A stretch of DNA of 32,275 bases from Myxococcales bacterium (GTDB taxonomy: Bacteria > Myxococcota > Myxococcia > Myxococcales > JAJYLH01), in the NCBI GenBank assembly GCA_021787845.1, contig JAJYLH010000059.1, forward strand, positions 1-32,275, read 5' to 3'. The position numbers and the translations under genes are program-made. How positions within the stretch are numbered: position 1 is the stretch's first letter; each line of letters begins with the position of its first letter. The notes beneath the pieces are model-generated. The model had not been told where the DNA came from. It was given only the letters and a program-made list of their open reading frames with translations, and searched no databases. Of this stretch, positions 1 to 32,275 are shown one piece after another.

Positions 1-2
1 AG

Positions 3-290
3 GCGAAGCGGGCGGAGGACGAGCGCCGGGCGGCAGCACTCAAGGCGGCCGAGGAAGCGCGCCGGGCGGAAGAGGCGAAGCGGGCGGAGGACGAGCGCCG
101 GGCGGCAGCACTCAAGGCGGCCGAGGAAGCGCGCCGGGCGGAAGAGGCGAAGCGGGCGGAGGACGAGCGCCAGGCGACAGCGCTCAAGGTAGCCGAGGAA
201 GCGCGCCGGGCGGACGAGGCGAAGCGGGCGGAGGACGAGCGCCGGGCGGCAGCGCTCAAGGTAGCCGAAGAGGTGACACCTCTTACCGAT
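3..290. repeat. 72-bp tandem repeat, four copies, coding
   Basis: Four head-to-tail copies begin at 3, 75, 147 and 219; the fourth breaks down near 273. Each unit encodes 24 residues (starting AKRAEDERRAAALKAAEE and ending in ARRAEE). Units 1 and 2 are identical over the stretch I compared. Units 3 and 4 carry a few substitutions (ERQAT, LKVAEE, RRADE). The array is cut by the left window edge, so the total copy number is unknown. The period keeps the frame open and should form a charged alpha-helix. Near-identity of units suggests recent expansion. Confidence 0.95.
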
Positions 291-1457
291 GAGGCCTTGC
301 TTGCGGAGCTGAGCAAGCTGTCGGCGGGTCTCGCGGAGGAGGAGCCCACCGACGCCGGCCAGAAGCGTGATGAGGCTTCGACCGTGGTGTTGTCGGAATC
401 GCCGAAGGAGAACGCCGAGGAGCCGATCACCCTCGAGGTTCTCGCCGACGAGGTCGCGAAAGAGATTCCCGTCGAATCCGTGGGGCACACCGAGAAGAGC
501 GCTCCCGACGCGAAAGCGGAAGCGAATCTCTCGGAGGCCGTGACGCTGATCGGCTTGGAGGGCGAAGGGCTGCAGGTCGGCGGCGCCGCCGCTGCTGACC
601 CGTTCGCGAGCGTTCCTGACGCGCCGCACTTCCAGGCCGCGGCGCCCGGTGAGACGACCAACGCCGTCATCATCGCCTCCGGCGCCAAGAATCGGCACTG
701 GGGGCGGCTGGTGATCGGTCTTGCCGCCTTGGTGATCGCGATCGGCAGCGTGATGTTCATCGCCTTCAAGCAGGGCTTGATCTCTTTCAAGTCCGCCGCG
801 CACAAGGCCGCGAAATCGGGCGTCGACCTCTCCGCCGCCGGTACGCTGGACCAGGGCGCGCTGGACATCCTGAGTGGCACCGCGAAGGAACGCGCGGCCG
901 AGGAAGCCAAACGCAAGGCGCAAGCGCTGGCACGCAAGGACCGGCAGCGGCGGGACCTTCAGGGGATGATTCTTCCGCCAGGGAGCACGGACGTCGATCC
1001 GAGCGGCGCCATCGTCAGAGCGCCGACGCCGAACAAACCGGCACCGGAGCTGACCCCCGACCAACTCGCGGAGATGCTCGGCATGCAAAGCGGTCCCAAG
1101 GTCGTCCCCAGGAACTTCACCTCGCCTGGGATGGACCTGAACAAGAGCGACTCGAGCTCCGGCGGCCCGGACCCGAAGACCCTCGAAACCAAGGTCGCCG
1201 AGAGCAAGTCGGCGCTCGACTTGTGCATCTCCACCGCGGTCAGCCGCGACCCGACCCTGAACCTGGGCAAGGTCACCGTCACCGCGACCATCGCGCCCTC
1301 GGGCATCGTCACGAGCGCTGTCTTCAGCCGCGCCGACGTGGGCGACATGGATGTCGGCCACTGCTTGCGCGGCGTGATCAAGCGCATCGTCTTCCCTGCC
1401 TTCAGCGGCGATTCCGTGGACGTCAAGATTCCCCTCATGATCGGCAACGGCGGCTAG
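3..1457 (+). CDS. Membrane-anchored repeat protein with AgmX/PglI-like C-terminal domain (5' partial)
   Basis: The frame is open from the window edge, so the start lies upstream; the GTG at 273 is internal. In the 484 visible residues the order is: Ala/Arg/Glu/Lys-rich helical repeats (about 1-95), an acidic low-complexity segment, one transmembrane helix (about 233-255, GRLVIGLAALVIAIGSV), a charged Ala/Lys/Arg helix, and a C-terminal domain (about 400-484) with two spaced cysteines and a FPAFSGD-type ending. That last domain resembles the AgmX/PglI (GltJ-like) C-terminal domain of myxobacteria, which has a TonB-like shape and sits in the periplasm. The stop is only 10 bp before the first BMC vertex gene, so it is probably co-transcribed. 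A link to microcompartments (for example membrane tethering) is inference. Family call moderately sure; role unknown. Confidence 0.7.
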   Translation, partial: AKRAEDERRAAALKAAEEARRAEEAKRAEDERRAAALKAAEEARRAEEAKRAEDERQATALKVAEEARRADEAKRAEDERRAAALKVAEEVTPLTDEALLAELSKLSAGLAEEEPTDAGQKRDEASTVVLSESPKENAEEPITLEVLADEVAKEIPVESVGHTEKSAPDAKAEANLSEAVTLIGLEGEGLQVGGAAAADPFASVPDAPHFQAAAPGETTNAVIIASGAKNRHWGRLVIGLAALVIAIGSVMFIAFKQGLISFKSAAHKAAKSGVDLSAAGTLDQGALDILSGTAKERAAEEAKRKAQALARKDRQRRDLQGMILPPGSTDVDPSGAIVRAPTPNKPAPELTPDQLAEMLGMQSGPKVVPRNFTSPGMDLNKSDSSSGGPDPKTLETKVAESKSALDLCISTAVSRDPTLNLGKVTVTATIAPSGIVTSAVFSRADVGDMDVGHCLRGVIKRIVFPAFSGDSVDVKIPLMIGNGG

Positions 1458-1467
1458 GAGCGTCTCG

Positions 1468-1752
1468 ATGTACCTGGGCGAGGTCCGCGGCACCGTCGTC
1501 GCGACGCGAAAGATCGAAGGCATCGAGGGCAAGAAGCTGTTGCTCGTGCAGCCGGTGAACAAGAGCCGCGTGCCGGTGGGGCCGGTCGAGGTGGCCGTCG
1601 ACACGGTCCAGGCGGGCGTCGGCGATTTCGTCTACCTGGTGGGCTCCCGGGAGGCGTCACTGGCGCTGGACCGCTGGTTCGTTCCGGTCGATTCCGCCAT
1701 CGTCGGCATCGTCGACGACGTCGACGCGGGCGCTCCCGCGAAAGGCCATTAG
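1468..1752 (+). CDS. EutN/CcmL family microcompartment vertex protein (BMC-P), copy 1
   Basis: The protein has 94 residues, the usual BMC-P length. The N-terminus (MYLGEVRGTVVATRK), the LLLVQPV strand, and the VAVDTVQAGVGDFV segment are the family signature. Such proteins form pentamers that cap the vertices of icosahedral bacterial microcompartment shells in the cytosol. The C-terminal IVGIVDDVD strand is also typical. ATG at 1468 follows a GGAG-type site (AGGAGCG, 1457-1463). The next gene starts 2 bp after the stop codon and is a second, divergent BMC-P, so both are surely in one operon. The shell hexamers and trimers are not in the window and must lie upstream or elsewhere. Family assignment is secure; substrate of the organelle is inferred only from the adjacent aldolase. 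Confidence 0.93.
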   Translation: MYLGEVRGTVVATRKIEGIEGKKLLLVQPVNKSRVPVGPVEVAVDTVQAGVGDFVYLVGSREASLALDRWFVPVDSAIVGIVDDVDAGAPAKGH

Positions 1753-1754
1753 CG

Positions 1755-2030
1755 ATGGTTCTCGCGCGCGTGCTCGGCCCGGTGGTGGCGACCATCAAGC
1801 ATCCGGCGTTCGCCGGCCACACCCTGCTCTTGTGCCAGCCCATCGACGAGCGCGGCCGCGACGTCGGAACCGACTTCATCGCCGTCGACCACGCGCAGGC
1901 CGGGAAGGGCGACACCGTTCTCGCCCTGCGGGAGGGCAACAGCGCGAGGCAAGCGCTGCGGCAGAAGATGGCGCCCATCCGCTCGTTCATCGCCGCGGTG
2001 GTCGACCACGTCGACGTGGAGAAGCCGTGA
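1755..2030 (+). CDS. EutN/CcmL family microcompartment vertex protein (BMC-P), copy 2
   Basis: The protein has 91 residues and the same fold signature as its neighbour: MVLARVLGPVVATIKHP, a TLLLCQPID strand, FIAVDHAQAGKGDTVL, and a closing AAVVDHVDV strand. It differs from copy 1 at most positions, so the pair is an old duplication rather than a recent one. Several BMC loci encode more than one pentamer, which may occupy different vertices or form shells of different stability; this is family knowledge, not shown here. Its TGA stop overlaps the GTG start of the aldolase gene (GTGA at 2027-2030), which implies translational coupling and links shell and enzyme production. Confidence 0.93.
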   Translation: MVLARVLGPVVATIKHPAFAGHTLLLCQPIDERGRDVGTDFIAVDHAQAGKGDTVLALREGNSARQALRQKMAPIRSFIAAVVDHVDVEKP

Positions 2031-2899
2031 ACGGCCCGTTCGCCCGAAGCCTTCTCGCCCGCACCGCCCGCAAGCTCCACTCCGCCGGCTGGTGCGCGAA
2101 CCACGACGGCAACGCCTCGATCCGAATCGGAAAGGATCGGTTCCTCTGCACGCCCACCGCCGTCTCCAAGGCGGACGTCGACGAGTCGATGCTGATCGTC
2201 GTTGACGGTACCGGGCAGGTCGTCGAAGGGACCCGCAGGGCTTTCGGTGAGCTGGAGCTACACCTCGCCGTCTACCGCGCGCGCCCGGACGCCCAGGCCG
2301 TCCTGCACGCCCACCCGCCTTTCGCCACCGCCTTCGGCGTCGCTGGCGTCAGCCTCGAGGTCTCGGTCCTGCCGGAAGTGCTGGTCAGCCTCGGGCCTGG
2401 CGTCCCCACGGTACCGCTGTCGCTCCCCAAGAGCCCGGAGCTGGTCCGGGGGGTCGAGGAAGCGGCGAAGAAGAGCCATGCCTTCCTCGTCGCGGGAAAC
2501 GGCGCCCTTGCCCTCGGCGTCGACCTGGAGCAGGCGTACCTGCGCCTGGAGCTGGTCGAGCACTACGCGAAAGTCGTCCACCTCGCGCGGCAGCTCGGAA
2601 GCGTGAAGGAGCTGTCGGGCGAGCAGCAGAAGAAGATGCTGGAGGCGCGCGCGAAGGCTGGCCTCGAGCCGCCGGGCGTCCAGTCCTGGGCGAGCGGTCC
2701 GGTGCCCGTGAAGGCGCCTTCACCAATAGTGAAAACGCCTGCCGCCTTCGCCGCCCGGCCAGCAGGAGCGCCGCCGTCAACCGACTTCGACGCCATCGCC
2801 GAGCGCGTGGCGCGCCAGCTCGACGGACGGACACCGGCCGAGGGCGAGCTGAAGAAGCTCATCGCCGACGAGATTCACGCGGCTCTCGCGGGCGCTTAG
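2027..2899 (+). CDS. Class II aldolase (fuculose-phosphate type), BMC cargo with C-terminal tail
   Basis: The protein has 290 residues, starting at GTG 2027 that overlaps the upstream stop; a longer in-frame extension back to 1832 overlaps the vertex gene and is rejected. Residues 1 to about 200 are a class II aldolase/adducin domain: GNASIR near the N-terminus, the catalytic Glu in GELELH, and the zinc pair HAH in VLHAHPP. The third zinc His, normally in an NHG/HHG motif, aligns with GNG here (Asn). The family cleaves fuculose- or rhamnulose-1-phosphate to dihydroxyacetone phosphate and lactaldehyde, and lactaldehyde is the typical intermediate enclosed by such BMCs. A Pro/Ala-rich linker (about 225-250) leads to a C-terminal helix that resembles an encapsulation peptide. 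Substrate is inferred. Confidence 0.85.
   Translation: MNGPFARSLLARTARKLHSAGWCANHDGNASIRIGKDRFLCTPTAVSKADVDESMLIVVDGTGQVVEGTRRAFGELELHLAVYRARPDAQAVLHAHPPFATAFGVAGVSLEVSVLPEVLVSLGPGVPTVPLSLPKSPELVRGVEEAAKKSHAFLVAGNGALALGVDLEQAYLRLELVEHYAKVVHLARQLGSVKELSGEQQKKMLEARAKAGLEPPGVQSWASGPVPVKAPSPIVKTPAAFAARPAGAPPSTDFDAIAERVARQLDGRTPAEGELKKLIADEIHAALAGA
2780..2896 (+). other. Probable BMC encapsulation peptide at aldolase C-terminus
   Basis: The last 39 residues of the aldolase begin TDFDAIAERVARQLDG, an amphipathic helix with hydrophobic residues spaced i, i+3/4, then a second helical stretch ending EIHAALAGA. It is joined to the enzyme by a Pro/Ala-rich linker that aldolases outside microcompartments lack. 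Short amphipathic helices on poorly conserved linkers are the known targeting device for BMC cargo. This assignment rests on position and pattern only. Confidence 0.6.
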
Positions 2900-4555
2900 G
2901 TGACGCGCACGAGAACGCCCGCGCACGCGGGGGTCGACCGTTGGCTCACCGGCCTGTCGCCGATCGAGGCGGCGCGTGCCATCGCCCGGCCGTCGCGGGA
3001 GATCGATAGCGCTCTCGCCCAGCTCGATGTCGATCGCGCGCGGCTCGTGATCGACGTCTACGAATCGCGCGCGGCCACGCGGCCGAACCGGAAGGCCCAC
3101 GGCATCTATTACACGCCGCCGTGGGTCGTCGAAGCGATGCTCGACCGGGTACCGCTCGACGGGCTCCTGCTCGACCCGGCGGCCGGGGCGGGCGCTTTCG
3201 TCGTCGCGCTCTCGCGGCGCCTCGGCCTCGAAGAGCTCCAACGCATTCACGCCTGTGACCTCGACCAGGAGGCGCTCGACGTCTGCGCGCTCGCCCTGGA
3301 AGCCGCCTGGGGCGCGGGCGCGCTGGAGCTCATCGCCGGCTGGCGAACGAACAACGCGCACGCCGGCGACTACCTGCACGCGCGACCGACGGCCGCCCGC
3401 CCGAATCTCGTGATCGGCAATCCGCCGTATGGCGTCAGCGCTGCTGCTGAGCTCGGCGAGCTGCCCTCGGAGGGCGAGCGCGACCTCTCCCTCCGCTTCT
3501 TGCTCCGAGCGCTGACCGACATCGCTCCCGGTGGGCAGGTCGCGCTCCTGGTGCCCGACACCTGGCTGACCAACCACCGCGCCAAGACGCTGCGCCGAAC
3601 GCTCCTCGAACGCACGGGCTTGGCGCGCGTCGTCGACTTCGGCAAGCCCTTCCAGACCGCGAAGGACACCCGCGTCCACGCCGTCGTGCTCCAGCAGAGC
3701 GCTTCCGAGTGCCGGGTGGAGAGCCTGCGGGACGGCGTGGTCGTACCGATGGCGAGCGCGCGGAAGAACGAGCTGGCGAGCCACGTCAGGCGCGGCTGGT
3801 TCCTCTACCGCACCACCGAAGAAGCGCGAGCCTGCGCCGCGCTGGAGCGACACGCGTCGCCGCTGGGCGAGAAGTTCGGGGTCCTCTACGGGCTGCGCAC
3901 CGGAAACAACCCGCGTTTCGTGCAGAGCGGCACCGGAGCCGTCCCCCTCATCGGCGGGCTCGACTTCGACGCGTTCGATCGGCACGTCGCTCCCCGCCAC
4001 CTCGCTCAGCCCGAGACGTTCGCCCGCCTCGTCGCCGCGCAGCGCGGGCGCTGGAAGGTCGGCATCCAGCGCATCCGAACGAACAGCCGCCTCCCCTGGC
4101 GCCGCTGGCTGGAGGGAGCGCTGCTTTCGCCTGGCGAGGTCGGCCTCGACTCGCTGACGTTGATCGCGCACGACGCAAGCGGCGAGGCGCTCTCCGACGA
4201 GCTGTGCGCGCTGTTGGGCGTGGTGAATTCGTCGATTCTCAACCGCTGGTACCGCCTGGCGTTCACCGACGTCAACGTGAAGCCGGTCTACGTGCGCGAG
4301 CTGCCGGTGCCGGCGTTGAGCCCCGAGCTCGCGCGGCTGGTGCGGCGGCGGCTCGGACGGCCAGGAGACCGCGCTCTCGAACGGGCGATCGATCGGCTGG
4401 TGGCGGAAGCGTACCAGCTCGGCGAGAGCGGTATCGGGGTGTTCGAACGCGGCTTCTGGACCGAAGAGCTCGAGCGGCGACCGCTGCCGACGCTCGATGC
4501 CGCGCTGGCGCTCGCGCGCGAAGGCGACGATGCGCTCGGCGTCGCGAGCGGCTAG
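2900..4555 (+). CDS. N6-adenine DNA methylase (Eco57I/TaqI-like), apparently without nuclease partner
   Basis: The protein has 551 residues; its GTG start is the base after the aldolase TAG. The SAM-binding motif I is LLDPAAGAGAF (about residues 90-100), and the catalytic motif IV is NPPYG (about 174-178), the N6-adenine/N4-cytosine gamma-class signature. The C-terminal third, with phrases such as NSSILNRWY and VNVKPVYVRELPVP, resembles the TaqI-like target-recognition region of type II/IIG enzymes. I see no PD-(D/E)XK or HNH nuclease motif in the protein or its neighbours, so it looks like an orphan methylase or one whose partner lies elsewhere. Its zero-gap placement behind BMC genes suggests co-expression with them. 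Target sequence cannot be read from the gene. Confidence 0.85.
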   Translation: MTRTRTPAHAGVDRWLTGLSPIEAARAIARPSREIDSALAQLDVDRARLVIDVYESRAATRPNRKAHGIYYTPPWVVEAMLDRVPLDGLLLDPAAGAGAFVVALSRRLGLEELQRIHACDLDQEALDVCALALEAAWGAGALELIAGWRTNNAHAGDYLHARPTAARPNLVIGNPPYGVSAAAELGELPSEGERDLSLRFLLRALTDIAPGGQVALLVPDTWLTNHRAKTLRRTLLERTGLARVVDFGKPFQTAKDTRVHAVVLQQSASECRVESLRDGVVVPMASARKNELASHVRRGWFLYRTTEEARACAALERHASPLGEKFGVLYGLRTGNNPRFVQSGTGAVPLIGGLDFDAFDRHVAPRHLAQPETFARLVAAQRGRWKVGIQRIRTNSRLPWRRWLEGALLSPGEVGLDSLTLIAHDASGEALSDELCALLGVVNSSILNRWYRLAFTDVNVKPVYVRELPVPALSPELARLVRRRLGRPGDRALERAIDRLVAEAYQLGESGIGVFERGFWTEELERRPLPTLDAALALAREGDDALGVASG

Positions 4556-4573
4556 GCTCGGCCTGGCGAGAGC

Positions 4574-4663
4574 GCCGGGGTGGCGGAATCGGCAGACGCG
4601 GCGGACTTAAAATCCGCTTCTGGCACAACCAGAGTGAGGGTTCGAGCCCCTCCCCCGGCACCA
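4574..4663 (+). tRNA. tRNA-Leu (anticodon UAA)
   Basis: The acceptor stem GCCGGGG (4574-4580) pairs with CCCCGGC before the discriminator A, and CCA is encoded (4661-4663). The anticodon stem GCGGA/TCCGC encloses loop CTTAAAA with anticodon TAA. A long variable arm (TCTGG/CCAGA) marks a class II tRNA, and the T arm is GAGGG-TTCGAGC-CCCTC. At 90 nt it has normal length. It starts 18 bp after the methylase stop codon, so it may share that transcript or use a promoter inside the methylase gene. Confidence 0.97.
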
Positions 4664-4679
4664 GCGCTGGCGGCCAGCA

Positions 4680-4694
4680 GGACCGCAAGGGTCC
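4680..4694. terminator. Small hairpin between convergent tRNA-Leu and SEC-C gene
   Basis: GGACC (4680-4684) and GGTCC (4690-4694) form a 5-bp stem with loop GCAAG, in the 44-bp gap between a plus-strand tRNA and the 3' end of a minus-strand gene. A palindrome CCAGCGCTGG (4661-4670) begins at the tRNA CCA. There is no T-tract on either strand, so intrinsic termination is uncertain. Confidence 0.3.
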
Positions 4695-4707
4695 CAAGGC
4701 GGCGCTC

Positions 4708-6612
4708 TCAAGCCCCGTGGCACTTCTTGAACTTGCGCCCACTGCCGCAGGGGCAGGGATCGTTGCGGCCGGGCGCGTTGGCTGCCGCGCGCGTGGGCGC
4801 CGCCGGCAGCGTTTCCGCCAGCGTCTCGGCGGGAAGTTCGGGCACCGGTTCATCCAACGCCGCGCAGGCGTCGGCGAGCGCGTTCTCGATGGCCGTGCCC
4901 TCCTCGGCCGTGAGGATGCCCGGCGGGAGAGCTCGAGCCTCGAGCGCGAGGCGCCGCACGTCGAGCACGCGGTCGCGTCGGCGCAAGATGCGCAGCGCCA
5001 GAAGCGGTGTGTCGAGGTAGCGCGCCCGTTCGACCTGTTGCAGCAGGTTCTCCGCCGCGTCCGCGTCGCCCGCGAGGTCGGCGAGGTCCACGAGGAGCAG
5101 CGACGGTTCCGCTGGGCATTCGAGCTCGCGCTGGAGCGCCTGCCGCGGCGACTCGAACATCCCGAGCAGCGGCTGCGAATAGACTTGCGCGACGGGCTCG
5201 AGGGAGAAGACGACGAGGTCGCCGACGGCGCCGCAGGCGGGGCACGGCCGCGGCGGATCGGGGAGCCCCGTCGTTCCGGCGAGAATGGTTCGCCAGCCTT
5301 CGATGGGCGAAACCTCACCGCACGCCAAGCAGTGCGCGACCGGCTGCTCGGGCGCCGGGACTTCGACGCCACCCGAGAGCGGTGCCAGAAACGACAAGCG
5401 GTCCTGGAGTACGTCTCGGGAGGTGGCCGCGACTCGGCGGGCGGCGAGAATCGCTCGCCCGGTGGGGAAGGCGCGCAGCAGAAACGGCTGGTACGACGCG
5501 AGGGAGAGGTCGGGGCTCGGAATCACCGCCACCGCGAGCTCTTCGGCGGCGGTGCTGGCAAGCTGGGAGAGGACGCCCAGGGTCCCCTCGGTCGGCTCGG
5601 AGGCGTGCAGGGCTGCGACCAGCGCCGCGTCGAGCCGCGCCGCGGCGAGACCGCGGGCGAAGGTCCAGAAGAACGACCGCCGCGTCGCGACTTCGACCAC
5701 CAGCGGCGCCGCGGTCTCGATTCTCCATCCGAGGCTCGCGAGGATGACCGCGTCGTCGGCGCCGAGGCGATTCGCCTGAGCAAGAGCGCTCAAGAGGGGC
5801 GTCGGATCCTCCGCGGGTGGGCGGCAGACGTCCTCCACCAGGCGACCTTCGAGGAAGGCGAGGGCGAGCGCGCTCGGCGGGTCGCGCGCCTGCATCGCGC
5901 GCGCGCGCACGCCCGCGGTGAACGCCGCGATGGCGAGCCGGTCGAAGCGCTCCTTGCGCGCCTCGCCCGAGGCGATGGCCTGAAGGCACGATGCAGCCGT
6001 CGCCGCCGCCGCCGCCGCGCGCGCCCGATCGCGCCAGGGAATCGCCTCGAGATCGACCGCGAGCAGCGGCCGGACGCGATCGGCCACGGCCCGCCCATCG
6101 CGCCGGCGAATGGCGTCGATGGCCTCGACCGGTGCGAGCTCGTTGCCCGCCGCGAGGTGGAGGAGCAGGAGGCCGTTCATCTCGCCGCCGGACCGGTCGA
6201 GCAGCTCAACGGAGACTGCCCGCGCGGCGGCGTCCGCGGCGATCGGCTGGACGGCTGGCGCCGGGAAGGACCGCCGCGTCGTCTCGTCCCCGAGCCGATC
6301 GAGGACCGCGAGCTCTCCTTCGAACTCGCGCGGCGCATCCGCCAGCAAGCGCGCGCTCAAGCGGTCGAGCGCGTTCTGCGGCGCGAGGACGCTCGCAACG
6401 AGGAACGCGAAGGAGCGCGCGTTGGCCGTCGGGATGTCGAGGAGCGGATCGGCGATCGAGAAGTCGCCCAAGAGCAGCGCCAGCCGCGCGAGCCCAGCGG
6501 CACCGGCCTCGGCAACCGCGGGATGGCTCGAAAGCGCGAGCTCCAGCCACCGCTCCTGGTGAACAGCAGCGCTCGGGAGGGGCGGCGCGACGACGCTGGA
6601 GAGGTCGGCCAT
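4708..6612 (-). CDS. SEC-C motif protein with internal zinc ribbon, function unknown
   Basis: The protein has 634 residues. The last 20 contain GRNDPCPCGSGRKFKKCHG, a perfect SEC-C zinc motif, as at the C-terminus of SecA, where it binds zinc and contacts SecB and ribosomes; many unrelated proteins carry it as an add-on. A second pair of knuckles, CLACG and CPACG (about residues 427-460), probably forms another zinc site. The rest is Ala/Leu-rich, helical, repeat-like, with no enzyme motif I recognise. There is no signal peptide or membrane helix, so it is likely cytosolic. Its ATG overlaps the stop of the upstream gene (TGATG), so the two are translationally coupled and probably act together. 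Role not known. Confidence 0.8.
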   Translation of the reverse strand: MADLSSVVAPPLPSAAVHQERWLELALSSHPAVAEAGAAGLARLALLLGDFSIADPLLDIPTANARSFAFLVASVLAPQNALDRLSARLLADAPREFEGELAVLDRLGDETTRRSFPAPAVQPIAADAAARAVSVELLDRSGGEMNGLLLLHLAAGNELAPVEAIDAIRRRDGRAVADRVRPLLAVDLEAIPWRDRARAAAAAATAASCLQAIASGEARKERFDRLAIAAFTAGVRARAMQARDPPSALALAFLEGRLVEDVCRPPAEDPTPLLSALAQANRLGADDAVILASLGWRIETAAPLVVEVATRRSFFWTFARGLAAARLDAALVAALHASEPTEGTLGVLSQLASTAAEELAVAVIPSPDLSLASYQPFLLRAFPTGRAILAARRVAATSRDVLQDRLSFLAPLSGGVEVPAPEQPVAHCLACGEVSPIEGWRTILAGTTGLPDPPRPCPACGAVGDLVVFSLEPVAQVYSQPLLGMFESPRQALQRELECPAEPSLLLVDLADLAGDADAAENLLQQVERARYLDTPLLALRILRRRDRVLDVRRLALEARALPPGILTAEEGTAIENALADACAALDEPVPELPAETLAETLPAAPTRAAANAPGRNDPCPCGSGRKFKKCHGA

Positions 6613-7901
6613 CAGAAGCTCTCGCGACGGGTCTTCGCCTGGCGGATGTAGCGGTCCAGGTCCTCGCGGTCGATGAGGGAGAGGATGTCCAGCCGGCCGT
6701 CGGCGGCGCGCCGGTAGATCAGCCGCACGTCGCTCGCGATGCGGATGCGAAAGTAGTTGTCGATGCCCTCGAGCTGCAGCGCGCGCAAGGACGGGTGGCG
6801 ATGGTCGCGCGCGAGGTGGAGCGCTTTCTCGAAGGCGGTCTTCACCACGCGCCGGTCCCAGCGCGCGAGCGAGTCGTAGAACTCGCGGGTGAAGTTGGGG
6901 ATGGTGAACTCGGTCGCCGGCGCGTCGGGCTCGTCGGCTACCGGCGCCGCTTGAGCTGGGCGAGAGCGGTCCTGGGCCTGGGCCTCGAGCTCACGCGCCC
7001 GCCTGCGCTCCGTGTCGAGCTCCTCTTGCAAGGCGGAAATCTGCTTCTCGAAGTGCGCCCGCTCGCTCGCGAGCCGGCGCAGGTCCTGTGCGCCGCGGCG
7101 TTCCTCGCTCGTGCGCGACGCGGACAGCTTCGACAGGTCGCTGCGCGCCTGGGCGTTCTCCAGCCGGAGTTGGGAAAGCTCGCCCTTCAAGTCGTTGAGC
7201 CGCCGGTCGCGGTCGGCGATTTCGGCGCGGGCCTGCTGGAGCTGCGTCCGGGCTGTTTCCCGCTCGCGCTCGGCGCGTCCGACGCGCTTGTCCAACTCGT
7301 CGCGCAAGGCGAGCCAGTCGGCCTCGCGGGATGCGTCGGTCGAATCGCTTTGCGGCTGCGCTGCCGGTTCGCGAGAGCGCTCTGCCTCCTTGTCGAGCTC
7401 AGCGGCGGCCGCGTCGTCGAGGTCGTCGAGAATCGCGAGCCCCGTGTCGATGGCCCGCTCGGCCACCGCCTGCACCGCCGGGTCCCCGTCCGCGGCGTAC
7501 CGCCAGGCGAGCCGCGCGGTCCCCACGATCGGGTCGCCGCCGACGATCTGCGCGATCTCGGCGGCCGAAACCGGGTTCAACCAGGTCGTGCGCAGCGCCG
7601 GGTCGTGCAGCGCCTCGGCGACCGCCCGTTCGATGTCCTCGCGGGCGCGCGGCTCGCGCAGGTACTCGTCGGCGAGCAGGTCCGCCTGCTCGGGCGTCGA
7701 CAGCTTCTCCAGCCGGTAGCCGCGGGTCGACAGCTTGAGCTTGCGGCACATCGAAAAGAGCGCGTTCGGCTCCAGCGCCAGCTCGAAGAAGCCGCCCAGC
7801 CACTCGGGCGCGATCCGGTCGAGCGGGAGAGGCAAGGGAGCCGAGCCGCCGTCGGGGCTCGCATCTGGGGCGCCCGCGCGCTCGTCGCCATCCTCGTGCA
7901 T
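6612..7901 (-). CDS. Coiled-coil protein with C-terminal RelE-like domain
   Basis: The protein has 429 residues. The N-terminal 170 residues are helical and unassigned. Residues about 190-305 form a long coiled coil rich in Glu, Arg, Leu and Gln. Residues about 330-425 resemble the RelE/ParE toxin superfamily fold: FYDSLARWDRRVVKTAFEK, then YFRIRIASDVRLIYRR, then DILSLIDREDLDRY. The same pattern (a DSLARL helix and an RVxSDIRLIV strand pair) is seen in the RelE-like domain at the N-terminus of some UvrD-type helicases, so this may be a binding module rather than an mRNase. There is no adjacent short antitoxin; the coupled downstream gene encodes the SEC-C protein. The ATG is 65 bp from the divergent SDR start. 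The fold call is from pattern; function is unknown. Confidence 0.75.
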   Translation of the reverse strand: MHEDGDERAGAPDASPDGGSAPLPLPLDRIAPEWLGGFFELALEPNALFSMCRKLKLSTRGYRLEKLSTPEQADLLADEYLREPRAREDIERAVAEALHDPALRTTWLNPVSAAEIAQIVGGDPIVGTARLAWRYAADGDPAVQAVAERAIDTGLAILDDLDDAAAAELDKEAERSREPAAQPQSDSTDASREADWLALRDELDKRVGRAERERETARTQLQQARAEIADRDRRLNDLKGELSQLRLENAQARSDLSKLSASRTSEERRGAQDLRRLASERAHFEKQISALQEELDTERRRARELEAQAQDRSRPAQAAPVADEPDAPATEFTIPNFTREFYDSLARWDRRVVKTAFEKALHLARDHRHPSLRALQLEGIDNYFRIRIASDVRLIYRRAADGRLDILSLIDREDLDRYIRQAKTRRESF

Positions 7902-7966
7902 GGCGTCTTCGGGTATCTGAACGAGGGCGCGAAGTCAACGTAAGCTTCCTTGCCGCGGAGCGGGTG

Positions 7967-8713
7967 ATGGGTCCAGGAGAGCTTTCGGGGAGGACGGCGC
8001 TCGTCACCGGCGCGGGCGTGCGGCTCGGCCGCGCCATCGCGCTGGAGCTGGCGAGGGGCGGCAGCGATGTCGTCGTGCACTACCACTCGAGCCGGCAGGC
8101 AGCGCTCGAGACGGTCGAGGAGGTCGAGCGGCTGGGAACGCGGGCGGTGGCGATCGGCGCGGATCTGTCGCGAAGCGAGGAGGTTTCTGCGCTCTTCGCG
8201 GCGGCCGACCGTTTCGGGACGCCGGACCTGGTCGTCTTGAGCGCGGGCCTCCTGGAGCGGCTGCCGTTCGACGAGATCGACGAAGGACGGTTGCGGCGCA
8301 TGCTGGACGTGAACTTCGTCGGGCCGTTCTTGTGCGCGCGGGAGGCCGCCCGGCGGATGCGGAAAGTCGGGCAGGGCGACCTCATCACGATCCTCGACGT
8401 CGGTGGCACCGGCCAGGCTTGGAAGAACCACGCCCACTACTGCAGCGCCAAGGCGGCCCTGGCGATGCTGACGAGGGTCCTCGCGGTGGAGCTCGCGCCG
8501 CAGGTGCGGGTGAACGGGGTGGCTCCGGGAGCGGTGCTGTTCCCCTCGGCGGCGAGCCCGGCGGCGCGGGACCGGGTGCTCGCCCGGGTGCCGATGGGGC
8601 GCGAAGGGTCGCCGGACGACGTGGCGCGCACCGTGCGCTTCCTCGCGGGCGGGCCTCGCTACCTGACGGGACAGATCGTCGCGGTGGATGGCGGACGGTC
8701 CGCCGCGGGTTGA
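7967..8713 (+). CDS. SDR-family oxidoreductase (pteridine-reductase-like)
   Basis: The protein has 248 residues from ATG 7967, which has GGAG (7957-7960) six bases upstream; the GTG at 7964 is too close to that site. The NAD(P)-binding motif TGAGVRLGRAI lies at about 13-23, and the active site YCSAK gives Tyr158 and Lys162. The position usually held by the catalytic Ser is in a segment ILDVGGTG; an Asp there (Asp144) is as in the Asp-Tyr-Lys arrangement of pteridine reductases (PTR1/FolM). The segment RVNGVAPGAVLFP and the C-terminal YLTGQIVAVDGG are standard SDR features. A role in reducing dihydropteridines or a similar substrate is inference. It is divergent from the RelE-like gene. Confidence 0.88.
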   Translation: MGPGELSGRTALVTGAGVRLGRAIALELARGGSDVVVHYHSSRQAALETVEEVERLGTRAVAIGADLSRSEEVSALFAAADRFGTPDLVVLSAGLLERLPFDEIDEGRLRRMLDVNFVGPFLCAREAARRMRKVGQGDLITILDVGGTGQAWKNHAHYCSAKAALAMLTRVLAVELAPQVRVNGVAPGAVLFPSAASPAARDRVLARVPMGREGSPDDVARTVRFLAGGPRYLTGQIVAVDGGRSAAG

Positions 8714-8747
8714 ACGAGGCGAGCCTTGGCGATTCCACCCCTTCGTG

Positions 8748-8776
8748 TGGACAGGCGCCATCGCGGGCGCTACGCT
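8748..8776 (+). promoter_or_regulatory. Sigma-70-type promoter for the A-type Fe-S carrier gene
   Basis: A -35 box TGGACA (8748-8753) is followed after 17 bp by a -10 box TACGCT (8771-8776), then a T-rich run. Transcription would start near 8783 and give a leader of about 50 nt before the ATG at 8834. Confidence 0.55.
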
Positions 8777-8833
8777 TTTTTAAGCCGCCTCGGCCCCGGC
8801 AGACGGGGACTCCTGGGCGAGCGGAGGATGTGG

Positions 8834-9214
8834 ATGGACAGCGCGATTCCCGAGTTGCTCGACCAGGTCCAGGTGCCGAGGCCTCCGACACCGGTGACGC
8901 TCACCGCCAAGGCGGTCGAGATGATTCGCAGCACGATGGAGCGCGAGAGCTTGGCGGACAGCGGGCTGAGGGTGGGGGTGGTCGGCGGCGGCTGCTCGGG
9001 CTTCCAGTACAGCCTCGACCTGGACAAGGAGCCCCGGGAGGGCGACCTGACCTTCGAGCAGGACGGCATCCGCATCTTCATCGACCCGATGAGCGCGCAG
9101 TACCTGGGCGGCACCACCATCGACTACGTCGAGACCGCGTACGCGTCGGGCTTCTCCTTCCAGAACCCGAACGCGAAGAACACTTGCGGCTGCGGCTCGT
9201 CGTTCTCGGTCTAG
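8834..9214 (+). CDS. A-type iron-sulfur cluster carrier (HesB/IscA/ErpA family)
   Basis: The protein has 126 residues. ATG 8834 is chosen because GGAGG (8823-8827) lies six bases before it; the ATG at 8828 abuts that site. The three invariant cluster-binding cysteines are present: Cys54 in GGGCSGFQY and Cys118 and Cys120 in TCGCGSSF. Members accept [4Fe-4S] or [2Fe-2S] clusters from the IscU or SufB scaffold and hand them to apo-enzymes in the cytosol. An N-terminal extension of about 20 residues precedes the usual domain. No isc or suf genes are adjacent, so it is a stand-alone carrier gene. Possible clients nearby (the Rieske-like protein) are speculation. Confidence 0.93.
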   Translation: MDSAIPELLDQVQVPRPPTPVTLTAKAVEMIRSTMERESLADSGLRVGVVGGGCSGFQYSLDLDKEPREGDLTFEQDGIRIFIDPMSAQYLGGTTIDYVETAYASGFSFQNPNAKNTCGCGSSFSV

Positions 9215-9246
9215 ACGGGCACCAAGAGCGCTGCTGGTCTCCCGAT

Positions 9247-9272
9247 GGGCTCCGGAAGGCTTTTCGGAGCCC
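9247..9272. terminator. Stem-loop after the A-type carrier gene
   Basis: GGGCTCCG (9247-9254) and CGGAGCCC (9265-9272) form a perfect 8-bp GC-rich stem, which extends inward by a G-T and two A-T pairs to a four-base loop. It lies 33 bp after the carrier stop and 31 bp before the next start. No T-tract follows, so it may be a Rho-linked end, a processing site or an attenuator. Confidence 0.5.
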
Positions 9273-9302
9273 GTCGCGCGTCGGGGACCGCTCGGAGGAG
9301 CG

Positions 9303-9971
9303 ATGTCGCTCATCGTGCGCTGGGCGGTGACCGGGCCGTTCCTCGAAAACGCGTACGTCCTGGTGTGCGGTTCGACCCGGGAGGCGATTCTGGTCGACCC
9401 CGGGGACGATCCGGATCGCATCGACCGGCTGGTCACCGAGGAAGAGGCGCATCCGGTCGCCATCTACGCGACCCACGCCCACCTCGATCACGTCGGCGCT
9501 CTCGCCGAGGTCCAGGACCGCTTCCAGGTTCCGACCTATCTACCCGCGGCCGACCGCGACTGGCTCGAGTCGCTGCCGGCGCAGGCGCGGATGTTCGGTC
9601 TGCCGGCAAGACCGGTGCCGAAGGTCGATGGCCCTCTCGCCGAGGGGCAGCGCATCCGCTTCGGCGACGTCGAGGGCGTCGCCCTCGCCACCCCCGGCCA
9701 CACCCCGGGCGGCACCTGCCTCTGGTTCGAGCAGGACCGGGTCCTCCTCACCGGCGACACCCTCTTCGCGGGGAGCGTCGGCCGCACCGACCTCGCCGGG
9801 GGCGACTTCGACACCCTCGTCCGGTCCATCCGTGACAAGCTCTTCGTCCTGCCCGACGAGGTGACGTTCTACTCGGGCCACGGCGACCCCGGCCGCTTGG
9901 GCGACGAGAAGCGGTCGAACCCGTTCGTCGGCGCTGCGGCGATTCACAGCCATTTCCTGCCGCCGCGCTGA
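9303..9971 (+). CDS. MBL-fold metallo-hydrolase (glyoxalase II-like)
   Basis: The protein has 222 residues, and GGAGGAG lies just before ATG 9303. It has the full set of metallo-beta-lactamase-fold metal ligands: THAHLDH (residues 57-63), GHTPGG, GDTLF, and a late GHGDP. This arrangement is that of the hydroxyacylglutathione hydrolase-like subgroup, which hydrolyses thioesters such as S-lactoylglutathione using two metal ions; many bacterial members have other substrates. There is no signal peptide, so it is cytosolic. It follows the Fe-S carrier gene by 88 bp with a stem-loop between, so co-transcription is possible but not certain. The exact substrate is not readable. Confidence 0.9.
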   Translation: MSLIVRWAVTGPFLENAYVLVCGSTREAILVDPGDDPDRIDRLVTEEEAHPVAIYATHAHLDHVGALAEVQDRFQVPTYLPAADRDWLESLPAQARMFGLPARPVPKVDGPLAEGQRIRFGDVEGVALATPGHTPGGTCLWFEQDRVLLTGDTLFAGSVGRTDLAGGDFDTLVRSIRDKLFVLPDEVTFYSGHGDPGRLGDEKRSNPFVGAAAIHSHFLPPR

Positions 9972-10011
9972 GCGAGCCCCGGGAGGTCGGTGAACGCCGT
10001 TCTCTGAGCGC

Positions 10012-10041
10012 TTGTCCGGCCGTCCGGCGGCGTGGTATCCT
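10012..10041 (+). promoter_or_regulatory. Promoter for the 660-residue protein gene
   Basis: A -35 box TTGTCC (10012-10017) and a -10 box TATCCT (10036-10041) are separated by 18 bp. The predicted start near 10048 gives a leader of about 33 nt to the ATG at 10081, with a run of five T at 10051-10055. Confidence 0.55.
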
Positions 10042-10080
10042 CCGGCCGCGTTTTTCCCGTTTTCCTAGAGCGAGTTGCCG

Positions 10081-12063
10081 ATGCCCCCCAGCGCAGCCAG
10101 CCTCAACGGCGTCGCCGACATGACGTACATCGCGATGGGCAACATGCTGCCCATGCCGTTCAAGCCGTTCGGCGGCGGCTCACCGGCTCAGTACCCGAAG
10201 GCATTCAAGCAGTCCGAGCTGGCTACCGTGCCGCCGATCATGGCGTACTACCTGTCGGCGACGGTCAACAAGTACCACACGACGACCGCCAAGCAGATCA
10301 GCCGCAAGCACCGGATCTTCGTCCACAAGATTCTGGGCGCTTGCAAGTCGGCGTGGGGCACGTGGCAGGACCTGGCGTCGCTCGTCGGACTCCAGGTGAT
10401 GGGGCCGACCTGCATCGGGACGCCCGCCTGTCTCGTCGGACCGCCGCTCTACCCGCTCATCATGTTGGAGGCGCCGAAGGCGACGCCGCAGGAGCTCAAG
10501 TACTCCAAGGCCATCGCCCAGGCCTTTTCCACGAACTTTTCAATCTGGCAGCTCTCGGTGACGGTGCCGGGGATGCCGCTGTGGCCCGAGTTCGCGATGT
10601 TCCCGGGGCCGGTCGCGCCGCCGATGCCGAACGCCGTGCCGCTGTCCCTCGAGGAGTGCGTGGCGCCCGGCGAGCTCGCGATGCTCGCGCCGGCGTTGGC
10701 GCTCGAGATGATGGCGTTTCTCGGCGACCCGCCGCCGCAGGCGGCGTGGAGCCTCCAGCTCTTCACGGCGGTGGCGGTTTCCCTCTCGCTCAACTTCACC
10801 CAGTGGGTGGCGTCGAGCCTGTGGGCGCCGGGGAAAATCACGGGCGGTGGGCCGATTCCGACCTTTGCGCCTCCGGTCGTGCCTGCCGGGCCGGTCGTCA
10901 TGGGGCAGGCGGCCGCGCCGCCAGGCGGGCTGAAGACGATGGGGCCGAGCGGGACCGCTGCCGCGCTCGCCAAGCTCGCGGAGGACGCTGTCGAGGACCT
11001 GGCCGAAGGCGACTCGATGGGGGACATCACGAGCGACATGATCGGCGATGCCATCGACGTCGTCTTCGCCGCGGTCGACGACAAGATGAAAGCGGCGAAG
11101 GCCGCCAAGGCCGCGAAGGCCGGCCAGAGCGTGGTCGAGGAGGACGCCGAGAAGGCTGCCAAGAAGGCGACGGAGAAGGCGGTCGAGTCTCAAGCCAAGA
11201 AAGAAGCCGAGAAGGAGGCCGAGAAGGAAGCCGAAAAGGCTGCTGAGAAGACGGCCGAGAAGGAGGCCGAGGAGAAGCTCGCGAGGCAGGCCGCGAAGAA
11301 GGCGGAGAAATCCGCCGAGCACGCGGCAGAAAAAGCTGGCGAGAAGGAAGCGAAGGCCCAGGCCGCGGCCGCCGCCCGCAAGAAGGCCGAAGACGAGGCC
11401 AAGCAGAGCGCCGAGAAGGCGGCGCGCGCGAAAGCGGTGAAGGAGGCCGAGAGCAAGCTCAAGGGGAAGGCCGACCGCGCCGCCGCCGATGCGGCGAAGA
11501 AGGAAGCCACGGCCGAGGCCAAGAAAGAAGCCGAGAAGGAGGCCGAGGACGAGACGAAGAAGGCGGCCGAAGATCAAGCCAAGAAAGAGGCCGGAGCCGA
11601 AGTGAAGAAAGAAGAGGCCCAGGCCGCCGAAGAGGAGGCGGACAAGGCGAAGGACGAGGCCATCGACAAGTCCAATGAGGTGATGGCCGACAAATGGAAG
11701 GAGGGCGGTGCCGACGCGGCCAAGGATATCGCCAAGGAACAGGGGGAAGACGCCGTCAAGGAAGATGCCAAGGACCGCGCATCCGAGGCGGGAAGAGAAG
11801 CGGTTGCCGGCGAGGACTTGTCCCCGGAAGACCAGCTCGTGCTCGACGATGCGGACGATGAGGACAAGCAAGATCTAGAGAAGGATCTCGCCGACAAGAA
11901 AGAAGAGAAGGAGAAGGAATCGCCCGAGCAGAAGCTCCTCAAGGACAAAGAGGACGGGTTCGTGGCCGCGGTGGATCCATGGGACACCGGGGAATCGGAC
12001 GACAAGCCCGCGGCCGGCGGCGGACTTCCCAAGCCCAGCGATGGCGGGGGCGAGTCAGACTAG
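10081..12063 (+). CDS. Unknown protein: duplicated hydrophobic N-terminal half, Lys/Ala/Glu-rich tail
   Basis: The protein has 660 residues from ATG 10081; the TTG at 10075 is less likely. I do not recognise the family. Residues 1 to about 300 are rich in Met, Pro, Ala and aromatic residues, without a clear signal peptide. Two similar segments occur: one near 149-185 (NFSIWQ, later PEFAMFPGPVAPP) and one near 237-285 (NFTQWV, later GPIPTFAPPVVPAGPVVMG), suggesting an internal duplication. Residues about 335-560 are a long helical stretch of AEKEAEK-type repeats, and the last 90 are very acidic. Proline-rich FAPPxVPxGPV segments recall phage-tail or injection-system associated proteins, but that is a weak impression. 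A promoter precedes it; two zinc-ribbon membrane genes face it. Confidence 0.75.
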   Translation: MPPSAASLNGVADMTYIAMGNMLPMPFKPFGGGSPAQYPKAFKQSELATVPPIMAYYLSATVNKYHTTTAKQISRKHRIFVHKILGACKSAWGTWQDLASLVGLQVMGPTCIGTPACLVGPPLYPLIMLEAPKATPQELKYSKAIAQAFSTNFSIWQLSVTVPGMPLWPEFAMFPGPVAPPMPNAVPLSLEECVAPGELAMLAPALALEMMAFLGDPPPQAAWSLQLFTAVAVSLSLNFTQWVASSLWAPGKITGGGPIPTFAPPVVPAGPVVMGQAAAPPGGLKTMGPSGTAAALAKLAEDAVEDLAEGDSMGDITSDMIGDAIDVVFAAVDDKMKAAKAAKAAKAGQSVVEEDAEKAAKKATEKAVESQAKKEAEKEAEKEAEKAAEKTAEKEAEEKLARQAAKKAEKSAEHAAEKAGEKEAKAQAAAAARKKAEDEAKQSAEKAARAKAVKEAESKLKGKADRAAADAAKKEATAEAKKEAEKEAEDETKKAAEDQAKKEAGAEVKKEEAQAAEEEADKAKDEAIDKSNEVMADKWKEGGADAAKDIAKEQGEDAVKEDAKDRASEAGREAVAGEDLSPEDQLVLDDADDEDKQDLEKDLADKKEEKEKESPEQKLLKDKEDGFVAAVDPWDTGESDDKPAAGGGLPKPSDGGGESD

Positions 12064-12507
12064 CGGTGTCGTCTGGGTCGCTCGGCGCGAGGCCCGGGCG
12101 CCGCGGGTAGGGCGCGAACCGCTGGGGGCTGGACCCGGGCTGGGAGCGAAGGTCGAGAGCGACAATCGTACGACGAGCGCGACGAACACGGCGAGGATGA
12201 TGAACGTCCCAAGGACGATCTTCATCGTCCGTGCCGCGCCGCCGGGTGGCTTGTCGTCTTGCCACTGCCCCGAAAAGGACAGCGTAGATAGTCCGGTCTC
12301 CCGCATCTCGCGCTCGAACCGGGCTTCCGCCGCGAGCTCCGCCGCGTTCGCACGTTCTTCGTCGATGGCCTGCTGGCGCGCGCGCAGGAACGCCGCGTCC
12401 GGCGCGACGGCGGCGCCACAGAAAGGGCAGCTTCCGCCGGACTCGGCCGCCTCTCTGGTCAGCGTCCCGCCGCGGTTCGGGCAGTGAGGTGACGTTCGCG
12501 TCGGGGC
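12055..12507 (-). pseudogene. Zinc-ribbon membrane protein paralogue, start and one cysteine lost
   Basis: The open frame 12507-12055 encodes a ribbon-like start (HCPNRGGTL, then CPFCGAAV), a charged helix, and a transmembrane helix (MKIVLGTFIILAVFVALVV) with a short tail. It parallels the gene just upstream (CPNCGASL, CTFCGAEV, helix, membrane segment). However, the second ribbon cysteine is Arg (CGC for TGC), and no ATG, GTG or TTG exists in frame before the ribbon; a TGA lies at 12508-12510. A GTG at 12511 opens another frame that reaches the ribbon only after a one-base shift. So this is a frameshifted or decaying copy, or a sequencing error. From ATG 12306 only a ribbonless 83-residue fragment could be made. 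The 3' end overlaps the convergent gene by 9 bp. Confidence 0.55.
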
Positions 12508-12526
12508 TCACCCGGAGTCTCCTCGG

Positions 12527-12997
12527 CTATCGATGGCGCGGGTGCCGGCGCGCGTCGGATGACATCGTCTTCGCTGCGGGCGCGTCGTTCGCGGCTGGCT
12601 CGGTCGCGACGGTCTGCTGCATCATCTTGTCGTAGTACGCCCGCTCGCGAAGGACCCGCACGAGGACCATCAGCAGCAAGAAGGCGATGGCGACCCCGAC
12701 GAAGAGGCTGGCCCGGCGAGACCCGCGCTCGGCGTTGGCGGCCTGTCGATAGCCGCGAGCCGTCATCTCGCTTACGCGCCGCACCATGTCCGCCTGCGCT
12801 TCCGCTTTGCGCGCCTCGGCCTCGGCCTCCTGGACCCGGACTTGCCCCGCGCGTTCGCGCATCTGGGCGAGCTCGAACGTCGGGTCCGGCTCCACCTCGG
12901 CGCCGCAGAAGGTACACGCACCGCCCTCCTGGAAAACCTTGAGGGTCAAGCTCGCGCCGCAGTTCGGGCATTTCATCTCGTTAGCGACTTCGGCCAT
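12527..12997 (-). CDS. Zinc-ribbon, helix and single-membrane-span protein
   Basis: The protein has 156 residues. An N-terminal zinc ribbon (MKCPNCGASL and ACTFCGAEV, four cysteines, about residues 10-35) is followed by a charged Ala/Glu/Arg helix (about 45-75), a linker, one transmembrane helix (about 97-115, SLFVGVAIAFLLLMVLV) and a polar tail. This architecture suggests an anchored cytosolic metal-binding or protein-binding head, but no function is known to me. The promoter is unclear, though TAGAGT lies about 12 bp before the ATG on the minus strand. The adjacent downstream frame is a degenerate paralogue, so a tandem duplication occurred here. Confidence 0.8.
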   Translation of the reverse strand: MAEVANEMKCPNCGASLTLKVFQEGGACTFCGAEVEPDPTFELAQMRERAGQVRVQEAEAEARKAEAQADMVRRVSEMTARGYRQAANAERGSRRASLFVGVAIAFLLLMVLVRVLRERAYYDKMMQQTVATEPAANDAPAAKTMSSDARRHPRHR

Positions 12998-13168
12998 CGG
13001 GGTTCGACTCTAACACGCGTGAACGACCTCGGTCGGCCGATGCGCTGCACGAGGTCCGGCGCGTTTCGTGGCTCCGGAAACGGACCCTCGACCTCGGAGG
13101 TCGCGCGACGTCAAGCCGTGTCGATGACGCGTTCGAAGGAGAGCGAGCCGAGCGTTCCCCGGTCGAGC

Positions 13169-14197
13169 TCACGGCTCGAGCACGATCTTTCCGAAGACCG
13201 CTCGCGACTCCAGCAGTCCTTGAGCGCTCACGCCCGCCGACAGCGGAAGCGTCCGGTCGACGATCGGCCGCAACCGTCCCCGGCCCGCGAGGGCGAGCAC
13301 TCGGGCGAGCTCGGCGCGCGTGCCCATGGTCGAGCCGAGAATCGAGATCTGCCGGGTGAAGACGAACCGCAGATCGAGCTTCGCGTCGTGGCCGCTCGTC
13401 GCCCCGCAGAGCACCACCCTCCCGCCGGTCGCGACCGAGCGCAGCGACTTCTCCCACGTCGCCTGGCCGGTGTGCTCGAAGACCACGTCGACGCCGCGCT
13501 TGGCCGTCTCGGCGCGCACCACCTCTTGAAAATCGTCCCGCGCGTAGTTCACCGTCACGTCCGCACCGAGCGCCCGGGCCCGCTCGCACTTCTCGTCCGT
13601 GCCCGCGGTGGCGATGACGGTGGCGCCGAAGAGCTTGCCGATCTGGATGGCGGCGCTGCCGACCCCGCTGCCGCCGGCGTGGACGAGCAGCCACGATCCG
13701 GGCCCGACCGGCGCCCGCACGGTCAGCATGTGCCAGGCCGTCTGGAAGGTGACCGGAAGCGCTGCCGCCTCGATGAAGCCCAGCCGCTCGGGGAGCGGAA
13801 GGACGTTGCGCGCCGGAACCACCAGCCACTCGGCTTCGCCGCCGGAGACCTGCTCGCCCAGGAGCTGGAAACGCCGGCAGAGGTTGTCGTTCCCCGCCAG
13901 GCAGTGCTCGCACCTCCCGCAGGAGAGCCCTGGCACCACCGCCACCCGCGCGCCCAGGAGCGAGGAAGGCACCCCAGGACCGGTCTTGTCCACCTCTCCG
14001 GCCATGTCGCTGCCGAACACGTGGGGAAACTCGAGCTTCAGCGCCGGCCAGCCCTCGCGCACCCACAGGTCGAGGTGGTTGAGCGCCGCCGCGCGCACCC
14101 GGACCCGCACCTCGCCCGGTCCCGGCTCCGGTTCCTCGAGGTCCGCGAGCGACACCCGGTCGAGCCCGCCGTGTCCTCGCATGATCAGCGCGCGCAT
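13169..14197 (-). CDS. Zinc-type medium-chain dehydrogenase/quinone oxidoreductase
   Basis: The protein has 342 residues, starting at ATG 14197 (MRALIMRGHGG). It has the structural-zinc lobe with four cysteines at 93, 96, 99 and 107 (CGRCEHC, then C), and the Rossmann motif HAGGSGVGSAAIQIG near 170-185. The position of the catalytic-zinc Cys near residue 40 is in LNHLDLW, without Cys, as in quinone-reductase-like members that keep only the structural zinc. It therefore probably reduces quinones or enones with NADPH in the cytosol; the substrate is not readable. A large open frame runs far upstream but crosses other genes and is rejected. It is divergent from the methyltransferase gene, with a 9-bp repeat array between. 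Confidence 0.9.
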   Translation of the reverse strand: MRALIMRGHGGLDRVSLADLEEPEPGPGEVRVRVRAAALNHLDLWVREGWPALKLEFPHVFGSDMAGEVDKTGPGVPSSLLGARVAVVPGLSCGRCEHCLAGNDNLCRRFQLLGEQVSGGEAEWLVVPARNVLPLPERLGFIEAAALPVTFQTAWHMLTVRAPVGPGSWLLVHAGGSGVGSAAIQIGKLFGATVIATAGTDEKCERARALGADVTVNYARDDFQEVVRAETAKRGVDVVFEHTGQATWEKSLRSVATGGRVVLCGATSGHDAKLDLRFVFTRQISILGSTMGTRAELARVLALAGRGRLRPIVDRTLPLSAGVSAQGLLESRAVFGKIVLEP

Positions 14198-14255
14198 CGC
14201 AGGGAAGCTACCCCATCGCCGACACGACGAACGCGCGGTGCCGGCTTCGCCGCCC

Positions 14256-14295
14256 ATCGGACCGATCGGTCGGATCCGTCCGATCGGTCGGATCG
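14256..14295. repeat. 9-bp repeat array A
   Basis: Successive 9-mers ATCGGACCG, ATCGGTCGG, ATCCGTCCG, ATCGGTCGG and a partial ATCG lie in the 158-bp divergent gap between the dehydrogenase and methyltransferase genes. It is one of four such arrays in the window. Adjacent units are partly complementary, so the array can fold back on itself. Confidence 0.85.
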
Positions 14296-14341
14296 AACCC
14301 GTTCGCGAAATCCCTCCTGCCCTCCGCCACGGCGGCTTTGG

Positions 14342-14347
14342 TATGCT
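14342..14347 (+). promoter_or_regulatory. -10 box (TATGCT) for a near-leaderless methyltransferase mRNA
   Basis: TATGCT ends eight bases before ATG 14356, so the transcript would start at or within a base or two of the start codon. No ribosome-binding site is visible, which fits leaderless translation. The -35 region is weak. Confidence 0.45.
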
Positions 14348-14355
14348 CGCCCGCG

Positions 14356-14976
14356 ATGGATTCGCCGCTGCCGGTTCTCGACCTCTTCGACTTCGCCTAC
14401 ATCGGCACACCCCCCTGGGACATCGGCCGCCCGCAGGCCGCGTTCGTCGGGCTCGCCGACCAGGGGCTGGTCCACGGACGGGTGCTGGATGCCGGTTGCG
14501 GTACCGGAGAGCTCGCGCTCGACCTCGCCCGCCGCGGGCACGACGTGGTCGGCCTCGACGCCTCCCACATCGCCATCGCTCGCGCCCAGAGGAAAGCGTC
14601 GGAGCGCGGCGTCGCCGCGACGTTCGTCGTCGGCAACGTCCTGAACCTTCCGCCGCCGCCGCAGCTCTTCGACACCGTCGTCGACTGCGGCCTCTTCCAC
14701 TTCTTCCCGCGCCCCCTCCAGCGCCGCTACGTCGAAAGCCTGGCGAGAGCGGTCTCGCCCGGCGGCCTGGTGCACCTGTTGTGCTTCTCCGACAAGGAGA
14801 CGGCGGCCATCGGGCCCTGGCGGGTGTCGCGCCCGGAAATCGAGCTCGCGTTCCACGCGGGCTGGCGGGTGCACGAGGTGCGCGAGGCACGGTTCGAGAG
14901 CCGCGGCCAGCCGAGCGGCGCCCGCGCCTGGCTCGCGACCGTCGTCCGCTTGCCGCAGACGACTTGGCTCCACTAG
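14356..14976 (+). CDS. Class I SAM-dependent methyltransferase
   Basis: The protein has 206 residues from ATG 14356; the TTG at 14338 would overlap the -10 box. Motif I is VLDAGCGTGELALDLA (about 43-58), followed by VVGLDAS with the acidic residue that binds the SAM ribose. The N-terminal signature PWDIGRPQ and the later VVDCGLFHFF segment are typical of the small-molecule (thiopurine/tellurite-resistance-like) methyltransferase group. It is cytosolic with no added domain. The next gene starts 19 bp after its stop, so the two are likely co-transcribed. The acceptor substrate cannot be told from sequence. Confidence 0.88.
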   Translation: MDSPLPVLDLFDFAYIGTPPWDIGRPQAAFVGLADQGLVHGRVLDAGCGTGELALDLARRGHDVVGLDASHIAIARAQRKASERGVAATFVVGNVLNLPPPPQLFDTVVDCGLFHFFPRPLQRRYVESLARAVSPGGLVHLLCFSDKETAAIGPWRVSRPEIELAFHAGWRVHEVREARFESRGQPSGARAWLATVVRLPQTTWLH

Positions 14977-14995
14977 GAGGCGATAAGACCGCCGC

Positions 14996-16732
14996 ATGCC
15001 CCTGGTCGACGTCCTCGCCGCGGAAGAGCTCTCGCCGGCGCGCCCCTGCGTGGTCGAGGTCGAGGGCCGGCGCATCATGCTCGTGCGGCGGGACGACGAC
15101 ATCCACGCCCTCGACGACGAGTGCCCGCAGGACGGCTTCCCGCTCTCCATCGGCGAGATCGCGGGCGACGCCATCCGCTGCGAGAAGCACGGCGGCCGGT
15201 TCGAGCTGTCGACCGGCCGGTGCCTGCGCGGCGGAGAGGACGTGCGCCGCTACCACGCGCGCGAGGAGGCGGGGCGGGTGCTCGTGCAGGTGGACGAGCC
15301 GCTCCAGGAGGTGGAACAGGCGCGCCTCGTCGGGAGCCTGAGGAGCGCGCTCATCGACGACGACCAGCCGCGGCTCGCCCGCGAGTGCGTCCGGCTCCTC
15401 GCGGCCAAGGCCGAGCCCCGGGACATCGTGCGGGCGGCGGTGCGCTACGGCGCCGAGCGGGGCGCGGGCGGCTTCCACCCGGCGCTCGCGGCCTGCGCGG
15501 ACTTCGCCCGGGTGGCGCCGCTCTACCGCGGCCTCGAGCAGGCGATTGCCCTGACCCAGGCGCTGGTGGGGGTCGCCATCGCCAACCGGGGACGCTCCCA
15601 GCGACCGATACCGGAGCGCGCGGCCGGCGTGCTCACCGGGACCGCCGATGCTCGACGGCAGCGCTTCGCCCACCTCGTCGAGGAACGCGACGCCGAGGGA
15701 GCGGAAGCGATGCTGTCCGGCGCGCTGTACCAGGGGCTCGCCCTTTCCGAAGGGCAGCAGTGGGTGCTCTCGGTCGCGGCGGCGCACCTGATCGACGGCG
15801 GGCAGACCTTGGTGCACGCGGTCAAGGCCCTGGAGCTGTGCGAGATGCTGGGCGCGCGCGAGGCGATTCACGTCTTGCCGAGCCTGGTCCCGTCGCTCGT
15901 CTACGGCATCCGGCGGGAGCGGATGGCGCCCTTGCGGGCGCTGTCGGAGCTGCTCGAGCAAGGACGGGATTCGCTCCCGCTCCTGGTCTCGAGGGCCGAC
16001 CCGGCGCTGAGGCAGCCCTTCGACGACCGGGCGATCCGGGCGACCCTCCTCGAGGGCTCGGTCACCCAGGCGTACGAGGCGGTGCACGACGCGCTCGGCG
16101 CGGGCGTTCCCGCGCGGCGAATCGCCCTGGCCGTCGCCCTCACCGCGGCCGAGCGGGCCTTGCACTTCGACGACCTGCGCGAGTGGAACGACGCCGCGGA
16201 GGACTCCTGGAGCGACGCCCTGCGGCCGTTCGCCTACGCGGTGGCGGCGATGAAGGCGGTCGAGCGGTGGCCGAGCGGCGAGAGCCTGCGGGCGCTGTTC
16301 TATGCGGCAGGGCTGGTGCAGGCCGGCAAGGCTCTCGAGGGGCATCGGATGAAGGCGATCCGTTCGATCGTCGCCTCGCCGAACGCGAGCGACGTCTTGG
16401 GCGCCATCGTGACCGCGATGCGCGCGCTGAGGGACGGGGAAGCGGTGGCCCTGGCGCGCGGCTACCTCGAGCGGGGGCACGACCCGTGGCGGCTGGGGGA
16501 GACCCTGGCGCGGTTCACGGTGGAGGACGCGCTGCCGTCGCAGTCGGCGGTCGAGGTCGGGGTGGCGACGACCATCGCGGCGGTCGACGCCTGGGAAGCG
16601 GCGGGCGCGCATCCGGACGCCACGGTACCGCTCCTGCTCGCCGTCCGGGTCCTCGCCAGCGACTCGCGGCAGCGCTGGGTCCAACGGCACGTGCGTCGGG
16701 CGATGGCGCGGACGAGGCCGCTGAAACCGTAG
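14996..16732 (+). CDS. Rieske-like domain (altered ligand) fused to a large helical domain
   Basis: The protein has 578 residues. Residues 1 to about 105 read as a Rieske [2Fe-2S] domain of the ferredoxin type: DDECPQDGFPL (Cys43, Gln45) and IRCEKHGGRFEL (Cys62, His65), with the following STGRC loop. The canonical first motif is CxH, but here the His is Gln45, so the normal two-Cys two-His cluster cannot form unless another residue serves. The remaining 470 residues are almost all helical with several conserved-looking His (FHPAL, FAHLVEE, AAAHLIDGGQTLVHAVKALE); I do not recognise the fold with confidence. The best ribosome site (AGGAGG, 14975-14980) is 15 bases from ATG 14996, which is long. 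It probably shares an operon with the methyltransferase. Confidence 0.8.
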   Translation: MPLVDVLAAEELSPARPCVVEVEGRRIMLVRRDDDIHALDDECPQDGFPLSIGEIAGDAIRCEKHGGRFELSTGRCLRGGEDVRRYHAREEAGRVLVQVDEPLQEVEQARLVGSLRSALIDDDQPRLARECVRLLAAKAEPRDIVRAAVRYGAERGAGGFHPALAACADFARVAPLYRGLEQAIALTQALVGVAIANRGRSQRPIPERAAGVLTGTADARRQRFAHLVEERDAEGAEAMLSGALYQGLALSEGQQWVLSVAAAHLIDGGQTLVHAVKALELCEMLGAREAIHVLPSLVPSLVYGIRRERMAPLRALSELLEQGRDSLPLLVSRADPALRQPFDDRAIRATLLEGSVTQAYEAVHDALGAGVPARRIALAVALTAAERALHFDDLREWNDAAEDSWSDALRPFAYAVAAMKAVERWPSGESLRALFYAAGLVQAGKALEGHRMKAIRSIVASPNASDVLGAIVTAMRALRDGEAVALARGYLERGHDPWRLGETLARFTVEDALPSQSAVEVGVATTIAAVDAWEAAGAHPDATVPLLLAVRVLASDSRQRWVQRHVRRAMARTRPLKP

Positions 16733-16756
16733 GTCGGCCTGGGAGGAAGTACGGCC

Positions 16757-16807
16757 CCTGGGCGCGACGCACCTTCGCCGGCCGCCGGCCGCCTCGTGCG
16801 TCCCAGG
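16757..16807. terminator. Large GC-rich hairpin after the Rieske-fusion gene
   Basis: GACGCAC (16766-16772) pairs with GTGCGTC (16796-16802), and CCTGG (16757-16761) with CCAGG (16803-16807), leaving a 23-base loop that itself contains GGCCGCCGGCC. It starts 25 bp after the stop. There is no T-tract. Together with repeat array B this fills most of the 328-bp gene-free stretch 16733-17060. Confidence 0.45.
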
Positions 16808-16824
16808 CTATTGGCGAATGACCG

Positions 16825-16868
16825 ATCCGTCCGATCCGCCCGATCCGTCCGACCGGTCGGATCGGACG
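16825..16868. repeat. 9-bp repeat array B
   Basis: The units are ATCCGTCCG, ATCCGCCCG, ATCCGTCCG, ACCGGTCGG and ATCGGACG. It lies between the hairpin that follows the Rieske-fusion gene and the TPR lipoprotein promoter. It is the most diverged of the four arrays and the only one that starts with the ATCC form. Confidence 0.85.
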
Positions 16869-17048
16869 TCGTTCGGAGGCGAAACGCGTCTTCGAGGTGC
16901 GGGCGCCGCGGCTGAGCGCGTTCGGCCGCGGTCGCGCGCGAGGGAAAGCGCGGCTCGTTGCTTGGTCTCCCCGGCCGCACCTCGGTCGGCCGCTTCGCGA
17001 TGCGGTGGCCCGAGGACCGCCGGGCGCCAAGGCGCGAGGTTTCTCGCG

Positions 17049-17054
17049 TAGCAT
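17049..17054 (+). promoter_or_regulatory. -10 box (TAGCAT) before the TPR lipoprotein gene
   Basis: TAGCAT ends six bases before ATG 17061, the spacing of a leaderless transcript. No ribosome-binding site precedes the ATG. Confidence 0.4.
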
Positions 17055-17060
17055 GGCCCG

Positions 17061-17822
17061 ATGCGCCGGGTGGCTCTCCTCTTCTTCTCGGTCATCGCCT
17101 GCCATGCGGCGTCGTCCCCGGTCGCGAGCGCGGCGGCCGAGGCGAAAGCGGCGACCGCGCCACCGGACGCCGCGGCGCTCTTCTCGGAAGCGCTCGATCT
17201 CGAGAGGAGCGGTAACGACCTGGGCGCCAAGGCGAAGCTCGACGCGGCGCTCCGGCTCGCGCCGTCGTTCGCGCTCGCGTCGCTGGAGCGGGCCGACGTG
17301 CTGCTCGCGCTCGGGCACGCGGGCGACGCTGTCCTGGACGCCCGCCGGGCGGCGAAAGCGCTGCCGCACAACCCTAGGGCCCAAGAAGTCCTCGGTCAGA
17401 CGCTCGAAGACGCGGGCGATCTCGACGGCGCGCTGGCGGCGTACCGGCAGTCGGTCGCTCTGCGTGACGACCCGAAGATTCGCCGTCGAATCGCGGCCAT
17501 CGACACCCGGCAGGGTCGGCTCGCGCTCGCGGCGCGGGAATGGGAGGCGCTGCGGGACGAGCGGCCGGGCGACGTCTCGGCGCACCTCGAGCTTTCGGCG
17601 CTCTACCAGAAGCTCGACCGACCCGCTTCGGCGAAGCTCGAGTTCCAGACGCTGGTCGCCCTCGCTCCGAAGAACGCGCTGTTTCGCCAGCAGTTCGCGA
17701 AGTTCCTCGACGCGCAGGGCGAATGGCGGGAGGCGCGCCGGGAGTGGGCGAGAGCGGAAGCGCTATCGCCAAGCATCAAGCCCTCCCGGAAGCTGCGACC
17801 GCTTCTGCCGAGCAGACGCTGA
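17061..17822 (+). CDS. TPR-repeat lipoprotein
   Basis: The protein has 253 residues. A short signal peptide ends in a lipobox (SVIAC, Cys14), so the mature protein is probably a lipoprotein on the inner or outer membrane. From about residue 38 onward there are four to five TPR-like helix pairs, for example ALFSEALDLERSGNDLGAK, ASLERADVLLALGHAGDA, VLGQTLEDAGDLDGALAAY and ELSALYQKLDRPASA. TPR arrays bind partner proteins; no enzyme motif is present. It has an apparent leaderless promoter of its own and no operon partner. The specific partner is unknown. Confidence 0.85.
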   Translation: MRRVALLFFSVIACHAASSPVASAAAEAKAATAPPDAAALFSEALDLERSGNDLGAKAKLDAALRLAPSFALASLERADVLLALGHAGDAVLDARRAAKALPHNPRAQEVLGQTLEDAGDLDGALAAYRQSVALRDDPKIRRRIAAIDTRQGRLALAAREWEALRDERPGDVSAHLELSALYQKLDRPASAKLEFQTLVALAPKNALFRQQFAKFLDAQGEWREARREWARAEALSPSIKPSRKLRPLLPSRR

Positions 17823-18184
17823 ATGGCCGGAGCGGAACAACCGTGACAAGTCGTGCCATCCTGGACCGCTTACCCTGAGCGCTTCGGCAAGCTAGGGATG
17901 AACTTCGAAGGGCGAGCGGCCCTGGGCGTTCCCTCGCATCCTTCGACGGCGCTCAGGATGAGCGGAAACGAGAGAGCGCTCGAACTTGCTCAGTTGTTTG
18001 TTTCCAGCGCCAAATCGCTCGCCAAGGTCTGGCTCTCGGTTCGCGCCCCTCGGTCGCCGCTCTCACGAAGGCCCAGAGGCGGGCGGTGCGCGGCGAGAAC
18101 GCTGAAGCTCGTGGCGGGATCGGGTCACCGGAAGGCAAGCGCCGCGAGAAACGGTGGCGTTCTCGAACGAGAGAGGCTTGGGAC
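17823..18184. other. Gene-free stretch with palindrome relics
   Basis: No credible gene was seen in these 362 bases. It holds a palindromic repeat (17937-17965), and just before it CCCTGAGCGCTTCGG (17873-17887) and TTCGAAGGGCGAG further on, which look like scrambled relics of the same element family. The last 30 bases carry the ribosome-binding region of the next gene. Confidence 0.6.
17936..17965. repeat. Dispersed palindromic repeat, copy 1
   Basis: CATCCT (17937-17942) and AGGATG (17955-17960) form an inverted repeat around TCGACGGCGC. Read on the minus strand it contains TCCTGAGCGCCGTCGAAGGA, which matches the core at 29834-29853 in the DUF58 gene at 19 of 20 bases. Such TTCGACnnnGCTCAGG palindromes are scattered in many environmental bacterial genomes and behave like REP elements. 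Confidence 0.75.
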
Positions 18185-18625
18185 ATGCGGCGGTGGTTGC
18201 TCGCTCTGGCGGTTCTCTGGAGCGCTTCGTGCGCGCACGTGTCCAAGGCGGGAAGCGCTGGTTTCGTGCCAGCGCCGGCGCCGCTGCCGGCGGTGTGCGG
18301 TCCGGCCGCGACCGTGCGCGACGCGGACATCGTCTGGACTCACGACGAAAGGGATACGCTAGCGCTGCTGGATAGCTCATGCCGGACGGCGGCGCGGGAG
18401 AGGGCCGACGCCGGACGCGGGCCGTGCGCGCCGTTGCTCGAGCGGCTCGCGGATTGGCGGCGGCGGACGGTGAAGGACCTCGACCAGGTCGCGCGGGCCC
18501 GCGAGGCGGGAGACTTCCAGGCGGCGACGCGGCTGTCGCAGAGAATCCTCTCGATTCGCGCGGCGGCGGAAGCGACGGGCGCCGAGGCCTGCGCGGGGCG
18601 AAGCGGCGCGCCCGCGGCGGGTTGA
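18185..18625 (+). CDS. Small putative lipoprotein, function unknown
   Basis: The protein has 146 residues from ATG 18185, chosen because it begins a signal peptide (MRRWLLALAVLWSASC); a longer frame back to 18086 would bury it. The likely lipid-bearing residue is Cys16, although the lipobox has Ser at -3, weaker than Leu. The mature part has several cysteines (CGPA, SSCRT, GPCAP, EACAG), so disulfides are possible, and a helical middle (RLADWRRRTVKDLDQVARAREAGDF). It ends in a short Ala/Gly tail. No family is recognised. It stands alone, followed by a 250-bp stretch (18626-18875) in which I see no gene, then a convergent operon. Confidence 0.7.
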   Translation: MRRWLLALAVLWSASCAHVSKAGSAGFVPAPAPLPAVCGPAATVRDADIVWTHDERDTLALLDSSCRTAARERADAGRGPCAPLLERLADWRRRTVKDLDQVARAREAGDFQAATRLSQRILSIRAAAEATGAEACAGRSGAPAAG

Positions 18626-18875
18626 CCTCGAAACCGCGCCAGCCTGGACCCGAACGCACTCCTGTCCAAGACCTCTTCGGGATTCGATCGACGATCCGCT
18701 CGTCCCGAGGGGAGCGAGCGTTCTGTTGCGAGCGGGCTCGAAGGACAAGCGCGGGCGCGGGAATATCCGCCCGCCCTGCGAGTCCGGCCGACCAGGAACC
18801 GTCGGCCTTCCCTCAGAGCGAGCGGCGATGAAGATCCCGCCGTGTCTTGGAGAGCAGTGACCCGAGCGAGGGATC

Positions 18876-19904
18876 TCAGCCGTTCGGGGCTTGCTGCTCC
18901 TCGACAGCGCCGCGGCTCAGCTTCTCTTCCCGGCGCCGCCGGTCGAGGGCGTCGTAGGCGCGGATGACGTCCTGCACCAGCGGATGGCGGACCACGTCGA
19001 TGTCGGTGAAGGCGACGACGCGAATGCCCTCGATGTCCCGGAGAATCGAGAGCGCTTCGACGAGCCCGCTCGCGCGTCCGGTCGGCAGGTCGATCTGGGT
19101 CATGTCGCCGGTCACCACCGCTTTCGACCCGTAGCCCAAGCGGGTGAGGAACATCTTCATCTGCTCGGCGGTGGTGTTCTGCGCCTCGTCGAGGATGACG
19201 AAGGCGTCGTTGAGCGTGCGCCCGCGCATGAACGCGAGGGGCGCCACCTCGATGGTCCCGCGCTCGACCAGCGCCTTCGCCTTGTCGAAGTCGAGCATGT
19301 CGTGGAGCGCGTCGTAGAGCGGCCGGAGGTAGGGGTTCACCTTCTCCGCGATGTCGCCGGGCAGAAAGCCGAGCTTCTCGCCCGCCTCCACCGCCGGCCG
19401 GCAGAGCACGATGCGCTTGACCCGCTTCTCCAACAGCGCCGCCACCGCCATCGCCATCGCGAGGTAGGTCTTGCCGGTTCCCGCCGGGCCGACCCCGAAG
19501 ACGATGTCCGCCGCCCGAATCGCCTCGACGTAGAGCTTCTGCGCGAGGCCCTTGGGCGAGACCATCCGCGGGCCGCGGGTGACGAGCGTGTCGAGGAAGA
19601 TGTCCTTGAGCTCGACCTCGGGGTTCGCGCTCAACAGCCGCACCGCCTGGTCGATGTCCTCGGGGAAGAGCGGGTGCCCGGCGCGCAAGATGCCGACGAG
19701 CTGAGCGAGGAGCCGCTCGACGAAGGCGACCGAGGGGCCGTCGCCCGAGATGAGCACGGTCGAGCCACGGGAGCCGAGTTGGACCCCACAGCGCCGCTCG
19801 ATCAGCTTGAAGTGCTCGTTGTGGCCGCCGGCGAGGCTCTGCGCGAGTTGGTTGTCCGAGACCTCGACCCTGGCGGCCTTCTCGTGACGCTCCAAGTCAC
19901 TCAT
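18876..19904 (-). CDS. phoH: PhoH family ATPase
   Basis: The protein has 342 residues. An N-terminal nucleic-acid-binding-like segment (LIERRCGVQLGSRGS, about 35-50) precedes the ATPase core with Walker A GPAGTGKT (139-146), the CRPAVEAGEKLGFLPGD segment, Walker B FVILDEAQN, and TGDMTQIDLP. These are diagnostic of the PhoH/YbeZ group, cytosolic RNA-linked ATPases that in many bacteria sit beside ybeY and act in rRNA maturation. No ybeY gene follows here, since the operon ends with phoH. It lies 25 bp after the DUF4388 gene and is the last gene of a three-gene minus-strand operon. Family call secure; the biological role in this host is inferred. Confidence 0.93.
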   Translation of the reverse strand: MSDLERHEKAARVEVSDNQLAQSLAGGHNEHFKLIERRCGVQLGSRGSTVLISGDGPSVAFVERLLAQLVGILRAGHPLFPEDIDQAVRLLSANPEVELKDIFLDTLVTRGPRMVSPKGLAQKLYVEAIRAADIVFGVGPAGTGKTYLAMAMAVAALLEKRVKRIVLCRPAVEAGEKLGFLPGDIAEKVNPYLRPLYDALHDMLDFDKAKALVERGTIEVAPLAFMRGRTLNDAFVILDEAQNTTAEQMKMFLTRLGYGSKAVVTGDMTQIDLPTGRASGLVEALSILRDIEGIRVVAFTDIDVVRHPLVQDVIRAYDALDRRRREEKLSRGAVEEQQAPNG

Positions 19905-19929
19905 CGAATTGCAGCATAGACCTCGCTCG

Positions 19930-21114
19930 TCAGAGCGGCGGCAAGAGGACGTACGCGTCCTTCGTCCGCCGATAGTAGTAGGCGCGCCGGAACGGGTAGG
20001 TCAGGTCGCTCTCGTCGACGAGGCCGTCGGTCACCAGCTCGTCGAGCGAATCCGGATAGTGGCCGTGGCGCAGCCGGGACTGCTCGAGCGCGCTCACCAG
20101 GCGGGCGATCTCGTCGTCGGCGAGCACCCGCTCGGCGACACCGGTCCTGGCGGGCACCGCCGGCGGATCGGCGGGCGGCGGGACCAGCCGGTCCGCCAGG
20201 ACCGTGACGAGCGCCACGGCGAGGACGCCGAGACCGGTCTGGAAGGCGCTGCGCCTGAGCTGGGTGGCGAGGCCGAACCGCGGCCGCTGCCGGGCGGGGG
20301 CCGCCGGCTGGACCTTCTTCGGCGTCACCGTCGCCAGGTAGCCGGCCTCGACCAGGTTGGAGAGCGCCTTGCAGGTCTCGAATTCGCCCAGGCGGCTGAG
20401 GTCGATCAACCGCTGGACGGTCAGCCCCGGGTCCGCCAGGCGGTAGAGCTGCTGCTCAGCGGGACCGACGTTGCCCGCCGCGTGCTCCTGGGCCTCGGCG
20501 CCAACGACCAGGGCGGCGTCCAGCGCCCGGTCGATGTCTTCGGGCCGCGCGTCCTTGGGCAGGGCGGGGGTCAAGAGCGGCCGCAGCCGTTCGAAGGCCA
20601 GGCTGAACGAGGGAATCAGCCGGTGCACCTGCGGCCATTCGTCGATGCGCCGAAAACCCTCCATCAGCACCGATTCCGGGCGGATGGGGCGGCCGGCGGC
20701 CGGGTCCGGCTCCACGTCCTGCTGGACGAACTCGTAGGTGCCGTTCTTCCAGGCGAAGAGCTTGTAGAGGGTCTCGGTCGTCTGGAGCTGGGTCAGGTCG
20801 GAGAGGTCGTCGGCGAGGAGCTTGCCTTCGGAGACCAGGATGTCGCCCAGCCGCTTCAAGGTGCGGCGCTGGACCTCCAGGGCCTGGTCGAGGTCCTCCT
20901 GGGCGACGAGGCCGCTGTCGACGAGCATCGCGCCCAAGAGCTCCTTGCTCTTGCGCGTCTTCGATTGGGCCCGGACCACGTTGCCGTTGAGGAACGAGAC
21001 CTCGACCTCCTCCGCTTTGCTCTTGACGTAGAGCACGCCGGTCTTCTGCTGCTGGCCGATGAGCTGGAGGATGTCGGCGATGCCGAAGTCCTTGAGGGTG
21101 CCCTTGAGCGCCAT
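19930..21114 (-). CDS. DUF4388 (PatA-N-like) domain protein with membrane segment
   Basis: The protein has 394 residues. Residues 1 to about 150 match the DUF4388 pattern: MALKGTLKDFGIADILQLI, TGVLYVKSK, VSFLNGNVVRAQS, then a second helical module with LGDILVSEGKL. Such domains occur in gliding and signalling proteins of myxobacteria and cyanobacteria (PatA N-terminus). Later come a winged-helix-like stretch (ETCKALSNLVEAGYL), a membrane span (about 290-310, GLGVLAVALVTVLADRL), and a C-terminal segment HYPDSLDELV...YPFRRAYYYRR that resembles the variable end of GspG-type pseudopilins. The start codon abuts the stop of the upstream gene. No direct function is known. Confidence 0.85.
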   Translation of the reverse strand: MALKGTLKDFGIADILQLIGQQQKTGVLYVKSKAEEVEVSFLNGNVVRAQSKTRKSKELLGAMLVDSGLVAQEDLDQALEVQRRTLKRLGDILVSEGKLLADDLSDLTQLQTTETLYKLFAWKNGTYEFVQQDVEPDPAAGRPIRPESVLMEGFRRIDEWPQVHRLIPSFSLAFERLRPLLTPALPKDARPEDIDRALDAALVVGAEAQEHAAGNVGPAEQQLYRLADPGLTVQRLIDLSRLGEFETCKALSNLVEAGYLATVTPKKVQPAAPARQRPRFGLATQLRRSAFQTGLGVLAVALVTVLADRLVPPPADPPAVPARTGVAERVLADDEIARLVSALEQSRLRHGHYPDSLDELVTDGLVDESDLTYPFRRAYYYRRTKDAYVLLPPL

Positions 21115-23136
21115 CTACTCGGTCTCCTCGTGCTTCAGGAGGTGGCGCAGCGAGAAGAGGTAGAGGGCGACGAAGACGAGCCCGTAGCCGGTGATGCGCA
21201 TCGGGCTCGAGCCGTGGTCGAGCGCGACCGGCGGGCGCAGGACGCCGTTCCAGAACAACACCTTCGAGACCAGGAGCGAGAAGAGGAAGAGGAACACCGC
21301 GCCGCTGGCGATGCGTCCTTCGAGCAGGTGGCCCGCGCCGCTGACGAAGAGGCCGACCGTTCGCACGACGAGGCGCTGCCTGCGGCGGAAGCGGCGGACC
21401 TCGAGCTCTTTGCGAATCTTGTCGGGGGCGTCGACGCCGGTGCGCCGGACGAAGACCGAGATGCACTGGCTGCACATCCCGCGGGAGGAGCCGAGGTCGG
21501 GGTCGCAGCGGGCGCAGACCGCGCGGCCGCACTTCTCGCACCTCGAGCTCGGCCGGAGGCGCTTTCCAGCGAGCGGCGCCAGCGCGACGAGGACCGCGGC
21601 GAGGAGCGCGCTGATGGGGACCGGCAGCCCTCCCGTGGTCCCCGCGATGAGGGTGAAAGCCCCGCCGTTCAACGACAGGGAATGGTCGCCTTCCCGATCC
21701 GCGACCTGCGCGAGGTCGCGGTCGGGCAGAGGCGCGTCGAGGAGATAGCGGTTCGAGCGGAAGTCCTCCTGGGTCTGCAGCCGCGACTGGATGCGCTCGC
21801 CGCCGAGGGCGACCGCGAGCTGCTTGGCCCGGTTCCCCTGGTCGAGGTCGCCCCGCCGGAAGTAGTAAGTCGACAGGTTGTACGCCGCCTCGGGCATCGA
21901 CGGGTCCTGCTGCCGCGCCGCCCGGTAGAGGTCGGCGGCCTCCCCCTCCCGATGCTCCAGGAACAGGACGTTGCCGAGGTCGTTGAGGGCGCCGGCCGAG
22001 CGGCGGCGGCTCACCGCCTGGCGGTACTCGCCCTCGGCCTCTTTCAGGTCCGCCACCCGCTTGTCGTAGTGGCCGAGCGCGAACCAGGTCGCGTAGCCGG
22101 CCTCGCCGTCGGCGGCCCGCATTCGAAGCCGCGCGACGCTGCCCGGCGGCGCTTCCCCTCTCTCGACGAGGTAGACGTCCTGCGCGTGGACGCCGAAGGC
22201 GCCGGCGCGGACGGCGCCGCCCATCGCCAGCGTGCTCGCCGCGACCACCGTGAACGCGACCGCGACCGCGATGGTCTCCGACCGGGAGAAATGGAAGGCG
22301 ACCGCGAGGCCCAAGAGCGCGAGCGACCCCACGAGGCCGAAGCCGAACGCCCAGGGGACGAGAACCAAGGCGGCCGCGATGACGCCGCTCTGCAAGCGGA
22401 CCCGGCGAGGGAAGAGGTGCCGGAAGTCATGGAGGGCGAGTCGGAGGTTACGCAGGACGAGGAGGAGCACGAGAGCGGTGCCGGCGACGAGGAGCCCGAA
22501 GAGGAGCGTCAAGACCTGCTCGGCGAAGGCGACGCGGCGGTTTCGCACGTCGTGCAGGGTGCTGGAGAGCGCCTGGGAGAGCGCCGAGAAGATCGGCCGG
22601 AGCACGAGCGGGTGCGCCTGGAAGCTGGCGCGGGCGACGCAGAGGTCGGCGGCGGTCAAGTGGGGCGCGAGGCGTGCCGCCTCCCGGCAGCGCTCCAGGG
22701 CGTCGGCGAAGCGGCCGGCGGCGAGCAGCGCGTGCCCCTGGCGGACGAGGAGGGCGGAGACCGAGAAGAGGTTGATGAGGCCCAGATCGTCCTGGAGGTC
22801 CTCGAGGTCGCGGATCTCTCCGGCGGCACGTTTCAGGTCGCGCGCGTCGAGGTCGTCCTGGTGCGCGCGCCAGTGCGCGACGATGTCGGCGGTGGTCTCG
22901 GTGGGAAGGACGATGGGGCGGGCGGCGCTCTCCAGGGCGGCCGCGTCGAGGTCGGAGCCGTCGGCCGGCGCGGGCTGTTCGACACCGCCGCCGAGGACCG
23001 CGGCGTCGGGCTGGCCGCCGTCGGCCGCGTCCGCGCGGGCGCTGGCCGGCGAAACCACGAGCAGCGCGACCAAGGCCACGGCCGCGGTCCGGCCGAGCGC
23101 GCGAGCAACGGGAGGGCCGGACACCTTGGGAAACAC
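21115..23136 (-). CDS. Multi-span membrane protein with TPRs and zinc-ribbon
   Basis: The protein has 673 residues if it starts at GTG 23136 (GAGGAG just upstream but only one base away); GTG 23124 and a distal TTG at 23223 are alternatives. A signal-like helix (TAAVALVALLVVSPASARA) opens it. Next come a helical TPR-like part (LVRQGHALLAAGRFADALERC), four to five membrane spans (LTLLFGLLVAGTALVLLLV and following), a second TPR set (GALNDLGNVLFLEHREGEAADLY), another span, a double zinc knuckle (CEKCGRAVCARCD, CSQC) and two final spans. It resembles large myxobacterial TPR membrane proteins of unknown role. It is first in the operon with the DUF4388 and phoH genes; the stop abuts the next ATG. 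Confidence 0.75.
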   Translation of the reverse strand: MFPKVSGPPVARALGRTAAVALVALLVVSPASARADAADGGQPDAAVLGGGVEQPAPADGSDLDAAALESAARPIVLPTETTADIVAHWRAHQDDLDARDLKRAAGEIRDLEDLQDDLGLINLFSVSALLVRQGHALLAAGRFADALERCREAARLAPHLTAADLCVARASFQAHPLVLRPIFSALSQALSSTLHDVRNRRVAFAEQVLTLLFGLLVAGTALVLLLVLRNLRLALHDFRHLFPRRVRLQSGVIAAALVLVPWAFGFGLVGSLALLGLAVAFHFSRSETIAVAVAFTVVAASTLAMGGAVRAGAFGVHAQDVYLVERGEAPPGSVARLRMRAADGEAGYATWFALGHYDKRVADLKEAEGEYRQAVSRRRSAGALNDLGNVLFLEHREGEAADLYRAARQQDPSMPEAAYNLSTYYFRRGDLDQGNRAKQLAVALGGERIQSRLQTQEDFRSNRYLLDAPLPDRDLAQVADREGDHSLSLNGGAFTLIAGTTGGLPVPISALLAAVLVALAPLAGKRLRPSSRCEKCGRAVCARCDPDLGSSRGMCSQCISVFVRRTGVDAPDKIRKELEVRRFRRRQRLVVRTVGLFVSGAGHLLEGRIASGAVFLFLFSLLVSKVLFWNGVLRPPVALDHGSSPMRITGYGLVFVALYLFSLRHLLKHEETE

Positions 23137-23229
23137 GCTCCTCGCACCTCGCCTGGGGAAAGTTCCGCGCGGCCGGCGGTTCTGCTCGGTCGACCCGAGC
23201 GACGGCGACTCGCTCTGGACCAAACGTCG

Positions 23230-23238
23230 ATTATCCTA
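23230..23238 (-). promoter_or_regulatory. Extended -10 element for the TPR membrane protein operon
   Basis: On the minus strand the sequence reads TGCTAGGATAATC, giving an extended -10 (TGC then TAGGAT, 23238-23233) or GATAAT (23235-23230). It faces the operon and lies 70 bp from the divergent mazG start. On the plus strand the same bases contain TATCCT, so the site might serve both directions. Confidence 0.4.
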
Positions 23239-23307
23239 GCACGCGAAGTGCGCCGGTCCACTTTTCAGGACGCGGCTCGAAGAAGCCTCACGACGAAAGG
23301 TTTCACG

Positions 23308-24144
23308 ATGGCTCCGACCGCACCCTCGCCCGAACGCCGTCGCGACGGCCTGGCTCTCGAACGGCTGGTCGACGTGATGGCGCGGCTGCGCGACAAGGAA
23401 AAGGGCTGCCCCTGGGACCTGGAGCAGGACCTGAAGAGCTTGCGCCCGTACCTCATCGAAGAGGCGTACGAGGTGCTCGAAGCGATCGACCAGGGCGACG
23501 TCGAGGAGCACCGGAAAGAGCTGGGTGACCTCCTCTTGCAGGTGGTGTTCCAGGCGCGGCTGCGCGAGGAGGAGGAGCGCTTCGGCTTCGCGGACGTGGC
23601 CGACGCGATCGTCGACAAGCTGGTCTACCGGCACCCGCACGTGTTCGGCGACTGGAAGGTGTCGGGCTCCGGCGAGGTGCTGGCGAACTGGGCGAAGCTG
23701 AAGAAGGCGGAGCGCGTGGCGGCCGGGGCGCGTGACCCGAGCGCGGTCGACGGGGTGCCGCGGGCGCTGCCGGCGCTGGTGCGCAGCGAGCGGCTGGGCG
23801 AGAAGGCGTCGCGGGTCGGGTTCGACTGGGCGAGCGTGCACGAGGTGCGCCAGAAGGTGGACGAGGAGCTCCAGGAGATCGAGACCGCTCTCGCTTCGGG
23901 CGACCGCGCGGCGATCGCGGAGGAGCTGGGCGACCTGCTCTTCGCGGTGGCGCAATTCGCGCGCAAGGCGGGAGCGCACCCGGAGGACGCGCTGCGGGAG
24001 GCGGCGGCGAAGTTCGAGCGAAGGTTCCGCGCGATGGAGGGCCTCGCCCGCGAGCGGGGGCAGGCGCTGGAGAAGCTCGACCCGAAGGCGCTCGACGAGC
24101 TGTGGAACGAGGTCAAGGACCAGCGGCGGGGTCACGCCCGGTAG
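23308..24144 (+). CDS. mazG: Nucleoside triphosphate pyrophosphohydrolase MazG
   Basis: The protein has 278 residues from ATG 23308, preceded by AAAGG. It has two MazG domains, as in the E. coli enzyme. The first holds the GCPWD motif, the metal-binding EEAYE (Glu51, 52, 55) and KELGDLLLQV. The second repeats EELQEIE and EELGDLLFAV. The linker YRHPHVFGD and the segment NWAKLKKAER are diagnostic of full-length MazG. The enzyme hydrolyses (d)NTPs to monophosphates and pyrophosphate, cleaning the nucleotide pool and lowering ppGpp in stress. It is divergent from the TPR membrane operon and convergent with the sigma54 regulator. A much longer open frame reaching upstream crosses three opposite-strand genes and is rejected. 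Confidence 0.95.
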   Translation: MAPTAPSPERRRDGLALERLVDVMARLRDKEKGCPWDLEQDLKSLRPYLIEEAYEVLEAIDQGDVEEHRKELGDLLLQVVFQARLREEEERFGFADVADAIVDKLVYRHPHVFGDWKVSGSGEVLANWAKLKKAERVAAGARDPSAVDGVPRALPALVRSERLGEKASRVGFDWASVHEVRQKVDEELQEIETALASGDRAAIAEELGDLLFAVAQFARKAGAHPEDALREAAAKFERRFRAMEGLARERGQALEKLDPKALDELWNEVKDQRRGHAR

Positions 24145-24169
24145 CCGTGCGGGCCGCGCCGTCTTCGCG

Positions 24170-24208
24170 ATCGGACCGATCGGCCGGATCCGACGGATCG
24201 GTCTGATC
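24170..24208. repeat. 9-bp repeat array C
   Basis: The units are ATCGGACCG, ATCGGCCGG, ATCCGACGG and ATCGGTCTG, followed by ATC. It lies in the 123-bp convergent gap between mazG and the sigma54 regulator, so it cannot be a promoter for either. It closely resembles array D at 30.8 kb in unit order. Confidence 0.85.
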
Positions 24209-24267
24209 ACGCGCGCCCGCCGCCCCGGCTTCCCGGGCCTCGGCCCTTCGCAGGGGACGGCCACGCC

Positions 24268-25671
24268 CTACGGCTGCGCTTGTGCCCCGTGCGGGTCGAG
24301 CGCGTACTTCTTCACCAGCCGTTCGATGGTCTTGCGGTGCAGACCGCTCTCCCGGGCGGCGCGGGAGAGGTTTCCCTCGCAGCGGGCGAGCAGCGTGGTC
24401 AGGTACTCGCGTTCGAAGGTCTCGAGAAGCAGCTCCTTCGCTTCCTTGAACGCGAGGTGCTCGTTGAACGGGAGCGGGCCCGGAGGCAGATCGCCCGCCT
24501 GCAACCGCTGCGGCAGCGCCGGCAGGTCGATCTCCGGGCCGTCCGAAAACGTGAGCACGTGGCTCAGCACGTTGACCAGCTCGCGGACGTTGCCCGGCCA
24601 CCCGTACGCGGTCAACAGCCCCATCGCCGCCGGCGCGACCGTCTTCACGCCGTGTTTTTCCACCACCTCCGGCTGCGCGAGCACGTGCCGGATGAGGTGC
24701 GGGATGTCGTCGCGCCGCTGCCGGAGCGGCGGAAGCTGCACGTGAATCACGCTCAGCCGGAAGAAGAGGTCCTCGCGGAAGTTCTCCTCCTGCACCTCCC
24801 GCGCGAGGTCGCGGTTCGTCGCCGCGATCACCCGCACGTCGATGGGAATCGTCTGGTTGCCGCCGACGCGCCGTAGCTCCCGGTTCTCCAGCACCCGCAA
24901 GAGCTTCGGCTGCAGGTCGAGCCGGAGCTCGCCCAGCTCGTCGAGAAAAATCGTCCCCCCGTTCGCGCGCTCGAAGGCGCCCGCCCGCGAGGCCACCGCG
25001 CCGGTGAATGCGCCCTTCTCGTGTCCGAACAGCTCGCTCTCGATCAGGCTCGGCGGAATCGCGCCGCAGTCGAGGACCACGAACGGCTTGTCCCGCCGCG
25101 GCGAGTAGTCGTGAATCGCCCGCGCCGCCAGCTCTTTTCCGGTGCCGGTCTCGCCCTGGATGATCACCGACACGTCCATCGGCGCGATCTTCTTCAAGAG
25201 CCCGAAGATCTGCCGCATCTTCAGCGACCGGCCGACCATCCCCGCGAAGAAGCCCTCGCTGTCCGCCTCGATCGGAATCTCCTCCTCGACCGGCGAGAAC
25301 GAGACGACCGAGGTGTCTCCGAGCTGGATGACCGTGTTCGGCGCGAGGAACGCCCGCTCCACCCGGCGCCCGTCGAGAAAGGTGCCGTTCGTCGAATCCA
25401 AGTCGGTCAGCAGGTATCCCTTCTCCGTGAAGACGATCTCCGCGTGCCGCCGGCTCACCGTGCGGTCGCCGAGCACGAGGTCGTTGTCGAAATCCTTGCC
25501 GATGCGCAGCCGTTCTTTCTCGCTGACCAGCACCGCTCCCGCCCCGATGCCTGCGGTGACCGTCAGCCGGCACTTGCGGACCTTCAACGTGGTGCGCGAC
25601 TCGACGACCAGGGTGTGCGGCTGCAGGTCGCGCTCTTCGTACGGCTTGCGCTTGAGGCCTTCGCCCGCCAT
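24268..25671 (-). CDS. FHA-domain sigma54-dependent enhancer-binding protein
   Basis: The protein has 467 residues from ATG 25671; the upstream extension reads across non-coding DNA. An FHA domain (about 45-130) has the phosphothreonine-binding core [21 protein letters not shown] and [10 protein letters not shown]. The central AAA+ domain has Walker A GETGTGKE (173-180), the sigma54-contact loop GAFTGA (220-225), and arginine-finger-type [11 protein letters not shown]. The C-terminus is a Fis-type helix-turn-helix ([24 protein letters not shown]). Myxobacteria use many such FHA regulators, controlled by Ser/Thr protein kinases instead of response-regulator receivers. No kinase gene is adjacent. 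Target promoters cannot be told from this window. Confidence 0.95.
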
Positions 25672-25900
25672 GCGAGCTCGGCACTGTAGCCGGCCGGCCG
25701 CCGCGGCGCAAAAACGGCTGGGGTGGTACGAAGCGAACCGAGCCCGTTCGAGCTGAGCGGCAGGGCCTTCGCTGAGCAAGGACGTGACAGCGGCGGGTCT
25801 AAGGGTCGGACCCCTGCCGGCCGACGGGAGGGATGCCTATCGTCTTTCTCAGGGTGCATCGGGGCCGACGCAGTTCCGTCGCACCCGGAGGGGGCGGGCC

Positions 25901-27436
25901 ATGAACGGCGCGCAAGGCCTGCGCGAGCGGATATCCCTACGCACCAAAGCGGCGATCGACCGGCTCAAGTTCAAGCCGAAGCGCTCCGGGGCAGCGGAAG
26001 CGAACGTGCTCGCCATCAGCGACCTGCACCTCGGGCAGGACCTGCGGCGGGGCGTCAAGCGGGCGCCGGTGCCCCACCAGGACGGACCGCTGGCGGCGCT
26101 GCTCGACCACCACGCGACGCGGTGGGAAGAGGGGCGGCCGTGGCGGCTGGTGATCGCCGGGGACATGGTCGACTTCATCCGGATGACGGTGACGCCGGAG
26201 CCGACGGAAGTGGTGCCGTTCGACGTCACCCCTGCCGAGCGGCTGGGGGGGCTCTACCCGGAGCCGGCGAAAGCGGTGTGGAAGCTCGCGAAGGTCATCG
26301 AGCGCCACCGCATCTTCTTCACCCGTCTCGCCTCGTTCATCGCCGCGGGCAACGAGCTCGTCATCATCCGGGGAAACCACGACCAGGAGTGGAGCCTGCC
26401 GAGAGTGCAGGAGGTGCTCCAGAGCGCTCTCGTGGAATTCGCGCTGCCGCTGAGGGCGTCGGGCCCCGAGGCGCGTGCCGAGCGGGAGCGCCAGCGCCAA
26501 GCGTTCGTCGCGCGCATCCAATTCTGCGACTGGTTCTACCTGGAGCCGGGCCGGCTCTACGTCGAGCACGGGCATCTACACGACGAGTTCTCGTCGGTGG
26601 CGGACTTCGACCGGCCGCGCGGGGCGCCGGTGCTGCACGAGTCCGTCTCGACGAGAGCGCTCCGGCTCTTCGGCAACCGGCACGACGGCCTGGACATGAA
26701 CGACCTGGAGCAGTGGTCGCTCTGGGACTTCGTGCGCTGGGCGAGCAAGAGCGGCGAGCTCGGGGGCATCCTGCGCGACTACCTGGGGATGACCGCGCGG
26801 CTGCTCTCCTATTCGCTGCGGGCGAGCGTCAAGACGATGGCGAAGAGCCTGCGCCGCCTCGCGCGCTTCTCGAGAGCGCTGGCGGTGGACGACGGCCGGG
26901 TGGAGAAGCTGCGGGCGATGCTCCGGGGCGTGCGGGAGGATCACGAGGCGCTGGCGCCGGACCTCCTCGGCCTCTTGCAGCCGCCGGCGGAGGAGAGCGT
27001 GCTCGCCTGCGCGCAGATGCTCTACGTCGACCGGGTGCTGCTCGGGTTCGCGGTCGCGGGCGGCATCACCTCGTGCGCGGCGTCGAGCCTGGCGCTCCAC
27101 TGGCGGGCGGGCGGGCTCGCGCTGGTGGTGATGGTCGCGCTCGGGTTGAACTACCTCTTGAGCCGCGGACGGGAGATCGACAGCCACCCGAAGCTGCTGC
27201 GGGCGGCGCACCGGGTGGCGGTGCTCTTCGGCGTCGACTACGTCGTGATGGGCCACTCGCACCGGGCGATCGATCAAGAGGTCGCCGATGGCACTCGCTA
27301 CATCAACCTCGGCACCTGGCTTGCGCCGTCGAGGGACGAACAGGGCGTGCTCTCGTTTCCGCACCTGGTCGTGGTCGGGCAGAACGCGGTCCTGCGCCGC
27401 TGGTACGAAGAGAGACGCGAGAGCGTGGTCGCCTAG
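25901..27436 (+). CDS. Metallophosphoesterase with membrane segments
   Basis: The protein has 511 residues from ATG 25901, with GGAGGGGG just upstream. It has the calcineurin-like metal-binding motifs in order: SDLHLG (Asp41, His43), GDMVDF, GNHD (in IRGNHDQEW), EHGHLHD, and late GHSHRA (about 450). Between the fourth and fifth motifs is an insertion of about 250 residues with a helical region and two hydrophobic spans (FAVAGGITSCAASSLAL and GLALVVMVALGLNYLL, about 375-425). It is therefore probably membrane-attached, with its active site formed by segments from both sides of the insertion. It hydrolyses phosphate esters or diesters; the substrate is unknown. Its stop codon shares the bases CTAG with the convergent transglutaminase gene. 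Confidence 0.88.
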   Translation: MNGAQGLRERISLRTKAAIDRLKFKPKRSGAAEANVLAISDLHLGQDLRRGVKRAPVPHQDGPLAALLDHHATRWEEGRPWRLVIAGDMVDFIRMTVTPEPTEVVPFDVTPAERLGGLYPEPAKAVWKLAKVIERHRIFFTRLASFIAAGNELVIIRGNHDQEWSLPRVQEVLQSALVEFALPLRASGPEARAERERQRQAFVARIQFCDWFYLEPGRLYVEHGHLHDEFSSVADFDRPRGAPVLHESVSTRALRLFGNRHDGLDMNDLEQWSLWDFVRWASKSGELGGILRDYLGMTARLLSYSLRASVKTMAKSLRRLARFSRALAVDDGRVEKLRAMLRGVREDHEALAPDLLGLLQPPAEESVLACAQMLYVDRVLLGFAVAGGITSCAASSLALHWRAGGLALVVMVALGLNYLLSRGREIDSHPKLLRAAHRVAVLFGVDYVVMGHSHRAIDQEVADGTRYINLGTWLAPSRDEQGVLSFPHLVVVGQNAVLRRWYEERRESVVA

Positions 27437-29523
27437 ACCCTTCGCACTTCGCGCGTCAGCTCGGCCGCTTCGGCGGGGCTCATCGGCGCGCCGGCGTAGC
27501 GTGTCCGCAGATACCTCTCGACGACGCGGCCGGCGACCTGGGCTTGCGGGACCGAGCGCTCTTGCGCCATCCGCGCGAGCTCGCGGGGCGTCGTCGAGGA
27601 CCGCGCGGGCAGTCCCTGGCGGTTCAGCCGTCGCACGAGCTCGAGGTAGACGGCTCGCGCGCGCGCGCGGTCGGCGGTGCAGCCGGCGCGTTCGCGGTCC
27701 TTGCGAAGCTGCCGGGAGAACGCGAATCCCAAGGCGAGGAGCGCGGCCAGGGCACCCAGCGCCTCCGCGAACCGGGCGAGGGGCCAGTGCGAAATCAGGT
27801 CGCTCGTCGCGCCGAGCTGGGAACCGGCGCGCGACAAGAGCGTCGTGGCGCGCTTGAGCGCCGCGAGCTGCGATTCCAGGTTGTACTCGACGACGGTCGT
27901 CCGCCAGGCGGTGCGCACGCCGTCGAGCCAGAGCTCGAACCCGGCGTAGAGGGCATCGAGCACCGCGGCCCGCCCCAGCGGCGGGGTCGGGTCGAAGGTC
28001 ACCCAGCCGCGGGTGGGAAAGTAGACCTCGACCCAGGCGTGCGCGTCGCCGTCGCGAACCGCGTAGTAGTCACCGCGCGCGACGTAGGCGCCGCCGTAGA
28101 ATCCGGCCACCACCCGTGAGGGGATGCCGGCCACGCGCAGGAGCACCGCCATCGCGGTCGCGAAATACTCGCAGTGACCGGCCTTGACGTCGAACAAGAA
28201 GCTCGCGAGCGGGTCCTTCCCGTGGGCTTCCAGCTTCAGCGTGTACTTGAAAGAGCGAAAGTAGTCTTCGATGGCGTAGGCGGCATCGATCGGATCGCGC
28301 CCTCGGGTCAAGCGCTGCGCCAGCCGGTAGATGCGTGGATCGAGCCGGGGCAGGGCGAGGTAGGTCTTTCGAATCGCCGCGCTGTAGTCGCGCCCGAGCC
28401 CGCGCAAGGTTCCCTTGGGCTCCGAGGTGGCGCGGATGCGGTAATGGACATAGGTCGTCTTGCCGCCGCGGTAGGTCAGATCCCCGATGCCGTCCTCCAT
28501 CAGCTCCGGCGGGACGAGCCGGCGCAGCGCCACGTCTTCGGGCATCATCTCGACGCTGGTCAGCCCCGGGGGGACGAAGAGCGCGTCCGTCGTGACGCTC
28601 GGGTCGAGCGAAATATCGTAGGCTCGATTCGCTTGCGCGTCGTCGCCGAACCGGTACCAGTCCGGTCCCGCCGGCTTGAGCCGTCTGGGGCCCGGAAGCG
28701 TGCGCTTCCATTCGTGACCGTCGTAGGTGTCGAAAGTCCCTCCGCGCCAGTAGACGGGAAGCTCCGGCTCGCCGTGGCCTCCTTCGAGGACTTTGACACG
28801 GAACGCGACCGCGGGGTCGGTCTTGATGATGCCGTCGCCGCCGAGGGTGACCGCGTCGGAGAAACCGGTGTGGGCGCCGCCGAGGTTGCGCCCCAACAGA
28901 CCTAGCGTCACGCGAGGGAAGATGGCGAAGACGACCACCGCCACCGACAGCGCGGCGATCGACAGCGCGCCCAGGGTGGCGAGGAGCCGCGGCGAGATCA
29001 GATGCTGGTCGGCGAGAGCGGCCGCGCCGCGGTCGGGAACGCGGTTGACGGAGGCCTCCTCCTCGATTTCCTGCCGCAAGTAGGTGAGGGTGAGCGACCA
29101 GGTCGAGCTGACGGCGAAGACTAGGAACGAGACGCCGAAAGCGAGCTCGGCGGAGAGGGTGGAGCCGCCGGCGATCATCAGAAGCGCGGTCAGATGGACG
29201 TAGGCGTAGTCCCGAACGCCGCGTCGGTTGAAGAGCCGGTGCAGCGCGATCAGCATCGCGAAGATCGATGCCGCGAGAAGGATGTCCAACGACTTGGTGA
29301 GGAACACGGAGACGGCGAGATACAGGAACGCGCCGATGATGCCGATGGTCCACACGGCCGTCGCGCGTCCGGCGGTGCGCTCGCCGACGAGATAGGACAG
29401 CACGAACGCGGCGACGGCGAAGGCGGTGATCGGAAGCGGAATCACCCCGCTCGAGAGAATCGAGGCGAGGCCCGCGCCGCTCGCGAGGTAGGCCACCCGC
29501 CGCTGGGTCGTCAGGAGCGTCAA
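27433..29523 (-). CDS. TgpA-like membrane transglutaminase-domain protein (DUF3488/DUF4129)
   Basis: The protein has 696 residues from TTG 29523, which overlaps the DUF58 stop and has GGAGG nine bases upstream; a longer frame to 29949 lies inside the DUF58 gene and is rejected. The first 190 residues form about six membrane spans (DUF3488-like). A periplasmic transglutaminase-like domain follows, with the catalytic triad in GHCEYFATAMAVLLR (Cys about 452), HAWVEVYF (His about 493) and FDPTP (Asp about 508). A last span (GALAALLALGFAFSR) leads to a cytosolic helical tail of DUF4129 type ending in YLRTRYAG. This is the standard third member of the MoxR-DUF58-transglutaminase cluster. Substrates of the group are uncertain (peptide crosslinking or hydrolysis). 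Confidence 0.92.
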   Translation of the reverse strand: MTLLTTQRRVAYLASGAGLASILSSGVIPLPITAFAVAAFVLSYLVGERTAGRATAVWTIGIIGAFLYLAVSVFLTKSLDILLAASIFAMLIALHRLFNRRGVRDYAYVHLTALLMIAGGSTLSAELAFGVSFLVFAVSSTWSLTLTYLRQEIEEEASVNRVPDRGAAALADQHLISPRLLATLGALSIAALSVAVVVFAIFPRVTLGLLGRNLGGAHTGFSDAVTLGGDGIIKTDPAVAFRVKVLEGGHGEPELPVYWRGGTFDTYDGHEWKRTLPGPRRLKPAGPDWYRFGDDAQANRAYDISLDPSVTTDALFVPPGLTSVEMMPEDVALRRLVPPELMEDGIGDLTYRGGKTTYVHYRIRATSEPKGTLRGLGRDYSAAIRKTYLALPRLDPRIYRLAQRLTRGRDPIDAAYAIEDYFRSFKYTLKLEAHGKDPLASFLFDVKAGHCEYFATAMAVLLRVAGIPSRVVAGFYGGAYVARGDYYAVRDGDAHAWVEVYFPTRGWVTFDPTPPLGRAAVLDALYAGFELWLDGVRTAWRTTVVEYNLESQLAALKRATTLLSRAGSQLGATSDLISHWPLARFAEALGALAALLALGFAFSRQLRKDRERAGCTADRARARAVYLELVRRLNRQGLPARSSTTPRELARMAQERSVPQAQVAGRVVERYLRTRYAGAPMSPAEAAELTREVRRV

Positions 29524-30626
29524 GCGGCAGGTCCTCCGACCACCTCGACCGCGACGGGCACGAGCTCCGCGTGCGGAATCGGTTGCGGCGCCGCGTCGTC
29601 CCTGGCCGCTTCGAGCAGCGCCAGCTCCCGCAAGATCCGCCGCTCGTGGGCGCTGCCGATGCCCGGCGGCACCAAGACGCCGCTCGCCGACAGGGCGACC
29701 TCGCAGCCTTCCATCATCGACTTCTTCACGAGCGCCGCCGCCCGTTCGGCGAGGTCGTCCATCGCTTCTTCGATCCCGCTCGTCCTGAGCGCTCCACCCC
29801 CGTTCGTCCTGAGCGCTCCACCCCCGTTCGTCCTGAGCGCAGTCGAAGGACCGGGCGCGCGATTGTCCGCGACGATCGCCACCCGCCGCCGCCGCTCCTT
29901 CTCGCGTTCGACCACCACCGGCCGGCCGATGCGCGCGGTCGTCTTCCAATGCAGATGCCGAGCGTCATCGCCGAACCGCGCTTCGCGCAAGGCAAAGAAC
30001 TCGCTCCCCTGACCGATGGCGCCCGCCGGCCGCTCGCCCGGAGGGTGCGCGCGTCTCGGAGCCACCGGCGGTGCGGGCACCTCGCGGGGAAAGACCACCA
30101 TCTCGGCTTCGACGAAGTACTCGCGCCATTTTTCGAAGAGGCCGAACGGATACCGGGTCGCCACCTCGATGCGCGCGAACTTGACGCGCCCCCGCCGGTC
30201 GGGCTCCCAGCGATAGGCGAGATTCCGGGTCTGTCGGGGGTCGAGGTGCAACGCGAAGACGCGTCCGGCGACCCCGCGGTCGGTCACGTCGCGGCCGACC
30301 ACCGCGAACGACGAGAACCGCTTCTTGTGATTGGTCACCGTCAAGCCGACCAGCACCGGTTGTCCTGCCTGCGCCTCCAGCGGGAGCGAGCGCGACACGG
30401 TCAAACCGCGCAACGTGGATTCGCTCAACACGCCGGACAGCGTGATGCCCGCGAGCATCAACCCGAGCAAGAGGAAGAGGAGATTGTTGCCAGAGCTGAT
30501 CGCCGCGAAACCCATGGCCAGCGTGAAGCCGACGTAGACGCGCCCGGCGCGGGTGAACTTCAGCCGCCGCGGCGGGCGGAAGCGCTGGCGCAGGCTCGTC
30601 CACCAGGCTCGCAGGCGGGGGGTCAT
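29520..30626 (-). CDS. DUF58 domain protein with repeat-derived insertion
   Basis: The protein has 368 residues from ATG 30626. Two membrane helices near the N-terminus (VYVGFTLAMGFAAISSGNNLLFLLLGLMLAG region, about 30-60) are followed by an immunoglobulin-like part and the DUF58 core with DDARHLHWKTTAR. The vWA-like strand VAIVADNRAP comes next, and here residues about 258-283 are a Gly/Leu/Arg/Thr insert (LRTNGGGA repeats) encoded by palindrome-derived DNA. The family works with a MoxR AAA+ ATPase and a transglutaminase protein in envelope or stress functions. It lies between the moxR-type and transglutaminase genes on the same strand, with a 4-bp overlap downstream and a 300-bp gap upstream. 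The insert sits where the metal-site loop would be, so activity may be affected. Confidence 0.9.
   Translation of the reverse strand: MTPRLRAWWTSLRQRFRPPRRLKFTRAGRVYVGFTLAMGFAAISSGNNLLFLLLGLMLAGITLSGVLSESTLRGLTVSRSLPLEAQAGQPVLVGLTVTNHKKRFSSFAVVGRDVTDRGVAGRVFALHLDPRQTRNLAYRWEPDRRGRVKFARIEVATRYPFGLFEKWREYFVEAEMVVFPREVPAPPVAPRRAHPPGERPAGAIGQGSEFFALREARFGDDARHLHWKTTARIGRPVVVEREKERRRRVAIVADNRAPGPSTALRTNGGGALRTNGGGALRTSGIEEAMDDLAERAAALVKKSMMEGCEVALSASGVLVPPGIGSAHERRILRELALLEAARDDAAPQPIPHAELVPVAVEVVGGPAA
29778..29855. repeat. Palindromic element with 24-bp tandem units inside the DUF58 gene
   Basis: Units of 24 bp (starting GTTCGTCCTGAGCGCTCC on the plus strand) lie at 29778-29801 and 29802-29825, then a third starts at 29826 and continues into the complete palindrome TCCTGAGCGCAGTCGAAGGA to about 29855. 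The element matches the intergenic copy near 17.95 kb. It keeps the reading frame, adding eight residues per unit on the minus strand. Confidence 0.85.
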
Positions 30627-30658
30627 CGCGTTGCCCGCCGGCGTTCGTTGGTCTCGTG

Positions 30659-30720
30659 GCACGGGGGTCCCCGCCCGTGTGGCCTTCGTCGTGGCTGACA
30701 CAGGCGATGACGCCCCTGCC
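30659..30720. other. Hairpin-forming intergenic segment upstream of DUF58
   Basis: CACGGG (30660-30665) and CCCGTG (30674-30679) form one stem-loop, and GTGGC...GCCAC around AGGCGATGACGCC forms a second, imperfect one. The whole 30627-30926 gap (300 bases) contains no gene; it holds these hairpins, a 36-bp direct repeat and 9-bp array D. Confidence 0.5.
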
Positions 30721-30816
30721 ACGGACGACGAGCCAAGGTGCAGACCGCGCGCCGTTCTTCTCCACCGCGATCGCGCAGCGGACGCCCCTGCCACGGACGA
30801 CGAGCCAAGGTGCAGA
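30709..30816. repeat. 36-bp direct repeat, two copies 72 bp apart
   Basis: Identical 36-bp copies at 30709-30744 and 30781-30816 begin GACGCCCCTGCCACGGACGA and end in AAGGTGCAGA. The offset is exactly 72 bp, and the spacer (30745-30780) is unrelated. It lies between the MoxR-type gene and DUF58. Confidence 0.9.
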
Positions 30817-30829
30817 TACTTTCGCGACG

Positions 30830-30872
30830 ATCGGACCGATCGGTCCGATCCGACCGATCGGTCTGATCCGCG
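30830..30872. repeat. 9-bp repeat array D
   Basis: The units are ATCGGACCG, ATCGGTCCG, ATCCGACCG and ATCGGTCTG, then ATCCGCG. The order of the units matches array C at 24.17 kb. It lies 55 bp past the end of the MoxR-type gene and 200 bp upstream of DUF58, on a shared transcript if the cluster is one operon. Confidence 0.85.
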
Positions 30873-30926
30873 AGTGTAGGGCGGGGGCAACCGGGCGCAT
30901 TGCCCGCTTCAGCGAAGCCTCCCATC

Positions 30927-31916
30927 TCACGCCTGCGGCACGGCGACGCGGTCGACGATGTCTCGCACGATGCGCCCCGCTTCGCGCCGGTCCATCTCCT
31001 CGGCCTCGCGGCCCGCGGGCACGATGCGGTGCGACAGGCACGCGACGGCCATCGCCTTCAAGTCGTCGGGCAGCACGAACGCGCGACCGTCGACCAGCGC
31101 CCGCCCGCGCGCCGCCCGCAAGAGCGACAGCGCCCCCCGCGTCGAGACGCCCAAACCCACGAGCGGGTTTTCCCGGGTTGCCTCGACCAGCCGCATCGCG
31201 TAATCGGCGATCGACGGATCGACCGCGACGCTCTCGCGCGCCTGCTGCATGCGCAAGAGCTCCGCCGCCTCGAGCACCGGTTCGAGCGCCGCGAGGGGTC
31301 CGTCGCCGCCGCCGGCAAGCAGGATGTCCCGCTCGACGTCGCCCGCTGGGTACCCGATTTCCAGCCGCAACAGGAAGCGGTCGAGCTGGCTCTCCGGCAA
31401 CGGATAGGTGCCCGCGTGCTCGCGCGGGTTCTGGGTGGCGACGACGCAGAACGGCCGCGGGAGCTGGTGGGTGCGCCCGTCGAGCGAGACCTGCGACTCG
31501 CCCATCGCCTCGAGGAGCGCGCTCTGCGTGCGCGGCGTCGTCCGGTTCACCTCGTCGGCGAGCACGAGCTGGGCGAAGATCGGCCCGGGGTGGAACTCGA
31601 ACGCGCTCTTCGCCGGGTTCCAGGTGTTGACGCCGAGGATGTCGCTCGGCAAGAGGTCGCTCGTCACCTGGATGCGGCTGAACGACAGGCCGAGCGCGCG
31701 CGCGAGCGCCTGCGCGAGGGTGGTCTTGCCGACGCCAGGCACGTCCTCGAGGAGGAGGTGCCCCTCGGCGAGGATGCCGGCGAGGAGCTGGTCGATGACC
31801 TCGCGCTTTCCGCGCACGACCTGCCCGACGGCGTCGCCGACCGCGCGCAGCCGCTCGCCGATGCGCTCGGCGGCGAGCGACGAATCCTTGCGCAGCGTGA
31901 CGACGTCGGTGCTCAT
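30927..31916 (-). CDS. MoxR-family AAA+ ATPase
   Basis: The protein has 329 residues from ATG 31916 (AAGGA about eight bases upstream on the minus strand); the longer frame to 32189 is not supported. Walker A is GVGKTT (61-66), Walker B is LVLADEVNR, then sensor ATQNP and the LDRFLLR segment, and the C-terminal lid has STRGALSLLRAARGRAL. These are the MoxR hallmarks. The family forms cytosolic ring ATPases that act as chaperones for vWA/DUF58 proteins encoded next door. It is first in the MoxR, DUF58, transglutaminase order found in many phyla. The 300-bp gap to DUF58 is larger than usual for the cluster and is filled with repeats. Confidence 0.95.
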   Translation of the reverse strand: MSTDVVTLRKDSSLAAERIGERLRAVGDAVGQVVRGKREVIDQLLAGILAEGHLLLEDVPGVGKTTLAQALARALGLSFSRIQVTSDLLPSDILGVNTWNPAKSAFEFHPGPIFAQLVLADEVNRTTPRTQSALLEAMGESQVSLDGRTHQLPRPFCVVATQNPREHAGTYPLPESQLDRFLLRLEIGYPAGDVERDILLAGGGDGPLAALEPVLEAAELLRMQQARESVAVDPSIADYAMRLVEATRENPLVGLGVSTRGALSLLRAARGRALVDGRAFVLPDDLKAMAVACLSHRIVPAGREAEEMDRREAGRIVRDIVDRVAVPQA

Positions 31917-32275
31917 CGAGGGTCCTTGGGCGACGCAGGCCCGCCGGCGACCCGGCGCGCCGCGCAACTGTAGCGTCGATGCGCGCCGACTGCGAGGGGA
32001 AAGGCGCAACCCATCGTCGTGCGGCGACCGCCGGAGCGGTGGGCTTCGCCTCCGACCCACCCATCCCGCCTCCTCGTCCATAGGCCGCCATGTTCGCACC
32101 CGCGGACCGTTTGGGCGTCCTAGCGTGGGCTGCGCCCGCAACCCAACGGGTGTTCCAGACATCTTTGCAGAGGCTGGGTATCCAGACATCTCAGGTTGTC
32201 GTTCCCGCTCGCCCTGAGGCGGCCGGGCCCACGGACCTCGCTCGTTGCCACCGCCCTCGTGCCCGGCCCTCGAAG
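31917..32275. other. Gene-free right end with small repeats
   Basis: I see no convincing gene in these 359 bases. They contain a hairpin GGTGGG (32038-32043) with CCCACC (32056-32061), and two copies of CCAGACATCT about 37 bp apart in 32150-32200. A fragment CCGCTCGCCCTGAGG near 32205 resembles the edge of the dispersed palindrome. The first bases hold the upstream region of the MoxR-type gene. Confidence 0.5.

What the first reader, a model, noticed from the sequence alone, without database searches (positions are those of the whole stretch)
1468..2899. Microcompartment locus with two unlike vertex proteins and a tagged aldolase in a myxobacterium-like genome
Two EutN/CcmL pentamer genes 2 bp apart, coupled by stop-start overlap to a class II aldolase that ends in a linker plus amphipathic helix, is a compact cargo-plus-vertex module. 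Fuculose/rhamnulose aldolase BMCs are best known from Planctomycetes and Verrucomicrobia, with a shell known from Haliangium among myxobacteria. The encapsulation peptide is inferred from pattern.
Basis: partly seen in the sequence, partly recalled or inferred. Interest (0 to 1): 0.6.

Follow-up and report, generated by a model that had tools for sequence, protein, structure and literature searches.

The report
Myxobacterial organelle satellite: vertex proteins plus aldolase
This three-gene cluster is a detached piece of a known bacterial protein organelle (the Haliangium-type microcompartment): it encodes two of the shell's three corner proteins and a tagged sugar-cleaving enzyme, whose metal site differs from that of every non-organelle relative examined.

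Summary
Two EutN/CcmL genes (1468-1752, 1755-2030) are followed, with a GTGA overlap, by a class II aldolase (2027-2899) with a C-terminal tail of about 75 residues. The missing shell is elsewhere in the genome: on contig C92 a sigma-54 regulator, BMC-T, BMC-H, EutN and an acylating aldehyde dehydrogenase; further away a second BMC-T, EutB-EutC-EutL, and a DeoC with an encapsulation-like N-terminus. This is a type I HO (Haliangium ochraceum-type) microcompartment with its "two BMC-P plus aldolase" satellite, published in 2021 (PMC8217296): a new member of a known kind.

The tail matches other HO aldolase tails (17.0 bits; 0 of 2000 shuffles as high) but is missing from nearly all same-order relatives.

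Three findings go beyond that paper's main text. (1) Asn158 replaces the third metal-binding His of FucA; all 58 Asn sequences lie in the HO clade, none among 41 relatives without shell genes nearby that kept His. (2) In one-operon relatives the aldolase sits with tagged DeoC and, in 3 of 5, triosephosphate isomerase. (3) The genome has a second, untagged FucA-like aldolase with all ligands. I infer that aldolase, DeoC and EutBC feed one dehydrogenase. Substrate untested.

The parts
1468..1752 (+). First EutN/CcmL vertex (BMC-P) protein, 94 aa; the 'first of pair' group
   Evidence: PF03319 E=7.5e-26; own group against second-of-pair and main-locus EutN
1755..2030 (+). Second EutN/CcmL vertex (BMC-P) protein, 91 aa; the 'second of pair' group
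   Evidence: PF03319 E=6.9e-23; own group
2027..2899 (+). Class II aldolase (FucA-like core, residues 1-213) with C-terminal tail, 290 aa; start overlaps the previous stop (GTGA)
   Evidence: PF00596 E=8.2e-38; fold match to E. coli FucA, TM 0.92 over the target, Foldseek E 2.5e-17
2249..2251 (+). Glu75 = FucA Glu73 (catalytic acid/base), kept
   Evidence: alignment; invariant in all aligned sequences
2306..2314 (+). His94 and His96 = FucA His92 and His94 (metal ligands), kept
2498..2500 (+). Asn158 (AAC) in place of FucA His155, the third metal ligand
   Evidence: alignment; Asn in 58 sequences of the HO clade, His in 58 shell-linked and 41 unlinked relatives
2678..2785 (+). Disordered Pro/Ala-rich linker of the aldolase, residues 218-253
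   Evidence: AlphaFold2 block pLDDT about 46-65 over most of it
2786..2821 (+). First tail helix, residues 254-265
   Evidence: AlphaFold2
2840..2887 (+). Second tail helix, residues 272-287 (within ELKKLIADEIHAALAG), the encapsulation-peptide candidate
   Evidence: AlphaFold2; 17.0 bits against a profile of HO aldolase tails, 0 of 2000 shuffles as high

Best explanation
The three genes are the satellite locus of a type I HO (Haliangium ochraceum-type) bacterial microcompartment. Shown by sequence: the two EutN proteins are the second and third members of the HO BMC-P triplet, and the rest of the shell and core is on other contigs of the same genome. Inferred: the two proteins cap shell vertices, and the aldolase is cargo, held inside by its C-terminal helix. 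It cleaves a phosphorylated sugar to a triose phosphate (most likely dihydroxyacetone phosphate) and a short aldehyde. The aldehyde, together with acetaldehyde from the EP-tagged DeoC and from EutBC, is turned into acyl-CoA by the encapsulated aldehyde dehydrogenase. The organelle would thus be an aldehyde hub for scavenged DNA sugars and ethanolamine. In this enzyme Asn158 replaces the third metal ligand, which implies an altered metal site, but the kept Glu75, His94 and His96 argue that it is still an enzyme. The confidence given is for the identification as an HO satellite with cargo aldolase; for the aldehyde-hub mechanism with DHAP release I would say about 0.5.
For: Main-locus shell proteins match H. 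ochraceum structures best: BMC-H to HO-5815 (3.1e-46, first single-domain natural protein), BMC-T to HO-5816 (7.3e-75), EutN to the pentamer of 5v74 (1.1e-35). Own genome, 98% complete: acylating AldDH, EutB, EutC, EutL-like BMC protein, PduT-like BMC-T and EP-DeoC. Two EutN next to the aldolase recur across the order, and strong aldolase hits co-occur with the HO BMC-H in 195 genomes (63 both, 2 aldolase only, 8 BMC-H only, 122 neither; Fisher p about 2e-39, not corrected for kinship). Published description of exactly this satellite and of EUT modules in HO genomes (PMC8217296). Function: in one-operon relatives the Asn-type aldolase sits with EP-DeoC (5 of 5), a PduS-like protein (5 of 5) and triosephosphate isomerase (3 of 5); DeoC and aldolase matches are under 750 bp apart in 16 Myxococcota genomes. 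A class II relative, DrdA, releases DHAP plus acetaldehyde (PMC6079011).
Against: No enzyme activity, encapsulation or expression was tested. The genome has no PduL-type phosphotransacylase, so cofactor recycling is unexplained. Most Asn-type aldolases in this order lack the tail, so either they are not cargo or they enter another way. Triosephosphate isomerase linkage is seen only in 3 distant loci, not in this genome. A second FucA/DrdA-like aldolase stands beside an MtnA-like isomerase here, so 5-deoxyribose salvage may belong to that one, leaving this enzyme's substrate open.
Confidence: 0.85

Rival explanations
1. The aldolase is a degenerate, weakly active or inactive class II aldolase kept as a structural or scaffolding partner of the vertex proteins, not as a cargo enzyme.
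For: The third metal ligand, His in all unlinked relatives outside the HO clade, is Asn; Ser71 of the FucA phosphate pocket is Phe or Pro in the Asn group. Adducin shows that the fold can persist in a structural protein (PDB hits 8iah/8iai). Most relatives lost the tail.
Against: Glu73, His92 and His94 equivalents are invariant in all 58 Asn sequences. In one-operon loci the gene sits among DeoC, AldDH and triosephosphate isomerase. In two genomes it lies 6 and 22 kb from the EutN pair and is kept.
Confidence: 0.2
2. It is a fucose/rhamnose (PVM-type) microcompartment, the aldolase cleaving fuculose- or rhamnulose-1-phosphate to DHAP and lactaldehyde.
For: The core is FucA-like, and pfam00596 aldolases are found in the PVM type.
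Against: The shell proteins are HO-type. NCBIfam fuculose-aldolase models score far below their cut-offs. The three type II loci read contain DeoC, and no fucose or rhamnose kinase or isomerase.
Confidence: 0.08
3. The cluster is chance proximity: the aldolase belongs to general metabolism and only happens to follow the vertex genes.
For: In G155 and G102 aldolase and EutN pair lie 6 and 22 kb apart; G029 has the pair but only a weak, paralog-level aldolase match.
Against: Tight linkage across dozens of genomes in several families, GTGA overlap here, and an EP-like tail.
Confidence: 0.03

Closest known systems
[quoted passage not shown] 2021, PMC8217296)
   Same: Two BMC-P plus aldolase away from the main locus; single BMC-H; BMC-P triplet; acylating AldDH; EUT module with EutL elsewhere; DeoC with EP-like N-terminus elsewhere
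   Different: One BMC-T that sits after AldDH in relatives is on another contig here, beside an M17 aminopeptidase; the aldolase has a C-terminal EP-like tail that most same-order relatives lack
HO type II single locus (here in Bdellovibrionota L155, L161 and Gammaproteobacteria L158, L199)
   Same: Same EutN pair, Asn-type aldolase with C-terminal tail, AldDH, BMC-T, EP-DeoC
   Different: All in one operon with a PduS-like protein and, in three loci, triosephosphate isomerase; not split
ACI-type BMC (Acidobacteria)
   Same: pfam00596 aldolase with C-terminal EP and a BMC-P triplet
   Different: Acidobacterial BMC aldolases (L175, L185, L192, L195) fall in another clade and keep His155; ACI loci come with a hydroxyacid dehydrogenase
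E. coli FucA and B. thuringiensis DrdA (class II aldolases)
   Same: Fold, Glu73/His92/His94 equivalents
   Different: Third metal His replaced by Asn; Tyr113 position is Glu (as in most relatives); C-terminal tail

Membership tests
HO-type BMC (type I) | BMC-P triplet, two members with an aldolase in a satellite locus | tested here: met
   Three EutN genes in the genome, two here beside the aldolase, one in the main locus
HO-type BMC (type I) | Main locus with HO-like BMC-H and acylating AldDH | tested here: met
   BMC-H to HO-5815 at 3.1e-46; AldDH in subfamily PRK15398, E=1.2e-193; same contig
HO-type BMC (type I) | HO-like double-ring BMC-T | tested here: met
   Best match HO-5816, 7.3e-75
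HO-type BMC (type I) | AldDH groups with HO, SPU5 and SPU7 AldDH | not tested
   No labelled AldDH tree was built; only homologs in Myxococcota were found
HO-type BMC (type I) | Shell assembles in the cell and holds the aldolase | not testable with these tools
   Needs microscopy and purification
Class II aldolase (FucA family) | Fold and Pfam Aldolase_II domain | tested here: met
Class II aldolase (FucA family) | His triad plus Glu metal site | tested here: not met
   Two His and Glu kept, third His is Asn158
Encapsulation peptide | Linker plus short terminal helix shared by cargo enzymes of the same BMC type | tested here: met
   targeting function not tested
PVM (fucose/rhamnose) BMC | PVM-type shell and fucose/rhamnose pathway genes in the locus | tested here: not met
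   Shell proteins match HO best; no such genes beside the aldolase here or in the type II loci read

The most novel reading that the evidence does not exclude
The HO-type organelle aldolase is a new functional subtype of class II aldolase. Its third metal His was replaced by Asn, perhaps more than once, only within the HO microcompartment lineage, giving a changed metal or chemistry. It works beside tagged DeoC as one of several aldehyde sources for a single dehydrogenase.
Probability: 0.35. Interest if true: 0.6.

Novelty: new member of a known kind. Interest (0 to 1): 0.42.

Why it matters
The HO shell is the main structural model of microcompartments, yet its natural function is still called enigmatic (PMC8217296). 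This locus and its relatives give a concrete, testable list of encapsulated aldehyde sources (class II aldolase, DeoC, EutBC). They also point to a single residue, Asn158, that may mark a shift in metal or substrate of the organelle's aldolase. Finally, they show that the cargo tag is missing in most of one order while the gene link to the vertex proteins stays, a natural experiment on how cargo gets in.

Tried and rejected
Hydrophobic moment of the last helix: not significant, so not used as evidence. A single origin of Asn: only marginally rejected (AU p=0.044, group named after seeing the tree), so 'more than once' is tentative; parsimony needs 4 changes. The idea that this enzyme is the 5-deoxyribose aldolase DrdA was weakened when a second, tail-less FucA-like aldolase with all ligands was found beside an MtnA homolog on contig C65. 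Glu at the Tyr113 position looked special but is shared by nearly all relatives, linked or not. PduL phosphotransacylase: none found. A mis-assembled tail is unlikely: coding statistics are even and the tail matches others in pattern.

Full report
Observation. EutN/CcmL no. 1 (1468-1752) and no. 2 (1755-2030) are 2 bp apart, and the aldolase (2027-2899) starts inside the stop of the second (GTGA). Pfam assigns PF03319 (7.5e-26, 6.9e-23) and PF00596 (8.2e-38). The window is the complete contig C36 of a 6.24 Mb, 98%-complete assembly, so the contig cannot be extended to the left; it ends in repeats of the upstream gene.

The rest of the organelle. A search of the same genome found the missing parts. 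Contig C92, about 190.8-195.7 kb: FHA-sigma-54 regulator, BMC-T, BMC-H, EutN, aldehyde dehydrogenase. Contig C92, about 25-29 kb: EutB, EutC and a BMC-domain protein at the EutL position. Contig C61, about 80-82 kb: an M17 aminopeptidase and a double-BMC BMC-T. Contig C56, about 93-94 kb: DeoC (TIGR00126, 3.1e-80) with an extra N-terminal stretch that begins with a helix-like ARELDELAEAIAERALRRLG. BMC-H, BMC-T and EutN of the main locus match the H. ochraceum structures HO-5815, HO-5816 and the 5v74 pentamer best among natural proteins. The BMC-T on C61 matches PduT-like proteins and the BMC-T entry 5dih; in relatives its homolog lies directly after the AldDH.

What it is. Sutter et al. [quoted passage not shown] Every shell feature tested here agrees. 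The two pair members and the main-locus EutN form three clean groups (179 sequences, SH-aLRT 95-98): this is the HO BMC-P triplet. The text of the paper does not state the Pfam of the satellite aldolase; that it is pfam00596 is my reading from the matching gene order.

Distribution. Of 195 Myxococcota genomes searched, strong matches to the aldolase co-occur with the HO-like BMC-H in 63; 2 have only the aldolase, 8 only BMC-H and 122 neither (Fisher p about 2e-39, kinship ignored). In the tree a 58-row clade is almost entirely next to EutN genes; in the two exceptions (from G155 and G102) the pair lies 6 or 22 kb away on the same contig. The upstream AgmX-like gene has homologs near the satellite in 9 named relatives' loci, the downstream methyltransferase in 2.

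The tail. Most relatives in the order end at 217-225 aa. The window protein, some other Myxococcota and the aldolases of BMC loci in many phyla end in linker plus helix. A profile of 24 HO-clade tails, window excluded, scores the window tail at 17.0 bits through its last helix; best of 2000 shuffles 10.2, best of 57 control C-termini 13.8. AlphaFold2 (mean pLDDT 89.9) shows two helices after a disordered linker. The last helix is not unusually amphipathic by itself. Encapsulation is therefore inferred, not shown.

The metal site. In the alignment to E. coli FucA the ligands His92 and His94 and the base Glu73 are kept, and His155 is Asn158. Asn occurs in 58 sequences; His in 58 with shell genes in the fetched stretch and 41 without. 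Parsimony needs 4 changes; holding the Asn rows together is marginally rejected (AU p=0.044). Even a relative that became an iron dioxygenase keeps the three His (PMC11841055). The sample of unlinked aldolases is mostly Myxococcota, so the claim is limited to what was examined.

Function. In the five Asn-type one-locus relatives (L155, L158, L160, L161, L199) the aldolase sits with a DeoC homolog and a PduS-like protein; the DeoC N-termini read in L155, L158 and L161 are EP-like. In three, triosephosphate isomerase is also present, directly downstream in L158 and L161. In Myxococcota, DeoC and aldolase matches are under 750 bp apart in 16 genomes and within 8 kb in 24. DeoC gives acetaldehyde and glyceraldehyde-3-phosphate, EutBC gives acetaldehyde (established knowledge). 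A DHAP-forming class II aldolase would explain the isomerase; DrdA is a precedent for DHAP plus acetaldehyde (PMC6079011). I therefore infer one aldehyde dehydrogenase fed by three tagged or shell-linked lyases. The nucleic-acid part was proposed by Sutter et al.; joining the class II aldolase to it through isomerase and DeoC linkage is mine. Against it: no PduL in the genome, and a second, canonical FucA-like aldolase beside an MtnA homolog, which may own the 5-deoxyribose route.

Verdict. A real, well-conserved satellite of a known organelle: new member of a known kind. The Asn metal-site replacement and the patchy tag are the parts worth a specialist's attention.

Noticed in passing
L011:8097-10178 (own contig C61, about 80.1-82.2 kb): A PduT-like BMC-T starts about 20 bp after an M17 leucyl aminopeptidase gene; in relatives this BMC-T follows the AldDH in the main locus, so it seems to have moved in this genome.
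   Followed up: partly
L010:11080-12732 (minus strand): FHA plus sigma-54 activator plus Fis-type HTH gene directly upstream of the main shell operon, a likely regulator of the organelle.
   Followed up: no
window 3-1457: Gene ending in a TonB/AgmX-like C-terminal region (my reading; no Pfam hit), with long EEAKRAEDERRAAALKA-type repeats where the contig breaks; homologs near the same satellite in 9 other loci.
   Followed up: partly
window 2900-4555: N6-adenine methyltransferase (Eco57I/N6_Mtase type) starting right after the aldolase stop; homolog near the satellite in two relatives (L139, L142).
   Followed up: partly
own contig C65, about 375-2057 (L307, L309): Second class II aldolase (216 aa, all FucA ligands, no tail) next to an MtnA-like isomerase, a candidate 5-deoxyribose salvage pair (drdI-drdA).
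   Followed up: partly
L098:495-1310 (G010 contig C12): A class II aldolase paralog outside the satellite clade with its own EP-like C-terminal helix; EutN or BMC genes not within the fetched 4.5 kb.
   Followed up: no
DeoC matches in 178 Myxococcota genomes: Matches to the EP-DeoC query include the N-terminal 80 residues mostly in BMC-bearing genomes and begin at about residue 83-88 in most BMC-less ones; judged by eye.
   Followed up: no
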